Part shown: in pieces, positions 1 through 63,236 of the stretch
Layout: each line of letters opens with the position of its first letter
Position numbering within the stretch: the stretch's first letter is position 1
Source: Rickettsiales bacterium
GTDB lineage: Bacteria > Pseudomonadota > Alphaproteobacteria > Rs-D84
Assembly: GCA_031283185.1 (NCBI GenBank)
Contig: JAITCH010000010.1
Span: 1-63,236 of the forward strand
Length of the DNA stretch: 63,236 bases
Reading direction: 5' to 3'
The notes under the pieces: model-generated
The model's input: only the letters and a program-made list of their open reading frames with translations
The model's database searches: none
Told to the model about the DNA's origin: nothing
Translations under genes and position numbers: made by a program

Positions 1-3000
1 GTGAAAATGAGACAGGATAGTCGTTTGGTTTGCTCGTGTCGTTATTGCAAAGAACCCCTTGTCCAGCAGTGTTATTTGTATTGCATACACGAGCCCCATC
101 TATAAAATATCCATTATTGCAGTTCAAATTTTCTATATCCCACTTTGAACATTTACTGAATGTTCCGCCGGGGCATTTTGCACATTGCTGTCCACCAGTA
201 GGAATTTCGGGTTTTATTGATGACTTTGTTTTTCCAGAACGATTATCCAAGGCAAAATTTGACTCTTCCGTAAAATTATAATACCAACCCATTTCAGTAT
301 TACAGGTTATACCACCGCCATCGCAGAGTGTAAAACTTCCTTCCGGGTTATTTGAACATAAACGGCAGACGCAGCCTGGTAAATCATCGTTGTCTTCGCA
401 ATGAGTCAAATCCTTGTCCAGCCCAGTCTTATAATACCCCGCATTACAAGTAATTTTATCGGCGGTGGGGCAGGTGGCGTTTGCGGGACATTTCATGCAG
501 ATATTAAATCCATCTAAATAATATCCCGACTTGCACATAACACCCGTTTCCGAACACATATCATATGTTGTTGTCGTTGTTGTCGTTGAGCCCGTTGTTG
601 TTGGAATTTTTGCAGTATCTGGCCATTTTGGTGAAGTGGTGTAATATTGCCCTTGCGAGATTGTTTTTGTGTTAGATGTATAACTAAATGCATGTGCATT
701 ACAAGAAGTGCATACCACTGACTCGTTACTAAATGTATTACACCCACTGGGGTTATTTGATCCTGTGCACCCGCCCTTGGCTGATGCGCGGAAGAATCCA
801 GGATTACAGGTGAAATCATCAACAGAATTACAAGTGCTGGCGAATACCGTAGGTAGAGTCTTGATATTAAATTCCTTGTTTGTTGCATTATTATTGGGTG
901 CCTGCGTGGTTTTCCATTTGAGAACTTCTTCATATGAGTCGTTAGTGCCACTTTTCGGAACAGAATCAAAATTTCCATTACATGTCATGCATTTCAATTC
1001 GCCGGAGGAGTCCTCCTTCTTAAAATAATACCCTTGATTGCAGGCTAGGTCTGCCGGTCCTGTGCAGGTTGCAATTTTGGACATATCAATGTTGGATTTC
1101 TGCCACTTCCCGGACGAATCAACCTTAATGCTACCGCAAGGCACGCACGCCCCGGTTTCAGCATTTCGGAAATATCCTGGATTGCAAACCGCAACATTGT
1201 TTTCGCAGGATTTATATTTTATTTTATCTTGGCAAGTACGACATATCACATTGATAGTAGCATTAGCAGCATTATCTGCATAATCGTCCTGTATATAACT
1301 TGCATAATAATTCTTATCACATTTCACTTCCCCGTTTTTGCAGGTTCCATTCACAGACACAGAACATGCATAACTATTAGAGTTGTTTATATAGCACCAT
1401 GTATTAAATTCAGTTGTGTCGGTTGAAGTAGATGGATTTACTGATTTTGTGCTTTTTAATAGTTCGTATTGTTCTTTATTGCAAAGATGCGGACTGCCCT
1501 TGACGATATATTCCAAAGCTGCGACTTTTTTAGAATTATCGGCAAGAGTATAATTACTTGTAAAAGTGGATTCTACTTTGCCGCCGACATAAATATGGTC
1601 GCAGTAAGAGCAAGCGGCCGTAATGGTGGTGTCTGATTTTATTTCTTTATTCGAAATTGTATTTATTGCATCAGAATACCCGGGAATATAATAACTGGTT
1701 GCTGTGCTGACGCAGTAATCGTTGCAATTTTTAGCGCAATCCGCCCGATCAATCGGATTTTTATTATATAATGTCCAGTCTGATTTTCTTAATGAGGTTT
1801 TATCGGTGGGGTTATAATCCGCCAGATATTGGCACCAGCAGTATTGTCCAGCGGAATTATATGCGGGGTCTTTGGTTGAACCGGCATCATAAACGGCACT
1901 GCATCTGCTTTGAACTATGGATTTTTTATTTTGGTCGCCATTCGTCGGTGGCGTAGGAGTTTGTGGCATTAAAGCGTAATTTCTCGGATTAAAAAACTTA
2001 TTCAAAAGTTTATCCAGCCAGTCGCGTTCGGTCAGCCATGCGGCGCGTTCACCGCTGTAAAACGGAAATTTCTTTATAAATTCGTCTGTGTACATATATG
2101 TTTCAACACCTGATAAAGTGGGGCAGGCGTAATTAATGCTCCATAAAGTTTCCTTTGTTTCCGCGCCCGTAGTTTTACATTTGCCAGTGCTGTCCAATCC
2201 GTATGGGCAGTCGCAGATTCCCCATGAAAACACATCAACAAAGTCCGTCCAATCAATCGGGCATCTGTCGCGCGCAACAATGGTTGTATTATTGAGGTAT
2301 CCATCCTCCCCTTTAAGATATGCGAGATAGCAGCTGATGGGGATGTCATCTTGTGCCATCTGCCGAAGTGAGAATTTGCTGCCGGATAAATCCTTTAATA
2401 TCGAAAGATCAAATGCCGCAGTATTTTGTATCAGTTTGTTATTGGTATCTATGCAGGTTACCCCTTCTAATACGCCTGAGTTTGTCCCTTCTTGAAACGA
2501 AATAATTCTAACATCTCTATCCACGGCATCCAATCCGAACCGAGCCTGTGCGACCTGGTTAAATCGGGTTATGGTTTCGATTTCCGCCGTCTTCAAGTAT
2601 GGTGCCTGCAAAGGCTTGAACACGCCGCCGCGCGAAGTGCATTGCCGCGTCAATTCCGCCTGAATCCCCTTATACACATCCGGCGCAATTCCAATCGTTC
2701 CAATCGTATCAAACTGATCCAAAACACTGCGCGTATCAAGTATCGTCTGATACGGCGAGAAATCAAATTTTCCAAACATATTACGGAATTTATCGCGCGG
2801 CAAAGTTTGGCATTCGGTTGAACTTTCATAAATGTCATAGCATAGCGAATTAAATCCAGCGACAGAATTGCCCGCGCCTTGCAGCACGGCTTGCTTGCCG
2901 TGGCCGATTTCATAGACCAAGCCGCGTGTTGGATTCGGCTTCAAGAAGTTAAGATATTGCGCGCCGCCCAATGTTACAAAGCAGTCGCTGATTAATTTTT

Positions 3001-4787
3001 CGCAACTATTTGCGACCGTCGTTTCGGTCGCCGTGCCTATGAATCCCTTGACCGCATCGCGCCCGACAAGGTCGTTGCATTGGTCAATCTTCACGGCGCA
3101 AAGTTCCTGCTGCGTCAATGCGACCTTCGCATCCGACACTATGTAGACATCCAAGATGTTTTTAACTTTGCCGCTTTCCACCATCTGCATAATTGTTGGG
3201 CCGAATTTCACAAAGCAGTCTTTGACCTCACTCATACAACTACCCTTGAACTCGTCAATTTTATCCAAGTGGGCGTAATGGATTTCGGTCATCACAAGAT
3301 CCATATATTTGCGCCGCACTTCTTCACGAATTGCATCGCATCGGTCAAATATCTCGCCGCCGACAACATTCAACCGGTCTGATACCAAATTGCGAAGTGC
3401 TTGACCTTCGCCCGTCAGAATAACGCTGTCAAAGCCGCCGTTTGTCGCCATACCCGCATCGGAAAATGAAATCATCCGCACCAACTGGTCAAGACCGGTC
3501 GCTGTCGGCAAAATCTTGCCCGTGCTTTGGTCTATATATTTGCCCGTATCCATACAATATCTGTATCCGGCTCCGCACGCGTTTTCTGCCTGCATTGCGA
3601 TTTTAATTTCGCTGATACATTCGCCTTCGGATAGTTCGTTGCGTTTATCGTAATTGTCTATGCGTGCGCCGGTCAGGTTGACTGATACCGTGCGGACATT
3701 GTCGGAAAGTTTTCCCGCGCTTTGTTCAAGGGCTTTGGTCAGGGTCGTGCAGTCTTGCTCCACCAGAATTTCATAAGCGGCGACCGCGCGGGCGATGTGG
3801 CCCTGGCCCTGGCAAACATCACGGATCATTGGATTGCATTGCGCTTGGACAAATGAGAAAAGTTTGCGCCCGGATAGGCTTGCGACTTGGGCGGCAAGGT
3901 CGCCACCGACAACTTCGAAATCATCATCGGGCGTAAAGGACAGGGAGATTGGCGCGGCGGATGTGCGTGCCTGATGGCCGGATGCGCGGGATTGTTGCGC
4001 TGCGGCGCGCGCCCCGCCCAGGGTGTTCAGAACAGCGTCAAGAACGCCGCGATTTTGGGATGAATCGCCGCCCTTCGCGCCCTTTTCGCCTTCGGTTTCG
4101 GTTATTAATGCCTTGGCCTCGTCGCGTCCCAAACCTACGACCGACATATTGTCGGCGGCACCTTGGAGTTGATCGGATGCGTCTGTTAATTTTTCGCGGG
4201 TTGCCTCAATTTTATAGATGGTATCGCTGCAAGCGCATCGTTTATATTCTTCATTTTTCATAGTGCAAAGTTGATCCATACATTCGAAGAGCGATGCCTT
4301 GCATTCTTCATAACTACCTGCGACTGTTGCGCGTCCCATTACTTGTTGACTGCCCATAATTGCGGAGCGGGATGTAGAGCCCGGGCGAAGTATGGCGGCC
4401 GATCGGCTGGACAGGGGGGATGTAGCGGGCTTGCGAAGCATTGTGTTGCGATTGCCCAGCGCGACTGCACTGCGATTGACCGCGCTGCGCGATCCTGCGG
4501 CGCGGCCGCCCACGACGCCAAGGCGTTCAGCCATAGAGCGGTTGGTGGCGGTTGTTCCGGCTTCGGAACGCGCGACAGCACTGCGCGACCGATTGTCGGA
4601 TTCGGTCTGAGAACGGCTGCCAGCGGCGGCGGTTGCGGCATTTGGGCGGACGGCGGTGCGCGAACGGGTTGTTGTTGCGGACGAATCGGCAACGGGCGCG
4701 TTTTGCGAACGCGTAGGTCTGCTTGCATCTGATACTGTGAAAAGCATCAGAGGTAGCAGAAAAATGGCATAATTCCTGAACTTCAAG
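1..4787 (-). CDS. Locus A: large secreted Cys-rich surface protein, partial, with 5' frame break
   Basis: Runs off the left edge; about 1,595 codons are visible. A TTG at 4787 lies 6 nt after GAGG and starts a good signal peptide (MKFRNYAIFLLPLML...), but the rest of the protein is in another frame, entered at a T5 run (A5 on the plus strand, 4740-4744). With T4 the peptide would continue FTVSDAS into the long frame. Then come an Ala/Ser/Arg linker, a Cys domain near residue 160 (ECKASLFECMDQLC, then CAC), several hundred residues with scattered Cys, and from about residue 1,030 a Cys-rich tail with CNPGYF/CNAGYY units. The linker and first Cys domain resemble those of locus C. I checked that codons near 4727, 3332, 2810, 1682 and 2 share one frame. 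The break may be a sequencing error, a mutation or slippage. Function unknown; probably secreted or surface-exposed. Confidence 0.75.
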
Positions 4788-5128
4788 ACATTCCTCTATT
4801 CAAGCGACTAATTTAGCAAAAATGGAAATAAGATGTCAACCCAAAATTCCCCTCTCGGGACGGGGAAAACCGAAACGACACCCAAGGTGTTGTCATCCCC
4901 GCGGAGGCGGGGATATATTGTAGGAGTCCCCTTCGCTGGCGAAGGGGTGTCGCGCCGTAGCGAAGCGTAGGCGGACGGGGTAGTGGTCAATAAGTCATCC
5001 CGGGGCTTGACCCCGGGATCTCGCAAAATAATTTTCCTGCCCCCGTTGCCGGGGTCGGGTGGCACGGCAATGCCGTGCCGGGTGGGGGTAATTTCCCAGC
5101 ACTTTCCACTTTTTTTCTAACAAAAAAT
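4788..5128. repeat. Intergenic cluster of GC-rich palindromes (REP-like)
   Basis: No gene is seen between loci A and B. The stretch is packed with short perfect inverted repeats: 4894-4913 (ATCCCCGC/GGGGAT type), 4928-4947 (CCCCTTCGC, 2-nt loop), 4997-5019 (ATCCCGGGG, 5-nt loop) and 5061-5079 (GGCACGGCA, 1-nt loop). Such palindromes are common between alphaproteobacterial genes. Some may end transcription of locus A's neighbours or form cruciforms. A TATAAT box follows at about 5134, before locus B. Confidence 0.6.
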
Positions 5129-5160
5129 ATGATATAATTCTCCCAAACGGAGGGCTAATT

Positions 5161-6207
5161 ATGCTTAAATTCATATCTATTTTTGCGCTGGTTGCATTGG
5201 GTATCAGCACGGCGGACGCGGCGGTTCAGCAGAATCAGCGCGGTGGTCAGCAGGCGGCGCGTGTAGCGGCGGGTGGTGCAATGGGCGGCGCGGCTCCGCG
5301 TGCGGTTGCTGTTCCTGCTGTGCGTGCGGCGACGGGAATTGGAAGTGTTGTGGCGCGTGCGGCGGAAGATACGGCGGCCACGGCGACTGCGGCGAATACT
5401 ACGGCTGCGCCAGTGGTTTCAGCTGCGGACGAGGCTTTGGCGGCGGCGCAAGCGGCGGCCGAGGTTAGCAAAGCGAATTGCCTGGCGAATAATGTTGGTA
5501 TTGCGGGGGCATTTGTTTGGGCGAGCAAGGCTGCGCGTAGCGCGGCTGGTTATAGCACTAACGGCGCGAGTTTGGCGCAGTTGACCGAAGATGCGGGCGA
5601 TCCTTCGAATAATACTTGTTGGATTCGTGTGGAGTTATCGTCTGATCAGTCAGGTGTTAATCTTAGTTCCATTCGCGCATCATATTTTGCGGAGAATGAT
5701 CCAGTTACTTGTGGGTCTTGGGCTAATAAGAAAGATATAGAATCTCAAATACTTAAAGCAACTGCATCTTCTCGTAACTGGGCTACTTTCGCAGGTGTAG
5801 CAGGCGGTGCAGTAGTCGGTGTTACAGGGATGGAATTGGTCGGAATGACTAGTCTGGGAAAGAAGACAGGGCATTCACTCGACGATGGAGCCGCCAAAAG
5901 TGGAGCATTCGGAATCGGGGGGACTGATGCGGATCAAAGTAAATTATTTGAGGCTCAATATTTTACGAATCAAACTAGCAAATTTAATGCAATTAGATCG
6001 GACAAAGATGATAGTAATACGCTGGCAAAAATAAAGGGACAAAAGTTCAAAGAGGCAGTAGGAATAATTGCCAAAGCCTGCGAAAACGCAGGCAAATCCG
6101 TAGACCCATCCGATAAATGCCTAGACTTGTTGGGCAACAGTAATGTAGAAATTGAAAGTTGTGGATGCTTTATTCCGGGTGGTTATTTCAATCCTACTAA
6201 GGTATAA
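5161..6207 (+). CDS. Locus B: secreted protein with switchable C-terminus
   Basis: 348 residues. The start is fixed by GGAGGG 6 nt upstream and by a TATAAT box. A signal peptide (residues 1-20, ending STADA) is followed by an Ala/Arg/Val-rich linker (about 21-115), a Cys-containing part, then residues 169-228, encoded by the 178-bp repeat and including a glycine-zipper-like hydrophobic stretch (AGGAVVGVTGMEL). The last 120 residues are a separate module with TGH and GAFG.GG motifs and a CGCF..GY end. The inverted downstream cassette encodes a different module with the same landmarks. The N-terminal half is GC-rich and the C-terminal module clearly more AT-rich, suggesting the tail was acquired or exchanged separately. 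No family recognised; probably an envelope or surface protein. Confidence 0.85.
   Translation: MLKFISIFALVALGISTADAAVQQNQRGGQQAARVAAGGAMGGAAPRAVAVPAVRAATGIGSVVARAAEDTAATATAANTTAAPVVSAADEALAAAQAAAEVSKANCLANNVGIAGAFVWASKAARSAAGYSTNGASLAQLTEDAGDPSNNTCWIRVELSSDQSGVNLSSIRASYFAENDPVTCGSWANKKDIESQILKATASSRNWATFAGVAGGAVVGVTGMELVGMTSLGKKTGHSLDDGAAKSGAFGIGGTDADQSKLFEAQYFTNQTSKFNAIRSDKDDSNTLAKIKGQKFKEAVGIIAKACENAGKSVDPSDKCLDLLGNSNVEIESCGCFIPGGYFNPTKV
5666..5843 (+). repeat. Inverted repeat IR-B, expressed copy
   Basis: A 178-bp stretch inside locus B that recurs in reverse complement at 6796-6973 with only three mismatches and no gaps. It begins at GTTCCATTCGCGC and ends at GAATTGGTCGG. It codes for the last constant residues before the variable tail. 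Confidence 0.97.
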
Positions 6208-6335
6208 TTCTCCTCCATTGGAGGAGTCCCCCACGAAGTGGGGGGAGGTGGTTTAGCCACCTTAAAGTTTGCAGTGTGGTGATATGTGGTTAAACCACCC
6301 CGGGCTTCGCCCACCCCTCCAACGGAGGGGAATTT
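6208..6335. repeat. Dispersed palindromic element, copy 1
   Basis: 128 bp starting right after the locus B stop codon. The outer arms (CTCCATTGGAGGAG and CCTCCAACGGAGGGG) are themselves palindromes; the inner arms GGTGGTTTAGCCAC and GTGGTTAAACCACC pair with each other. Full copies also lie at 21970, 31256, 46553 and 56696. Here the element sits inside the putative invertible segment. Confidence 0.9.
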
Positions 6336-6368
6336 TGTTCGGGTGGGGGTCTTCCGACCCATTTTAGT

Positions 6369-6973
6369 TTAAGCTTGGCGACGGCTAACTACTTCTTTAA
6401 CAAATGTTTGTAAATCCTGTTGTGTCATACCAGCTATTTCTTTTTCTTCAAGTGTGCATTTTTTGTTGTATTTGCTCCATTGTGCAACCATATCCCAATA
6501 CCCTGTTTTAGCAAAACATCCGCATTTATTTGGGTCGCTAAGTGCGCTACCATCCTCTTTAAATGCAGCAAAATCGCTACAAACATCAATATTTTTATTT
6601 GGTGGGCAGTTTGTGGCAGCAGCAGTGGCAACAGCAGTGGCAGCAGCAGTCCATTTGTCTATCATTTCTTTGTTTTTTTGATTATCTAAATTAGTACATA
6701 TTGTAGCAGTATCGGTTTTTCCTCCGAACCCGAAGGCACCCTTTGTTTTCTGACTTTCAAGGTGTCCAGTACTATTCCCCAACGCTGTATAACTACCGAC
6801 CAATTCCATCCCTGTAACACCGACTACTGCACCGCCTGCTGCACCTGCGAAAGTAGCCCAGTTACGAGAAGATGCAGTTGCTTTAAGTATTTGAGATTCT
6901 ATATCTTTCTTATTAGCCCAAGAACCACAAGTAACTGGATCATTCTCCGCAAAGTATGATGCGCGAATGGAAC
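6369..6973 (-). pseudogene. Silent 3' cassette for locus B (alternative C-terminus)
   Basis: An open frame without a credible start, RBS or promoter. Its first 59 codons are the inverted copy of IR-B and match residues 170-228 of locus B almost exactly. The rest encodes a different tail of about 140 residues that keeps the TGH, GAFGFGG and CGCF.K.GYW landmarks of the expressed tail but otherwise diverges. Recombination across IR-B would fuse this tail in frame to the locus B N-terminus and silence the present one. It therefore looks like a stored alternative end rather than a decayed gene. Confidence 0.85.
6796..6973 (-). repeat. Inverted repeat IR-B, silent copy
   Basis: Reverse complement of 5666-5843, 175 of 178 positions identical. 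The 952 bp between the two copies contain the present tail of locus B, one dispersed palindromic element and the alternative tail. Confidence 0.97.
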
Positions 6974-6986
6974 CGGGGGGTATAGT

Positions 6987-7009
6987 CGCAGGGCGCAAGG
7001 TGCCCTGCG
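6987..7009. other. GC hairpin capping the silent B cassette
   Basis: CGCAGGGC (6987-6994) and GCCCTGCG (7002-7009) form a perfect 8-bp stem just outside the silent copy of IR-B. A longer hairpin sits in the equivalent place beside the locus C cassette. Confidence 0.7.
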
Positions 7010-7063
7010 GCGAGGGGGGATTTTATTTTTAGGAATTTTTGCTTTTTGTGATATTTTTCTCTT

Positions 7064-7099
7064 CCCCCCCCCCCCCCTTGTGGTATAATGGTCGTAATG
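7064..7099 (+). promoter_or_regulatory. C14 tract plus -10 box of locus C
   Basis: Fourteen consecutive C (7064-7077) end 6 nt before TATAAT (7084-7089). At 16-18 bp spacing the -35 position would fall on the edge of or inside the C run, so no normal -35 hexamer is present at this length. The ATG at 7097 begins 7 nt after the -10 box with no Shine-Dalgarno, so the message is probably leaderless. Long homopolymers change length by slippage, so expression may be phase-variable. Confidence 0.7.
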
Positions 7100-10000
7100 A
7101 ATACTAAAAAAATTCTTTTCCTAGCCATATCCGGCGCATTTTTAATGAGCCTTGTTTCTGACGCGGCCGCACCAGTTCGTCGTGGCGGCGCACCGGCGGC
7201 AAGCGGCGCATCAGCAGGCGCGGCGGGCGGTTCAGTCCGCGGCGGTGGTCAAAGGGGCGGGGCTCCGGCGGCGGGCGGCGCATCAGCAGGCGCGGCGGCG
7301 GCACCTGTGGCATCTGCGCGTTCGGCGACTATGCGTGGTGGTGCACCAACTGCAACTGCGGCACCGGCAGGTGGCGCACCTGTATCGGCTCGGTCTGCGG
7401 TAATGCGTGGCGGCGGCGCACCGACTGGTGGCGCGGCACCGGCGGCGGGCGGAACGACTTTATCGGCGCGTTCCGGCAACTTGAATTCCGTTGTGCAAAA
7501 GGCACCGACCGTCAACGCGGCGACATCGGCGAGCGGGCTTGTCAATGAAGACTGCAAGCAAAAATGGTTTGGCTGTATGGATACATTTTGTATTTTGGGA
7601 AATGAAAATGGCATGCGCTGTTCTTGTTCCAATGATCGTCCGAAATATGATTCTATATTAAAGCAGATTGAAGAATTGAATGACAAGATTATTCTTCACG
7701 GCCAGGCGGCGGTGGACAAATTGACCTTGTCTGATGCGGAACGCAAAGAATTGGATATTGCGATGAAGAAAGCGGGGGCGGATTTGGGCGGTGTTGACCT
7801 TGACCCATCTGCGAATAATGCTGCTCCGCGGGGAAATCAGCGCGGACGGACGACTACTAAGAATGCGTTTGGCAGTTTGTCATTAGATGCCAGTTTTGAT
7901 ATGGATGCAGATCAGCCAAGAAATAATATGCCACAGGGCGAAGACTTTTCCGCACTGAAAGGAAAGGCTTTATTTGACAAGGCGGCGAATATGTGCCGTC
8001 AGCAGTTGGGCGGCGCGGGCTGTAATAATCAAGATATGATTATGATTCAGACGATGTATAATCAGCAGGTAGCCAGTGATTGCGGCGCGTATAGCGCGGA
8101 ATTGGCGACCAAGCAGAAAAAGGCGCAGGAAAATCTTCGGGTGGTAGAGGCGGGGATTCGTGAAACGGCCTTAGAGCAAATTCAGAATGCAAATAAATAT
8201 GATTTGGGCGAATGCGTGAGTGAATTCAGAAAATGTATGCAGACGAATGACACTTGCGGTTCGGATTGGGGTCGGTGTGCGACAACGATTGCGGATGCGG
8301 CGGCGTTGGCGGGATATACGGCAAAGCCATCATTGAAGAGTGCTTGGGGTAGTAATGGTGTGGTGGCATTGTCTGAAATGACGATGTATAATGTTAATAA
8401 TAGAGAGCCATTGTGCGGCCGGGTTTTGGAGCAATGTCAGCGCGCGAACGACCCGGATAAAAAGGGTGAAAATCGCGTATTTATGAGATTTGTGCAATTG
8501 GTTGCTCCGGAATTAAGAAGTGCGGAATTGGTGTCAGAGGGTAATCAGCGGCAGAATTGTTTATTGGATGTTACGGAATGTATTCAGCGGACTTGTGATT
8601 TGCAGTCGACGGATCCGATGGTGCGTAATACCTGCCTTGGGGACAGGAACATTGCTTATAATAATTGTGCCGAGGGTGCGAATGGCAAGTTGGGGCTGAA
8701 TAAGTGCGAAAGTTTCTTTGGTAAGGGGATTTGGGAGGCATTGGATGCCAGGTTGAAAAGTATGAGAGTAGGCGAGTGCGAGACGGCGGTAAAAGATGCT
8801 GTGCAAAAGAATTGCGGCGGGGAGACATATATGGGCTGTTTGGGGATGAGCATTAATGATGTGCTGGGTATGATTATGAGCAAGTCCGAAGACAGCACCT
8901 CTAATGGCAACGCCTCCACCGGCACGGCGACTCAGAACCAAGACGGCTCTTTTAACAATCTTGATGCTGCACGGGATCGCAATCCTTTGCTTTATGCCTG
9001 TCGGGATGTCAAGACTTCCGTTACAGGTGCAGGTGCCAATGCAGGCGAATCCTTAACAGATGCTGACTATGCTAACTCTACCGCTACCATAGAAAAGGTT
9101 AGACCTATCGTTCAGGGGCTGCTTATGAATATAAGAGATGGGCAAGTAGAGGCATGTATTAGTCAGGCAGCTCAGATATTTGAAGATTATTGCAAATCGC
9201 CCGTGATTAAGGAAGACGCAGATGATAAAAGCGCGACCGAAATCAAAACTGACATTGACCCCAATAAAATGGATTGCGCGGACAAATTCCGAGAAAAAAG
9301 CCCCAATTTGGGTCTAAATTGGATCAAGGAACAAGATAACAAATTGTGTGGTTTTGATTCCCGCCCACTTGAATTTGACATTGGTCAGAAAGGTCATATT
9401 GAATTTTCCAATGATTGGAAAGCAAACAATGATGACTGGCAAACTCACGGATTTGGTAATGAACTGATTAACGAGACCAATAAGATAATTGATGCAATGA
9501 TAAATAGCGATACAACTCAAAAACTAAGACTTTGCATTGAAGGTAAAGACCTTAGCCAAGTCACGGGCAGCACAACAAAATCTCAGGGCGCAGGTATGCC
9601 TGAAATTATGCGGCAATATGCTTTGCGAATTGCGGCAGCGGGCGAAAATATAATGAATGATAACTTTGATAAGAAAAAAGCAGAATTCTTAAAAAGTAGA
9701 GCCAGCTTTTTTGCAAGTATAAAACTTCCTGCGGAACAGCAATGTATGATTTGGGGTTATGGCAATAAAAAGTTTAATGCTTCCAAAGACAATTCTTCGG
9801 TTGCAGCAAATTGGGGCAAAATTGGATATACAAAGAACAAACAATCTGCATCGGATGATGGTAATTGCCTCACCCTTCCTTCTTCTTCGCTTGACCAAGT
9901 CTATATCAATGGCGGTGGATTTAATAATGAAACAGGCAAGCCATGGAAAGAATTCTATTCCGGCGCATGGGTTGAATCTCAATTGTTTGCCAATAGACCT

Positions 10001-10171
10001 AATAAAAAAATTGAAGTTAAATTTAATGCAGACAATAAAATTTGCACCAAGACAACAAAACTATGTCCGTGGAATCAAGTAAAAGATGGCATATTTAATA
10101 AAATTTATCAAAAATTGTGTGAGCAAGACAAAAATTGGATTACGACGAGCACCCAAAACCAAGGCTTTTAG
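7097..10171 (+). CDS. Locus C: large secreted Cys-rich protein with switchable C-terminus
   Basis: 1,024 residues. I prefer the ATG at 7097 (MNTKKILFLAIS...) over the one at 7088, which overlaps the -10 box. Signal peptide about 1-25 (ends VSDAAA). A Gly/Ala/Pro/Arg linker (about 26-150) has repeated SARSA.MRGGAP-like units. A Cys domain follows (CKQKWFGCMDTFC, then CSCSND), closely resembling that of locus A, then many spaced Cys pairs to about residue 600. Residues 625-664 lie in the 119-bp repeat IR-C. The final 360 residues are a more AT-rich module with different codon choice. The protein is probably exported and disulphide-rich. Function unknown; the modular tail and inverted downstream copy suggest antigenic or binding-specificity variation. 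Confidence 0.85.
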   Translation: MNTKKILFLAISGAFLMSLVSDAAAPVRRGGAPAASGASAGAAGGSVRGGGQRGGAPAAGGASAGAAAAPVASARSATMRGGAPTATAAPAGGAPVSARSAVMRGGGAPTGGAAPAAGGTTLSARSGNLNSVVQKAPTVNAATSASGLVNEDCKQKWFGCMDTFCILGNENGMRCSCSNDRPKYDSILKQIEELNDKIILHGQAAVDKLTLSDAERKELDIAMKKAGADLGGVDLDPSANNAAPRGNQRGRTTTKNAFGSLSLDASFDMDADQPRNNMPQGEDFSALKGKALFDKAANMCRQQLGGAGCNNQDMIMIQTMYNQQVASDCGAYSAELATKQKKAQENLRVVEAGIRETALEQIQNANKYDLGECVSEFRKCMQTNDTCGSDWGRCATTIADAAALAGYTAKPSLKSAWGSNGVVALSEMTMYNVNNREPLCGRVLEQCQRANDPDKKGENRVFMRFVQLVAPELRSAELVSEGNQRQNCLLDVTECIQRTCDLQSTDPMVRNTCLGDRNIAYNNCAEGANGKLGLNKCESFFGKGIWEALDARLKSMRVGECETAVKDAVQKNCGGETYMGCLGMSINDVLGMIMSKSEDSTSNGNASTGTATQNQDGSFNNLDAARDRNPLLYACRDVKTSVTGAGANAGESLTDADYANSTATIEKVRPIVQGLLMNIRDGQVEACISQAAQIFEDYCKSPVIKEDADDKSATEIKTDIDPNKMDCADKFREKSPNLGLNWIKEQDNKLCGFDSRPLEFDIGQKGHIEFSNDWKANNDDWQTHGFGNELINETNKIIDAMINSDTTQKLRLCIEGKDLSQVTGSTTKSQGAGMPEIMRQYALRIAAAGENIMNDNFDKKKAEFLKSRASFFASIKLPAEQQCMIWGYGNKKFNASKDNSSVAANWGKIGYTKNKQSASDDGNCLTLPSSSLDQVYINGGGFNNETGKPWKEFYSGAWVESQLFANRPNKKIEVKFNADNKICTKTTKLCPWNQVKDGIFNKIYQKLCEQDKNWITTSTQNQGF
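8968..9086 (+). repeat. Inverted repeat IR-C, expressed copy
   Basis: 119 bp within locus C, found again in reverse complement at 10573-10691 with two mismatches and no gaps. It encodes the block RDRNPLLYACRDVKTSV and what follows, immediately before the variable tail. Confidence 0.97.
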
Positions 10172-10221
10172 CACAAACTTAATCACATAATATAACCCAA
10201 CCCCCGCCCCAGCCCAAATGT

Positions 10222-10431
10222 GGCAAAAAAACTACCCAAAAAACTACCCAGAAAACTACCCAGAAAATAATTGATGCGATTAGGGCAAATCCGACCATAT
10301 CCAGGAAGGAATTGGCGGACATTGTTGGACTTAGTTCAGATGGCATTAAATGGAATCTGGATAAACTTAAAAAGGATGGAAAGGTCCGTCGCATTGGTCC
10401 TGACCGCGGCGGACATTGGAAAGTCTTGTAG
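10222..10431 (+). pseudogene. Remnant of an AlbA_2/AAA_4-type protein: winged-helix C-terminus only
   Basis: An open frame of 69 codons and a TAG with no start. It reads GKKTTQKTTQKTTQ, then a winged-helix sequence (KELADIVGLSSDGIKWNLDK...) ending GPDRGGHWKVL. A short tetrapeptide repeat followed by such a winged helix and a final G.DKGG.W motif is typical of the C-terminus of proteins with a divergent AAA/AlbA_2 domain, as I recall the family. The rest of the gene is missing. The KTTQ units come from a 12-bp tandem repeat (10225-10268). The fragment sits inside the putative invertible segment of locus C, so it may be debris left by recombination. Confidence 0.7.
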
Positions 10432-10439
10432 TGAGTTTG

Positions 10440-10463
10440 TTCCAATGGATAAAATTATTGGAA
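10440..10463. terminator. Hairpin at the end of the silent C cassette
   Basis: TTCCAAT and ATTGGAA form a perfect 7-bp stem around a 10-nt loop. On the minus strand it overlaps the stop of the Trp/Cys-rich reading, so it could end that transcript. There is no strong U-run, so this is tentative. Confidence 0.4.
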
Positions 10464-10691
10464 TGTTTTAGTCGATGATTGTGAATACCAAGAGTAGCAT
10501 TTGCTCCACCACAAGCCCCACGACCACCAACAAGTCAGAGTGGTTTTCTTGCATTCGCCATTAACAGCATTATAGCGGTAGAGTTAGCATAGTCAGCATC
10601 TGTTAAGGATGCGCCTGCATTGGCACCTGCACCTGTAACGGAAGTCTTGACATCCCGACAGGCATAAAGCAAAGGATTACGATCCCGTGCA
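10455..10691 (-). pseudogene. Silent 3' cassette for locus C
   Basis: Begins with the inverted copy of IR-C in the same reading frame as locus C, which then stops after MLLMANARKPL, 17 residues or so beyond the shared region. In the next frame, directly after the repeat, 39 codons read YNAVNGECKKTTLTC, then a Trp/Cys-rich stretch (CWWSWGLWWSKCYSWYS) and a stop at 10455. That composition looks like a real protein end. The cassette may therefore have slipped frame at the junction, or it may belong to another partner. As it stands, inversion would give a truncated locus C protein. Confidence 0.6.
10573..10691 (-). repeat. Inverted repeat IR-C, silent copy
   Basis: Reverse complement of 8968-9086, 117 of 119 identical. 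The 1,486 bp between the copies hold the current locus C tail and the winged-helix remnant. Confidence 0.97.
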
Positions 10692-10715
10692 TCCGATGCA
10701 ACAGCATTACCATTC

Positions 10716-10760
10716 CTGCCCCCCACCCTGTCGCGCATTGCGCGACAGGGTGGGGGGCAG
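10716..10760. repeat. Perfect 21-bp inverted repeat with 3-nt loop
   Basis: CTGCCCCCCACCCTGTCGCGC, ATT, then the exact reverse complement. It lies 24 bp outside IR-C. It may be a cruciform, a terminator for read-through from either side, or a boundary of the variable locus. Confidence 0.85.
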
Positions 10761-10816
10761 GGTGAGTCGCCGTAAAGTCCTTGATTTATGGTTGCTGGTG
10801 GTTATAATGCGGTCGG

Positions 10817-10892
10817 GTTCCCATAGTTCAACCGGATAGAATAGAGGTTTCCTAAACCTTTGATCCAAGTTCGAGTCTTGGTGGGAACGCCA
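10817..10892 (+). tRNA. tRNA-Arg (CCT)
   Basis: 76 nt with encoded CCA. The acceptor stem GTTCCCA/TGGGAAC closes, the anticodon loop is TTCCTAA (anticodon CCT, reads AGG), and the T-arm has GTTCGAGTC. A TATAAT box lies at 10803-10808. It marks the right edge of the variable locus. Confidence 0.9.
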
Positions 10893-10900
10893 CTTGTAAA

Positions 10901-11578
10901 TTATCGCGCTTTCTCTCTCACAAAATGATGCGCCTTCCAAACCATATCTTTCGGCAGGCGGCATTTCGTTCCAACCTTCGCCTCTATCGACAACATATTC
11001 AGCCAATCAACCAAATCTTCGGGCACGACAAACCTTTCCGGCGAACTTACTATATTATAAGTCGGTTGTAAATTCACTGCCTCGAAGTCCGCAATGTTGC
11101 TAGTATTCGTCCTTCGGATTTCAAGGTCGTTCGGCATATTCGCGCGCGATTCTTGAACTGCGGTTATGTGTTCGGCGGGGCTTTCGAAATGAAGAATCAT
11201 ATTGTGATAATTGAAATCGTGTTCGTCCATCCAATCCATCATCATACGGGCATATCTTGGTTCTATGATTTCGTATACCAAGTTTTGTCCTTGGTGGGAA
11301 TACATTTCGGATTCCGGCACGCCGTAAAGCCATTTGCGGTCGCCGGGCTTCCAAATTTTTTCATTGACGAAAAGTCGCGTGGCGAGTTTGGTTTTTTCGA
11401 TTTCCTGTTCAGATGAGAAGTAATAATGCACGCCGTTTTTTTCACCCTTGCGTTGGTCGCGGCTGGTCATTTGTTTAAGTTTATAGAACGCGTTCAGCGG
11501 CATAAATTGTTCAAAGAAATATCCCTTTCCCGAGCCGGAAAGGCCGGTTAGAAATATGATGGTGTTTTGATTGGACAT
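10901..11578 (-). CDS. Guanylate-kinase-like P-loop protein
   Basis: 225 residues from the ATG at 11578, with AAAGG 7 nt upstream; an upstream in-frame extension to 11644 is less likely. The N-terminus has a clear Walker A (TGLSGSGKGYFFEQF, about residues 9-23), followed by LKQMTSRDQRKGEKNGVHYYF, which resembles the GMP-kinase pattern of TTR..R.GE..G..Y.F. It is therefore a nucleotide-kinase-fold protein, but the C-terminal half is not typical of Gmk and the substrate is unclear. It could phosphorylate a nucleotide or be a regulatory homologue. It lies alone, downstream of tRNA-Arg and convergent with it. Confidence 0.7.
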   Translation of the reverse strand: MSNQNTIIFLTGLSGSGKGYFFEQFMPLNAFYKLKQMTSRDQRKGEKNGVHYYFSSEQEIEKTKLATRLFVNEKIWKPGDRKWLYGVPESEMYSHQGQNLVYEIIEPRYARMMMDWMDEHDFNYHNMILHFESPAEHITAVQESRANMPNDLEIRRTNTSNIADFEAVNLQPTYNIVSSPERFVVPEDLVDWLNMLSIEAKVGTKCRLPKDMVWKAHHFVREKAR

Positions 11579-11687
11579 GAGAGTGCCTTTGCGTTGCATT
11601 CTCTCTCTCTGATGAAATATACGAAAATGTTCCTGTTGGGTCAAGCGGCAAAATTACGCATAATGATGCGAGCCAAAGGAGCCGAAA

Positions 11688-11837
11688 ATGTCATTGATAA
11701 AGGGATGCACCAAAAAGACGATTTCTAATAATATCCGTGCGGAGGTTAAGGCGGGGCGGCCGCAGAAACAGGCTGTTGCGATTGCCTTGCATATCGCCGG
11801 AACCAACGCATATAAATGTAAGAAAAAGGCAAAATAA
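11688..11837 (+). CDS. Small basic protein, DUF6496-like
   Basis: 49 residues, too short for most gene finders, with an excellent AAAGGAG 6 nt before ATG. It reads MSLIKGCTKKTISNNIRAEV and then a KAGRPQKQAVAIAL segment. This matches my memory of a small family found in phages and bacteria (DUF6496) with the pattern KGKSKKTISKNI..E..AGKPQKQAVAIAL. Rich in Lys/Arg; role unknown. The two neighbouring genes lie on the other strand. Confidence 0.75.
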   Translation: MSLIKGCTKKTISNNIRAEVKAGRPQKQAVAIALHIAGTNAYKCKKKAK

Positions 11838-11864
11838 ATTTCTCGCGCCGCTTTTTATTCTAAC

Positions 11865-11915
11865 CACCCCGTCCGGCTACGCCGTCCACCCCGCCACCCT
11901 TGGCGGGGAATTTCA
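11865..11915. repeat. Half copy of a dispersed palindromic element
   Basis: CCACCCCGTCCGGCTACGCCGTCCACCCC followed by CCGCCACCCTTGGCGGGGAATT resembles the right half of the dispersed element with a different outer arm. The rest of 11838-12080 shows no gene. Confidence 0.5.
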
Positions 11916-12080
11916 ATATCATGCAAAAAACATTAGGTGCATCGCGTTTGCGAGGATAGATTGTCGAGAATCAAGGAAAATGGGGGCGAAGTTGGCGTCT
12001 GCCAATGAGTGTGCCCCAATTTTCCGCCGATAATCGGCGATATAGACCGCAAACGAAAAATGCACCTTATGTTTTTTGGC

Positions 12081-12698
12081 TTATTTATCGCCGTATTTAG
12101 AGCAAAAGCCTTCGTTGGTGTCGCACTGCGATAGGACGGCTTCGGAAATAAAATAGCCTTGCGGATGCAGGCACGCCGGGCATAAATCCGGCGCGGCAAC
12201 GCCCATATGCCAATTCCCGCAATTTGTGCAACGCCACATAACAACTTTACCCGCCTTGAATAATGTTCCGCTTTCAATTGCGTCCGCCAAGGCGGTATAG
12301 CGCGCCTCGTGGTATCTTTCCGCGTGGCCGATATTTTTCAGGACATCGGCGATTTCCAAAAAGCCTTCCTTTGCCGCGGTTTCTGCGAATGAAGGATACA
12401 TATCTGTATTTTCTTCGTGTTCGCCTGCTGCTGCTGCGCGGAGGTTGTCAATAGTCTTGCCGATTTTGCCGGCCGGGAAATTCCCGCTGATTTCGACTTC
12501 GCCGCCCTCCAAGAATTTAAACAGCCGCTCGCCGTGTTCTTTTTCGTGCCCTGCGGTTTCATCGAAAATTTTGCCGATGGCCTGGAATCCTTCTTTATTC
12601 GCGGCGGATGCAAAAAATACATAGCGGTTGCGCGCCTGTGACTCGCCCGCGAAAGCGGTTAATAGATTTTTTTCAGTCTGTGTGCCTTTGATGCTCAT
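12081..12698 (-). CDS. rbr: Rubrerythrin
   Basis: 205 residues. A ferritin-like diiron domain (residues 1-145) carries the EKNLLTAFAGESQARNRY start and two E..H motifs (HEKEHGERL and HAERYHEARY). It is followed by a rubredoxin-like domain with CTNCG and CPACLHPQGYF (about 155-178). It reduces hydrogen peroxide using electrons from rubredoxin or NADH in the cytoplasm and is typical of anaerobes and microaerobes. AAGGAG precedes the ATG at good distance. The C-terminus is about 20 residues longer than the rubredoxin domain needs and has two extra Cys. Monocistronic. Confidence 0.95.
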   Translation of the reverse strand: MSIKGTQTEKNLLTAFAGESQARNRYVFFASAANKEGFQAIGKIFDETAGHEKEHGERLFKFLEGGEVEISGNFPAGKIGKTIDNLRAAAAGEHEENTDMYPSFAETAAKEGFLEIADVLKNIGHAERYHEARYTALADAIESGTLFKAGKVVMWRCTNCGNWHMGVAAPDLCPACLHPQGYFISEAVLSQCDTNEGFCSKYGDK

Positions 12699-12752
12699 AA
12701 CGACTCCTTTTTGGTTAAGTTTATCATTGAATGGGATTGAGAACTATAAGAA

Positions 12753-15700
12753 CTAATTCGCTGTGAAACCTTGGACGCAGCGGGTGGTTGCGTTTAATGT
12801 GAACCGAGCGAGCCGTGCGGATGCCCGGAAAGTTATAACTCCGCCGCTGTTCCAGCCGCTGATTTTGGAAGTGGATCCATCTGTGTTAAAGACGCGCCAC
12901 CGAGGATTTCCGCCCTGTGCGTTGGATGAAGTTATGTTTCCGGCCGTGCTCGGATTGCCGCATATTACTGCAAGTCCCCGTCCTGCGCCCCAGAAATTGT
13001 CAGATCCGGACAATTCCGAAATGGTATATATTCCGCAGTCGGTGGAATATCCGCCGCCAGAGGCCGACATAAAGTCGTCGTCCAAGGTAAGGATTAAATT
13101 CTGCCCCCCGTTAAGTATAGATACCTGCATTTGGAATGGCGCGCAGGTGCCGGTCGGATAAACCGAGAACCCTGCCGTTCCCGCCGCCGTATTGATGGCG
13201 GATGCGAGGACATTTGATGGGTTGACGGACAGGCAGTCTTCTATGCGGCCGGAGTTTGGCGCGCTCCAAGTGCCATTCGGGCAGTTTGTTGCCGCGCTTT
13301 GGTTTGCGACGCAGTATTTGCCTGCTTCGCAGTTATTGGCGATTCCGTTTCCGGGGCAGTATTGTCCAGCCATACATCCCATACAAGATGCGAATCCAGT
13401 ATGTCCGTGGGTGGAAGTCCCAGCCGGGCAGTTGGAACAATCTGTGGATGAAGTCCCGCCCAACGCGCTACGGAATTTTTCTTGTCCGCAGTTGGTGGGC
13501 GCGCTTGACCCGGATACGCAGTATTTACCGACAGGGCAGGTTGGATTGGTCTTGTCGCCGGGGCAGAACCGACCGGCTTCGCAATCGTCAGAGCACGCCG
13601 ATGTGCGCCCCTCGGTCGACCATTTGCCCGCGCTGCAAGCCGTGCATTCCGATTCTGACTTTAATGTCGTGCTGGATGTCCAGGTTCCCTCCGGGCACAT
13701 CCAAGGTGCGCTTGAACCCGCAGGGCAGAAGTTTCCTGCGCCGCAATTATAATTATCCGGGCTGGTAAAGTTAGTGCAGCCCGCCGTGCAGGTTCCGGGA
13801 TAATATCTGCCGTCATCCATTTCTATGCAGTCGGTCGAACTGGCTTTGCCTGTGCTGTTGGTGAATGTGCCTGCCGGGCATATTGAGCCGAATTGGCTGC
13901 GTTCTGGGCAAAAACGACCCTCGGGGCAAATTGTTTGTGTGGTGGAGTTCGGGCAGAAGTATCCTGCTGGGCAAACCCGCCTTCCGTTCGCGCCAGTGCC
14001 GTCGCAAAGGAATCCAGTTCTGCATTTTGCGACCGAGCAAGTTGTCTTTGCATATCCAGACCATTCGCCCGCCGGGCAGTTTGTGCGAACTCCGTTCTGG
14101 CAGATTGTTCCGGGCGCACAGGCGGTCAGAGTTCCATCGCAATAATATCCATCCGGGCATTTTTCCGCAACGCATTGTCCATCGCCGGATTCCGACCAAG
14201 TCCCCGCCGGGCAGGGCGTGCAGTCTGATGCTTTGTTAGAGCCGGATGGTGAAGTTGTTCCTGCCGGGCAAGCGATTGGCTGCCATTCGCCGGTCTTGCA
14301 ATAACTTCCGGCCGGGCAGATGCGTTTCGCGCCGTCTCCAAGGCAGTATGCGGATTTATGTTCGCCGTCCGATGGACAGGTTGATTGGTCGTCCAGTGAA
14401 GTGCAGTCGCCGCAAGGGTATCTGCTGGACCCGTCGCACCAATAACCCACGCCGCATTCGGCGGTAAGGCATCCGTTGATGGTATTGGTGGAGAGCCACG
14501 CGCCCGGCCGAGACCAAGTTCCATTCGGGCAGTTGGTTCCCTGAGACGCCCCTAGCGGGCAGTATTTGCCTGCTGTGCATAAAGTCTTCGCGCCGTTGCC
14601 ACAGGTGTAGCCCTGTTCGCATTGTTCGCGCACTCCGTTTTCACAATAATATCCCAGTCCGCAGAGGTTTGCCGTGCAGTCGGAAATTTGATGGGCTTCG
14701 CCCGCCGTTGCCCAAGTTCCAACCGGGCAGGCGCGCGGAGCATAGCGGTCGCCGCCTTCGCAATAATGACCTGCTGGGCAGATAGTGGTTATGCCCGCTT
14801 GGCAGTGGCTGCCAGCCGGACATAATGATTTTGTGCCGTTCATACAACGATAGCCGTCTTCGCAAGGTGTGCATTCGTCAGCCGCGATGCGACCTGCGGT
14901 TGACCAAGTTCCAGACGGACAGATGGTTGCGCTGGCAGAGTTGGATGGGCAGAAATATCCCGCCGGACAAATTGTTTTAACCACTCGTTGAATGCCACCT
15001 GATAATGTTTGGATGTTGCAGAAGAATCCTGCTGGGCAGATGCCTTTGCCGGAAACTGCGCCATCGCCATAGTCGCACCAGTTGCCCGCGCCGCAGAGAG
15101 ATGCCTGGCAGTCGGACGAACGGACGGAGCCCGCGGATGACCAAGTTCCCGCCGGGCAATCAACAGCCGGTCTTTTTGTGTCGGAACCAAATCCATCGCT
15201 GGTTGTCCCGGATGTGCAATACTTGCCGACCGGGCAGTCTTCGGGGTCAAGACCCGCAACGCAGACCGAGCCTGCGGGGCAAAGGGTTTTTTGAGCATTG
15301 CCGCATAAATAGCCGTCATCGCAGAATGTTGGCAGGCAGTCGGCGGAACTTTTCGCGCCTGGCAACGACCACATATTATTCGGACACATATTGTTAAGCG
15401 CGCTTGATCCTGTCGGGCAGAAATATCCCGGCACGCACATATTCATTTGTCCATTGCCCGGGCAGTAATATCCTTCGGCGCATTGACCCTTTATTCCGCT
15501 TTCGCACCAGTTGCCTGCGCCGCACTTTGCGGTGGTGCATTGCGACAGCGAGCCGGATAATGTGTCAGACCAAGTGCCGCTTGGGCAGGCCTGTTCCATA
15601 AAGTCGGTGGTTCCGCGCGGGCACCAGAATCCTGCGGGGCATCCGTGGTTTCCATCATAAGGCCATATGCCGTCAAGGTCGCAGAAATAGCCCTGTGGGC

Positions 15701-16976
15701 AGTCGACGCAGTCTTGATATATGGACGGACAGCGACCTGTGGCGAAATATCCGCCGGATGCGACGCTTACCATACAGGCGGGATTTGACCAAGTGCCTGC
15801 CGGGCAGTTTGTGCGGAGGGTTGTCAATGCCGAGCCGTCAAAAGAGTTGCGGCAAAAAGCGGAGCGGTTGGAAGTTGTATATACACCCCAAGTTTCTTCC
15901 GCCGGGGTTGCCGGGGCGGACGCGCCTTCCCATCCGCATTCAAAGCATACATTTGCGAAGGTGCGCGGAGTGGTATCATCGGTCGGGTTGATGTATCTGA
16001 ATCCATTGGGGCAGGCAGCCCTGGTTCCATTGCTGCAATGCACGCCGGACGCGCCGTCATCTTGAACGCAAAGTGATGGGATGCAGGAATCTATGCCTGT
16101 GCCACCCGGGTTGGAATAAGTGCCGACCGGGCAGTTCGCCGGAGTGGCGACACCCGAAACGCAGTATTGACCCGCCGGGCATTCAATCTTGTTTCCATCG
16201 CCGGGATAGTAGAATCCAGCCGCCCCATTGACGCAGTCGGATTGTGCGGTTGAACCGGCGGCCGACCATTTACCCGCGCCGCAAAGCCGGATTTGATCGG
16301 TGGATGGGCAATAGCGACCTTCGGGGCAGGCGGAGCAATCCGCAAGGCTTTTGGATTTATCGGTTGGTGTGCTTGCACCGACACCGGGACATCTTTCACG
16401 ATGCGTTCCGCCGATGCAGTAATAACCCTGTCCGCAATTTTCGCATTTACCAAAATTATATCCGTGATTGGTGCGGTTGAATGTTCCGGCGGGACAGCAT
16501 TGCGCGTTTGTAAATATCCGAATGTAATCATTATATGTCATATCGGGAAGTTCTTGACCCCACATTCCGCCGACAATGGCCTTGGCCATCCGTTTCATTT
16601 TCAGCATATATTCCAACTGGTCTTCAATCGGCGCGGACGCGGCCGGACGAAGTGCGTCAAACGGAGGAATGCTTTGATAATAATCGCTGCACGCCTTTAA
16701 CATAGAATAATTCAATTCATATAGTGTGGCATTCTGCCCGGCGGAAGGTGTAATCAGTCCTGTGCCTGCATCCCATTTTTGCGTAGCGGCCAAAAATGAC
16801 ATTTTTGTATCCCAAGCGGAGTCGAGTTCGTTGGTCAGTTGGGACGGGATAAGGGTTGAAAATTCCGGGTTGCCGGAGAATTTGCCTGCTGTTGTGGCAT
16901 AGACGAACAGAGACGCAAACGCGAATGCGATTGTAGCAATTCTTAAAAATTCGTGAAAAAACTTGGGCTTTTTCAT
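12753..16976 (-). CDS. Locus D: giant secreted protein with GCC2/GCC3-like Cys repeats
   Basis: 1,407 residues from the ATG at 16976, chosen over an upstream in-frame start because GGAAGAGGAAGG sits directly before it and a signal peptide follows (to about residue 32). After a 140-residue N-terminal part with no Cys repeats, residues about 160-1290 consist of roughly two dozen Cys-rich units built on CPAGTWS..G, DC, CG.G.WC and CPAGYFCP, the pattern of the GCC2/GCC3 (TNFR/ephrin-receptor-like) family. The last 110 residues form a different, repeat-free domain that may be a beta-sandwich. It is probably exported and disulphide-stabilised, forming a long stalk on the cell surface. The DNA repeats invite length change by recombination. 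It is divergently transcribed from the Xre gene. Confidence 0.9.
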   Translation of the reverse strand: MKKPKFFHEFLRIATIAFAFASLFVYATTAGKFSGNPEFSTLIPSQLTNELDSAWDTKMSFLAATQKWDAGTGLITPSAGQNATLYELNYSMLKACSDYYQSIPPFDALRPAASAPIEDQLEYMLKMKRMAKAIVGGMWGQELPDMTYNDYIRIFTNAQCCPAGTFNRTNHGYNFGKCENCGQGYYCIGGTHRERCPGVGASTPTDKSKSLADCSACPEGRYCPSTDQIRLCGAGKWSAAGSTAQSDCVNGAAGFYYPGDGNKIECPAGQYCVSGVATPANCPVGTYSNPGGTGIDSCIPSLCVQDDGASGVHCSNGTRAACPNGFRYINPTDDTTPRTFANVCFECGWEGASAPATPAEETWGVYTTSNRSAFCRNSFDGSALTTLRTNCPAGTWSNPACMVSVASGGYFATGRCPSIYQDCVDCPQGYFCDLDGIWPYDGNHGCPAGFWCPRGTTDFMEQACPSGTWSDTLSGSLSQCTTAKCGAGNWCESGIKGQCAEGYYCPGNGQMNMCVPGYFCPTGSSALNNMCPNNMWSLPGAKSSADCLPTFCDDGYLCGNAQKTLCPAGSVCVAGLDPEDCPVGKYCTSGTTSDGFGSDTKRPAVDCPAGTWSSAGSVRSSDCQASLCGAGNWCDYGDGAVSGKGICPAGFFCNIQTLSGGIQRVVKTICPAGYFCPSNSASATICPSGTWSTAGRIAADECTPCEDGYRCMNGTKSLCPAGSHCQAGITTICPAGHYCEGGDRYAPRACPVGTWATAGEAHQISDCTANLCGLGYYCENGVREQCEQGYTCGNGAKTLCTAGKYCPLGASQGTNCPNGTWSRPGAWLSTNTINGCLTAECGVGYWCDGSSRYPCGDCTSLDDQSTCPSDGEHKSAYCLGDGAKRICPAGSYCKTGEWQPIACPAGTTSPSGSNKASDCTPCPAGTWSESGDGQCVAEKCPDGYYCDGTLTACAPGTICQNGVRTNCPAGEWSGYAKTTCSVAKCRTGFLCDGTGANGRRVCPAGYFCPNSTTQTICPEGRFCPERSQFGSICPAGTFTNSTGKASSTDCIEMDDGRYYPGTCTAGCTNFTSPDNYNCGAGNFCPAGSSAPWMCPEGTWTSSTTLKSESECTACSAGKWSTEGRTSACSDDCEAGRFCPGDKTNPTCPVGKYCVSGSSAPTNCGQEKFRSALGGTSSTDCSNCPAGTSTHGHTGFASCMGCMAGQYCPGNGIANNCEAGKYCVANQSAATNCPNGTWSAPNSGRIEDCLSVNPSNVLASAINTAAGTAGFSVYPTGTCAPFQMQVSILNGGQNLILTLDDDFMSASGGGYSTDCGIYTISELSGSDNFWGAGRGLAVICGNPSTAGNITSSNAQGGNPRWRVFNTDGSTSKISGWNSGGVITFRASARLARFTLNATTRCVQGFTAN

Positions 16977-17096
16977 CCTTCCTCTTCCTATTGCGACAAG
17001 AATACAAAATTGTAAGGGGTCAGGGCAAGGGGAAAATTGCATTGCATTTTGCGCGAATATATTTTAGAGTTGCCACTGGGATTATGGAGGCTGAAA

Positions 17097-17558
17097 ATGC
17101 GTAAAACAAAGAAAGATATTGATTTGGAGATTGATGTCGAAAGCGATATGGATAAAAAGATTAATGTCTATGTCGGCAAAAGAATCCAAATACGAAGAAG
17201 TATGCTGAATATGAGCCAGACAGAATTGGCGAATGCTTGCGGCGTTTCGTTTCAGCAGGTTCAGAAATATGAAAGCGCGGATAATCGGATTTCTGCTTCG
17301 CGCTTGGTGCAGATTGGGGAGTTCTTGAAAGTTCCAGTGGCGTTTTTCTTTGATGGCTTGCCGAATCAGATAAAGTATCAGCCGTTTCGAAGCGCGACCA
17401 GTGTGCGCGAGCCGGATCCGAATGATCCTTTTGATAGTTCTGATGTTATGAGAATGGTTCAGTTATATTGTGCATTGCCAAGCGATGAGGCTAGGTTGCA
17501 AATAATTAATATGTGCCGGATAATTTTGTCCGGCGGCAATCCTCCATCTGGCAAATAA
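17097..17558 (+). CDS. Xre-family helix-turn-helix regulator
   Basis: 153 residues, start fixed by GGAGG 7 nt before ATG. The Cro/C1-type HTH covers about residues 30-85: RIQIRRSMLNMSQTELANAC, then GVSFQQVQKYESADNRIS, then VPVAFFFDGL. This form, with a long C-terminal tail, is widespread in Alphaproteobacteria. The tail probably mediates oligomerisation. It is divergent from locus D with a 120-bp shared upstream region and may control that gene, though no operator is evident. Confidence 0.9.
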   Translation: MRKTKKDIDLEIDVESDMDKKINVYVGKRIQIRRSMLNMSQTELANACGVSFQQVQKYESADNRISASRLVQIGEFLKVPVAFFFDGLPNQIKYQPFRSATSVREPDPNDPFDSSDVMRMVQLYCALPSDEARLQIINMCRIILSGGNPPSGK

Positions 17559-17603
17559 TAAACCTTGCAACTTTGAATTTGCATAATTATAATGCCCATT
17601 CGT

Positions 17604-17678
17604 GCGGGCATAGTACAAAGGCTAGTATGCAAGCCTTCCAAGCTCGAGATGAGGGTTCGATTCCCTCTGCCCGCACCA
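17604..17678 (+). tRNA. tRNA-Gly (TCC)
   Basis: 75 nt with encoded CCA. Acceptor GCGGGCA/TGCCCGC, anticodon loop CTTCCAA (anticodon TCC), T-arm GGGTTCGATTCCC. One A-C mismatch in the anticodon stem. A TATAAT-like box (ATTATAATG) lies about 15 nt upstream. Confidence 0.9.
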
Positions 17679-17693
17679 AAAAGGATTTTTATA

Positions 17694-19151
17694 ATGTCTG
17701 ATGCAATGGAACAATATATTCGTAATGCGTGGAAGTTAGGTATCCTTGATGACGAATTAATAACGCATTTGACAGATGTCTTGTTCCATCCAGATATGTC
17801 TTATGACCAAGTCGCATTGTCCAAGGCCGCCGTCCTGTCCGCCGCAGGTCTTGATATGGAAAGAATAATTATTATATTACGGGATTGTCTGAATTCGCAT
17901 AAAGAATTTAATGTGGAAAAATTTTGGCATATAGTCGCGCCATTCGCCGACAAATTCGGAATTGATTTATCCAATATGAAAGATGAAATCCAGGCGTATC
18001 AGAAAATGCGGCAAAGTCAGCGCGAAGAAATCGTGCCCATTAGTTATGCAGTTGAGAAATTTCTTGCGGTTCGATTATCAAAAGAGTTAATTGCCGAGAT
18101 TTTTCGGATTATAGTAGATAATCAAACAGCCCCGGGTGAAGACTGGCAGACCACCAAACGCGTGGTTGATGAAATTGTCGATTTGGTTGAAAATAATTTT
18201 CCGAAATCAGAATTAATTCCGTTGCTGAAAAATATGGTTGATGGTCAAATGGGTCTTCCGCTTGATAAATTTGACGCCGCAGTTGCAAAGCCCCATGAAT
18301 CCACAGACGGAAGAAAAATCGGCCGCGATGGCGATATAAAAATAAAAATCAATACATGGTTTCTGAACAGAACAGGTCAGATGCTGAATATAATGCGGCG
18401 GCACGAGCAAGACATTAGGAATATAATAGTTTCGAGTGGCGATGATATTTTTTCGTTCGCGCGGAAATTTTATGAACTTTATGTTGGTGCCAAGGGCTAT
18501 GCAGATATTGCGCCAGAGTTGGAATTAATTCCCTTGCCGGAAGATTCCGAGCAGCGAAATCTTGGTTATTGGAATAACGAGGGACAAATTGCCCTATATA
18601 TTCGACCAAATTTTCCGCGGGTAGATGTGGTGGCTATTCTCGTGCACGAACTTACGCATTTCGAGCAATGGTTGGATATTCTTCGGGCAGAAGAGTTGGG
18701 TCTTGATCATTTTGCCAAAAGACATGCTATGTCGACCTTTTTACATTTGGTCGGTGGCGCAGAGAAAGTTTTGGAAGGTAAGGAAAATGAAAAACAAGCC
18801 AGCGCGGAGTTTAGCGATGAGGTTATGTCAAAGCCTTTGTATAAGTATGGTTTGCAAAAATGCCGCAAGAGATTTGAAGACAATCCGTTTATCCAGCGGG
18901 CAATGCAAAGCAAATGGGTGAAGCCCATATTAAAGACGGATGCCCGCTGGGCTGATGTCGCCAGTATTGCGGATGACGATTTTTTACTGCGGAATCCCAA
19001 TGACCTTTGGACATATCGGAATTATCGGTCGGAAATGGAGGCGCATTCGGTTGGGAATGCCGCACTCACGGCATTTGACAAGATATTAAAGCATATGGAA
19101 AAGGACGGCGGCAAACAATTTTCACAGCCATCTCGCGCCCGGGAGATGTAA
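17694..19151 (+). CDS. HExxH-motif protein, putative zinc metallopeptidase
   Basis: 485 residues from the ATG at 17694, 15 nt after tRNA-Gly and with AAGGA upstream; longer in-frame starts run through the tRNA and are rejected. The N-terminal 200 residues look helical and acidic. The single striking motif is VAILVHELTHFEQW (HELTH at residues 318-322), which fits a gluzincin or minigluzincin active site; the third ligand is not obvious. No signal peptide, so probably cytoplasmic. It may be cotranscribed with the tRNA. Function unknown. It could be a housekeeping protease or a toxin-like enzyme; nothing nearby favours either. Confidence 0.75.
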   Translation: MSDAMEQYIRNAWKLGILDDELITHLTDVLFHPDMSYDQVALSKAAVLSAAGLDMERIIIILRDCLNSHKEFNVEKFWHIVAPFADKFGIDLSNMKDEIQAYQKMRQSQREEIVPISYAVEKFLAVRLSKELIAEIFRIIVDNQTAPGEDWQTTKRVVDEIVDLVENNFPKSELIPLLKNMVDGQMGLPLDKFDAAVAKPHESTDGRKIGRDGDIKIKINTWFLNRTGQMLNIMRRHEQDIRNIIVSSGDDIFSFARKFYELYVGAKGYADIAPELELIPLPEDSEQRNLGYWNNEGQIALYIRPNFPRVDVVAILVHELTHFEQWLDILRAEELGLDHFAKRHAMSTFLHLVGGAEKVLEGKENEKQASAEFSDEVMSKPLYKYGLQKCRKRFEDNPFIQRAMQSKWVKPILKTDARWADVASIADDDFLLRNPNDLWTYRNYRSEMEAHSVGNAALTAFDKILKHMEKDGGKQFSQPSRAREM

Positions 19152-19172
19152 AATTCCATCGGTATTTTAACC

Positions 19173-19200
19173 TTGACAAACTAATTCCTTGTCGTATAAT
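19173..19200 (+). promoter_or_regulatory. Consensus promoter, leaderless start
   Basis: TTGACA (19173-19178), 16-bp spacer, TATAAT (19195-19200), then 6 nt to the ATG at 19207. The transcript would begin at or near the start codon. Confidence 0.85.
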
Positions 19201-19206
19201 GCTGTT

Positions 19207-20157
19207 ATGATATACCATCAACAGGAACTTTTTCCGAACTCAATACACCACTTTATCCCAGTCGGTGATACCGAAATTTACACGCGCTTTACGCCCGCGC
19301 CATTGAAACTTGTCGACAAGGCCCCTATCGTCTTTATGGCGACCGGTATGCATTCCAATATGGATTCCGCTGGCAACACTGCTGTTGCTGAATTTCTGCG
19401 CTCGCACGGATATGCGACATTCCAATTCAACTTTATGGGCTGCGGCGAAGGCGATACCCGATCCAAAGGCCACGCCGAACACGACACCATAACCAATGGC
19501 GTTCTGACCACCATTAACGCATATGAATTTATGCGGGAAAAATATGCGTCTGTTGTTGATACATCGCGCGCTTCGTTTTACGGCAATTCTTATGGCGCGA
19601 CACTCGGCACGCTTGCCATAGGGCAAGGTCTGATTTCGCCAGAGGCGGCAGTCTTCAACAGCCCGCTGACCTGGGGACAATGGAAGCCTTATAAATCTCT
19701 AATTCGTTTCTCGGTGCGTATTGCGCCGGGCGCGCTGGCGGTGCTGGGCTTGCCGCTTTATAGGCCGATGACGGAAGATGTCATAGCCAATTATATGGAT
19801 GCCGACAATTATATGTCCAAATATCTGTGGAAGTTCGGACGGACTTCGGCGTATTTCTTCACCGGCGCGAAAGACAAAAAATCAAATGCGAAGATTATAT
19901 CAGATTGGGTCGGGCAGATAAATACCCGCTCCAACCCGCGCGATGTATTTGTCGGGGACAAACAAGCGCATTTCAGAAGTTTTGATATAAAGGGCGGACA
20001 CGATGGCGGCACGCCGGAAATGTTGAATAAATTTAATGAAAATATGATAGATTTTTTCAGTTCTGTGCGCGAAGCGAATAATATGCTGGGCAAGGGCGGA
20101 AGATATAATTTAACGATTAATGATAAAGTCCGCGGAATGGCTGTCGCCACCCGTTAA
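19207..20157 (+). CDS. Alpha/beta hydrolase
   Basis: 316 residues. I take the ATG at 19207; the in-frame alternative at 19189 lies inside the promoter. The alpha/beta-hydrolase fold is shown by PIVFMATGMHSNMDSAGN near the oxyanion loop, FNFMGCGEGDTRSKG, and the nucleophile elbow YGNSYGATLG (Ser128). A late GGHDGG gives the likely catalytic His. No signal peptide. Such enzymes act on esters or acyl groups; the substrate cannot be told. There is no Shine-Dalgarno and the gene is probably translated from a leaderless mRNA. It converges on the next gene across a shared terminator. Confidence 0.85.
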   Translation: MIYHQQELFPNSIHHFIPVGDTEIYTRFTPAPLKLVDKAPIVFMATGMHSNMDSAGNTAVAEFLRSHGYATFQFNFMGCGEGDTRSKGHAEHDTITNGVLTTINAYEFMREKYASVVDTSRASFYGNSYGATLGTLAIGQGLISPEAAVFNSPLTWGQWKPYKSLIRFSVRIAPGALAVLGLPLYRPMTEDVIANYMDADNYMSKYLWKFGRTSAYFFTGAKDKKSNAKIISDWVGQINTRSNPRDVFVGDKQAHFRSFDIKGGHDGGTPEMLNKFNENMIDFFSSVREANNMLGKGGRYNLTINDKVRGMAVATR

Positions 20158-20188
20158 AAAAATCCCCTCCAATTGGAGGGGATTTTTT
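20157..20188. terminator. Bidirectional intrinsic terminator
   Basis: A-run, ATCCCCTCC/GGAGGGGAT perfect stem, T-run on both strands, between two convergent genes. Confidence 0.95.
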
Positions 20189-20190
20189 AT

Positions 20191-20898
20191 TTACTTTCCC
20201 TTGCCTAACATATATGTGAATTCGCGGTATAGCGCGAGACTCGCAATCGTCAGCAGGAATATAATCAATGCGAATGTTCCAATGGATTCCAATGTATCAA
20301 TCCATCCAAATCCCGAAAACATTGAATTCGGTATGGCATTCGTATTCAATAGAATTCTAAGCAATCCATAAATCGCGGCAGCAATGGCAGTCGTAATCAG
20401 CGAAGTCTTTAATTCGCACGACATTTTCGCGCGGGTTGCGCTTGGCATTTTCCAACTGACAAATACATAATGCGATGCGATTACCAGCAACATCATCGGC
20501 ACGAATACCAATGCAAAGAATTTCAATGCAGCAACCAATCCAGCAATCGCGGCGAAATACAAACGATCTCCGAACATCGGATTGAACGCGATATTCTGCG
20601 CGTCAAACAAAGGCGAAGCCACCGCCGCAACAATCACGCCAAGCACAAGCGATATTGCAGCCCAGACTTTGAGGAATCTGCGTCCGCCGATGTAAGAGCC
20701 GATGTTCAACAATTCGGTTCCAATATTGGCGAGTGATTTTTCAGTTTTTTCTATAACGACATAGCGCACTGCTGCGGAAGCCGATGCTGTTTTGGCAGCG
20801 GCGGCCTTGGCAGGTTTTGCCGGAGTTTTGCATTTGGCTTTCTTGAATTTAAGACCAATTTCCTTGGAAATTGAAAGTTTTTTATCATTGATGTTCAT
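20191..20898 (-). CDS. Multi-pass membrane protein of unknown function
   Basis: 235 residues. A Lys/Ala-rich cytoplasmic N-terminus (residues 1-45) is followed by about four transmembrane segments (near 80-97, 113-145, 165-182 and 205-225). AGAGGGAACAACT precedes the ATG. A good promoter lies upstream. No family recognised. It is divergent from the secreted protein at 21151. Confidence 0.8.
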   Translation of the reverse strand: MNINDKKLSISKEIGLKFKKAKCKTPAKPAKAAAAKTASASAAVRYVVIEKTEKSLANIGTELLNIGSYIGGRRFLKVWAAISLVLGVIVAAVASPLFDAQNIAFNPMFGDRLYFAAIAGLVAALKFFALVFVPMMLLVIASHYVFVSWKMPSATRAKMSCELKTSLITTAIAAAIYGLLRILLNTNAIPNSMFSGFGWIDTLESIGTFALIIFLLTIASLALYREFTYMLGKGK

Positions 20899-20932
20899 AG
20901 TTGTTCCCTCTTACATTTTTCTCTTAATGCGG

Positions 20933-20961
20933 AGTGTAGATTATTGCGCCCGCAGTGTCAA
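20933..20961 (-). promoter_or_regulatory. Promoter of the 20898 gene
   Basis: Read on the minus strand: TTGACA, 17-bp spacer, TACACT, with a 35-nt leader carrying AGAGGG. Confidence 0.8.
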
Positions 20962-21036
20962 GAGAAAGTGGATAGGAAAATTAGTGTTGTGGATAATGCC
21001 CATTGTGGACATTTACAATTTTTTTCACATTGCCAT

Positions 21037-21065
21037 TTGGAATTTAGGTAAAAATGTGATATAAT
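21037..21065 (+). promoter_or_regulatory. Promoter of the 21151 gene
   Basis: TTGGAA, 17-bp spacer, TATAAT. The start codon lies 85 nt downstream. Confidence 0.8.
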
Positions 21066-21150
21066 GGTGTCAACCCCAGGGAAAACCTTGGGAAAAATCC
21101 TGAAAGAAAAATAAAAAACTTTCAGAAAAAATAAAAAACGGAGAAGTAGG
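21066..21150 (+). promoter_or_regulatory. 5' leader with two hairpins
   Basis: CCCAGGG/CCTTGGG (7 bp, AAAA loop) and CTGAAAG/CTTTCAG (7 bp) stand in an otherwise A-rich, unstructured leader, followed by GGAGAAGTAGG and ATG. They may stabilise the message; no known riboswitch was recognised. Confidence 0.5.
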
Positions 21151-21888
21151 ATGAAAAACTTAACAATAAAAATAGCGGTCATCGCTGGTGCTATGCTGGT
21201 AGTGCCTGCTTTCTCCGCAAAAGCAGACATCGCATCAACACAATATGTGCAGGGCGCGATAAATTCACTTGATCAAGTTGCTCGGGGCGGCACTTTGCCA
21301 TACTCTCGGTTGACTGATGCGCCGGATCCGTCCACCATTGCCCAAGACGAGGTAGATAATTTGCGTCAAGAATTGCATAAAGTCGCTTTCTCTGGCAACT
21401 ATCCGGAATTGGAAAACCTTCCGAATATTGGAGCTATGATTGAACAATATGTTACTCAAAATTACAATACTATTATTGAGCAAGCCATTGAAGACAGGCT
21501 TGAGATTTTTAAAGGATGGCTCAGAACCGAAGTTATGAATGGTATGGTTGTCCCGGCATTGGCTGGCAAACAGGATACGATTCCGGCTGGCACTGGTGTG
21601 TTGATTCCGACAAATACTGCTGGAACGACAAGCACATTGCAGGTTGATACCTTTACGCCGATTCCTGCATCGCCAAACCTTATAACTTCCGGTGCGGTCT
21701 TTACTGCCGGAGCGAATGCAGTCCTCGCCGCGCAGGCTTATGCTGATGGCGAAATCTCCCGCTTAGAGGGTGAGATTGAAGGTCTGATGCCGCGCCCGGC
21801 TGGCTGTAATGCTGGCGGATGCGCGCTGACGAAGAATGCTGCGGGTAATTTCGAGTGGCAAATCATTGCCCAAACCTACGGCGGCTAA
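21151..21888 (+). CDS. Secreted protein, possible fibre-like surface protein
   Basis: 245 residues. Strong RBS and a classical signal peptide (1-25, cleavage after SAKA). The mature part has phrases such as VAFSGNYPELENLPNI, reminiscent of phage tail-fibre repeats (SGNY..L.N.P), and two amphipathic helices. The C-terminus contains one Cys pair (CNAGGC) before LTKNAAGNFEWQ. No enzyme motif. It is probably exported to the periplasm or surface, with a strong promoter and terminator of its own, so it may be abundant. The family is not recognised. Confidence 0.8.
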   Translation: MKNLTIKIAVIAGAMLVVPAFSAKADIASTQYVQGAINSLDQVARGGTLPYSRLTDAPDPSTIAQDEVDNLRQELHKVAFSGNYPELENLPNIGAMIEQYVTQNYNTIIEQAIEDRLEIFKGWLRTEVMNGMVVPALAGKQDTIPAGTGVLIPTNTAGTTSTLQVDTFTPIPASPNLITSGAVFTAGANAVLAAQAYADGEISRLEGEIEGLMPRPAGCNAGGCALTKNAAGNFEWQIIAQTYGG

Positions 21889-21909
21889 TATAAGTTAAAG
21901 TATTGTGTG

Positions 21910-21936
21910 ATGGGCGGGGATTTTCCCCGCCCATTT
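21910..21936 (+). terminator. Intrinsic terminator
   Basis: ATGGGCGGGG/CCCCGCCCAT 10-bp perfect stem followed by TTTT. Confidence 0.9.
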
Positions 21937-21969
21937 TAATTCCCCCCTTGCGGCGTTGCACAAACCCAG

Positions 21970-22107
21970 TTCCCCTCCGTTGGAGGGGTGGCACGAAGTG
22001 CCTGCCGGGGTGGTTTAGCCACATTACGCGTTGTAGTGCGTTGAAATTTGGTTAAACCACCCTGTCTTGCGGCTATGCCGCAATCCACCCCTCCAATGGA
22101 GGGGAAT
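21970..22107. repeat. Dispersed palindromic element, copy 2
   Basis: 138 bp, with outer arms CCCCTCCGTTGGAGGGG and CCCTCCAATGGAGGGG and inner arms GGTGGTTTAGCCAC / GTTAAACCACC. It lies between the terminator and the rRNA promoter. Confidence 0.9.
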
Positions 22108-22285
22108 TGAGCCGTGGAACGAGTTAGATTGCAAGTGGCAACGCAGAAATCTTACGAGTTTCAGGCGAACATCCCCCGAAAGGCAAGCATATGCATTTTA
22201 GCGCACACTAATGGAGGTGAATCATTATTAATCCTCAACATCAAAGATATGACGGGGGAATTTCTAAAATATTTTTACTTTGCCC

Positions 22286-22314
22286 TTGACTTTTTAGGGC
22301 AATAACCTTATTAT
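22286..22314 (+). promoter_or_regulatory. rRNA operon promoter
   Basis: TTGACT, 17-bp spacer, TATTAT. It lies about 300 nt before mature 16S. The leader (22315-22619) contains inverted repeats but no gene; 22108-22285 also shows no credible gene. Confidence 0.75.
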
Positions 22315-22619
22315 AAGGGCACCCCAAAGTTGAAAAATAACATCAACCTCTTGGAAATCCGCCGGATTTCTTGTTAAGGACGATTCGGCTCGGATTAAGA
22401 ATTTTGTGAATAAAGCAGCTCATCAAAAGAAGGGATGTGCAGACAGTTAGGTTTTGGTCAAACCAAAACTTTGACTGCGGCCTCGGCCGCACCAAAGCAC
22501 ATTCCAGACAGGTATTAGGTTTTACAAAATAAAACCTCGTTATAAACGAAAAGTACTTGTCTTGTGATTTTTTACATATGTAAATATATGTGCTATGGTT
22601 CAGTCTCAAAAAGTTTTTT

Positions 22620-24124
<1,505 letters not shown>

Positions 24125-24214
24125 TTATAGAGAAAGTGCCCTCTTAAAGGCACCATTAAAGGCCATTATTATGACTGTCTGAACATCCCTTTTGATAAGA
24201 ATGAGAAACCCTCT

Positions 24215-24290
24215 GGGGTCATAGCTCAGTTGGTAGAGCGCCACGTTTGCAACGTGGATGTCGTCGGTTCGAGTCCGATTGGCTCCACCA
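24215..24290 (+). tRNA. tRNA-Ala (TGC)
   Basis: 76 nt with CCA. Acceptor GGGGTCA/TGGCTCC with two wobble pairs, anticodon stem CCACG/CGTGG, loop TTTGCAA (anticodon TGC). It is the first of the two spacer tRNAs. Confidence 0.97.
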
Positions 24291-24386
24291 CTGATTTTTT
24301 CCAATCTTTGATTGGTTAAAAAATCAAGTGCCGCGCCGTAGCCCGAAGGGCGAAGGCGGGCGGGCAAATCGGCTAAGCTCTTTACT

Positions 24387-24463
<77 letters not shown>

Positions 24464-25102
24464 CTAAATTTCGTTATCGGCTTTGCCGATTAAGAAATTT
24501 AAGTGTCGCGCCGCAGCCCGAAGGGCGAAGGCGGACTAGTCGTTTCTTGTATTTGATGAGATTGGAATCTGTTGATAAGTTAACTATTGTCTGTGGCTTG
24601 CCATAGGCGATAGACTTATCAATAGATTCCAGGTATTCGTATTTGGAATCTGCTTTATATTGTGAATCGGTTTTATGTTCAAATGAATTGAACATCGAAA
24701 AATAAAGACGCTGGCTAGCAGATGTTTTGCTAGGTATGGTGCGAGATAAAATCAACCAGTGCGCGAAAGACCGACCAAGATGTGTTTCATACACATTGCC
24801 GGGAGGTCTGACAAAGCAATGGTTGATTTTATCCGCATCCCTGCGGGACGATTAAAAACGAATTTATTCGTTTTTATATCGCCATATTAGCGAAATATCT
24901 GCTAGCCTGCGTCTAAGTAATAAATATCATAATGTCTTTATTAAGTACTTATCGCGCAAGCGGTAAGAATTCAATTAAAGAAGTTCAAGAATCAACGAAA
25001 TAACTGCTAAAAATTCAGTGTCGTTCCGGTGAAAGTCGGAATTATGCCGGATTTTTTACTTATGTTTTCAGGTGCCTGAAACGATTTGCGTTTCAAGCAT
25101 TA
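24464..25102 (+). other. tRNA-Ile to 23S spacer with long processing stem
   Basis: No gene. A 17-bp stem with one wobble pair (24564-24580 with 24614-24630) suits RNase III processing. The rest is AT-rich and unassigned. Confidence 0.6.
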
Positions 25103-27854
<2,752 letters not shown>

Positions 27855-27970
27855 TATTGTTTGATCTGATCAAACGAATGCTTGAATCGCAAATAGGATA
27901 CATAAGAAACAATTATTTCAATGATTTTTGATGACATTATACGATGTTCAATTCATAAAGCAGGTTTTAT

Positions 27971-28085
27971 TCTGGTGATTATTGCGTGGGAGCCACTCGC
28001 TGTTCCATCTCGAACCAGACCGAGAAACCCCACTGCGCCGATGGTACTTTGTCCTAAGACACGGAAGAGTAGGTCGTCGCCAGAA
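27971..28085 (+). rRNA. rrf: 5S ribosomal RNA
   Basis: TCTGGTG pairs with CGCCAGA. The core GTTCCATCTCGAACCAGACCG and the CCGATGGTACTTTG arm are characteristic of 5S. Confidence 0.95.
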
Positions 28086-28144
28086 CAAAACCTGTTTGAC
28101 ATAAAACCGACAATATAAAAACAAAATTCAGTTTTCTCCTTTAA

Positions 28145-28167
28145 GGCCGGGTTCCCCCGGCCTTTTT
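28145..28167 (+). terminator. rRNA operon terminator
   Basis: GGCCGGG and CCCGGCC stem with a short loop, then TTTTTC. Confidence 0.9.
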
Positions 28168-28175
28168 CTTTTGTA

Positions 28176-28203
28176 TTGACAAATGCGAGGTTGTTGGTAA
28201 AAT
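28176..28203 (+). promoter_or_regulatory. Promoter of the 28228 gene
   Basis: TTGACA, 16-bp spacer, TAAAAT, directly after the rRNA terminator. Confidence 0.8.
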
Positions 28204-28227
28204 TGTCTTTAACCAAGAGGTCGGACA

Positions 28228-28704
28228 ATGAAATTTACCAAAAAAGAAATTGAAACCATAGCGCGTTGCCGTGAAATAGCCGCCAGAGACGGCACAGTCA
28301 TCAGCGACAAGGATGCCGAGCTTATAATCCAAGAAGAACGCGCTATTTTTAATAGTATTTGTGAATATGACGAGCCGGAAGAAATCGCCAAAAAACTTCG
28401 CCGCGCCCTGAAACGGAATGAAATCAAGGATTGCGAATATAATCCGATACATATAACATCCGAAGATTCCGACCACGAATTAGAGCGGTATAATTTCAGC
28501 ATACTGACGCGCGATTTCGAGGCCGGTTATAATATGAAGTTCCAGCGGTATCTTTCAATTAGTTATTGGATGGCGTGCGAGTCGACTATGTTAGAGGTTA
28601 ACCCCGAATTGCTTGAACAGGTATTGACCCAATGCCGCAATTTGACGGGCCGCAATCTAAGTGCGGTGCAAAACGCGGCGCGCCAAGAAATGCGCGGCGC
28701 ATAA
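28228..28704 (+). CDS. Hypothetical protein, tandem paralogue 1
   Basis: 158 residues, soluble, charged, with no signal peptide. AAGAGG precedes the ATG. It aligns along most of its length with the next gene: MKF.KKE start, then IQ...A..SI.E.DE......KL.RALK.N....C.Y.PI.I.SE, then ERYNFSILTRDFEAGYNMKF. The two thus arose by duplication. No motif of known function. It has its own promoter and terminator. Confidence 0.75.
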   Translation: MKFTKKEIETIARCREIAARDGTVISDKDAELIIQEERAIFNSICEYDEPEEIAKKLRRALKRNEIKDCEYNPIHITSEDSDHELERYNFSILTRDFEAGYNMKFQRYLSISYWMACESTMLEVNPELLEQVLTQCRNLTGRNLSAVQNAARQEMRGA

Positions 28705-28725
28705 TTTTCATGGCTGCTTTGTTCC

Positions 28726-28748
28726 GGCCGGGCTTGCCCGGCCTTTTT
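28726..28748 (+). terminator. Intrinsic terminator
   Basis: GGCCGGG, CTTG loop, CCCGGCC, then TTTTT. Confidence 0.92.
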
Positions 28749-28761
28749 ATTTTGATTTGTA

Positions 28762-28790
28762 TTGACAAATCATAGTTCTCAGTCTACAAT
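28762..28790 (+). promoter_or_regulatory. Promoter of the 28820 operon
   Basis: TTGACA, 17-bp spacer, TACAAT. Confidence 0.85.
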
Positions 28791-28819
28791 CTCCCCCAGT
28801 TAAATCAAAAGAGGTTAAA

Positions 28820-29260
28820 ATGAAGTTCAACAAAAAAGAATCAGCAGAACTATCTAAACAACGCAACTTGGCGGACTTGTTCAATGCGACCATTACCGAT
28901 GAGCAAGCAAAAAATATGATTCAATCCAAACGCGATGCGAAAAATAGCATTCACGAACTGGATGAAGATCAGGTAATCGCCGACAAGTTGAATCGCGCAC
29001 TGAAACAGAATCAGATGACGAATTGCCTATATCAGCCGATTACGATTAATTCTGAAAATGGCAAGCCAGAGGAATTAGTTCGGTATTATTTCAACATCCT
29101 TACCAGTGCTTTCGAGATTGGATATAGATTTAACTGCGATCTGTATTTGATTATTCATAATCAAATGAATTCAGAGTCAACTGAATTGAAAGTTGATAAG
29201 TCGTTGTTGAACAAAGTGTTGACCAGATGCAACGAAATCGCGGTTGATGCAACAAGATAA
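28820..29260 (+). CDS. Hypothetical protein, tandem paralogue 2
   Basis: 146 residues and related to the gene before it; both have the same predicted length of helical N-terminus, a conserved C.Y.PI.I core and a final LL..VLT.C pattern. AAGAGG RBS. It heads a likely operon with the genes at 29274 and 29632. Function unknown. Confidence 0.75.
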   Translation: MKFNKKESAELSKQRNLADLFNATITDEQAKNMIQSKRDAKNSIHELDEDQVIADKLNRALKQNQMTNCLYQPITINSENGKPEELVRYYFNILTSAFEIGYRFNCDLYLIIHNQMNSESTELKVDKSLLNKVLTRCNEIAVDATR

Positions 29261-29273
29261 AAAGAAGGCGATT

Positions 29274-29630
29274 ATGTCTAGCGCAACTAACAAAATTAAA
29301 GCAACTTTATTTTATCCAAGTGGTGGCAGCGAAACCTGGGAGATGACGGAGGCGAAGTTTTTCGACCTTACGGAAAAACTTTCCCAGATGCATTTTCAAG
29401 ATAAGGCCATTTATCATATAAGCGTTTCTGGAAATGGTAATAATTGCGCAATTAATATAACTGGCGGCGATTGGTGTGGCGACAGATGGCAAGAGCCTTA
29501 TGTGGCGGATTCGGCGCGATGCAACAAAGATTGTCTTGATTGCGTTGATGACCGCGTAAGCAGAGATATGAATAAAATTTATCAAGCCTGCTGCCGCACG
29601 GCAGGATGGCCGCAAAAAAGGAATAGATAA
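29274..29630 (+). CDS. Hypothetical protein with Cys-rich centre
   Basis: 118 residues. I use the ATG at 29274 (AGAAGG upstream), 13 nt after the previous gene. The middle contains GGDWCGDRW and CNKDCLDCVDD, a possible small metal-binding cluster, and the end is basic. No signal peptide. Family not recognised. Confidence 0.65.
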   Translation: MSSATNKIKATLFYPSGGSETWEMTEAKFFDLTEKLSQMHFQDKAIYHISVSGNGNNCAINITGGDWCGDRWQEPYVADSARCNKDCLDCVDDRVSRDMNKIYQACCRTAGWPQKRNR

Positions 29631-29631
29631 A

Positions 29632-29895
29632 ATGCAATTATCGCCATCAGTTTTGGTAAATGATTTTGTAAATATAGCGTTCAAGTTGCCCGCGTGGATG
29701 TTTTTGATGGCGGCGGATATGAAGCCTGAAAGAATAGGCAAAGATATATTTGACGGGAAAACGCGCTCGTCCAGGATTGGAGAATTGGCGGGCATAGCCT
29801 CTGCATCTGTATTGTGCCTTCCTGCATTGTATGCCGGGGCGTTTGTAAATTGCGCGCGCCGGGCTTATAACGCATTAAGCCAAAAATCCCATTGA
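29632..29895 (+). CDS. Small hypothetical membrane-associated protein
   Basis: 87 residues, starting 1 nt after the preceding stop, with AAAGGA upstream, so translationally linked. Two weakly hydrophobic segments (about 14-27 and 51-72). No known family. Confidence 0.6.
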   Translation: MQLSPSVLVNDFVNIAFKLPAWMFLMAADMKPERIGKDIFDGKTRSSRIGELAGIASASVLCLPALYAGAFVNCARRAYNALSQKSH

Positions 29896-29919
29896 CTTTT
29901 CATTAAATTCAATTAGAAT
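29892..29919 (+). promoter_or_regulatory. Promoter of the 29954 gene
   Basis: TTGACT, 16-bp spacer, TAGAAT. Confidence 0.75.
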
Positions 29920-29953
29920 TCTGCCCGAATGAAATAAAGAGAGAAAATTAATT

Positions 29954-30175
29954 ATGTGTTGTTCAATCGCGTTGGATCCTAATACTCATAAAATGATTTT
30001 GAATAAAAAATCTGATGCTTGCCTTGATGATGGTGCTTGTCCTGTGCATAAAATGTATGCGGAACATCCAAGTGTTAAAAATCCGAAATTGCCCGCACCA
30101 AGCGCGAATTGTATTCACCATATGAATTTTATTGCAAAACTTTGGGGCGGACTTTGCGGTGATATTCCTCGTTAA
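29954..30175 (+). CDS. Small Cys-rich hypothetical protein
   Basis: 73 residues with seven Cys, including an N-terminal CC pair. It has its own promoter and GAGAG before the ATG. The 3' end overlaps the convergent phosphatase gene by 4 nt. No family recognised. Confidence 0.6.
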   Translation: MCCSIALDPNTHKMILNKKSDACLDDGACPVHKMYAEHPSVKNPKLPAPSANCIHHMNFIAKLWGGLCGDIPR

Positions 30176-30882
30176 CGCGAAAATCCCTTGAAAATATAAC
30201 CCATATCTTTCCATTGTCCGTTTTCATCGCGCCCTATGTGGCGAATGGAAGCATTGCGCGGATTCTTTTCCGTATCAAACCATTCGGGATTTTTATGCAG
30301 CCACATCATAACAAACGCGCGGATTGTCGCGCCGTGCGAAACGACAAAGATATTGCCGGTCGGGTTTTTAGATTTTTCCGCGTCTCTCCAAATTGTGCCA
30401 AAGAATCCGTGGATGCGGACGGCGACATCAAACCGGGATTCGCCCATCGGTGGGCGCGCGTAGAATTTCCCTTTTTGATCTATGTGCTTTTGGAAATGCG
30501 CGTGTTCAACGGGGAATTGTGATTTTATTTCGTCGGGTTCGCGGCCGTCAAATAAACCAAAGTCTTGTTCTGCCAGCATTATGTTCGTGCGAAAATCCTT
30601 GAAGATCGGGAGTGTTGGCGTGTCAATGCCGCTCAGGAATGAATCGCAGGTCTGAATGGTGCGGAGGTATGGCGAACACCAAATACGGACGGATTGGTCG
30701 GGCAGTTGATATTTGCGGCGGATGAAGTCGGAAAATTCCAGACCTGCGTTTGCGGCTTGATTCCACCCTTTGGCGGTAAGTCCGATTGCGTGGTCGGGAA
30801 GTTGCTTGTGAATGTTCAGGTCGGCGTTTCCGGCGGATTCCGCGTGTCGCATAAGGAAGATGTTCTGTAAAGTATTGCTCAT
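30172..30882 (-). CDS. Histidine phosphatase (phosphoglycerate-mutase-like)
   Basis: 236 residues. The catalytic LMRHAES (RHG motif, His about residue 13) lies at the N-terminus, with a second Arg in SPYLRTIQT and a late SHGATIRAF supplying the second His. These fit the branch-1 histidine phosphatase family, which transfers phosphate through phospho-His. The substrate is unknown. No signal peptide. The promoter is TTGACA, 16 bp, TATAAT (30889-30916, minus strand) and the ATG follows 6 nt after the -10 box with no RBS, so the message is probably leaderless. Confidence 0.9.
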   Translation of the reverse strand: MSNTLQNIFLMRHAESAGNADLNIHKQLPDHAIGLTAKGWNQAANAGLEFSDFIRRKYQLPDQSVRIWCSPYLRTIQTCDSFLSGIDTPTLPIFKDFRTNIMLAEQDFGLFDGREPDEIKSQFPVEHAHFQKHIDQKGKFYARPPMGESRFDVAVRIHGFFGTIWRDAEKSKNPTGNIFVVSHGATIRAFVMMWLHKNPEWFDTEKNPRNASIRHIGRDENGQWKDMGYIFKGFSR

Positions 30883-30888
30883 ATTTTG

Positions 30889-30916
30889 ATTATACCCAAT
30901 GTATTCGCATTGTCAA
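30889..30916 (-). promoter_or_regulatory. Perfect consensus promoter, leaderless start
   Basis: On the minus strand: TTGACA, 16-bp spacer, TATAAT, CAAAAT, ATG. Confidence 0.9.
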
Positions 30917-30999
30917 CTCGCAAAACGGAGTAGGACAACCTTCTGATTGAATATAAAACTCATCGCCCTGATAATGAGATAAACCAAAAGGTGTGTGCG

Positions 31000-31254
31000 A
31001 TGAACGAAAAATCCAATATGAAAATGTTTTTAATTGTGGCGGCGGTGGTGGCTGCGGCATTTGTGGTGGGCTGGGCGGCGAACCGCAAGGGTATGGATGC
31101 GGAAAAGGAAGTTATTGCCGAGGAATGCACCAAGGCGCGCGATAGTGTGAACAAGGCATATAAGAAAGCGAAATTGAAAACTGGACAGGCGATGGAGTCG
31201 GCCAGCGAGCGAATGATGGAAAAGGGTGAAAAATTAATTGAATCTTCCAACTAA
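31000..31254 (+). CDS. Small single-pass membrane protein
   Basis: 84 residues from the ATG at 31000 (AAAGG 8 nt upstream); a GTG at 30991 is less likely. One transmembrane helix (about 8-26) is followed by a long charged helix rich in Lys, Glu and Met, in the style of YtxH or envelope-stress anchor proteins. No enzymatic motif. Confidence 0.7.
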   Translation: MNEKSNMKMFLIVAAVVAAAFVVGWAANRKGMDAEKEVIAEECTKARDSVNKAYKKAKLKTGQAMESASERMMEKGEKLIESSN

Positions 31255-31255
31255 G

Positions 31256-31384
31256 TTCTCCTCCATTGGAGGAGTCCCGCCAAAGGCGGGGAGGTGGTTT
31301 AGCCACATTAAAAGTTGCAGTGTGGTAATGCGTGGTTAAACCACCCCGTCTGCTTCGCAGCCACCCCTCCAACGGAGGGGAATT
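31256..31384. repeat. Dispersed palindromic element, copy 3
   Basis: 129 bp directly behind the 31254 stop codon, with CTCCATTGGAGGAG and CCCCTCCAACGGAGGGG ends and the GGTGGTTTAGCCAC/GTGGTTAAACCACC inner stem. Confidence 0.92.
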
Positions 31385-31429
31385 TTTTTGTTGATTTTTT
31401 GGCGGATGCGGGTTAAAATTTCCGAACTT

Positions 31430-31506
31430 GGCGAAGTAGCTCAGTTGGTTAGAGCGATGGAATCATAATCCACAGGTCGGGGGTTCAAATCCCTCCTTCG
31501 CTACCA
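31430..31506 (+). tRNA. tRNA-Met (CAT), elongator type
   Basis: 77 nt with CCA. Acceptor GGCGAAG/CTTCGCT region, anticodon loop ATCATAA (anticodon CAT), T-arm GGGGGTTCAAATCCC. It resembles alphaproteobacterial elongator tRNA-Met. Confidence 0.93.
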
Positions 31507-31598
31507 AAAACTCTATGCGGAGGAATCTTTGGTTTCGACCCGGCAATTCTAAATTCGCCGCTAATAACGCGGCTCATTAAGAAATGCCTCGGTCGTTA

Positions 31599-31620
31599 TC
31601 AAATCCCTCCTTCGCTACCA
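31599..31620 (+). repeat. Duplicate of the tRNA-Met 3' end (att-like)
   Basis: The 22 bases TCAAATCCCTCCTTCGCTAC plus CA are identical to 31485-31506, the 3' end of tRNA-Met, in direct orientation 114 bp away. This is what integration into a tRNA gene leaves behind. The bases between carry no gene. Confidence 0.85.
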
Positions 31621-31642
31621 CTTTTACCCGGACAGCGTTATT

Positions 31643-32095
31643 ATGATTAGACAAGCAAAAATTTCCGACTCGAAGGCCATTCTTGACCTTGTCAATTCTA
31701 ACGCAAACAAAGGTCTGATGCTTGGCAAAAGTCCATATCAAATCTATCGCAACATTTCCAGTTTTCTCGTGTATGAAAATGATGGTCAAGTAGTCGGATG
31801 CGCGCGCCTTTCCGTCCTGTGGAAAGACATCGCCGAAGTATGTTCGCTTGCCGTCAACCACGACCACAAACTGAAAGGTATCGGACGCGCACTTGTCAAC
31901 GCCTGCCTTGACCAATCGCGCAGCCTGGGAATTTTCCGCGTATTCGCGCTTACCTACGAATGCGAATTTTTTACAAAATGCGGATTCACTGCAATTACTC
32001 GCGACACTCTTCCATACAAAGCATTCGGCGAATGCATGAAATGCCCAAAGGTTGAATGCTGCGATGAACACGCATTTATAATTGATCTAAATTAA
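31643..32095 (+). CDS. argA: N-acetylglutamate synthase, short GNAT form
   Basis: 150 residues. GNAT fold with the acetyl-CoA loop in LKGIGRALVNACL (about residues 73-85) and the family's IAEVCSLAV strand. The C-terminal ALTYECEFFTKCGF and CMKCPKVECCDE features match the short ArgA-type acetyltransferases that make N-acetylglutamate, the first step of arginine synthesis. No other arg gene is in view. The RBS is poor. The gene begins 22 nt after the duplicated tRNA end and is followed 12 nt later by the ABC transporter, so the two may be cotranscribed. Confidence 0.8.
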   Translation: MIRQAKISDSKAILDLVNSNANKGLMLGKSPYQIYRNISSFLVYENDGQVVGCARLSVLWKDIAEVCSLAVNHDHKLKGIGRALVNACLDQSRSLGIFRVFALTYECEFFTKCGFTAITRDTLPYKAFGECMKCPKVECCDEHAFIIDLN

Positions 32096-32107
32096 AGGTA
32101 GTCCAAT

Positions 32108-33880
32108 ATGAAAATCGCTGAATTTTTTTCCAAAGCCAGCAGCACAATCGCTGACCTATATCGCATCTACTTCAAGTCCGATAAAAAAGTTCGGAACATA
32201 TTCCTTGCGTTCCTGATCATATTCACCATACCGACAATCGCCGGAATGGCGTTTCCAATCATAACTGCCGCCGTAGTCAATCTTATCAGTGAAAATCTTT
32301 CAGGTCGTGATGTAATTGGAATAATCATATTATGGATTGCGGCGAATGCGTTCCTCAGCGCGCTCCGTCAACGGATGGATCAACTTTATTGGAATATTGA
32401 ACCGCTCGCCGCGATGGAACTGAAAAACCATATTTATATCAAATTGCTTGGGCGCATTATGAGGATGCCGCAACTGGCCAAGAAACAAAAACAATCCGCG
32501 CAACTTATTCAGGCACTTAGTTCGGCGACCAATCGTGTCGGGCAGATGTCTTATCGCGCGGTTCAATCGTTTTCATATCTGCTGAAATTTATAATTGCGG
32601 GCGGGATTCTTTTCTCGCAGGATTATCTGTATGTTTTTATCATAGTCGGCTTTACCATACTCAGCAGTTATGTGCAGGCTTGGATTCAAAGCAACAGCGC
32701 GTTTGAAACGGCGATGCAGAAAGAAATGGCGATGCAGACCGAGAATCAAGATCACTTGGATAATCACGAAAATATCCGTAATACGGACAGCACGCAGAGT
32801 GTATTTGGCTCGATAAAATCGCAATTTAATGGGTATCGTGATATGTTGCTGAAACTTACATTTCGCCTAGAACGCAGACGCTGGGTTGAAAGCATTGTTC
32901 AGTTTGCATCAACGATGAGCATAACTTTTCTTGCTGTGCAGGACGCGCTGTCCACCGGGCAGGTCGGAACATTTATTTTAATAACCGGTATGGCCGAATG
33001 GATGATTGAAGCGGGAACTTCCATTTCGTTCTTTTGCGGGGATACGGTGTTAGAGGTTAAAAAGTATAAGGCCGCGTTGGCGGAATTGGATTACGATAAA
33101 GAAGTAGACCTGAAAACGGGAAGCGAAGTTTTGCCCACAGGCGCATTGGATATAAAACTGAAAAATGTTTCATTTACATATCCGGGCGAAAAAACGCCAG
33201 TGCTGGACAACCTGTCGCTTGATATAAAAGCGGGCGGGCATATTGCGGTGGTCGGCGATTCCGGCGCGGGTAAATCTACTTTGATTTCTGTAATGCAGCA
33301 TTTGTATGAAATCCAAAATGGCGAAGTTTTCATCGGCGGGAAAAATGTTCGGACGCTTAATGAAGATGCGTTGCTGACGCATATAAATTATTTGGATCAG
33401 CATCCGATTTTCTGGCAGACGAAAAACATCCGGGAAAATCTGTTAATGTTCAAGCCGGATGCAACTGATGCGGATTTGCGCGCGGCTTTGGAACAGGCGA
33501 ACCTTTATGATGAAATTGCGAAAAAGGCAAAGGGTTTGGACGGCGCGGTTGGCGAACTTTCCACTGGGCAGAAACAGCGGCTTGCATTGGCGCGGGCATT
33601 TTTGCGCGATACTCCGATTGTGATTATGGACGAGCCGACAGCAAATTTGGATACCGAAACGCAAGATGAAGTGCTGAGCGCGATACGAAATCTTTCTCAC
33701 GAATCGGGCAAAACAATTATTTTGGCGTCTAATGTTCCGGCGGAAATTGCTTCGGCAAATCGGATTATTTTGTTGGAAGACGGCCGGATTGTGGAAGAGG
33801 GCGCGCCGATAGAATTGATGCGCGATACCAATAGCAAAATCTATTCCCGCTTGCATAAATATAAAGCATTGTTTGAATAA
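32108..33880 (+). CDS. ABC exporter, fused membrane and ATPase domains
   Basis: 590 residues. Residues 1-330 carry the type-I exporter membrane domain with about six helices. The ATPase domain has Walker A GDSGAGKS (383-390), signature LSTGQ (from 484; LSGGQ in most relatives) and Walker B IVIMDEP (about 505-511). One such half-transporter works as a homodimer in the inner membrane, exporting lipid, peptide or drug; the substrate cannot be predicted. AAAGGTAG lies upstream. It follows the acetyltransferase closely. Confidence 0.93.
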   Translation: MKIAEFFSKASSTIADLYRIYFKSDKKVRNIFLAFLIIFTIPTIAGMAFPIITAAVVNLISENLSGRDVIGIIILWIAANAFLSALRQRMDQLYWNIEPLAAMELKNHIYIKLLGRIMRMPQLAKKQKQSAQLIQALSSATNRVGQMSYRAVQSFSYLLKFIIAGGILFSQDYLYVFIIVGFTILSSYVQAWIQSNSAFETAMQKEMAMQTENQDHLDNHENIRNTDSTQSVFGSIKSQFNGYRDMLLKLTFRLERRRWVESIVQFASTMSITFLAVQDALSTGQVGTFILITGMAEWMIEAGTSISFFCGDTVLEVKKYKAALAELDYDKEVDLKTGSEVLPTGALDIKLKNVSFTYPGEKTPVLDNLSLDIKAGGHIAVVGDSGAGKSTLISVMQHLYEIQNGEVFIGGKNVRTLNEDALLTHINYLDQHPIFWQTKNIRENLLMFKPDATDADLRAALEQANLYDEIAKKAKGLDGAVGELSTGQKQRLALARAFLRDTPIVIMDEPTANLDTETQDEVLSAIRNLSHESGKTIILASNVPAEIASANRIILLEDGRIVEEGAPIELMRDTNSKIYSRLHKYKALFE

Positions 33881-33919
33881 TAGGAAAAGCCGCCTACTGC
33901 AAACATTTTTCATCTGCGA

Positions 33920-33925
33920 TACAAT
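33920..33925 (+). promoter_or_regulatory. -10 box of the PEBP gene, leaderless start
   Basis: TACAAT, then GCGGGT, then the ATG at 33932. The -35 region is weak. No Shine-Dalgarno. Confidence 0.6.
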
Positions 33926-33931
33926 GCGGGT

Positions 33932-34444
33932 ATGAAAAAATTATTATTTTTTATTTTCCCATTGTTCGCTTTTTCGGCGCACGCATTGACATTATCCAGC
34001 GACAGCATTTCAGAAGACGAAATGATGATTTCCGACCAGGCGGCATTTGATTGCGGCGGACAAAATATCTCGCCGGACTTGCGGTGGGATGATGTCCCGT
34101 CCGGCACGAAAAGTTTTGCCCTTATAATGCACGATCCATTAGCCAAGCGCGAAGATGGATTTTATCATTGGATTGTTGCGGACATTCCGTCTGACATAAA
34201 TGACATTGCTGCGGGCGAAAGTTTTGCCCCGCCAGCCCGCGACATTCCGGGGACTTCGGGTATCCACGGATATTACGGCGCGTGCCCGCCGAATAGCGAA
34301 CGGCATTTTTATGTCTTCACAATTTACGCGCTGAATGTCGTGGATGCGGGCATTCCGTCTGATGCAACGCCAAGTGATATAGAAAAGATATTTGAGAGCC
34401 GCGCAATCGCCAGCGCGTCCATCACTGCTGTTTATCAGAGGTAA
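33932..34444 (+). CDS. Periplasmic PEBP (YbhB/YbcL) family protein
   Basis: 170 residues. Signal peptide 1-18 (ends FSAHA), then the phosphatidylethanolamine-binding-protein fold: GGQNISPDLRWDDVP, FALIMHDPLA, HWIVADIP and GYYGACPPN.ERHFY. These are the ligand-pocket motifs of bacterial PEBPs, related to Raf kinase inhibitor protein. Bacterial members are stable periplasmic or cytoplasmic proteins of unclear role. The length is normal. Its 3' end overlaps the convergent murA by 23 nt. Confidence 0.9.
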   Translation: MKKLLFFIFPLFAFSAHALTLSSDSISEDEMMISDQAAFDCGGQNISPDLRWDDVPSGTKSFALIMHDPLAKREDGFYHWIVADIPSDINDIAAGESFAPPARDIPGTSGIHGYYGACPPNSERHFYVFTIYALNVVDAGIPSDATPSDIEKIFESRAIASASITAVYQR

Positions 34445-35831
34445 TTTCGGGTAATGGCGGCAAATTTTGTCCGTTTTCGGATTGCCGCAAATTTACACCA
34501 ATTCGCTGTAAATTGCTAATCAAGTCCGGGTATCCGCGCAGCGCGTAAGCAGGGTCTTCAATTTTGCTGATGCCACTAGCGGCGGCGGCGGCGATTATAA
34601 GTGCAAATGTCCCGCGCAAGTCCATTCCGTTCGCATTGGCGGCGTGAAGTTCGGACGGACGAATTGTGATTTTTAATATCTCTTCAAGGCGTTGATTTTG
34701 TGTTTGGAAAGTTTGTGTGGAATAATTCAATCCGAATTTTTCCAATTCTGCAAGATGCGCTTTCCGTCCCGGCCAAAGTGGATCAAATATGTGCGATTCG
34801 CTGTTCGCGCCCGCCAGCACTGGCGACCAGACCTGCTGCATATCTGTTTCCTTGCCGGGAATTGGCGACATCATAAATTTCTGTCCGCGGAATGTATCGA
34901 CATTTGTGAAATCTAAATAGATTCCGTCCGCCCGTTCATCGACATTTTTGCGTCCGATGATTTCGATAACCGAATTCAGCCAAGGTCTGCACGATTCTTC
35001 ATCCGCGCCTGATAACATAATCGCGCTTCGTGTGGCAAAGGCCAGCATTGCGTATGACCCGGCCTCTAACCTGTCGGGCATTATGGCTACATCTGCGCCG
35101 CGAAGCAATTCGCCGCGCCCGCATGACATTTTCCCGGTGGAAAATGTGCCGCGGATATTAGCGCCCATTCGGTTTAATATCTGAACGAAGTGCGGAACTT
35201 CCGGCTCTAATGACGCGGGGCAAATCATTTTGTCCGTTCGTTGTGTGGCGACCGAAAGCAACCAGTGGAATGTCGCGCCGTGTGATACCTTGCGCGTGGA
35301 AAACATCGGAGAATTGTCGTCAGGTTCGCGGGCGGGTAAAATCAATTCCATTGAATCGCCCAATTCTTTTATCTCTGCGCCGAAGACATTTTCTATCAGG
35401 TCTGTATGGAATCCGAATGGGCGGCCGCCGAACGAACATCCGCCCGGAACCTTGATTGAGATGCGATCAAATTCGTGCGTTATTGCAAATCGTGCTAGCA
35501 GGGGTCCCCACAAGTAATAACTGGCGCGGAATTTTGATGCTTCGTCCGACAAAACATTTGAAGTAATTTTCGCCGCGTGAAGTTTCATCACGCGACTGGC
35601 GGGATAAAATTGAATATCACACCCCAGGCCAATCATAATGCGCCCCATATCCAAGACATCCGATATATGCGGCACATTGCGGAGTATAACAGGTTGGTCG
35701 GTAAGTAGCGCGGCGGCCATAACGCCCAGGACTTCGTTCTTTGCGCCGCTGATGTTTATGGTGGCATTCGGGACAAGTTTTTGTCCGCCGTTAATTTCAA
35801 TATAATCGGGTATGAAGAAATTATTTTTCAT
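34422..35831 (-). CDS. murA: UDP-N-acetylglucosamine 1-carboxyvinyltransferase
   Basis: 469 residues from the ATG at 35831. EPSP-synthase fold. Visible active-site pieces are SGAKNEVLGVMAAALL near the N-terminus, the catalytic-Cys loop PGGCSFGGRPFGFH, and the TDMQ motif (Asp of E. coli Asp305). MurA transfers enolpyruvate from PEP to UDP-GlcNAc, the first committed step of peptidoglycan synthesis, in the cytoplasm. It is about 50 residues longer than E. coli MurA and rather divergent, so a second MurA-like enzyme elsewhere cannot be excluded. The start overlaps the stop of the permease gene, so the two form an operon. Confidence 0.85.
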   Translation of the reverse strand: MKNNFFIPDYIEINGGQKLVPNATINISGAKNEVLGVMAAALLTDQPVILRNVPHISDVLDMGRIMIGLGCDIQFYPASRVMKLHAAKITSNVLSDEASKFRASYYLWGPLLARFAITHEFDRISIKVPGGCSFGGRPFGFHTDLIENVFGAEIKELGDSMELILPAREPDDNSPMFSTRKVSHGATFHWLLSVATQRTDKMICPASLEPEVPHFVQILNRMGANIRGTFSTGKMSCGRGELLRGADVAIMPDRLEAGSYAMLAFATRSAIMLSGADEESCRPWLNSVIEIIGRKNVDERADGIYLDFTNVDTFRGQKFMMSPIPGKETDMQQVWSPVLAGANSESHIFDPLWPGRKAHLAELEKFGLNYSTQTFQTQNQRLEEILKITIRPSELHAANANGMDLRGTFALIIAAAAASGISKIEDPAYALRGYPDLISNLQRIGVNLRQSENGQNLPPLPEITSDKQQ

Positions 35832-36828
35832 CGTCAGGCAACTCGCCATTGGCGGATATTAGCACCGCGGCGGGGCGCAACTTTTTAATATGGCTTGCGA
35901 CTATGAACGCGGCGACAAGTAGCGGCACTGAAAAGAACATTCCGACCGCGCCCCACATCATTCCCCAAAAGACTAGGTTGATTAAAATCGCAAGGGTGGA
36001 CAGGTTGAGAGTCTTGCCCATTATGCGCGGTTCTAATATGTTGGCGAATAAAATTTGCAGGCCGATAAGGAGGATTGACATCCATAACGCGGCGACTGGC
36101 GACAGGCTTGCGAACGCATAAACGACCGGGAGTGATACTGCGATAAACGAGCCGAATGTCGGAATGTAGTTTAATATGAAGATTAAAAATGCCCAGAACA
36201 GCGCAAGGTCAATTCCAACGATACTCATAACTATGTAAGAGCAGATAGCGGTGCTGAGTGATATTGCGGTTTTGACGAACAGGTATCTTTTGATGCCCGA
36301 GTTGATTTTCGACAGGATTTTATGAAGCCGTTTATAGTGGTCTTTGTTATTCATCAAGTGTTGAAGTTTTTTGTCGAATGTGTGTTGTTCAATAAACATA
36401 AATAGGACATAGATTGCGACAACTCCGAGGGACGCGGCGAGTTCGGCGACAGAAAGGCTGGCGGACATAAAAATCCTTTGTGCATCGGGCACCCAGGACA
36501 TATCCAATGTAAAGCCGATTGATTTGGCGATGTATGAAATCAGCCCGGATATTTTTGATTCAATTTGCGGAAGTTTTTCTTGGAATTGTTTAACGACCGG
36601 GGCGATGTTTTGGATAAAGACAAGGGCAAAGATTCCGAATGTGGCGATTGATGCGGCGAGCGACGCGCATCCGACCCACCAGGCTTTTGCGGGCATAAGT
36701 CTTTTATAGTATTCGGCGACTGCGTTGAGTAGATACCAAATGAAGACGGCGACGAGTAAGGGCGCGATTAATGCCTGCCCAAATTTCAAGACGCCGATAA
36801 TTAACATACTAATCAAAACCCAGTTCAT
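35821..36828 (-). CDS. AI-2E transporter (PerM/UPF0118) family membrane protein
   Basis: 335 residues with a pattern of about eight hydrophobic segments: two at the N-terminus, one at 60-80, one at 150-165, and a C-terminal cluster (210-325) including FWAFLIFILNYIPTFGSFIA and the LSPVAALW region, typical of this family. Members move small molecules or ions across the inner membrane. The direction and substrate are unknown. It is the upstream partner of murA. Confidence 0.9.
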   Translation of the reverse strand: MNWVLISMLIIGVLKFGQALIAPLLVAVFIWYLLNAVAEYYKRLMPAKAWWVGCASLAASIATFGIFALVFIQNIAPVVKQFQEKLPQIESKISGLISYIAKSIGFTLDMSWVPDAQRIFMSASLSVAELAASLGVVAIYVLFMFIEQHTFDKKLQHLMNNKDHYKRLHKILSKINSGIKRYLFVKTAISLSTAICSYIVMSIVGIDLALFWAFLIFILNYIPTFGSFIAVSLPVVYAFASLSPVAALWMSILLIGLQILFANILEPRIMGKTLNLSTLAILINLVFWGMMWGAVGMFFSVPLLVAAFIVASHIKKLRPAAVLISANGELPDDEK

Positions 36829-36840
36829 AATTTATCCTTT

Positions 36841-36900
36841 TAATTCCCCGCCAATGGTGGCGGGGTGCGCCCAAAGGGCGCGGGGTGGTTAGACCCAATA
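36841..36900. repeat. Degenerate or variant palindromic element
   Basis: CCCCGCCAATGGTGGCGGGG followed by GGGCGCGGGGTGGTTAGACC, resembling one arm and part of the core of the dispersed element. Confidence 0.5.
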
Positions 36901-36924
36901 CTCTACACCACCTGCCCGAAATTC

Positions 36925-37007
36925 TCAACCTTAAAATTTTGTCCTTGACTTTTTATGCGGGGGGGGGGTAGCCTTATAGGAAAATAAGCCGATAGCCGCG
37001 CTTATTC
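36925..37007 (+). promoter_or_regulatory. Promoter with G10 tract (OMP gene 1)
   Basis: 83 bp, 82 identical to 38626-38708. TTGACT (36945-36950), then a 24-bp spacer containing ten G (36959-36968), then TATAGG (36975-36980). A hairpin AATAAGC/GCTTATT (36983-37006) follows. The rRNA promoter starts with the same TTGACTTTTTA but has a 17-bp spacer. Slippage in the G run would move the spacer in and out of range. Confidence 0.8.
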
Positions 37008-37035
37008 GCAACCCCAATAAGGAAAGGTCATAAAA

Positions 37036-37659
37036 ATGAAAAACTTGTCCATTTTAACAATCGCTGCTATGGCGTTGATTTTCAGCGGAGTATTTTTCGA
37101 TGCCAAGGCACAATATATTTCCGGCAAAGTTGGTTATACTTCGTTCAGCGATGTTGCAACAACACCGGGAAGTTTCGCATTTTCATTGGCTTATGGATTC
37201 GGTGGTGATGTAAGCGAAACCGTCGGACTTAGAGGTGAATTTGAATATGCTAATCTAGGTAATTGGAATACAAAAATCAATTCTTATACGGATGTAAACA
37301 ATTGGGAGAAAGGCAAATCAAGCACAAATGTTAACGCATATCTCGCCAATGTATATATAGACTTCTTAAAAGATTTTAAGGTAAAGCCATATATAAGTGC
37401 ATCAGGTGGATTCGTTAACACTAGCACTAAAAATAATTATGAATATAAATGGAAGATTGGTGTAGTTCAGGAAGAGGGGATGGAAGTTGGAACCGACTCT
37501 CTATTATCAATAGCCTATGGCTTTGGTGCAGGTGCAAGCACAGATATAACCAAAAGTCTGAAAGCGGATGCGGGTGTCCGTTTAGTATTCGCTAGCATTG
37601 AAGGGGAGTCATTTAATAAAATAATCAACGCGTCTGTTGGTCTAAGGTATGAGTTTTAA
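37036..37659 (+). CDS. Outer-membrane beta-barrel protein 1
   Basis: 207 residues. AAGGAAAGG RBS, signal peptide 1-25 (ends DAKA), then alternating amphipathic strands (YISGKVGYTSF, FAFSLAYGFGG, VGLRGEFEYANL, NVYIDFL) and a terminal beta-signal GLRYEF ending in Phe. This fits an eight-stranded OmpA/Omp25-like barrel inserted by BAM. Expression is probably phase-variable through the G10 promoter. The 3' end overlaps the convergent Fic gene by 18 nt. Confidence 0.85.
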   Translation: MKNLSILTIAAMALIFSGVFFDAKAQYISGKVGYTSFSDVATTPGSFAFSLAYGFGGDVSETVGLRGEFEYANLGNWNTKINSYTDVNNWEKGKSSTNVNAYLANVYIDFLKDFKVKPYISASGGFVNTSTKNNYEYKWKIGVVQEEGMEVGTDSLLSIAYGFGAGASTDITKSLKADAGVRLVFASIEGESFNKIINASVGLRYEF

Positions 37660-38562
37660 TTTCTTCAATTCTCTAACTTGTGATTTATCAAACAGGATAT
37701 AGCCGCTTTGGCTATATCCTGCGGGCTTTAATTTATTCTCTTTCACCCAATAGCGTATGGTGGATGTGGGCAGCCCAGCCAAGTCCGCGAACTTTGCAAT
37801 AGTCAACATTTTTTGCGGATTAACCGCGGCCTTGTCCAACAGGTCAATTACCATAGACAGCGACCTGGATAACGCGCCCAACATAAATTTTTCATATTGG
37901 GTATTGTCTTGCGTCAGTTGATATTTTTCCAATGCCATAAGATAACGCCGCCTGTCAATCTTGCGGATTATTATCGGCGCATAGCCCGCGTTTAGCAACA
38001 TCATATTCATTAATAGGCGGCTTGTGCGGCCATTGCCGTCAATAAAGGGATGAATAGATACCAAGCGAAAATGCGCCGTGATAGATTTTTGGACGGCATT
38101 GTCGGTTTTTGTTTTCAGCCATTTGTTAAATTCGCACATTAATTCCGGGACTTTCAGATGATTGGGTAGAATAACCCGCGAACCGCTGATACGGACATGA
38201 ACATTGCGATAGTGTCCGGCATTGTCGTCGTCTATGCCGGTTAGAATTTTTTTATGAATGGCCAGGATCAGGTTTTCATCTATGGGCGCGCCGGAAAAGA
38301 TTGCATCAAGCGCGAAATCAAATGCGACTGAATGATTTTTTGCCTCGATGTAGTCTTTCAGCGGTTTAGATCCGCCGGTTATTTCTTCGGCGATGGCAAG
38401 TTCGGTTTCGCGGCGCGAAAGGGTGTTGCCCTCTATGGCGTTGGAAGTGTAGGCGAGTTCGGTTTTCAGCCAGTTGTTCAGGGTGTGGCGATTGTTCTTG
38501 TTGGATAATAGTTTGTCCAACTTTGCTTTTTTTGCGGTAATTGTCTGAATAATTTTATCCAT
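37642..38562 (-). CDS. Fic-family AMP-transferase with C-terminal HTH
   Basis: 306 residues from the ATG at 38562 (AAAGG 8 nt upstream). An N-terminal inhibitory helix motif SNAIEGN (about 40-46) is followed by the Fic core HPFIDGNGRTSR (from residue 171) with the catalytic His. The last 55 residues form a MerR/excisionase-like HTH (KFADLAGLPTSTIRYWVKEN). Fic enzymes transfer AMP or another nucleotide to protein hydroxyls; class II members are auto-inhibited. The HTH and a large inverted repeat upstream suggest autoregulation. It lies between two outer-membrane genes and reads against them. Confidence 0.92.
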   Translation of the reverse strand: MDKIIQTITAKKAKLDKLLSNKNNRHTLNNWLKTELAYTSNAIEGNTLSRRETELAIAEEITGGSKPLKDYIEAKNHSVAFDFALDAIFSGAPIDENLILAIHKKILTGIDDDNAGHYRNVHVRISGSRVILPNHLKVPELMCEFNKWLKTKTDNAVQKSITAHFRLVSIHPFIDGNGRTSRLLMNMMLLNAGYAPIIIRKIDRRRYLMALEKYQLTQDNTQYEKFMLGALSRSLSMVIDLLDKAAVNPQKMLTIAKFADLAGLPTSTIRYWVKENKLKPAGYSQSGYILFDKSQVRELKKLKLIP

Positions 38563-38576
38563 AGTTTGACCTTTAT

Positions 38577-38610
38577 ACTTCATAGTTTGCATTTTTAATA
38601 ACTATGAAGT
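38577..38610. promoter_or_regulatory. Inverted repeat, probable Fic operator
   Basis: ACTTCATAGTT and AACTATGAAGT, perfect 11-bp arms with a 12-nt gap, 15 nt upstream of the Fic start codon. ACTATG also recurs at the start codon. It suits a dimeric HTH protein. Confidence 0.65.
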
Positions 38611-38625
38611 AGTTAGCGCAAAAAG

Positions 38626-38708
38626 TCAACCTTAAAATTTTGTCCTTGACTTTTTATGCGGGGGGGGGGTAGCCTTATAGGAAAATAAGCCGATAACCGC
38701 GCTTATTC
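38626..38708 (+). promoter_or_regulatory. Promoter with G10 tract (OMP gene 2)
   Basis: Twin of 36925-37007 with one mismatch. TTGACT 38646-38651, G10 at 38660-38669, TATAGG 38676-38681, and the same downstream hairpin. Confidence 0.8.
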
Positions 38709-38735
38709 ATCCGTATAAAGGCAAAGGAGTCTAAA

Positions 38736-39362
38736 ATGAAAAAACTTTTAATGGCGATGGTTTTGTTGTCTGCGATTACAAATATCGCGTCCGCAAATGA
38801 TGGTGAAAAATCTGATGCTTGGTCAAAAATGCAATGGTATGTTGGTGCTGGTCTCGCAGGACAATCAACGGCAGTTGATATGGGCTATAATGGATTAAAA
38901 ATCTTCACAGCGGAAACTTCCAATGGCGGAATAAATCTTAACGGCGGAGTTAAATGGAAATATCTTCGTCTGGGCGCAGACATAACATCTACATCTGGAA
39001 CAGGCGAATTAAGTAGTGTCCTTTTAGATATGTATGCGGACGGCGATGTTTCATCTGTTAAATATGCGTTAGAAGGCGTTGGTGTAATTCCTGTAAGTGA
39101 AATGGTTTCATTGGAAGCGGGTGTTTCAGTCGGCGCAATTGCAAACAAGTTGAAAGGCGCGGGCGGAGTTTGTATTGAAGGTTTTAGTTGTGCAAACTTT
39201 TACGGCGTGTATGGCTTGCTATTAGGAGTCATTATAAACTTTACTGAAAACCACGCGATGACCATTCAGATGAAGGGCTTTGGGTATGGCGGAACTGACA
39301 CGGGCATTGATTACAGCGGCGCGGTTGGCGAATTCGCGTTAGGATATAGGTATTCGTTTTAA
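38736..39362 (+). CDS. Outer-membrane beta-barrel protein 2
   Basis: 208 residues. AAAGGAG RBS, signal peptide 1-20 (ends IASA), then strands such as WYVGAGLAGQS, KYLRLGADITS and AMTIQMKGFGYGG, and a terminal ALGYRYSF beta-signal. One pair of Cys near residue 146-152. Although its promoter is almost identical to that of gene 1, the protein has diverged strongly from it. Probably an outer-membrane protein under phase-variable control. Confidence 0.85.
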   Translation: MKKLLMAMVLLSAITNIASANDGEKSDAWSKMQWYVGAGLAGQSTAVDMGYNGLKIFTAETSNGGINLNGGVKWKYLRLGADITSTSGTGELSSVLLDMYADGDVSSVKYALEGVGVIPVSEMVSLEAGVSVGAIANKLKGAGGVCIEGFSCANFYGVYGLLLGVIINFTENHAMTIQMKGFGYGGTDTGIDYSGAVGEFALGYRYSF

Positions 39363-39369
39363 GTCCAAA

Positions 39370-39530
39370 GTTCTCCTCCTGTCTTGTCAGCCCCGCGCAG
39401 GCGGGGCTAGGGCTTAAAACCGCGGGCGAAGCCCGCAAACTAAAAGCGGCACTTTGTGCCGCTTAGATTTTTAGCCCTATTCCCGCCTTCGCGGGAATGA
39501 CAAAAATTGCAGGGCAATTTTTGTAAAATG
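39370..39530. repeat. Palindrome cluster after OMP gene 2
   Basis: Nested hairpins: AGCCCCGC/GCGGGGCT, GCGGGC/GCCCGC, AGCGGCAC/GTGCCGCT and ATTCCCGC/GCGGGAAT. AGGGCT...AGCCCT encloses the middle ones. REP-like; may terminate both the OMP gene and sufC. Confidence 0.7.
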
Positions 39531-39545
39531 TTTTGGTTTGAGTAA

Positions 39546-40211
39546 TTATTCAAACACTACAACCCTTGCATTATCTAGCATTTTTATAAATCCCTCTTGA
39601 TGGGATATTATCAGGAATGCGGTCCCCGCCGCGTGCATTTCATTTATCACATCCGCAATCAGTTGTTGCAATCCCGCATCTGCGCCTGCTTCAATCTCGT
39701 CCAAAATCGCCAATTTCGGCTCGGACAGAATCAGCCCCAGTAATGCTATGCGCTTTTTCTCGCCGCCGGAAAATCCAACATTGACCGACCGCGCCAGCCA
39801 ACTTTCCGGAATGTCCAAACGCGCCCGCGCCGCATTCAGTTTGTTAAAAAAATCAGCGGATGAAATTTCTTGTTTGTTTATAAATTTATGCCGCGCGTTC
39901 ATAGAATGTTTAAGGAATGACGACAGGGTAAGGCCTGGAATTTCCGGCACATTCTGCGCCGCGAAATAAATCCCATTTAGCGCACGCGTGGTGGTTGTGT
40001 CCGTTGATATATCGCGCCCGTCAAACTTTATTTCATATGCCGAAATAACCAGTCGCGGGTCATTCATAATTGCGGCGGCGAGTGTAGATTTGCCCGCTCC
40101 GTTTTTCCCGCGGACGATCACAATCGCATTATCACTCACTTCCAGTGAAAAGTTTTTTATAATCGGGCTGTTGTCTTTCAATCCGACACTCATATTTTTA
40201 ATGCTAAGCAT
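39546..40211 (-). CDS. sufC: Fe-S cluster assembly ATPase SufC
   Basis: 221 residues, short for the family (about 250). ABC ATPase with Walker A GKNGAGKST near residue 35, signature VGFSGGEKKR and Walker B PKLAILDEIEAGAD, the D.IEAG/SGLD variant that marks SufC. It powers the SufBCD scaffold on which Fe-S clusters are built in the cytoplasm. Its start overlaps the end of sufB by 8 nt, so the genes are cotranscribed. No sufD, sufS or sufE follows. Confidence 0.93.
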   Translation of the reverse strand: MLSIKNMSVGLKDNSPIIKNFSLEVSDNAIVIVRGKNGAGKSTLAAAIMNDPRLVISAYEIKFDGRDISTDTTTTRALNGIYFAAQNVPEIPGLTLSSFLKHSMNARHKFINKQEISSADFFNKLNAARARLDIPESWLARSVNVGFSGGEKKRIALLGLILSEPKLAILDEIEAGADAGLQQLIADVINEMHAAGTAFLIISHQEGFIKMLDNARVVVFE

Positions 40212-41556
40212 TTCTATCCTCCAACGCTAACTTTATCAAATGTTTTGATTCAACTAAAAATTCCATTGGCAAGCGCGATAAAATCGGTGCGGCCGCCCCG
40301 CCGATAATTAATGCGACTGCTTCATCCCGCGCGACACCATTGACGGCGAGATAAAATAATGCGGCTTCGGAAATCGCGCCAGTGGTGGCCTCGTGTCCCG
40401 AAATGTTTTTGCCATTGGAATGGATGAATGTCGGCAAGGTATTTGCGACTGCATTTTCGCCGATGATTTTTGTATCGCAGTTGCTGGCACTTTTCGCGCC
40501 GTTGGTATTCGCCCCGAATGAAGTCAAACTTCGAAAAGTCTGTCTTGAATTTTCCAGTGCGACACCGACTGACATAATGTTGGAAGTTGAATTATTTCCG
40601 ATGTGAATCATTTTTGTGCCGGTGTCGGCTTGTTGCGCGCCGCGCGTTATGGCAAGTGAATAAAAGTCGGAATGCGCGCCGTCCCCGGCCAGAATACTGG
40701 ACGGATATTTCCAAGTTTTCGCCGATCCGATTTCCAGTTGAGTCCAAAGTAATTTCGCGCCGCGCCCGACACTGCCGCGCTTGCTGACAAAGTTTAGTAT
40801 TCCGCCGCGCCCGTCCTTGTCGCCTGCAAACCAGTTCTGCACGGTTGCATATTTCACAATCGCGCCGTCTTTGGCGATTACTTCAACCACGCCGGAATGA
40901 AGTTGGTGGTTAGGGCGGCGCGGTGCGGAGCAACCCTCTAAATAAGAAAGTTCTGCGCCGGGTTCTACGATGATTAGGGTGCGTTCAAATTGCCCGATGT
41001 TTGCAGTGTTGATGCGGAAATAACTGGCGAGATCAATCGGGCATTTAACGCCCGCGGGAACAAATACAAATGTCCCGTCAGAAAAAGCGGCGGCATTTAG
41101 CGCGGCGAAAAAATTGTCATTTGCGGGCACGACCGAGCCCAAGTTTTCGCGCACTAAGTCTGGATGTTTTTTGACTGCCTCGCCGAATGGCAAAAATATG
41201 ATTCCAAGTTTTTTGAGTTCTCCGGATAATGAAGTGCTGACGGATGACGAGTCTTCCACTGCATCAACCGCCATTCCCATTAACGCATCCTGTTCGTGCT
41301 TTGGAATTTTTAATCGGTCATAAATTTCTCTTAAATCCCCATCGTTTTTTTGGTGGTCGCGCGCGCCGTCTTTATAATATATCAGCGACTGATAATCAAT
41401 CGCTTCATAATCCACATCCGACCAGTGCGGCTCTGACATTTTTTGCCATGCGGCGAACGCGTTCAGACGCCATTCAAGCAGCCACGCAGGCTCGCCCCGC
41501 GCGGTAGAAATTTCGCGGATAATGTCGTGTGAAATTCCTGGGCGAATGTTAGTCAT
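40204..41556 (-). CDS. sufB: Fe-S cluster scaffold protein SufB
   Basis: 450 residues. SufB family with FVPAGVKCPIDLASYFRIN, the beta-helix core, and the diagnostic GHEATTGAISEAALFYL near the C-terminus. Together with SufC (and normally SufD) it assembles and transfers Fe-S clusters. Its start overlaps the end of the upstream membrane-protein gene by 8 nt, giving a four-gene minus-strand operon 42470 to 39546. Confidence 0.95.
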   Translation of the reverse strand: MTNIRPGISHDIIREISTARGEPAWLLEWRLNAFAAWQKMSEPHWSDVDYEAIDYQSLIYYKDGARDHQKNDGDLREIYDRLKIPKHEQDALMGMAVDAVEDSSSVSTSLSGELKKLGIIFLPFGEAVKKHPDLVRENLGSVVPANDNFFAALNAAAFSDGTFVFVPAGVKCPIDLASYFRINTANIGQFERTLIIVEPGAELSYLEGCSAPRRPNHQLHSGVVEVIAKDGAIVKYATVQNWFAGDKDGRGGILNFVSKRGSVGRGAKLLWTQLEIGSAKTWKYPSSILAGDGAHSDFYSLAITRGAQQADTGTKMIHIGNNSTSNIMSVGVALENSRQTFRSLTSFGANTNGAKSASNCDTKIIGENAVANTLPTFIHSNGKNISGHEATTGAISEAALFYLAVNGVARDEAVALIIGGAAAPILSRLPMEFLVESKHLIKLALEDRNA

Positions 41557-42112
41557 TTTCTGATGCGGCTGTCATCGCCATCTGCCGCGCGGCGGAAAGG
41601 ATTGTTATAGTCTGCCCCATCAGCCCTTCGGAAAACGCGGCCTCTAAAATCCCGTCTTGGTCAAGCCCTGCGATGCGTTCCAAAGTTTTTTGCGCGCGCC
41701 ACAAGAATGCATCTGTGTGTTTGCGGAATTCTTCATCAAGTTTTATACTGCGGCGAAGTTGTTCTAATACGAACGGGTTGGTGTCCTTGGCGTCAATGAT
41801 TCCGCCGGCCAGCCGCCATAGATTGTGTTCGAATGTGTTGCGCGGTGCGACCTTGATGGCCTTGGCGATATGTTCCAAATGGTGGGCGAGTTCTTGGTAG
41901 ACTATGTCCAGGTTGTTGATGAACGAGTCTTGCTGATTGTATTGTTCCAAAGTGCGCGAGATATTTTTGAGAGTGGAGGCATTTGTAATTGCGATTTTAT
42001 TTGCGATGACGCAATTTTTGCGAATAGACATTAAAAGCATAATGACGCAACAAGTTATTAATGCGCCGCCGATTGATAATATGTAAATTATATTTGCTTC
42101 TAAAAATCCCAT
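41549..42112 (-). CDS. Hypothetical membrane-anchored helical protein
   Basis: 187 residues from the ATG at 42112. One N-terminal transmembrane helix (about 8-30), then a largely helical cytoplasmic or periplasmic domain. It sits between the 118-residue gene and sufB with overlaps or 1-nt gaps. No family recognised and no Cys-rich or metal motif that would tie it to Fe-S work. Confidence 0.75.
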   Translation of the reverse strand: MGFLEANIIYILSIGGALITCCVIMLLMSIRKNCVIANKIAITNASTLKNISRTLEQYNQQDSFINNLDIVYQELAHHLEHIAKAIKVAPRNTFEHNLWRLAGGIIDAKDTNPFVLEQLRRSIKLDEEFRKHTDAFLWRAQKTLERIAGLDQDGILEAAFSEGLMGQTITILSAARQMAMTAASEND

Positions 42113-42113
42113 T

Positions 42114-42470
42114 TTATTTTTTCCTTCCCATCCGTTTTGCTTTGGCGAGTGCTTCTTTAATAGACTTGTCGACATGGCGAAGGATGCGCGGATGAAGTGC
42201 CTTGACATTCATTTGCTGCGCCAGGTCTTTGGCGACATAACCGATGACGAGTTCCAGTTGCGCCGGGGAGATTACATATACATCGGAAACGATTTTATCA
42301 ATGGTCAGGTCTTGGACGATTTCGTGAACTTTGGCGACGACTTTTTTTTCGACTATGGCTTCTTCGTTGTTGGCCTGGATTGCGCCGCGAAGCGCGCCCG
42401 GTCGGGCAGGGTCGCTTAACCTGGTTTTGGTGTTCTGTATAAATTTCAGAATTTCGTCATTATTGCTCAT
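42114..42470 (-). CDS. Hypothetical protein, first gene of the suf operon
   Basis: 118 residues. I choose the ATG at 42470 with GAGGAG upstream; the longer in-frame extension reaches across the divergent gene. Soluble, helical, with a very basic C-terminus (KSIKEALAKAKRMGRKK). Unknown family. Confidence 0.7.
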   Translation of the reverse strand: MSNNDEILKFIQNTKTRLSDPARPGALRGAIQANNEEAIVEKKVVAKVHEIVQDLTIDKIVSDVYVISPAQLELVIGYVAKDLAQQMNVKALHPRILRHVDKSIKEALAKAKRMGRKK

Positions 42471-42524
42471 AATTGCATTTTCTCCTCGTTCCACATTCTT
42501 ATAGCATAAATTTTTTTGATATGC

Positions 42525-42530
42525 TATAAT
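42525..42530 (+). promoter_or_regulatory. Extended -10 box, leaderless start
   Basis: TGCTATAAT (TG-N-TATAAT) followed after 6 nt by the ATG at 42537. Confidence 0.75.
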
Positions 42531-42536
42531 TTTATT

Positions 42537-42818
42537 ATGAGTGATATTGAGCCGTATTTTGACTTTATAGAGCGGAGGGGTCGTCCGTGGATTTTGGTAA
42601 TCCGGGCGCGCGCTCCGGCGGAGTTTTCGCCAAGGTTGTCTGCGCCTGGCGGGCGAATGGCTGTGTTGTATCGGCGTCCGGCGGAAGATGTGGTGCTGGA
42701 AGGCATTCCGCCGCGGGTTCAGATGTATTTGCAAAAAGCGCGAAGCATTTTGACGGCCGAGGTGGCAAAGGATGGCGAGGCGGTTCGCATTTACCAAACT
42801 CCAATCGAGAATTTTTAA
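42537..42818 (+). CDS. Small hypothetical protein
   Basis: 93 residues. No signal peptide, Arg- and Pro-rich, with no motif I recognise. The ATG sits 6 nt behind an extended -10 box and has no Shine-Dalgarno, so translation is probably leaderless. Divergent from the suf operon. Confidence 0.65.
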   Translation: MSDIEPYFDFIERRGRPWILVIRARAPAEFSPRLSAPGGRMAVLYRRPAEDVVLEGIPPRVQMYLQKARSILTAEVAKDGEAVRIYQTPIENF

Positions 42819-42824
42819 TAATCC

Positions 42825-42853
42825 TTGACAAAATTGCAATAAACAAGCACAAT
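42825..42853 (+). promoter_or_regulatory. Promoter of the 42947 gene
   Basis: TTGACA, 17-bp spacer, CACAAT. A 90-nt leader with a GGGC/GCCC hairpin follows. Confidence 0.75.
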
Positions 42854-42946
42854 AACTTCCGAATAGCATCAAACTAACGCGTTTCGTGGCGACAAGCCAG
42901 GGCGCATAATAAATGGGCGAATAGCCCAAAAACAAAGGAAAATGTT

Positions 42947-43810
42947 ATGAAAAACACAAAAACGAATGGTAAAATTTCACGGGCGGCGATGTTTGCGGCA
43001 AAGTATTTGCCTGCGTCGATGGCAGTTGCGATGTTTGCGGGATGCTTGAACCCGGCGAATGAAGCGGATGAAACGACAGCGGCGAATCAAAAGGCTCCGT
43101 TGATTCCGTATTCAATAGAGGAAACGACCCCAGCGGCAACCCCGAAACAGGTGCAAAAGACAGAGGGCTCACAAGCTCTCGTGGCCACTGAATATTATTT
43201 TAATCCTCAGGGTTCCGAATACTTTTTTAAACTAAAGAATCCAAATCAAATTGAAAATTTAGGGATTTCTAATAAGGCAGACGATTATACTGAAAAAAAT
43301 TTATCCGGACGAGATACGGTATCAGGCAGTATTAGGGCATTAGATTCCATTTTTGTTTGGACAAATATGCCGAATGAAAGTTTTGAGGCTATGGATGACG
43401 CAATTTTTGCCTTTGAAAGAAAAACTGGTGCAGATTTCTATGACGCGCTTAATAAATTTGTTGAGGATTATACACTTGCAGAAGGCAGGATTCCGAGAGT
43501 TATATATCGTTTGAACTTGCAATATATAAATAGCAATCATTTAAGGTTTGCAGAGGGAATTAATATGGATACAATATCCATAGGAAATACTTCTACTTCT
43601 AGTGCGAAGTTTATCATTGATGATCAAAAAGCTAATACAAGGGACACGCGTGCAGTGATTATTGATACCAGTGATCTAGAAGGTATGCATGCATTTGACA
43701 TTGTTGGTGGCAAAACCCCTGCGACTAGCGTGTTAGAAAATCCGCGTGTTGTTCCGAATAACAATCCGCGTAATTACTTGTATAAGACAACTGGCACCCG
43801 TGGTCGGTAA
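42947..43810 (+). CDS. Putative lipoprotein of unknown function
   Basis: 287 residues. AAAGGAAAA RBS. The N-terminus is long and basic with a lipobox-like VAMFAGC (Cys33), unusually far in for a lipoprotein signal. A Thr/Ala/Pro-rich linker follows, then a mixed domain without Cys. No recognisable family. Codon use in the second half is more AT-rich than in neighbours. Own promoter and terminator. Confidence 0.7.
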   Translation: MKNTKTNGKISRAAMFAAKYLPASMAVAMFAGCLNPANEADETTAANQKAPLIPYSIEETTPAATPKQVQKTEGSQALVATEYYFNPQGSEYFFKLKNPNQIENLGISNKADDYTEKNLSGRDTVSGSIRALDSIFVWTNMPNESFEAMDDAIFAFERKTGADFYDALNKFVEDYTLAEGRIPRVIYRLNLQYINSNHLRFAEGINMDTISIGNTSTSSAKFIIDDQKANTRDTRAVIIDTSDLEGMHAFDIVGGKTPATSVLENPRVVPNNNPRNYLYKTTGTRGR

Positions 43811-43834
43811 TATAAAGTAAAGTATATAAAACTC

Positions 43835-43862
43835 AACCGCCACTTTCCGTGGCGGTTTTTTT
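43835..43862 (+). terminator. Intrinsic terminator
   Basis: AACCGCCA, 7-nt loop, TGGCGGTT, then a T-run. Confidence 0.95.
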
Positions 43863-43943
43863 AAGCAGGATGTTTCTTGATTTCCCCCTATTGACTTTCA
43901 CCCGCTTTTCCACTATATTCCTAGGTAAAATGAAGGAAAAAAT

Positions 43944-46547
43944 ATGTTTGCAAAAGTATTAAAAGTGCTGATCGGCTCCGCTAATGACCGAGCCGTCAAA
44001 AGTTATGATAAAATTGTGTCCGTTATCAACGACTTAGAGCCAAAATATCACGCAATGTCTGACGATGAACTCCGCGCGGAAACAGCGCGGCTTCGCGGTC
44101 TTGCCGTGGCTGGCACGCCAGAGAATGAAATCCTGCCCTATGCCTTTGCAAATGTGCGCGAGGCTTCAATTCGCACAATCGGTCTTCGTCATTTTAATAC
44201 GCAACTTATCGGCGGTATGGTGCTGTCCAGTGGCCGTATTGCGGAAATGAAAACGGGTGAGGGTAAGACACTTGTCGCAACTCTCGCGCTTTATCTCAAA
44301 GCCCTTTACGGACGGGGCGCGCATCTGATAACGGTCAACGATTATCTTGCAAACCGCGATGCGGATTGGATGGGTCAGATTTATCAATTCCTGGGGATGA
44401 GCATTGGAATTATTCAACACGATATGTCAGACGAAGAACGCCGGGCGGCTTACGCATGCGATATAACTTATGTTACCAATTCGGAATTGGGCTTTGATTA
44501 CTTGCGCGACAATATGAAGTTCTCAAACGACCAACAAGTTCTGCGCCCGCTGTTCTACGCGATTGTGGACGAGGTTGATTCCATATTAATTGACGAAGCG
44601 CGCACCCCGCTGATTATATCCGGGCAGGCGGAAGATTCTTCGGAACTATATGCAAAAATTGCGGCCGTTGTGAAACGCCTCGCGCCCGAACATATAAAGA
44701 AAAATGAAAAAGACCGCCATGTCGTGCTGACGGATTTAGGTGTGGACGAGATTACAAAGATGCTGTCCGAAGCAGGTCTTATGGACGGAACAAACCTTTA
44801 TGATGCTGCAAATGCCGCGCTGGTTATGCACATTCAGCAGGCTTTATTGGCGCAGAATATGTATCATTTGGATGTGAATTATGTCGTGCGCGAAGGTCAG
44901 ATTATGATTGTGGACGAATTCACCGGGCGCGTGCTGACCGGGCGCAGATTCGGTAAGGGACTTCATCAAGCCATAGAGGCGAAAGAGGGCGTTGCTATTC
45001 AGCCGGAAAATCAAACGGTATCAAGCATTTCTTATCAAAATTTATTTAGGCTGTATGATAGTTTGTCTGGTATGACCGGGACGGCGATGACCGAAGCGAC
45101 CGAGTTCGAGGAGATTTATAAACTTCGTGTTATTTCCATACCGACCAATCGCCCGGTGGTTCGCATTGATCATCACGATGAAATTTATAGAACGCGTTCG
45201 GAAAAATATCGCGCGATTGTTGAAACAATTCGTGAATGCAATATGCGCGGTCAGCCTGTTTTGGTGGGAACCGTTACGATTGAAAAGTCCGAAGAACTTG
45301 CGGCGATTATAGAGCGGGATTTGAAGTTGAAACCGAATGTCTTGAATGCAAAGCAGCACGCTTCGGAATCAAAAATTATTGCACAGGCGGGTCGCCCGGG
45401 CAGCATAACGATTGCGACAAATATGGCCGGCCGTGGAACTGATATTAAATTGGGCGGTAATGCAGAAGCGGTTATTGCGGAACTGGATCCAGACGCGCCG
45501 GATTTTGATGCTAAGAAAAAAGCCGCGTATGAAGATGTTGAAAAAAATAAAATTGAAGTATTAAATGCAGGCGGTTTATATGTTATCGGAACAGAGCGGC
45601 ACGAGTCGCGCCGAATTGATAATCAACTTCGCGGTCGTTCGGGACGGCAGGGCGATCCGGGCGATTCTAAATTCTTCTTGTCATTGGAAGACGATTTGAT
45701 GCGGATTTTCGGCGCGCAAAGATTGGATGGCGTGCTGGTGAAATTAGGATTGAAAACGGACGAGGCGATTACGCACGCTTGGATTACAAAGGCGTTGGAA
45801 AAGGCGCAGAAACGGGTAGAGGCGCGGTATTTTGAATCGCGCAAAGAATTGCTGAAATATGACGATGTTATGAATGACCAGCGGAAAGTCGTGTATAAAC
45901 AGCGCGCGGAATTAATGACGGAAAATGAATTAAAGCCGTTTATAGAAGACATAATTACTGATGTGGTGGAAAGCATTGCGGAATCTGGAATGCCGGAAAA
46001 ATCGCGTGCTGACGAATGGAATACCGAAGCGATGCATAATGACTTTGTGCGGTTTTTCGGAATGGATATAACGGATATAGACGCGTGGAAAACTTCGGAA
46101 ACCATCACCGATCAAAAGGCGTTCGAGACATTGTTGGGATTGGCGAAACGCAGATATGAAAATCAGCGGTTGAAGTATGGCGAATTGATGCATTCGGCTG
46201 AACGGCAGATTTCGCTTCACGCATTGGATGCCTGTTGGAAGAAACATTTGCAAAATATGGATTATTTGCAGACGGGAATTGGGCTGAGGGGTTATGGGCA
46301 AAAAAATCCGCTGTATGAATATAAGAAAGAAGCGTTTCAGTTGTTTGAAGATATGATGATTAATTTCAAGCGGATGTTGATTTCGTATGTGTGCAAATTG
46401 CAATTGTCCGAAGAAGAAATTAATGCGATGCGTCAGTCGCAGGAAGATAGCGATGCTAGCCTGAATCAAACGGAAGAGCGGCGCAATAGTGCTTGCCCGT
46501 GCGGTTCTGGATTAAAATACAAACACTGCTGCGGCAAACTAAAATAA
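43944..46547 (+). CDS. secA: Preprotein translocase ATPase SecA
   Basis: 867 residues, full length. The motor domain carries GEGKTLVATLALYL (Walker A, about residue 103), TVNDYLANRDADWM and VDEVDSILIDEARTPLIISG. The second RecA fold has NMAGRGTDIKLGG and RGRSGRQGDPG. The C-terminus ends in a zinc-binding CPCGSG...CCG. SecA pushes unfolded preproteins through SecYEG and feeds export of the many secreted proteins in this window. AAGGAAAAA lies before the ATG. Confidence 0.98.
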   Translation: MFAKVLKVLIGSANDRAVKSYDKIVSVINDLEPKYHAMSDDELRAETARLRGLAVAGTPENEILPYAFANVREASIRTIGLRHFNTQLIGGMVLSSGRIAEMKTGEGKTLVATLALYLKALYGRGAHLITVNDYLANRDADWMGQIYQFLGMSIGIIQHDMSDEERRAAYACDITYVTNSELGFDYLRDNMKFSNDQQVLRPLFYAIVDEVDSILIDEARTPLIISGQAEDSSELYAKIAAVVKRLAPEHIKKNEKDRHVVLTDLGVDEITKMLSEAGLMDGTNLYDAANAALVMHIQQALLAQNMYHLDVNYVVREGQIMIVDEFTGRVLTGRRFGKGLHQAIEAKEGVAIQPENQTVSSISYQNLFRLYDSLSGMTGTAMTEATEFEEIYKLRVISIPTNRPVVRIDHHDEIYRTRSEKYRAIVETIRECNMRGQPVLVGTVTIEKSEELAAIIERDLKLKPNVLNAKQHASESKIIAQAGRPGSITIATNMAGRGTDIKLGGNAEAVIAELDPDAPDFDAKKKAAYEDVEKNKIEVLNAGGLYVIGTERHESRRIDNQLRGRSGRQGDPGDSKFFLSLEDDLMRIFGAQRLDGVLVKLGLKTDEAITHAWITKALEKAQKRVEARYFESRKELLKYDDVMNDQRKVVYKQRAELMTENELKPFIEDIITDVVESIAESGMPEKSRADEWNTEAMHNDFVRFFGMDITDIDAWKTSETITDQKAFETLLGLAKRRYENQRLKYGELMHSAERQISLHALDACWKKHLQNMDYLQTGIGLRGYGQKNPLYEYKKEAFQLFEDMMINFKRMLISYVCKLQLSEEEINAMRQSQEDSDASLNQTEERRNSACPCGSGLKYKHCCGKLK

Positions 46548-46552
46548 AAAAA

Positions 46553-46677
46553 TTCTCCTCCATTGGAGGAGTCCCGCCGCAGGCGGGGAGGTGGTTTAGC
46601 CACATTGAACGATGCAGTGTGGTGATGCGTGGTTAAACCACCCCGGGCTTTGCCCACCCCTCCATTGGAGGGGAATT
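46553..46677. repeat. Dispersed palindromic element, copy 4
   Basis: 125 bp between secA and dnaE, with ends CTCCATTGGAGGAG and CCCCTCCATTGGAGGGG. The dnaE RBS begins 10 nt after it, so the element forms most of the intergenic region. Confidence 0.93.
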
Positions 46678-46701
46678 GAATTGCCAAAAGGGAATAGTTT
46701 A

Positions 46702-49700
46702 ATGTCTCCGAAATTCATACATCTTCGTCTTCATTCGGCATATTCGCTGGCCGAGGGTGCAATCCCGGTAAAGAAAATCCCCGGCATCTGTCAGCGTCAT
46801 AATATGCCAGCGGTCGCCATAACCGATACGAACGCGTTCTTTGGAGCGCCGCAGTTTTCCGCGCTGTGCCGCAAGAATGGCATTCAGCCGATTATTGGCG
46901 CGACATTCGCATTTAATCAGCACGATAATGTGGATGCGAAAACTTTGCGCGCGGGTCAGTTGTCGGAAATCGCATTGCTTGCCCAGTCCGAGGCGGGCTT
47001 TCAGAATATGTCTAAATTGATAACGAACGCATATCTGCGCGAAGATAATGGCCATTTGGGCGCGTATATTACATTCGCGGAATTGGCGGAGGCGAGCGAA
47101 GGGATTATATGTTTATCCGGCGGAACAAAGGGACCCATAACCGCCGCGCTTATTGAAAAGCAGGATAATTTGGCGGATGAATTTGCGATGCGTTTTGCGA
47201 AAATTTTTCCAACCCGTTTTTATATGGAGATTCAACGGCACGGATTGGAATCGGAAATAAAAACAGAGCCCGCGCTGCTGGATATAGCGTATAAAAATAA
47301 TATCCCGATTGTTGCGACCAATAATATCTTTTTCGAAACGCCGGATGCTTTTGAAGCGTTTGACGCGCTTCTTTGTATTGCGGGCGGCACGCAGGTTGTT
47401 GACCCAAATCGCAGGCGCGAAACGCCGGAACATTATTGGAAGTCGGCGGATGAAATGTGCGCGTTGTTTTCGGACTTGCCCGAAGCATTGGAAAATTCTG
47501 TGAATATCGCGCGGCGATGTGCGTTTGTTATCCCGACCCGTCCGCCGTTGCTGCCGCGCTTTGCGGATAATTTTGATGAAGAGTGCAAGATGCTCCGCGA
47601 CCGAACTTTTGCGGGGCTGGCGAAACGGCTTGATGATTTGGATATTGTGGACGAAGCGGTTCGCAAAACTTATTTTGACCAGGCGGAGTTTGAATTGTCG
47701 GTTATCATAAGGATGAAGTTTCCAGGATATTTCTTAATTGTCGCGGACTATGTGGAATGGTGTAAAAATAATGAAGTTATGGTTGGTCCCGGGCGCGGTT
47801 CGGGCGCAGGGTCTGTGGTGTCGTGGGCTTGCGGAATAACATCGGTGAATCCGTTCAAGTATGGCTTGCTGTTTGAAAGATTTCTAAATCCTGACCGAAT
47901 TTCTATGCCGGACTTTGATATTGATTTCGAGCCGGACGGAATAGAGCGCGTCATTGAATATATACAGCAAAAATATCGCTATGACCATGTGTCGCGCATT
48001 ATTACATTCGGCAGTTTGAAGGCCAAGGGAACGCTCCGCGATGTCGCCCGCGTTATGGGCGTCAGTTATGCCAAAGCGGATAGAATGGCGAAATTAATTG
48101 ATGTTATGGAAAAAGATTCGCTTACTGAAATTATTGCGAAAACCCCGCAGATAAGGGACTTGCTTGCCGCTTCGCCGGAACTGGCAAAGGTTGCGGATAT
48201 TGCAATTCAGTTAGAAGGTTTATATCGCCACGCGGGTGTGCACGCGGCGGGCGTTATTGTGGGCGACCGGCCGTTGGTGGAACTTGCGCCGTTGTATAAA
48301 GATCCGGCGAACGGAATTCCGGCGACCCAGTATGATATGAAATATGTGGAAGATGTCGGTCTGATAAAGTTTGACTTTCTTGGCCTTGCGACTTTGACGA
48401 TTCTGAAATATACAGCCGAATTGATTAAGAAGAATCACAGCGTGGATGTTGCGATTGATAAAATTCCGCTGGATGATCCCCGGGTTTTCAAGTTGCTCCA
48501 AGACGGGAAAACGGCGGGTGTATTCCAGGTGGAATCGCAAGGTATGCGGAATATATTGCGTCAGATTCGTCCGACATTATTTGATGAAATCGTTGCGATT
48601 GTCGCGCTTTATAGGCCGGGACCTATGGCGCAGATTCCAGAATTTGTAGAGCGGAAACACGGCCGTAGTCCGATTTTATATCCGCATCCAAAGGCAGAAG
48701 AATTCTTGAAGGAAACCTATGGAATTCTGGTGTATCAGGAACAGGTTATGGAGGCGTCTAAAAAGTTGGCGGGCTTTACACCGGGCGAGGCTGATACGCT
48801 TCGCAAGGGTATGGGAAAAAAGTTGCGCGATGTTATTGACTCTATGCGCCCGAAATTTATCAAGGGCTGTGCCGAGGTGTCTGGTATGTCCGAAGATGAT
48901 TCCACAAATTTATGGAATTTGTTTGTGCGTTTTGCGGAATATGCGTTTAATAAATCGCATTCGGTTTGTTATGCTGTCATCACGAATCAATGCGCTTATT
49001 TGAAGGCTCATTACCCGGCTGAATTTATTGCGGCGTCTATGAGCCATAATCTTAATAATTCGGATAAGTTGGCGGCATTTGTGGATGACGCGACAACGAA
49101 TTTCGGTCTGAAAATAATTTCGCCGGATGTAAATGAATCGGCGGTGTTGTTCACGACCAAGGGCAAGGGGATAGTATTCGGCCTTGCGGCGATGAAGGGC
49201 GTGGGCGAATCTGCCGCGCAGGCGATTATCCGTGCGCGTGAATCAGGCGGCGCGTTCAAGAATATAACGGACTTTGCAAAGCGATGCACAGGCTTGCTGA
49301 ATAAAAGAATACTGGAAGCGTTTATAAAGGCGGGCGCATTTGATTGCATTGAAAAGAACCGCGCGAAATTGTTTATGAATATGGATCGCATTTCGGAATA
49401 TGGCGCGAAATCAAAGGCGGCGGGTATTTCGTTGTTTGAATCTGCCGATTCAGACGATGTGGCGGAAAATCGCCTGGATAAGCAGATGGACGATGCGGCT
49501 CCGTGGACATTCGGGGAAAAACTGGCGGGCGAATACGATATGCTTGGGTTTTATATTTCGGCGCACCCGCTTGATCAACATAAAAAGATTTTTGAGAAGA
49601 ATGGAATGGTGAAATCAAGCACGCAGATTCAGGCGATGGGCGACCGCGAGAGTGTTCTGCTGCCGATGTTTGTGGAAAGCGCGAAACTTCGCACGACCAA

Positions 49701-50121
49701 GATGGGGAAACCGATGCTTGTGGTCAAGGGTTCAGATTTGGACGGCGTGGTAGAGGCGGTTTCATTTGCGAATGATATGGATCGGATTTTTTCGATATTG
49801 GATAATAATAAATTGGTGATGCTTGCGGCGCGGACAAGTGTCCGGGACGATCGGGTTTCGATAATGATTGACCGGGCGATTCCGCTTATGGATTGGGTAG
49901 CGAACGAAGTATCAATGGCGACGATTGATGTATATGAGGAAGAGTCGTTGAAAACATTGAACGCGGTTTTAACGAAGTTGGCGACTGGGCAAACGAAGAT
50001 TAGGATTAATGTGCATTCAAATGGAAAAATCACGACATTGACATTGCCGCAGAAATATAAATTAACGGCGCAGGCGTTGGAAACCTTTACCAATCTTTCG
50101 CCGAAAATAGAGTATTCATAA
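46702..50121 (+). CDS. dnaE: DNA polymerase III alpha subunit
   Basis: 1,139 residues from the ATG at 46702 with AAAGGGA 9 nt upstream; the in-frame extension into the palindromic element is rejected. The N-terminal PHP domain starts FIHLRLHSAYSLAEGAI. The polymerase active site is MPDFDIDFEPDG (Asp residues 404, 406 and 408). HhH and OB-type regions follow in the C-terminal third. It is the replicative polymerase of the chromosome, active with clamp and clamp loader in the cytoplasm. Confidence 0.97.
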   Translation: MSPKFIHLRLHSAYSLAEGAIPVKKIPGICQRHNMPAVAITDTNAFFGAPQFSALCRKNGIQPIIGATFAFNQHDNVDAKTLRAGQLSEIALLAQSEAGFQNMSKLITNAYLREDNGHLGAYITFAELAEASEGIICLSGGTKGPITAALIEKQDNLADEFAMRFAKIFPTRFYMEIQRHGLESEIKTEPALLDIAYKNNIPIVATNNIFFETPDAFEAFDALLCIAGGTQVVDPNRRRETPEHYWKSADEMCALFSDLPEALENSVNIARRCAFVIPTRPPLLPRFADNFDEECKMLRDRTFAGLAKRLDDLDIVDEAVRKTYFDQAEFELSVIIRMKFPGYFLIVADYVEWCKNNEVMVGPGRGSGAGSVVSWACGITSVNPFKYGLLFERFLNPDRISMPDFDIDFEPDGIERVIEYIQQKYRYDHVSRIITFGSLKAKGTLRDVARVMGVSYAKADRMAKLIDVMEKDSLTEIIAKTPQIRDLLAASPELAKVADIAIQLEGLYRHAGVHAAGVIVGDRPLVELAPLYKDPANGIPATQYDMKYVEDVGLIKFDFLGLATLTILKYTAELIKKNHSVDVAIDKIPLDDPRVFKLLQDGKTAGVFQVESQGMRNILRQIRPTLFDEIVAIVALYRPGPMAQIPEFVERKHGRSPILYPHPKAEEFLKETYGILVYQEQVMEASKKLAGFTPGEADTLRKGMGKKLRDVIDSMRPKFIKGCAEVSGMSEDDSTNLWNLFVRFAEYAFNKSHSVCYAVITNQCAYLKAHYPAEFIAASMSHNLNNSDKLAAFVDDATTNFGLKIISPDVNESAVLFTTKGKGIVFGLAAMKGVGESAAQAIIRARESGGAFKNITDFAKRCTGLLNKRILEAFIKAGAFDCIEKNRAKLFMNMDRISEYGAKSKAAGISLFESADSDDVAENRLDKQMDDAAPWTFGEKLAGEYDMLGFYISAHPLDQHKKIFEKNGMVKSSTQIQAMGDRESVLLPMFVESAKLRTTKMGKPMLVVKGSDLDGVVEAVSFANDMDRIFSILDNNKLVMLAARTSVRDDRVSIMIDRAIPLMDWVANEVSMATIDVYEEESLKTLNAVLTKLATGQTKIRINVHSNGKITTLTLPQKYKLTAQALETFTNLSPKIEYS

Positions 50122-50136
50122 ATTAAAAAGTATTTT

Positions 50137-50164
50137 TTGATTTTGGGGAATTTTGTGGTATAAA
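50137..50164 (+). promoter_or_regulatory. rsmH promoter, leaderless start
   Basis: TTGATT, 16-bp spacer, TATAAA, then 8 nt to the ATG at 50173. No Shine-Dalgarno. Confidence 0.75.
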
Positions 50165-50172
50165 AGAATCAA

Positions 50173-51015
50173 ATGATACATATTCCAGTCCTGTTAAACG
50201 AAGTTCTGAATATCCTTGGTGAAATCAAGGGCAAAACCATAATAGATGCGACATTCGGGGCAGGGGGCTATTCCCGCGCATTTTTAGAACGCGGCGCAAA
50301 AGTTATTGCCTTTGACCGCGACCCGAATGTTGCGCCGTTAGGTTCCCAGTCCTTTGAACTTATCCGCAAACCATTCTCTGAAATAGATTCGGCGGCCGTT
50401 CAGCCGGATGCAGTCGTTTTTGACCTTGGCGTGTCGTCAATGCAACTTGATAATGCAGAACGCGGATTTTCATATAAGCAGGACGGGGCACTTGATATGC
50501 GTATGTCGTGTTCAGGCCGAACCGCCGCGGACGCAGTAAATTGTCTGCCCCGCGATGACCTGATAAAAGTGATGAAAAATTTTGGTGAAGAGCCAAAGGC
50601 GAAATTTATCGCAGATGAAATTGTTAAGTCGCGCCCGATTAATACGACCGGGGAATTACGGGCGATTATAGAGCGCGCTTCATTTGACCCGAAATCTGTT
50701 ATGCGCGTGTTTCAGGCCTTTCGGATTTTGATTAATGACGAAATGGTTGAGATTGAAGATGGTATAAAAAAAGCGGCGGATATGCTGAGTCCCGGCGGGA
50801 TTCTTGTGATTGTTTCGTTCCATTCGTTGGAAGATAGAGTGGTAAAGGGTTTTATGCGTCAGTTGACTGAAACCAAGGGCGACCCGAAAATGCCAGTGGT
50901 GGACACTCCGAAATTTGCAGCGATTACACGAAGTGCGATTCAGCCGACCGAAGAAGAAATTGTGGAAAATCCGCGCGCCAGATCTGCCCGCCTTCGCGCG
51001 ATTAGAAAATTATAA
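50173..51015 (+). CDS. rsmH: 16S rRNA (cytosine-1402 N4)-methyltransferase
   Basis: 280 residues, slightly short for the family. MIHIPVLLNEVLN start, SAM-binding DATFGAGGYSRAFL, then FDLGVSSMQLDNAERGFSY and the VIVSFHSLEDRVVKGF signature. It methylates N4 of C1402 in the 16S decoding centre. In many bacteria rsmH opens the mra/mur/fts cluster, but here no ftsL, ftsI or mur gene follows; the next gene is convergent, so the cluster is broken. The 3' end overlaps rimI by 6 nt. Confidence 0.96.
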   Translation: MIHIPVLLNEVLNILGEIKGKTIIDATFGAGGYSRAFLERGAKVIAFDRDPNVAPLGSQSFELIRKPFSEIDSAAVQPDAVVFDLGVSSMQLDNAERGFSYKQDGALDMRMSCSGRTAADAVNCLPRDDLIKVMKNFGEEPKAKFIADEIVKSRPINTTGELRAIIERASFDPKSVMRVFQAFRILINDEMVEIEDGIKKAADMLSPGGILVIVSFHSLEDRVVKGFMRQLTETKGDPKMPVVDTPKFAAITRSAIQPTEEEIVENPRARSARLRAIRKL

Positions 51016-51396
51016 TTCCTTTTGCATCAGCAGGGCATCCACGCCTTGATAATATTCGGGGCGGATGGCGACCTGAACGAAATTTGCGTATTTATAAAGC
51101 GCAATCGCAGGTTTATTCATTTCTGAAACTTCGAGGAAAATTTTTTTGATATTTTGTTTTGCCAGTTCGGTTTCCATCATTTTAAGTAATGCGCTAGCCA
51201 GTCCAGTCCGCCGATGTTCCGGCCGAACGGCGATGGTTAAAATTTCGGCTTCGTCCGCAGCCGCGCGATAAATTATCATTGCGTTTTCCGAACCGAAAAC
51301 TTCCGCGCCGGATTGTTTCAAGCGCAGAATTTCGTCCGCTGTCCAAGACTTGTTCCCGAATGCCGATTTATGAATTTCTGCTAATTGTTCTATCAT
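51010..51396 (-). CDS. rimI: Ribosomal-protein-alanine N-acetyltransferase (RimI-like)
   Basis: 128 residues. GNAT fold with the acetyl-CoA loop PEHRRTGLASALLKMM and a C-terminal NKPAIALYKYANF (N..A..LY...F) motif typical of RimI. RimI acetylates the N-terminal alanine of ribosomal protein S18. It follows tsaB with a 4-nt overlap, the usual partnership. Confidence 0.85.
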   Translation of the reverse strand: MIEQLAEIHKSAFGNKSWTADEILRLKQSGAEVFGSENAMIIYRAAADEAEILTIAVRPEHRRTGLASALLKMMETELAKQNIKKIFLEVSEMNKPAIALYKYANFVQVAIRPEYYQGVDALLMQKEL

Positions 51397-51899
51397 TTTT
51401 TCTCCGCGTAATGCGGTTTCAGATAAAGCGGAATGACTGGATTCGCCGCATTAATTTTTTCTTCCATAATTTCAAACGCCGTGTCTATATCAAGTTCTGG
51501 ATTATAAATAACATTTCCATCAACGCTCTGAATCGCAGAGGCGGGCATCGTGCGCGATTGCGCGAACCAGCCGCCTTTTTTATCATCAATTGCAATAATC
51601 GAATCGGGCGAGTCGCGCAATGCGACTTCCAATCGGTTGATGGGAATGACGGGGATCCCGAGCGCGAGCCCGATTCCCTTTGCATATGCGATACCGATTC
51701 GGATGCCTGTGAATGAACCGGGTCCTACTACCACCCCGACTGCATTAATATCAGAAAATTTCACGCTGTTTTTTGTTAGCAGTTCTTCAACCATTATAGG
51801 AAGGGCGGACGATTGATTAATTGTCATCTCGGCGAAAGTAGGAATCTTGCCCTGTAATGCGACCCTTGTCCCATCCGAACAATCAATTAGCAGAAACAT
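51393..51899 (-). CDS. tsaB: tRNA threonylcarbamoyladenosine biosynthesis protein TsaB
   Basis: 168 residues, shorter than the usual 220 or more, so the C-terminal lobe is trimmed. The N-terminal ASKHA fold is recognisable by MFLLIDCSDGT and VVVGPGSFTGIRIG. TsaB supports TsaD in making t6A37 on ANN-decoding tRNAs. The start overlaps the end of lon by 17 nt. Confidence 0.9.
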   Translation of the reverse strand: MFLLIDCSDGTRVALQGKIPTFAEMTINQSSALPIMVEELLTKNSVKFSDINAVGVVVGPGSFTGIRIGIAYAKGIGLALGIPVIPINRLEVALRDSPDSIIAIDDKKGGWFAQSRTMPASAIQSVDGNVIYNPELDIDTAFEIMEEKINAANPVIPLYLKPHYAEKK

Positions 51900-54192
51900 A
51901 TTCTTTACCGACGATTCGGACGGCGGGTGCGACTGGCAGCGGCCGTGTAGTTAGTGCGATGTCAATTACATCGCGGATATTATTCACAAATTTCAGTTCC
52001 ATGCCTTCGTAAATATATTCTGGAATATCTGCAAGGTCTTTGCGATTTTCTTCTGGAATCATTACGATGCGAACGCCGCCGCGCCGCGCCCCGAGTAGTT
52101 TTTCGCGCAGTCCCCCAATCGGCATCGCCCGCCCGTGTAAAGATATTTCGCCCGTTACGGCAATGTCGCGCCGGATGGCCACGCCGGATAACGCGGACAT
52201 TATGACAGAGCAAAGTGCAAGACCGGCGGAAGGGCCGTCTTTGGGCACTGCGCCGGACAGCGCGTGAATATGTATGTCGGTTTTCTTAAAGGCGTCTTCG
52301 CCGATTCCGAATTCTGATGCGAGCGTTTGCGCGCAGGACTTTGCGATTTGCGCGGATTCTTTCATCACTTCGCCGAGTTGCCCTGTTATGATAACATTGC
52401 CTTTTCCGGGCATTTGGACGGCTTCTAATTGAAGTATATCGCCGCCGACTTCCGACCACGAAAGGCCGTTGATGATTCCGACCGCGTCTTCTTTGTCCGT
52501 GCGTCCAAAGTCATATTTCTGAACGCCCAGCCATTCGCCGACCTGCGCGACAGAGAAATCGTTTTTGCTGTTGCGGAGCGATTTGCGAAGTATGGTTTCA
52601 ATCAGTCGTTGCAGTTCGCGCACCCCGGCTTCCTGGGTATAGAATCGTATGATGTGGCGGATGGTGTCGTCTGATATTGTAATGTTTGCCGGGTTCATTC
52701 CGATTTTTTCTGCGGCATTCTTTATCAGGTGGTTTTGCGCGATTCGGATTTTTTCATCTTCGACATAGCCCGACAGATTTATGATTTCCATTCGGTCAAG
52801 CAGGGGACGCGACAAATCTCGGCTGTTGGCGGTGGCGATGAACATCACATTGGATAAATCAAATTCGCATTCCAAATAATGATCGCGGAAGGTCTTGTTC
52901 TGTTCCGGGTCAAGAATTTCAAGTAATGCCGCCTCGGGGTCGCCGCGATAGTCGCGCCCCATCTTGTCGATTTCGTCCAAGACGATGACGGGGTTTTTGA
53001 CCTTGACGCGTTTTAATGTATCAATGATGCGGCCGGGCTGGCTGCCGATGTATGTTTTGCGATGCCCGCGGAAGTGCGATTCGTCTGATACTCCGCCAAG
53101 CGAGATTCGCGCATATTCGCGTCCCATTGCGCGCGCGATGGATTTTCCAAGTGAAGTTTTTCCGACGCCCGGAGGGCCGACAAAACAGAGAATCGCGCCG
53201 CCGCTTTTTTTAGTTTGTTTGATTACGGCGAGATGTTCTATGACTCGCTCTTTAATTTTTTCCAGTCCGTCGTGGTCTTCGTCCATAATTTTTTGCGCGG
53301 CATCCAGATCAATTTCGGAAGACGCTTCGGTATTCCAAGGGAGTGCGATGACTTCGTCCAGCCAGTTTTTTATGACGGATGATTCGGAAGACATCGGCGG
53401 CAGGTTGCGGAGTTTTTTCAGTTCCGACATCGCCTTGTCATTGACTTCCTTTGGCAGTTTTGCGTTTTGGATTTTTTGTTTAAGCGTGTTTGCGTCTGAT
53501 GCTTCGTCATCGCCCAGTTCTTTTTGGATGGCGCGCATTTTTTCGGTCAGATATGCTTCACGGTGCGCCTTGGTCATTTGCGAACTGACGCGCGATTTGA
53601 TGGTGTTGTCCAAATCCATAAGTTGAATTTCTTCACTGAGACGCGCGACCAGAATTTCCAATTTGTCTTCAAATGTTTTTGCAATAATCATTTTCTGCGC
53701 GGTTTCTATTCCGAGACCAAGCGCGGACACGGCGGCGTCAATGAACAAAGGCCACGAATGCGATGATATAACCGCGCGGATATTTTCGTAATTCATTTTG
53801 CGCGAACGCGACAGCATTCGGATCATATCAACGGCGCGTTCTTTTAAAGATTCGGCGCGCGGCGTTATGGTGGTTTCCTGCGGGAAGGTTTCGGCTGCTT
53901 CGCCTGATAATTCTCCGTTGGCTTCGGTGCGAACATCCGTGATGCGAATTGGGGCGAGCGTTTGTATATTGACCTGAACTGCGCCGTCTGCGGATTGGAT
54001 TACATTTGCGACCCGGGCGAGTGTTCCGTATGGATGAACATCGCCGTGGTTTTTCTTGATGGCGGCGAGTATGACGGTTTTATTTTGGATTTCGAAAAGT
54101 GCTTGGGCGTGGGCGGGTCGTTCTACGAAAATGGGTAGACTAAGTCCTGGCTGAATAACGATGCCGTTAAGGGATAGAATTGGGTATCTCAT
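51883..54192 (-). CDS. lon: ATP-dependent protease Lon
   Basis: 769 residues from the ATG at 54192. LON substrate-binding domain (residues 1-190), AAA+ module with GPPGVGKTSLGKS (Walker A 339-346) and VIVLDEIDKMG (Walker B), and a Ser-Lys protease domain with PKDGPSAG (Ser655) and REKLLGARRGG carrying the Lys. It degrades misfolded and regulatory proteins in the cytoplasm. The promoter is TTGAAA, 16 bp, TATATT and the ATG follows after 6 nt without an RBS; an in-frame ATG farther upstream would lie in the promoter. It heads the lon-tsaB-rimI operon. Confidence 0.97.
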   Translation of the reverse strand: MRYPILSLNGIVIQPGLSLPIFVERPAHAQALFEIQNKTVILAAIKKNHGDVHPYGTLARVANVIQSADGAVQVNIQTLAPIRITDVRTEANGELSGEAAETFPQETTITPRAESLKERAVDMIRMLSRSRKMNYENIRAVISSHSWPLFIDAAVSALGLGIETAQKMIIAKTFEDKLEILVARLSEEIQLMDLDNTIKSRVSSQMTKAHREAYLTEKMRAIQKELGDDEASDANTLKQKIQNAKLPKEVNDKAMSELKKLRNLPPMSSESSVIKNWLDEVIALPWNTEASSEIDLDAAQKIMDEDHDGLEKIKERVIEHLAVIKQTKKSGGAILCFVGPPGVGKTSLGKSIARAMGREYARISLGGVSDESHFRGHRKTYIGSQPGRIIDTLKRVKVKNPVIVLDEIDKMGRDYRGDPEAALLEILDPEQNKTFRDHYLECEFDLSNVMFIATANSRDLSRPLLDRMEIINLSGYVEDEKIRIAQNHLIKNAAEKIGMNPANITISDDTIRHIIRFYTQEAGVRELQRLIETILRKSLRNSKNDFSVAQVGEWLGVQKYDFGRTDKEDAVGIINGLSWSEVGGDILQLEAVQMPGKGNVIITGQLGEVMKESAQIAKSCAQTLASEFGIGEDAFKKTDIHIHALSGAVPKDGPSAGLALCSVIMSALSGVAIRRDIAVTGEISLHGRAMPIGGLREKLLGARRGGVRIVMIPEENRKDLADIPEYIYEGMELKFVNNIRDVIDIALTTRPLPVAPAVRIVGKEYVSAN

Positions 54193-54198
54193 ACACTT

Positions 54199-54226
54199 AA
54201 TATAGCGCAATTTTCTTGATTTTCAA
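54199..54226 (-). promoter_or_regulatory. lon promoter, leaderless start
   Basis: On the minus strand: TTGAAA, 16-bp spacer, TATATT, AAGTGT, ATG. Confidence 0.8.
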
Positions 54227-54273
54227 GACCATTTATGCTATAATGTTTCATTCCCGAATTTAAGGATAAATCA

Positions 54274-54504
54274 ATGAAAACACTAACAATAGCCGCGCTT
54301 TTTGCGTGCATTTGTATCGCGTCTGCATATTTTGCGGGCGCGGCGAATGGTCGCGCGAAATGCGAAAAAAATCAAGCCGCGTCCATAATCACGGCGCAAA
54401 TAAAAACCGAAACCCTAAGGAAAAAAATAAATGCAAAAGTTAATAGTTCTAGTTCCGATGATATTCGTAGTCGGTTGCGCGAAGAATATACCTTGCGCGA
54501 TTAA
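54274..54504 (+). CDS. Inner-membrane spanin-like protein (Rz-like)
   Basis: 76 residues with TATAAT and AAGGA upstream. An N-terminal hydrophobic segment (about 4-23) is followed by a charged helical stretch and a C-terminal IRSRLREEYTLRD, resembling the short i-spanins of small phages (ending in RLR..W.R). A lipoprotein gene begins inside it in another frame, the classic Rz/Rz1 arrangement. Spanins join inner and outer membranes to finish phage lysis. No holin, endolysin or phage structural gene is nearby, so this is either a domesticated remnant or a chance resemblance. Confidence 0.6.
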   Translation: MKTLTIAALFACICIASAYFAGAANGRAKCEKNQAASIITAQIKTETLRKKINAKVNSSSSDDIRSRLREEYTLRD

Positions 54505-54607
54505 TTATTGCGAACCGATTTATGGACAGGCAAACGATTGGAATGTTATTTCGGACGATCTGGCGCGCGCAATTTATAAGCATAATATGATGTGTGAAAA
54601 TTTTTAA
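54431..54607 (+). CDS. Outer-membrane spanin-like lipoprotein (Rz1-like)
   Basis: 58 residues, below most length cut-offs. AAGGA precedes the ATG. A lipoprotein signal MQKLIVLVPMIFVVGC (Cys16) is followed by CAINYCEPIYG and ends SDDLARAIYKHNMMCENF. The pattern C...C..I......I..D.....I..HN is what I know from o-spanins of phages. It overlaps the preceding gene by 74 nt in another frame, and its 3' end overlaps the convergent gene by 4 nt. Confidence 0.6.
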   Translation: MQKLIVLVPMIFVVGCAKNIPCAINYCEPIYGQANDWNVISDDLARAIYKHNMMCENF

Positions 54608-54999
54608 CGGCCGAATCGAATGACCTTGGAGCACGGACAGCGAAGCGTCCGTAAATCCCGTTGCACTTCGGCATCGACGGCCGATTGGATTTTAACGCTG
54701 CCGTCAGGGTTTATGATTTTCTTGATTGTGGCGGCGCAGTATTTTTTCGTCAGCCAGTCATAGTATTCGCCCGCAGCCATACTTTTCCCGACATCTTCGC
54801 GGCTGGAATATTTGCGCCAGTTATCCAGATATTCGTTGTATTTTGCGCGGTCGCTATCTTTGATTTTGACTTCGCACATACGCGGAGGTTTTGCCCGAGG
54901 CTTTGGATCTTGTTCCTTGGCGTCTGCTGCGTGTGCCAGCAGCATCATACAGGCAAGCAGTATTGCGGAAGTATTTCTGATTAATGTCCATTTATTCAT
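54604..54999 (-). CDS. Secreted hypothetical protein, tandem paralogue 2
   Basis: 131 residues. Signal peptide about 1-27 (ends HAADA). A mature domain with MCEVKIKDSDRAKYNEY, NWRKYSSREDVGKSMA.GEYYDWL.KKYC and a final CPCSKV is shared with the next gene upstream (same 131-residue length). Four Cys suggest disulphides or metal binding. Function unknown. AGGACAAA lies before the ATG. Confidence 0.8.
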   Translation of the reverse strand: MNKWTLIRNTSAILLACMMLLAHAADAKEQDPKPRAKPPRMCEVKIKDSDRAKYNEYLDNWRKYSSREDVGKSMAAGEYYDWLTKKYCAATIKKIINPDGSVKIQSAVDAEVQRDLRTLRCPCSKVIRFGR

Positions 55000-55011
55000 T
55001 TTATTTGTCCT

Positions 55012-55407
55012 TTAACGGGCGTTCTGGCGCACTTGCGAGCAAGGGCAGGTTATAATGCGTTCTTGCCAGTTGACCTGGGCATCGTTGAAGGATCGCAGGA
55101 TTATGCCATCCTTGTCGTTGATTTTTCTGGATGCCGGGGCGCAGTATTTATCGATAAGCCATTCAAAGTATTCATCGTTTGCTATTGCGCGTCCCAAATC
55201 TTCGCGGTTGGCGTAATTGTTCCAGTTGCGGGTGTATTCATAGTATTTCTGGGCATCTGCTTCGGCGATTTTAATTTTGCAGATTTTGTCCTTTTTTACT
55301 GCGCGGGCATTTTTATTAGGTTGCAAGGCTGTCGCGGATGCCGCCACAAGTAATATGCAAGCCGCCAAAATCGCAGTCGTATTTTTAATGTGTAATTGGA
55401 TTTTCAT
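55012..55407 (-). CDS. Secreted hypothetical protein, tandem paralogue 1
   Basis: 131 residues, clearly homologous to the gene behind it: signal peptide about 1-27, then ICKIKIAEADAQKYYEY, RNWNNYANREDLGRAIANDE, YFEWLIDKYC and CPCSQV. The two lie 12 nt apart and follow the membrane-anchored gene by 15 nt, forming a three-gene operon. Confidence 0.8.
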   Translation of the reverse strand: MKIQLHIKNTTAILAACILLVAASATALQPNKNARAVKKDKICKIKIAEADAQKYYEYTRNWNNYANREDLGRAIANDEYFEWLIDKYCAPASRKINDKDGIILRSFNDAQVNWQERIITCPCSQVRQNAR

Positions 55408-55422
55408 TCGCGTAGTTCCTTA

Positions 55423-56175
55423 TTAATATATAACTTGTCCGCCGATTCGGGCAGCGCGCGGGATGGGTCCGAAGGCGACTCCGTTTGCTACATATATGTT
55501 GCCGGAGACTTCAAAGCACCCGCAGAATTTGAGCGATCTGACATTTCGGACGAAGATGTGCCCGCGAACACGCGTGCCGCAGGGCAGGGTGTAAGAGCGC
55601 ATATTCTGAATATAAAGGTTTCCGTTGACGACCGACATCGGTTTTATGCCGCGGACGCGGGTTGACGACCGATAGGCGGCTTCGGCGCGGATCCAATCAT
55701 TGTTGGATATGGCGCGGAATTGAGATGTATTGCGTGGTTGAATTTGGGGCGCGGCCTGGCGGATGACGCTTTTCATCGGCAGGACGATTGACGCCATTCC
55801 GGTCTTGGTATCAAGGGCGACAGCGGCGGGAACACGGGTAGAAACCACGCGTTTCGGTGCGGAGTATGACCCTTGCGACCCGGCTCGCGTTGCCGTGTAT
55901 TCTGGCATAATCCGATTTGCAATGCGATTGTTCTGCTGTGCGACCTTTATCAGGATGATCAGGGTGGTTATTATCAGGACAAGCATAGCGAGATGGGCGA
56001 TGTCGGCGATGTTTAAGGTTCGCGCCCAGACCTTGAATTTTTGCCAAGCGCGGTTAATCCGCACTTTTAAGGTGGGTTTATATGCTTTTTGGATTGGGCT
56101 TTGCGCCATTGGTGTCGCGGCACGCCCGATGGGCGCGTTGGCGATAGACTTTGGCTTAAAATCTTTGTTTTCCAT
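55423..56175 (-). CDS. Membrane-anchored protein with beta-helix-like C-terminus
   Basis: 250 residues. A cytoplasmic N-terminus (1-55), one transmembrane helix (about 59-82), a Ser/Arg/Thr linker, and a C-terminal 70 residues with short repeated strands: VNGNLYIQN, VRGHIFVRN, VSGNIYVAN, IGGQVIY. Such GN.YV.N periodicity resembles bactofilin-type or other beta-helical polymers, but the identity is uncertain. First gene of the operon with the two secreted paralogues, so all three may work at the envelope. Confidence 0.7.
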   Translation of the reverse strand: MENKDFKPKSIANAPIGRAATPMAQSPIQKAYKPTLKVRINRAWQKFKVWARTLNIADIAHLAMLVLIITTLIILIKVAQQNNRIANRIMPEYTATRAGSQGSYSAPKRVVSTRVPAAVALDTKTGMASIVLPMKSVIRQAAPQIQPRNTSQFRAISNNDWIRAEAAYRSSTRVRGIKPMSVVNGNLYIQNMRSYTLPCGTRVRGHIFVRNVRSLKFCGCFEVSGNIYVANGVAFGPIPRAARIGGQVIY

Positions 56176-56268
56176 AGTATTCCCTCGTTTTTTTCGAGTT
56201 GTTCACCATAAATATACCCCGTTCTGCGATTTTGTCAAGCCTTTTTTGTCAAAAAGATAAATTGGTGC

Positions 56269-56297
56269 TTGCCAAGGCGGGGTAATAGTGATAAATT
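56269..56297 (+). promoter_or_regulatory. Possible promoter for the RNA candidate
   Basis: TTGCCA, 17-bp spacer, TAAATT. Transcription would start near 56304. Confidence 0.45.
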
Positions 56298-56303
56298 TTG
56301 ATT

Positions 56304-56436
56304 TAACGCGGGCGGGTTGTCTGCGTTGGGGCGCAGAAACCTCCAATAAATTCCACAAAGCACCTTCTGCTACGGCAGGAGGCTCGCGCAAGCGAGGCTA
56401 TTTGCTTTGTGAGTAGTTTTCTGCCCTCCTGCCACT
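56304..56436 (+). ncRNA. Structured RNA candidate with three-way junction
   Basis: TCTGCG/CGCAGA extended by GGTT/AACC is the first hairpin. Then an outer stem CACAAAGCA (56354-56362) / TGCTTTGTG (56403-56411) encloses CCTTCTGC-TACG-GCAGGAGG (56363-56382) and CTCGC-GCAA-GCGAG (56383-56396). Both inner loops are extra-stable tetraloops. GGCAGGAGG can alternatively pair with CCTCCTGCC (56425-56433), a perfect 9-bp switch. It does not resemble SRP RNA, tmRNA or RNase P. It may be a cis-acting leader of the small gene at 56483 or an independent RNA. Confidence 0.5.
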
Positions 56437-56482
56437 CTTTTTTAGGGTGGCCTTTTAATTTGTCAAAGAAAGGCTCATCGAA

Positions 56483-56680
56483 ATGGATGAAAAAGCGATT
56501 AAAAAGTCCCTTGGGCGGCAGATAAGTGCCAGTCGTCGGATTATAAGGGAAGAGGCTGAATTTATTGAGATGCTTGACCGATTGAGAAAGAATCCAGGTT
56601 TTATCAAGGCGGCGATGGAATTGGTTAATAAAGAATTTTCGTCCGACAAAGTCCCCCTGCCTGCAAAACAGGCAGGATAG
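56483..56680 (+). CDS. Small hypothetical protein
   Basis: 65 residues, charged and helical, with AAAGG upstream. It follows the structured RNA candidate by about 50 nt. No family recognised. The opposite strand also has a longer open frame, but that one runs through the palindromic element and the hairpins and is less protein-like. Confidence 0.5.
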   Translation: MDEKAIKKSLGRQISASRRIIREEAEFIEMLDRLRKNPGFIKAAMELVNKEFSSDKVPLPAKQAG

Positions 56681-56695
56681 TGAATAATAAAATAG

Positions 56696-56820
56696 TTCTC
56701 CTCCATTGGAGGAGTCCGGGCGCAGCCCGGGAGGTGGTTTAGCCACATTACAAGTTGCGTTAAGGTTATATGTGGTTAAACCACCCCGCCCTTCGGGCAC
56801 CCCTCCAATGGAGGGGAATT
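56696..56820. repeat. Dispersed palindromic element, copy 5
   Basis: 125 bp with the same outer and inner arms as the other copies (CTCCATTGGAGGAG ... CCCTCCAATGGAGGGG). Confidence 0.93.
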
Positions 56821-56912
56821 TTATTATTATTATTGCGGCTTTTGCCGCCGGGGTGGTTAGAAAAAATCTCTCCTTGCCTTTTACTATTGAAAACATATAA
56901 AATGTAATCACT

Positions 56913-57539
56913 ATGAAAAAAATTTATGCACTTATTGCTATATTGATGGTTGCTGCTTGCAGCCAGGTTTATTCAACTCCGCCAAGAAGCGTATGGGATA
57001 ATCTGCTGGGCGGCGCATCGTTCGGTGTTATGTCCGAAACGGCCAAGGTCGCAAAGCGTCCATTATATATAGAAAGCGGCGGAAAAATCTTAAAGCCGGA
57101 ATTGGCAACCGAATATATGGCGAAAATTGAATTTGCATTGGGTGAAAATCTTCGTCAGCCCGGAATACAGATTCAGCGCGTGGGTCGGGATGTTCTGGCT
57201 GTTATAATCCGCGATGTATTTATGCAGGATGACGCGCCGGAAATATCGGATAACGGGGCTGTGGTATTGGGTCGCCTGGCGAATATATTGCGTGAATATA
57301 ATATGACATTTGTAGAGATAACCGGATATGCGGATAATTCGCCGAACATAGAAAACAATCAAGCGTTAAGTTTTGATATGGCGGAAAGATTGTCTGTGTT
57401 CTTGGCGCAGAATAAAATTAATACATACCGGCTCTTTGTTCAAGGGCGCGGTGCGAGCCGCCCGATTGCCGAGCAGAATACAGAACTTGGCCGCCGGACG
57501 AATCGTCGTGTAGAGATCCGCATTTCCCCCGCATTGTAA
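56913..57539 (+). CDS. OmpA-family lipoprotein
   Basis: 208 residues. Lipoprotein signal MKKIYALIAILMVAAC (Cys16), a spacer of about 90 residues, then an OmpA C-terminal peptidoglycan-binding domain: VVLGRLANILREYN, VEITGYADN, LSFDMAERLSVFL and the closing GRRTNRRVEIRIS. It would tether the outer membrane to the cell wall, much like Pal, though it is longer than Pal and its motif spacing differs. No Tol genes adjoin. Confidence 0.9.
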   Translation: MKKIYALIAILMVAACSQVYSTPPRSVWDNLLGGASFGVMSETAKVAKRPLYIESGGKILKPELATEYMAKIEFALGENLRQPGIQIQRVGRDVLAVIIRDVFMQDDAPEISDNGAVVLGRLANILREYNMTFVEITGYADNSPNIENNQALSFDMAERLSVFLAQNKINTYRLFVQGRGASRPIAEQNTELGRRTNRRVEIRISPAL

Positions 57540-57552
57540 ATTTTAATAAATA

Positions 57553-57600
57553 ATTCTCCTCCATTAAAAAGCGAGTGGGGGTCTCCCGACCCCCACCCGA
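57553..57600. terminator. Remnant of the palindromic element plus hairpin
   Basis: TTCTCCTCCATT (57553-57564) is the left end of the dispersed element. It is followed by GTGGGGGT/ACCCCCAC (57575-57596), a strong hairpin between convergent genes. A similar GTTCGGGTGGGGGTC string lies next to copy 1 at about 6338. Confidence 0.6.
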
Positions 57601-57619
57601 ACATTTAATCTGCCGCTCG

Positions 57620-58291
57620 TTATATTGCCTTGCCTTTCAATGTCCGTTCAAGCATTCTACAAAATGCCTCGCGGAAATTTTCCCGTGCGGTTGCATGACG
57701 ACTGGCCCGCGGACCCGCATCAGCAAAATCTTTGATCGAATCCAAACCGCCAGCCATAATGCCGCAATTAAGCGGTATTTCTATAACTTCGCCGTTAGGC
57801 TGTTTTATGCTATGTAACGGCACAACCAATGCGCGACATAAATTCGGCATCCTTGCCGCAAAGTTATAACGAACCGGAATAACTTCACCAACTAATTTCG
57901 TATAGTCATCCTCTTTATACATCACCGGAACCATTATAACATTGAATATATTCGCGCCATATTTTTTGCCCATTTCCCTGAATGAAGCAAAGTTCTTGCT
58001 GACATATTCCTGATCATCGTCATCAAATTTGAAGCTGTCGCAATAATAATACTTGTCATTCCCGTCCAAAGTCATCTGTCCGAGATCTGACAAGACCAGA
58101 ATCTGTGAAGCTTCATAATTCATATTAAAAATAGAATAGTATCCATCCTTTCTTTCGAACGAATTGCCAACTAATAACGGGGAATCCTTGAACTCTTTAT
58201 GCAACGCTTTATATATAATTAAACGCGTCTCTTCGGGCATCAAATCTATGTCCGAGATTTTTCCATCTATGTTTTGTAAGTCTTTTATCAT
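57620..58291 (-). CDS. Hypothetical protein, tandem paralogue 2
   Basis: 223 residues with AAAAGGA before the ATG, 1 nt after the preceding gene. It shares with the upstream gene the start DL.NID.KI.DI, then PEE..L.IYK.LH..FK, SQIL..S..GQ.TLDGN.KYY and a late LNCG. No signal peptide. Not recognised; the pair looks like an uncharacterised intracellular family. Confidence 0.75.
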   Translation of the reverse strand: MIKDLQNIDGKISDIDLMPEETRLIIYKALHKEFKDSPLLVGNSFERKDGYYSIFNMNYEASQILVLSDLGQMTLDGNDKYYYCDSFKFDDDDQEYVSKNFASFREMGKKYGANIFNVIMVPVMYKEDDYTKLVGEVIPVRYNFAARMPNLCRALVVPLHSIKQPNGEVIEIPLNCGIMAGGLDSIKDFADAGPRASRHATARENFREAFCRMLERTLKGKAI

Positions 58292-58292
58292 T

Positions 58293-58913
58293 TTATGATC
58301 CTTTTTGTTTTAAATGGGATACTTGTTCCAGGACGGCGCGTAATACGCCGCGAAAATCCATATCATCGCGGATATTGTTTCCGGTATTGACGCCGGCATT
58401 TTCAACAAAGCCGCGGATTGATCGCTGTTCGTATGAAAACACGCCGCAGTTTAGTGCCTTGTTCTTGCCGAACGGCACGCAAAATCCAAGGCATTTGGCA
58501 TTTGGTTTTGTGAAGTCATATTCTTCGCCATCTGGATATTTCATCGGGACGATTGCAACCTGGCTGATGGTTATTCCGTAATCTTCGCCAATGTCTGTCC
58601 AATGCCGAAAATTTTGCTGGATTTGTTGGTTATCATTTTTTCCGAACTTGTATGTTGGTTTCCAGTAATACTTGGTGTTGCCGTCCAGGGTCTGTTGCCC
58701 GACCGCACTAACCATTAAAATTTGGCTGGGTAAGAATGAATGATTGAATATGCGATATTCATTATCCGATATTTTTTCGAACGATTCGCCGCCTAACAGC
58801 AGGAAATTCTTGAATCTGGTATGAAGCGATTTATATATGCGAAGTTGAATTTCTTCGGGCAAGCCTTCAATATCTTGAATTTTAGAATCTATGTTTTTCA
58901 AGTCGATTAGCAT
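58293..58913 (-). CDS. Hypothetical protein, tandem paralogue 1
   Basis: 206 residues from the ATG at 58913 (AAAGGA 6 nt upstream; a longer in-frame start is unlikely). Homologous to the gene behind it along the whole length. No motif of known function. Confidence 0.75.
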   Translation of the reverse strand: MLIDLKNIDSKIQDIEGLPEEIQLRIYKSLHTRFKNFLLLGGESFEKISDNEYRIFNHSFLPSQILMVSAVGQQTLDGNTKYYWKPTYKFGKNDNQQIQQNFRHWTDIGEDYGITISQVAIVPMKYPDGEEYDFTKPNAKCLGFCVPFGKNKALNCGVFSYEQRSIRGFVENAGVNTGNNIRDDMDFRGVLRAVLEQVSHLKQKGS

Positions 58914-59045
58914 CGCTGTTCCTTTGTAGCGAGGGCTATAATATAATGAAATTAAAATTTTGTCAATGAAAAACCACAAAGCAAAAATTCCCCATAAACT
59001 GAGGGGGAACTTTTCATATATAGGAATTTTATTTTTATTGATTCG

Positions 59046-59078
59046 CTATTAAAGAAATTGCTAAACTCTCTTTAATAG
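59046..59078. promoter_or_regulatory. Inverted repeat upstream of the proton-channel operon
   Basis: CTATTAAAG and CTTTAATAG, perfect 9-bp arms 15 nt apart, lie between a possible TTGATT...TAAACT promoter and the RBS. Could be an operator or a leader hairpin. Confidence 0.45.
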
Positions 59079-59088
59079 GAAGGAATTT

Positions 59089-60036
59089 ATGAATAATCAG
59101 TTTCATAGAATTTTGAATCGTATGGTTTTATTCACCGCGCTCATTGCTGCGGGCGCAATCCTTTTTTGGGAAGAATTCTTGAAACTTGCGATGAATAATA
59201 TCTGGTTGAACGGCTGTATAATTGGTGTTATTGCGTTCGGAATTCTGTCTTGCTTTTTGGATGTGTTCCGCTTGGTGCCGGAATATAAATGGATGAAACT
59301 TTTCTTTTATTCGCGCCCCGGCACGCCGGTTCCGCAACTGCCGCCGTTTATTCTGCGTCCTGTCGCCAAGATGTTGACTTCGGTGCGCGTCCAGCATAAA
59401 CCTTATATTTCATCGCAGACATTGAATGCGTTTTTGGATATTATACTTGGGCGATTTGAAGATCAGCGTGAACAGAACAGATATACGACAAATATACTTA
59501 TATTCTTGGGTCTGCTTGGAACATTTTGGGGATTGCTGAATACGATTGGCGCGTTTGGTGCGATTGTGGGCGCGCTTGATCCGGCGGCGGCATCGGGTTC
59601 GGTGGTAGAAACGATGCGGGAAAGTTTGGCCGCGCCGCTTGCGGGAATGGGAACGGCGTTCAGTTCGTCATTCTTGGGATTGGCGGGATCGTTGATTGTG
59701 GGGTTCCTTGCATTGCAGACATCATTGGCGCAGAACGCATTGTTTAGGGAATTGGAAGAGAATTTATCAAACTTCACAAAGTTATTCGGGTATTTGTCTC
59801 AGCCGGAAAGCGGAGAGGAAACGATGCTGCCCTACATTCAGGCGGCGGCAGTTGAATTGTCGAAATCAACGGATGCGATGACAAAGTCCGTCCACGATTT
59901 GGGTATTCATATAAAGGCGCGCGATCAGCAGTTAAGCGGCGCGATAAACAAATTAAATACTGCGGTTCTGTCTATTAAGAGCGCGCATAAAATTACAACG
60001 GGAGAGAGAAATGTTAAGGCACCGAGAGCAGGTTAA
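59089..60036 (+). CDS. MotA/TolQ/ExbB proton-channel family protein
   Basis: 315 residues. AGGAAGG RBS. Two N-terminal membrane helices (about 12-28 and 40-60), then the family core: ILIFLGLLGTFWGLLNTIGA (about 140-160) and MGTAFSSSFLGLAGSLIVGF (about 205-225), which form the proton path. The C-terminal helix is long and cytoplasmic. Together with the next gene it makes a cell-wall-anchored ion-driven motor. Alphaproteobacteria commonly have such a pair outside flagellar and Tol loci. Confidence 0.9.
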   Translation: MNNQFHRILNRMVLFTALIAAGAILFWEEFLKLAMNNIWLNGCIIGVIAFGILSCFLDVFRLVPEYKWMKLFFYSRPGTPVPQLPPFILRPVAKMLTSVRVQHKPYISSQTLNAFLDIILGRFEDQREQNRYTTNILIFLGLLGTFWGLLNTIGAFGAIVGALDPAAASGSVVETMRESLAAPLAGMGTAFSSSFLGLAGSLIVGFLALQTSLAQNALFRELEENLSNFTKLFGYLSQPESGEETMLPYIQAAAVELSKSTDAMTKSVHDLGIHIKARDQQLSGAINKLNTAVLSIKSAHKITTGERNVKAPRAG

Positions 60037-61042
60037 TGCTTGGCCTGGGTTCGTTGACTTGTTCTCGAACCTGACCATTGTATTTATGTTTCTGCTGATT
60101 GTTTTCATTGTTATATCCGGGACGCTGAAAGTTACAATGTCCGAAGAGGATAATAAGAAACGCGAAGAGGAAGTCCAAACTCTGCGCGAGCGCAACATCG
60201 CCTTGTCGTCCGAGGCGGATGAATTAATGCGTCAGAAAGCAATGCTGGCGGAGGCGGCTGCCGAAGTCGCGGCGAAATTGGAAAATGAAGAGGCCGAGGC
60301 GGCGGCAGCGGCGCACGCGGCGACGCAACTGGAAGCCGAGCGCGGAAAATTGATTGCAGAATTGGAAAGCCTGCGCGGAACATTGCGGGCAGAGGTAGAG
60401 GCGAAAGATTCGGATAGAGAGGCGACTGCGGCGCAGATGAAAAAACTTTCGGAAGAGATTTCGCGCTTGTCTAATTCATTGGATGTGTCGGAACAGAAAG
60501 CGAAAGAGAAAGAAGTTCAGTATGTGGAATTATCCAGCCGGTTTAATCGCGCGCTTGCGGATAAAATGGCGGAACTTGGGGATATGCGGGAATATCAGTC
60601 AATGTTCTTTGGCGCGATAAAAAAGTCCCTGGGCGGATCAAGTTTGATTCAGATGGACGAAGATAGATTTACATTGCCAAGCGATATTTTATTCCCGAGC
60701 GGTTCTGCTGTTATATCCGAAGAGGGGAAAAGGCAGCTGGGTCAGATTGCGGGCGTTATAAAAGAAATTTATGGAATGATCCCGTCAAGTGTCAGTTGGA
60801 TAATTCGGGTGGACGGACATACGGATAGCGTGCCGATTCGGCCGGGCAGTCCGCTGAAAGATAATATCCAGTTGTCATTGATGCGCGCGCGAGTGGTCGT
60901 GGATGAATTGTCTAAACACGGCATAGATCACAAGTTATTGATTCCGAGCGGATTTGGCGAGCAGTATCCGATAGCGTCGAATAATACGCCTGAGACGCGG
61001 CAGAAGAATCGCCGTATTGAACTTCGCCTGACCAATCCATAA
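60011..61042 (+). CDS. MotB/OmpA-like peptidoglycan-binding motor partner
   Basis: 343 residues. GGGAGAGAG RBS; the gene overlaps the channel gene by 26 nt. One membrane helix (about 20-41) with FVDLFSNLTIVFMFLL (Asp16 as the probable proton-binding residue), a long coiled coil rich in Ala, Glu and Lys (about 48-195), then an OmpA-like domain with LPSDILFPSGSAVIS, RVDGHTDSVPI and ETRQKNRRIELRL. It works as the stator anchor for the channel subunit. The coiled coil is longer than in MotB. Confidence 0.9.
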   Translation: MLRHREQVNAWPGFVDLFSNLTIVFMFLLIVFIVISGTLKVTMSEEDNKKREEEVQTLRERNIALSSEADELMRQKAMLAEAAAEVAAKLENEEAEAAAAAHAATQLEAERGKLIAELESLRGTLRAEVEAKDSDREATAAQMKKLSEEISRLSNSLDVSEQKAKEKEVQYVELSSRFNRALADKMAELGDMREYQSMFFGAIKKSLGGSSLIQMDEDRFTLPSDILFPSGSAVISEEGKRQLGQIAGVIKEIYGMIPSSVSWIIRVDGHTDSVPIRPGSPLKDNIQLSLMRARVVVDELSKHGIDHKLLIPSGFGEQYPIASNNTPETRQKNRRIELRLTNP

Positions 61043-61047
61043 TAAAA

Positions 61048-61077
61048 AAACACCCCGCCAATGATGGCGGGGTGTTT
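61048..61077. terminator. Bidirectional intrinsic terminator
   Basis: AAACACCCCGCCA, ATGA, TGGCGGGGTGTTT between convergent genes. Confidence 0.95.
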
Positions 61078-61084
61078 AGAAAAA

Positions 61085-61810
61085 TTACCTTACTTTTTCA
61101 ACCAACGCCATCACTTCGCCGCGCCGGTCGTCATTGTGTAATTCGGGCAGGTCGGCTTTGGTGTCGCGCAGCAGTGTTTCATAATAAAGTTTATACGCGC
61201 CGGTTTCGTAATTGGAAAGCCGCGTTTTATAACGACTTGCTTTTTCTTTGCATCCGGCTAGTTGTTGCGCCGCCTCTAGATCGCGTTTATTCAACAAATC
61301 TTCATATTCGGCGATTTCCATTTGCGCCGCCGCTAGATCGCGTTCTACGGCAGCAATGTTTTTATCCAACAAATCTTCATATTCGGCGATTTCCATTTCG
61401 TATGTGCGGCGGTTGATTTTCCCTGTCTTTTCATTTTCCCGAACGAATTCATACATGCAATCGCGGAGGATAAGCGGATTAAGTCCGTTTTGTAATCCGC
61501 AAACACCCAATGCTTGCAAACGAAGGATTACATTTTCGAATTTGATTTCGCCGCTCAGAATACTGGCGATCATTTCTGGTTCTGCGCCATCAATGGAGAA
61601 TTGCAGCCCAAGTCTGGAAACGGAACTGGTTGCGGCCTTGCCGATACCGATGATTGGATCATAAAAATTATTGTCCAGTGCGTATTCAAGGGCGAGGATT
61701 CCTTCGCATCTGGCTTGTTCTGAAAAGCCGAGATAGCAGTGGATTGTGTCCTTTATTCGTTCTGCGCGCAGGTCGTAATGTTCATCCCAAAATTTTTGTA
61801 GTGGTCTCAT
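61085..61810 (-). CDS. Soluble protein resembling the MotA cytoplasmic domain
   Basis: 241 residues, no membrane segment. The first 100 residues have EGILALEYAL, LGLQFSIDGAEPEMIASILSGEI, a pattern like the cytoplasmic part of MotA (GILSLE ... L.IDG..P..I..IL). The second half is a coiled coil with a duplicated MEIAEYEDLL unit, encoded by a tandem DNA repeat (61258-61397). It lies next to the TolQ/MotB-like pair, convergent, so a role with that complex is possible but not shown. Confidence 0.65.
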   Translation of the reverse strand: MRPLQKFWDEHYDLRAERIKDTIHCYLGFSEQARCEGILALEYALDNNFYDPIIGIGKAATSSVSRLGLQFSIDGAEPEMIASILSGEIKFENVILRLQALGVCGLQNGLNPLILRDCMYEFVRENEKTGKINRRTYEMEIAEYEDLLDKNIAAVERDLAAAQMEIAEYEDLLNKRDLEAAQQLAGCKEKASRYKTRLSNYETGAYKLYYETLLRDTKADLPELHNDDRRGEVMALVEKVR

Positions 61811-61827
61811 AATTGCATTCCTTTATT

Positions 61828-61904
61828 TGGTGGATGTGATTGGACTCGAACCAACGACCCCTTCGATGTGAACGAAGTGCTCTAACCAGCTGAGCTACAC
61901 ATCC
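61828..61904 (-). tRNA. tRNA-Val (CAC)
   Basis: 77 nt with CCA. Acceptor GGATGTG/CACATCC, anticodon stem CTTCG/CGAAG, loop TTCACAT (anticodon CAC), T-arm GGTTCGAGTCC. Confidence 0.93.
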
Positions 61905-62044
61905 ATTTATGCAAGAAACTGCGATAGGTGCGCCGGATAACGCGGATTCGCAGATTTTTGTCGGCGCGCTAGTTGGCTCATTCGCCAATGCCGCCGCAAA
62001 AATCAAAGAACCGCAAGTTAGACGACGCGCATAGCGCGGTTTAT

Positions 62045-62121
62045 TGGTGGGTTGGGAGGGACTCGAACCCCCGACCAAAGCGTTATGAGCGCTCCGCTCT
62101 AACCAACTGAGCTACCAACCC
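62045..62121 (-). tRNA. tRNA with CAT anticodon (Met or Ile2)
   Basis: 77 nt with CCA. Acceptor GGGTTGG/CCAACCC, anticodon loop CTCATAA. It is not an initiator. Since the gene at 31430 looks like elongator Met, this one may be the lysidine-modified Ile tRNA that reads AUA; sequence alone does not decide. Confidence 0.88.
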
Positions 62122-62174
62122 GATTGTGCCAGCCATTATAACCGCAAAAAAATTTAATGCAATGGAATTTTTGT

Positions 62175-62606
62175 CTAATTGCACCAAGGCTGCCGTTTGC
62201 CGCCGCTGTATGGCACGGCGTGGCCTTCCATAATCATTTTGCTGCCGATGTCTGCGCCGTTTTTGACGACAAAGGCATCAATGCGTCCGCGGTATTTGTC
62301 ATCCTGGATATGGGTCAGTTCCACAATGCTCCCGACCGGGATGATTTCGGATAATCTGTCCTTGGCGGCGTTGGCGCGGACGACTTCGCTTTCGCATTCG
62401 CCGGACAATTCAGGCGCATCTATATTTATAAAGCGCACTTTGGTGCGGATTGTCGCGCCGCCTATTGTGCGGACATTCCCTACGAATGTATCGCCGTCAA
62501 TTATGTGGACGACTTCTGCATTCAGGCGCGGCAAGGCGTCCTTTGCGGACATTGCCGTTCCAATCAGCAGCATCGTCATTCCTGCGGACATAAAGAACTT
62601 CATCAT
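62175..62606 (-). CDS. Secreted thermonuclease (SNase family)
   Basis: 143 residues from the ATG at 62606 (AGGTGG upstream; the ATG one codon later is equally possible). Signal peptide to about residue 20. OB-fold nuclease motifs: HIIDGDTFVGNV, RFINIDAPEL with the catalytic Asp/Arg/Glu set, DKYRGRIDAFV. It cleaves DNA and RNA with calcium and probably acts in the periplasm or outside the cell. Cys near both ends may form a disulphide. Confidence 0.9.
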   Translation of the reverse strand: MMKFFMSAGMTMLLIGTAMSAKDALPRLNAEVVHIIDGDTFVGNVRTIGGATIRTKVRFINIDAPELSGECESEVVRANAAKDRLSEIIPVGSIVELTHIQDDKYRGRIDAFVVKNGADIGSKMIMEGHAVPYSGGKRQPWCN

Positions 62607-62681
62607 ATAAACCACCTAAAATTATATTGAATTTTAGCGGATTCATATTATAATTCCAACAAAATTATAAAGGTTGAATAA

Positions 62682-63236
62682 ATGCCATATCCGAAAACAG
62701 AACCGAAAGTGGACTTTCCGAAATTAGAACAAGGCGTTATGGAATTTTGGCGCGACAATGGAACATTCAAGAAGTCCATAGACAATACCCGCACAGGCGC
62801 GCCGTTTTCGTTTTATGACGGCCCTCCGTTTGCGAACGCGCTGCCGCATTTGGGGCATATGGGCGTTTCGGCGATGAAGGATTTGGTGGCGCGTTTTTGG
62901 ACTATGCGCGGCCGCCGCGTTGATCGCGTTTTGGGTTGGGATTGCCACGGATTACCCGCGGAAAATTCTGTGGAAAAAAAGCGCGGCAAAATGGCCAAGG
63001 ATATAGTTGCCGAAAATGGTATGGCGGATTTTTGCGATGCGTGCCGTGCGGATATTATGACTTATTCCAATGAATGGCGGGCATTCATTGCGCGCATTGG
63101 CCGTTGGGTTGATGCGGACGGCGGCTATCGCACTATGGATAAAAATTTTATGGAATCGGTTATGTGGACGATTAAGGAGTTGCATAACAAAGGCTTGCTT
63201 TATAAAGATTATCGCGTGAATCCTTACGATTGGAAG
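62682..63236 (+). CDS. ileS: Isoleucyl-tRNA synthetase, 5' part
   Basis: 185 codons before the window ends. AAAGG 9 nt before the ATG. The class I HIGH motif appears as ALPHLGHMG after SFYDGPPFAN, and GWDCHGLPAENSVEKK follows. This phrasing (YDGPPFA.. LPH.GH) is that of the eukaryote-like type 2 IleRS found in several alphaproteobacteria, a type often insensitive to mupirocin. It charges tRNA-Ile; a tRNA-Ile2 candidate lies 560 bp upstream on the other strand. Confidence 0.95.
   Translation, partial: MPYPKTEPKVDFPKLEQGVMEFWRDNGTFKKSIDNTRTGAPFSFYDGPPFANALPHLGHMGVSAMKDLVARFWTMRGRRVDRVLGWDCHGLPAENSVEKKRGKMAKDIVAENGMADFCDACRADIMTYSNEWRAFIARIGRWVDADGGYRTMDKNFMESVMWTIKELHNKGLLYKDYRVNPYDWK

Follow-up and report, generated by a model that had tools for sequence, protein, structure and literature searches.

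A candidate two-state inversion that would exchange the C-terminal tail of a secreted protein in a Rickettsiales bacterium

Computational analysis of a 63,236-nt window, the whole stretch of DNA studied here and the start of a 189-kb contig from a gut-type alphaproteobacterium, indicated that the secreted-protein gene designated gene B lies in a locus that is, with somewhat better than even probability, a two-state, gene-altering inversion driven by RecA-type recombination. Homologous recombination of this type between two 178-nt repeat arms would flip positions 5666-6973, and a constant secreted N-terminal part would be fused alternately to tail T1 (120 aa) or tail T2 (141 aa), the unused tail staying silent in the opposite orientation. 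The arrangement suggests that flipping may take place at present, that both tails may be expressed and be of use to the cell, and that the cell surface would be where the tail is exposed.

Gene B, the inverted repeat and the opposing fragment

The features of the locus, given by window position and strand, were as follows.

5161-6207, plus strand: gene B, signal-peptide protein with T1 as its present tail, 348 aa (from the open reading frame list and homologues)
5666-5843, plus strand: repeat arm 1, within gene B; it encodes residues 169-228, the end of the conserved domain
5844-6207, plus strand: tail T1, residues 229-348 plus the stop codon
6208-6340, no strand: spacer between the facing stop codons, a dispersed intergenic repeat with a terminator-like hairpin at 6314-6330
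6369-6795, minus strand: silent tail T2, an uninterrupted run of 141 codons and a stop that continues the frame of arm 2
6796-6973, minus strand: repeat arm 2, matching arm 1 in inverted orientation except at 3 positions

The product of gene B begins with a signal peptide, continues through a stretch rich in Ala and a conserved domain that contains Cys and Gly, and ends in the tail. A promoter-like TATAAT and an AGGAG-like site were recognized by eye 5' of the gene. Homologues of gene B or of its domain were found in 30 of the 60 genomes searched, nearly all of them within the same family. Searches of Pfam and NCBIfam with gene B returned no family match, and a fold search of its model, the predicted structure being weak (pLDDT 60), returned no PDB match at E ≤ 0.001. 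The gene B protein represents an undescribed secreted-protein family, spread across one bacterial family. Most of the strong matches to gene B end at about residue 234-243, slightly beyond the end of the repeat, and the arm therefore includes the last segment that is conserved, which is rich in glycine. This glycine-rich stretch might form a membrane helix, which would place the tail past the membrane.

The sequence-only reading of this DNA had reported an ungapped 178-bp inverted repeat with 175 identical positions, and its coordinates, 5666-5843 and 6796-6973, proved to be exact. The arms are separated by 952 nt and differ at arm positions 20, 50 and 133 (T/C, G/T and T/C; two changes synonymous and one Val/Ala), the longest uninterrupted identity between mismatches being 82 nt. 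A 178-nt match at 98% identity cannot be due to chance. The same reading had held that the frame is kept on both sides, and inversion in silico confirmed this: no stop codon intervened, and the 348-aa protein became a protein of 369 aa in which residues 229-348 (120 aa) were replaced by 141 others.

The opposing open reading frame (6369-6998, minus strand), previously described as a fragment without promoter or start, encodes no signal peptide, and its earliest start is a TTG that precedes the repeat by 8 codons; a simple scan for sigma-70 promoters identified no promoter-like site directed into it, in agreement with that description. Accordingly, one arm lies in a gene and the other in a facing partial gene, the frame is kept, and the alternative segment is intact, as in gene-altering inversions. 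Between the ends at which T1 and T2 face each other lies one copy of a hairpin-bearing intergenic repeat, about 140 nt long, which is present in the window in four copies (6200-6339, 31246-31385, 46543-46682 and 56686-56825).

History of the two tails and the mechanism of exchange

Alignment of T1 with T2 gave a z score of 7.7, which none of 1000 shuffles equalled; by this alignment, the two tails are homologous. The landmarks that had been noted in both, TGH, GAFGxGG and CGCFxxxGY, are real, and they are absent from every other aligned sequence, including the same-genus ortholog. T1 and T2 are, as far as sequence comparison can tell, each other's closest known relatives. No convincing source of either tail was found elsewhere in the same genome or in 59 relatives. 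A same-genus tail that appeared by eye to be akin to T2 (ICxNL, CP..C, WDM..KKC) was rejected as not significant, as 68 to 110 of 1000 shuffles scored as high.

Silent sites of the tails are saturated (pS 0.88), whereas those of the adjoining repeat, which carries one amino-acid change, are nearly identical (pS 0.07). This difference requires that the repeat recombined recently, whether between its two copies or upon capture of the tail from a conspecific, and a plain old duplication is ruled out by the saturated tails beside a near-identical repeat. The apparent pN of the tails was 0.47, a value lowered by a codon alignment that was guided by amino-acid similarity, and hence no claim on dN/dS is made. 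Decay of the silent tail, which had been named beforehand as evidence against an invertible C-terminus, was looked for and none was found: all 141 codons of T2 are open, for which P is about 4e-5 given the composition of the tail, and the codon score of T2, like that of T1, is highest in the expected frame, a coding signature that has been kept. Since a long-silent tail should lose its frame, T2 was presumably not silent through most of the divergence.

RecA-type inversion is favoured because RecA is encoded in the genome, because the only full-length tyrosine recombinases (297 and 307 aa, both on other contigs, besides one weak match) are presumably XerC and XerD, and because neither a serine recombinase or invertase nor a reverse transcriptase was found in the genome. 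The presence of RecA, together with long and near-identical arms, is what is expected of RecA-dependent inversions. A serine invertase as the driver is thereby rejected, and no recombinase gene was found near the locus.

The near-identical repeat, the saturated tails, the intactness of both tails and the presence of RecA fit an invertible tail. The anatomy proposed by the sequence-only reading thus stood, but its central proposal, that the tail is invertible, was upheld in part only, as the arrangement occurs in no relative and a captured tail that was never flipped would leave a similar trace. Such a frozen, recently captured tail is the main alternative, although on the whole an unlikely one. 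According to this alternative, either a single insertion event brought in, inverted, a fragment of a conspecific gene B allele that had a different tail, or the 5' half of a convergent paralog disappeared, and the resulting relic could recombine without being a working switch. In a same-genus genome (G001), gene B immediately precedes gene M, whereas in the present genome gene M is on a different contig without an adjoining gene B, and gene B adjoins gene A. Gene B has therefore moved, which gives room for a tail that was captured and never flipped. The repeat pS of 0.07 falls in the range that we would expect of conspecific strains, and a second inverted partial copy nearby (described below) is non-functional. 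Flipped order in related genomes, which had been suggested as a check, was sought, but no inverted fragment of gene B was found in any other genome that carries a gene B homologue, nor in the loci read from these genomes (about 640 kb); the arrangement is thus lineage-specific as far as sampled, as a relic may be. The repeat scan of the source genome covered about 175 kb of its 930 kb, and its counts apply to that part. A search of viral contigs found nothing. Against a frozen relic, T2 is wholly intact and keeps the signature of coding sequence, and the cassette begins within the conserved domain and ends past the stop codon, as expected of a tail that can be used. Furthermore, arms of 178 nt with 98% identity should recombine, given an active RecA.

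The possibility that alleles of two strains were joined head-to-head during metagenome assembly is improbable. The source genome is a metagenome-type draft of 15 contigs, 97% complete, and such a draft could conceal mixed strains, but its contamination estimate is 0.04%, the arms differ at three sites, ordinary unique sequence and gene C come after T2, and the island containing the locus is syntenic at both flanks with the same-genus genome. Still less probable is an inversion carried out within the arms by an Xer-like tyrosine recombinase instead of RecA. The genome does encode the tyrosine recombinases mentioned above, but the two full-length proteins are encoded away from this contig and, in our reading, are accounted for by housekeeping functions, and no such gene lies near the locus. 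The 178-nt repeat also far exceeds the 10-40 nt that are typical of the recombination sites of invertase-driven invertons (PMC11892184).

The island and other variable sequences in the genome

The locus belongs to an island at 4.8-12 kb of the window, between gene A and a rubrerythrin gene, which is syntenic with G001. At this island, G001 (WQXN01000009.1; L032 14348-16211) carries a clear diversity-generating retroelement (DGR), composed of a reverse transcriptase, a target gene and a template repeat of 126 nt in inverted orientation, and all 18 template-variable differences (18/18) are at template adenines. That the two arms of the present locus are likewise a template and variable repeat pair is refuted for practical purposes, since the genome has no reverse transcriptase, the only three mismatches (T/C, G/T and T/C) are not limited to the adenines of one arm, and the part that varies is not within the repeat.

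The gene next after the silent tail, gene C (7088-10171, 1027 aa), belongs to a large family of exported proteins that are Ala-rich and contain Cys. The present genome has 13 matches, and relatives of the family have about 10 each; a Pfam search found no family for gene C. Gene C is associated with a second inverted repeat, I2, formed by an inverted partial copy of the gene (8968-9086 and 10573-10691; 119 nt, 2 mismatches), and the copy is flanked by the 10-nt direct repeat TAATGCTGTT. After inversion of I2 in silico, the product of gene C measured 678 instead of 1027 aa and had a new end of 12 aa. I2 was ruled out as a further tail switch, as the copy carries no usable tail, but it may act as an OFF switch for gene C. 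The copy looks like debris, and inverted fragments can therefore form here without being switches. Gene debris with a TTQK tandem was also found at 10230-10445 (plus strand), beside a tRNA-Arg gene (10817-10892); from its translation, we take this remnant to resemble the helix-turn-helix region at the C-terminus of a regulator.

Poly-G/C tracts of 9-14 nt were observed in promoter regions of the present genome. A C14 tract (7064-7077), which lies beside a TATAAT box and precedes the gene C start by 11 nt, is a candidate slippage switch. Two G10 tracts (36959-36968 and 38660-38669) lie in near-identical promoter regions, between TTGACT and a -10-like box, and the genes behind both encode small exported, outer-membrane-like proteins. 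On another contig of the same genome (C3; L085 5091-5099), a G9 tract makes up most of the 15-nt spacer between a perfect TTGACA and a perfect TATAAT. A homopolymer tract in the spacer between promoter boxes is the layout of known phase-variable promoters, and the promoter on contig C3 is, from this layout, very likely to be phase-variable. In another genome (G024; L039 3765-4555 and 6111-6898), divergent paralogous secreted-protein genes share an inverted stretch of 798 nt at their 3' halves, which is 86% identical.

I2, the DGR of the sister genome and the poly-G/C tracts support, but do not prove, the view that this organism varies its secreted proteins. Tentatively, the island might be a diversification hot spot in a small-genome genus, with a DGR in one species and, in the present one, a RecA-driven, invertase-free tail exchange and poly-G/C switches, that is, unrelated mechanisms at one locus.

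Significance and comparison with known systems

If the tail of gene B does flip, the locus would be a case of protein-altering inversion in an alphaproteobacterium that is uncultured and whose genome is smaller than 1 Mb. Each alternative coding segment that is kept is costly in such a genome, and the inversion would indicate changing selection on the secreted protein. The analysis also brings out the protein family of gene B, as well as an island at which different variation systems are borne by two species from a single genus.

A close parallel is with the gene-altering programmed inversions reportedly described by Milman et al. in Nucleic Acids Res in 2023, in which an inverted repeat is likewise common to a gene and a facing partial gene and part of the coding sequence is exchanged. 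The present locus differs in that its protein family is undescribed and no invertase is found at the locus, and in that switching is inferred here from the sequence. The sap genes of Campylobacter fetus undergo RecA-dependent inversion, in which the promoter region moves and many cassettes are available. Silent cassettes are likewise activated there by homologous recombination through long repeats, whereas the present locus would exchange the 3' end only. DGRs also diversify part of a protein, but they differ from the present locus, which is without a reverse transcriptase and without adenine-directed changes. In shufflons of the R64 PilV type, short sfx sites are recombined by the Rci recombinase, usually with several segments, and a constant N-terminus is joined through inversion to alternative C-terminal segments. 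The present locus resembles them in this outcome, but unlike shufflons and short-repeat invertons it has neither an invertase nor sfx sites and Rci, and its repeat is long (178 nt).

In inverting hsdS loci, an expressed gene and silent inverted partners recombine via repeats in their constant parts, and the inverted repeats in S. pneumoniae are of 15, 85 and 33 bp (PMC7394358, PMC12324116). These loci and shufflons likewise join a constant part to alternative variable parts (PMC7394358, PMC12324116, PMC11892184, PMC11868660), but the present locus, in contrast to hsdS loci, is not a restriction gene, has a single pair of tails and encodes no recombinase of its own. In conclusion, the mode of exchange is already known from hsdS loci and shufflons, and what is probably new is a candidate gene-altering inversion in an undescribed protein family.
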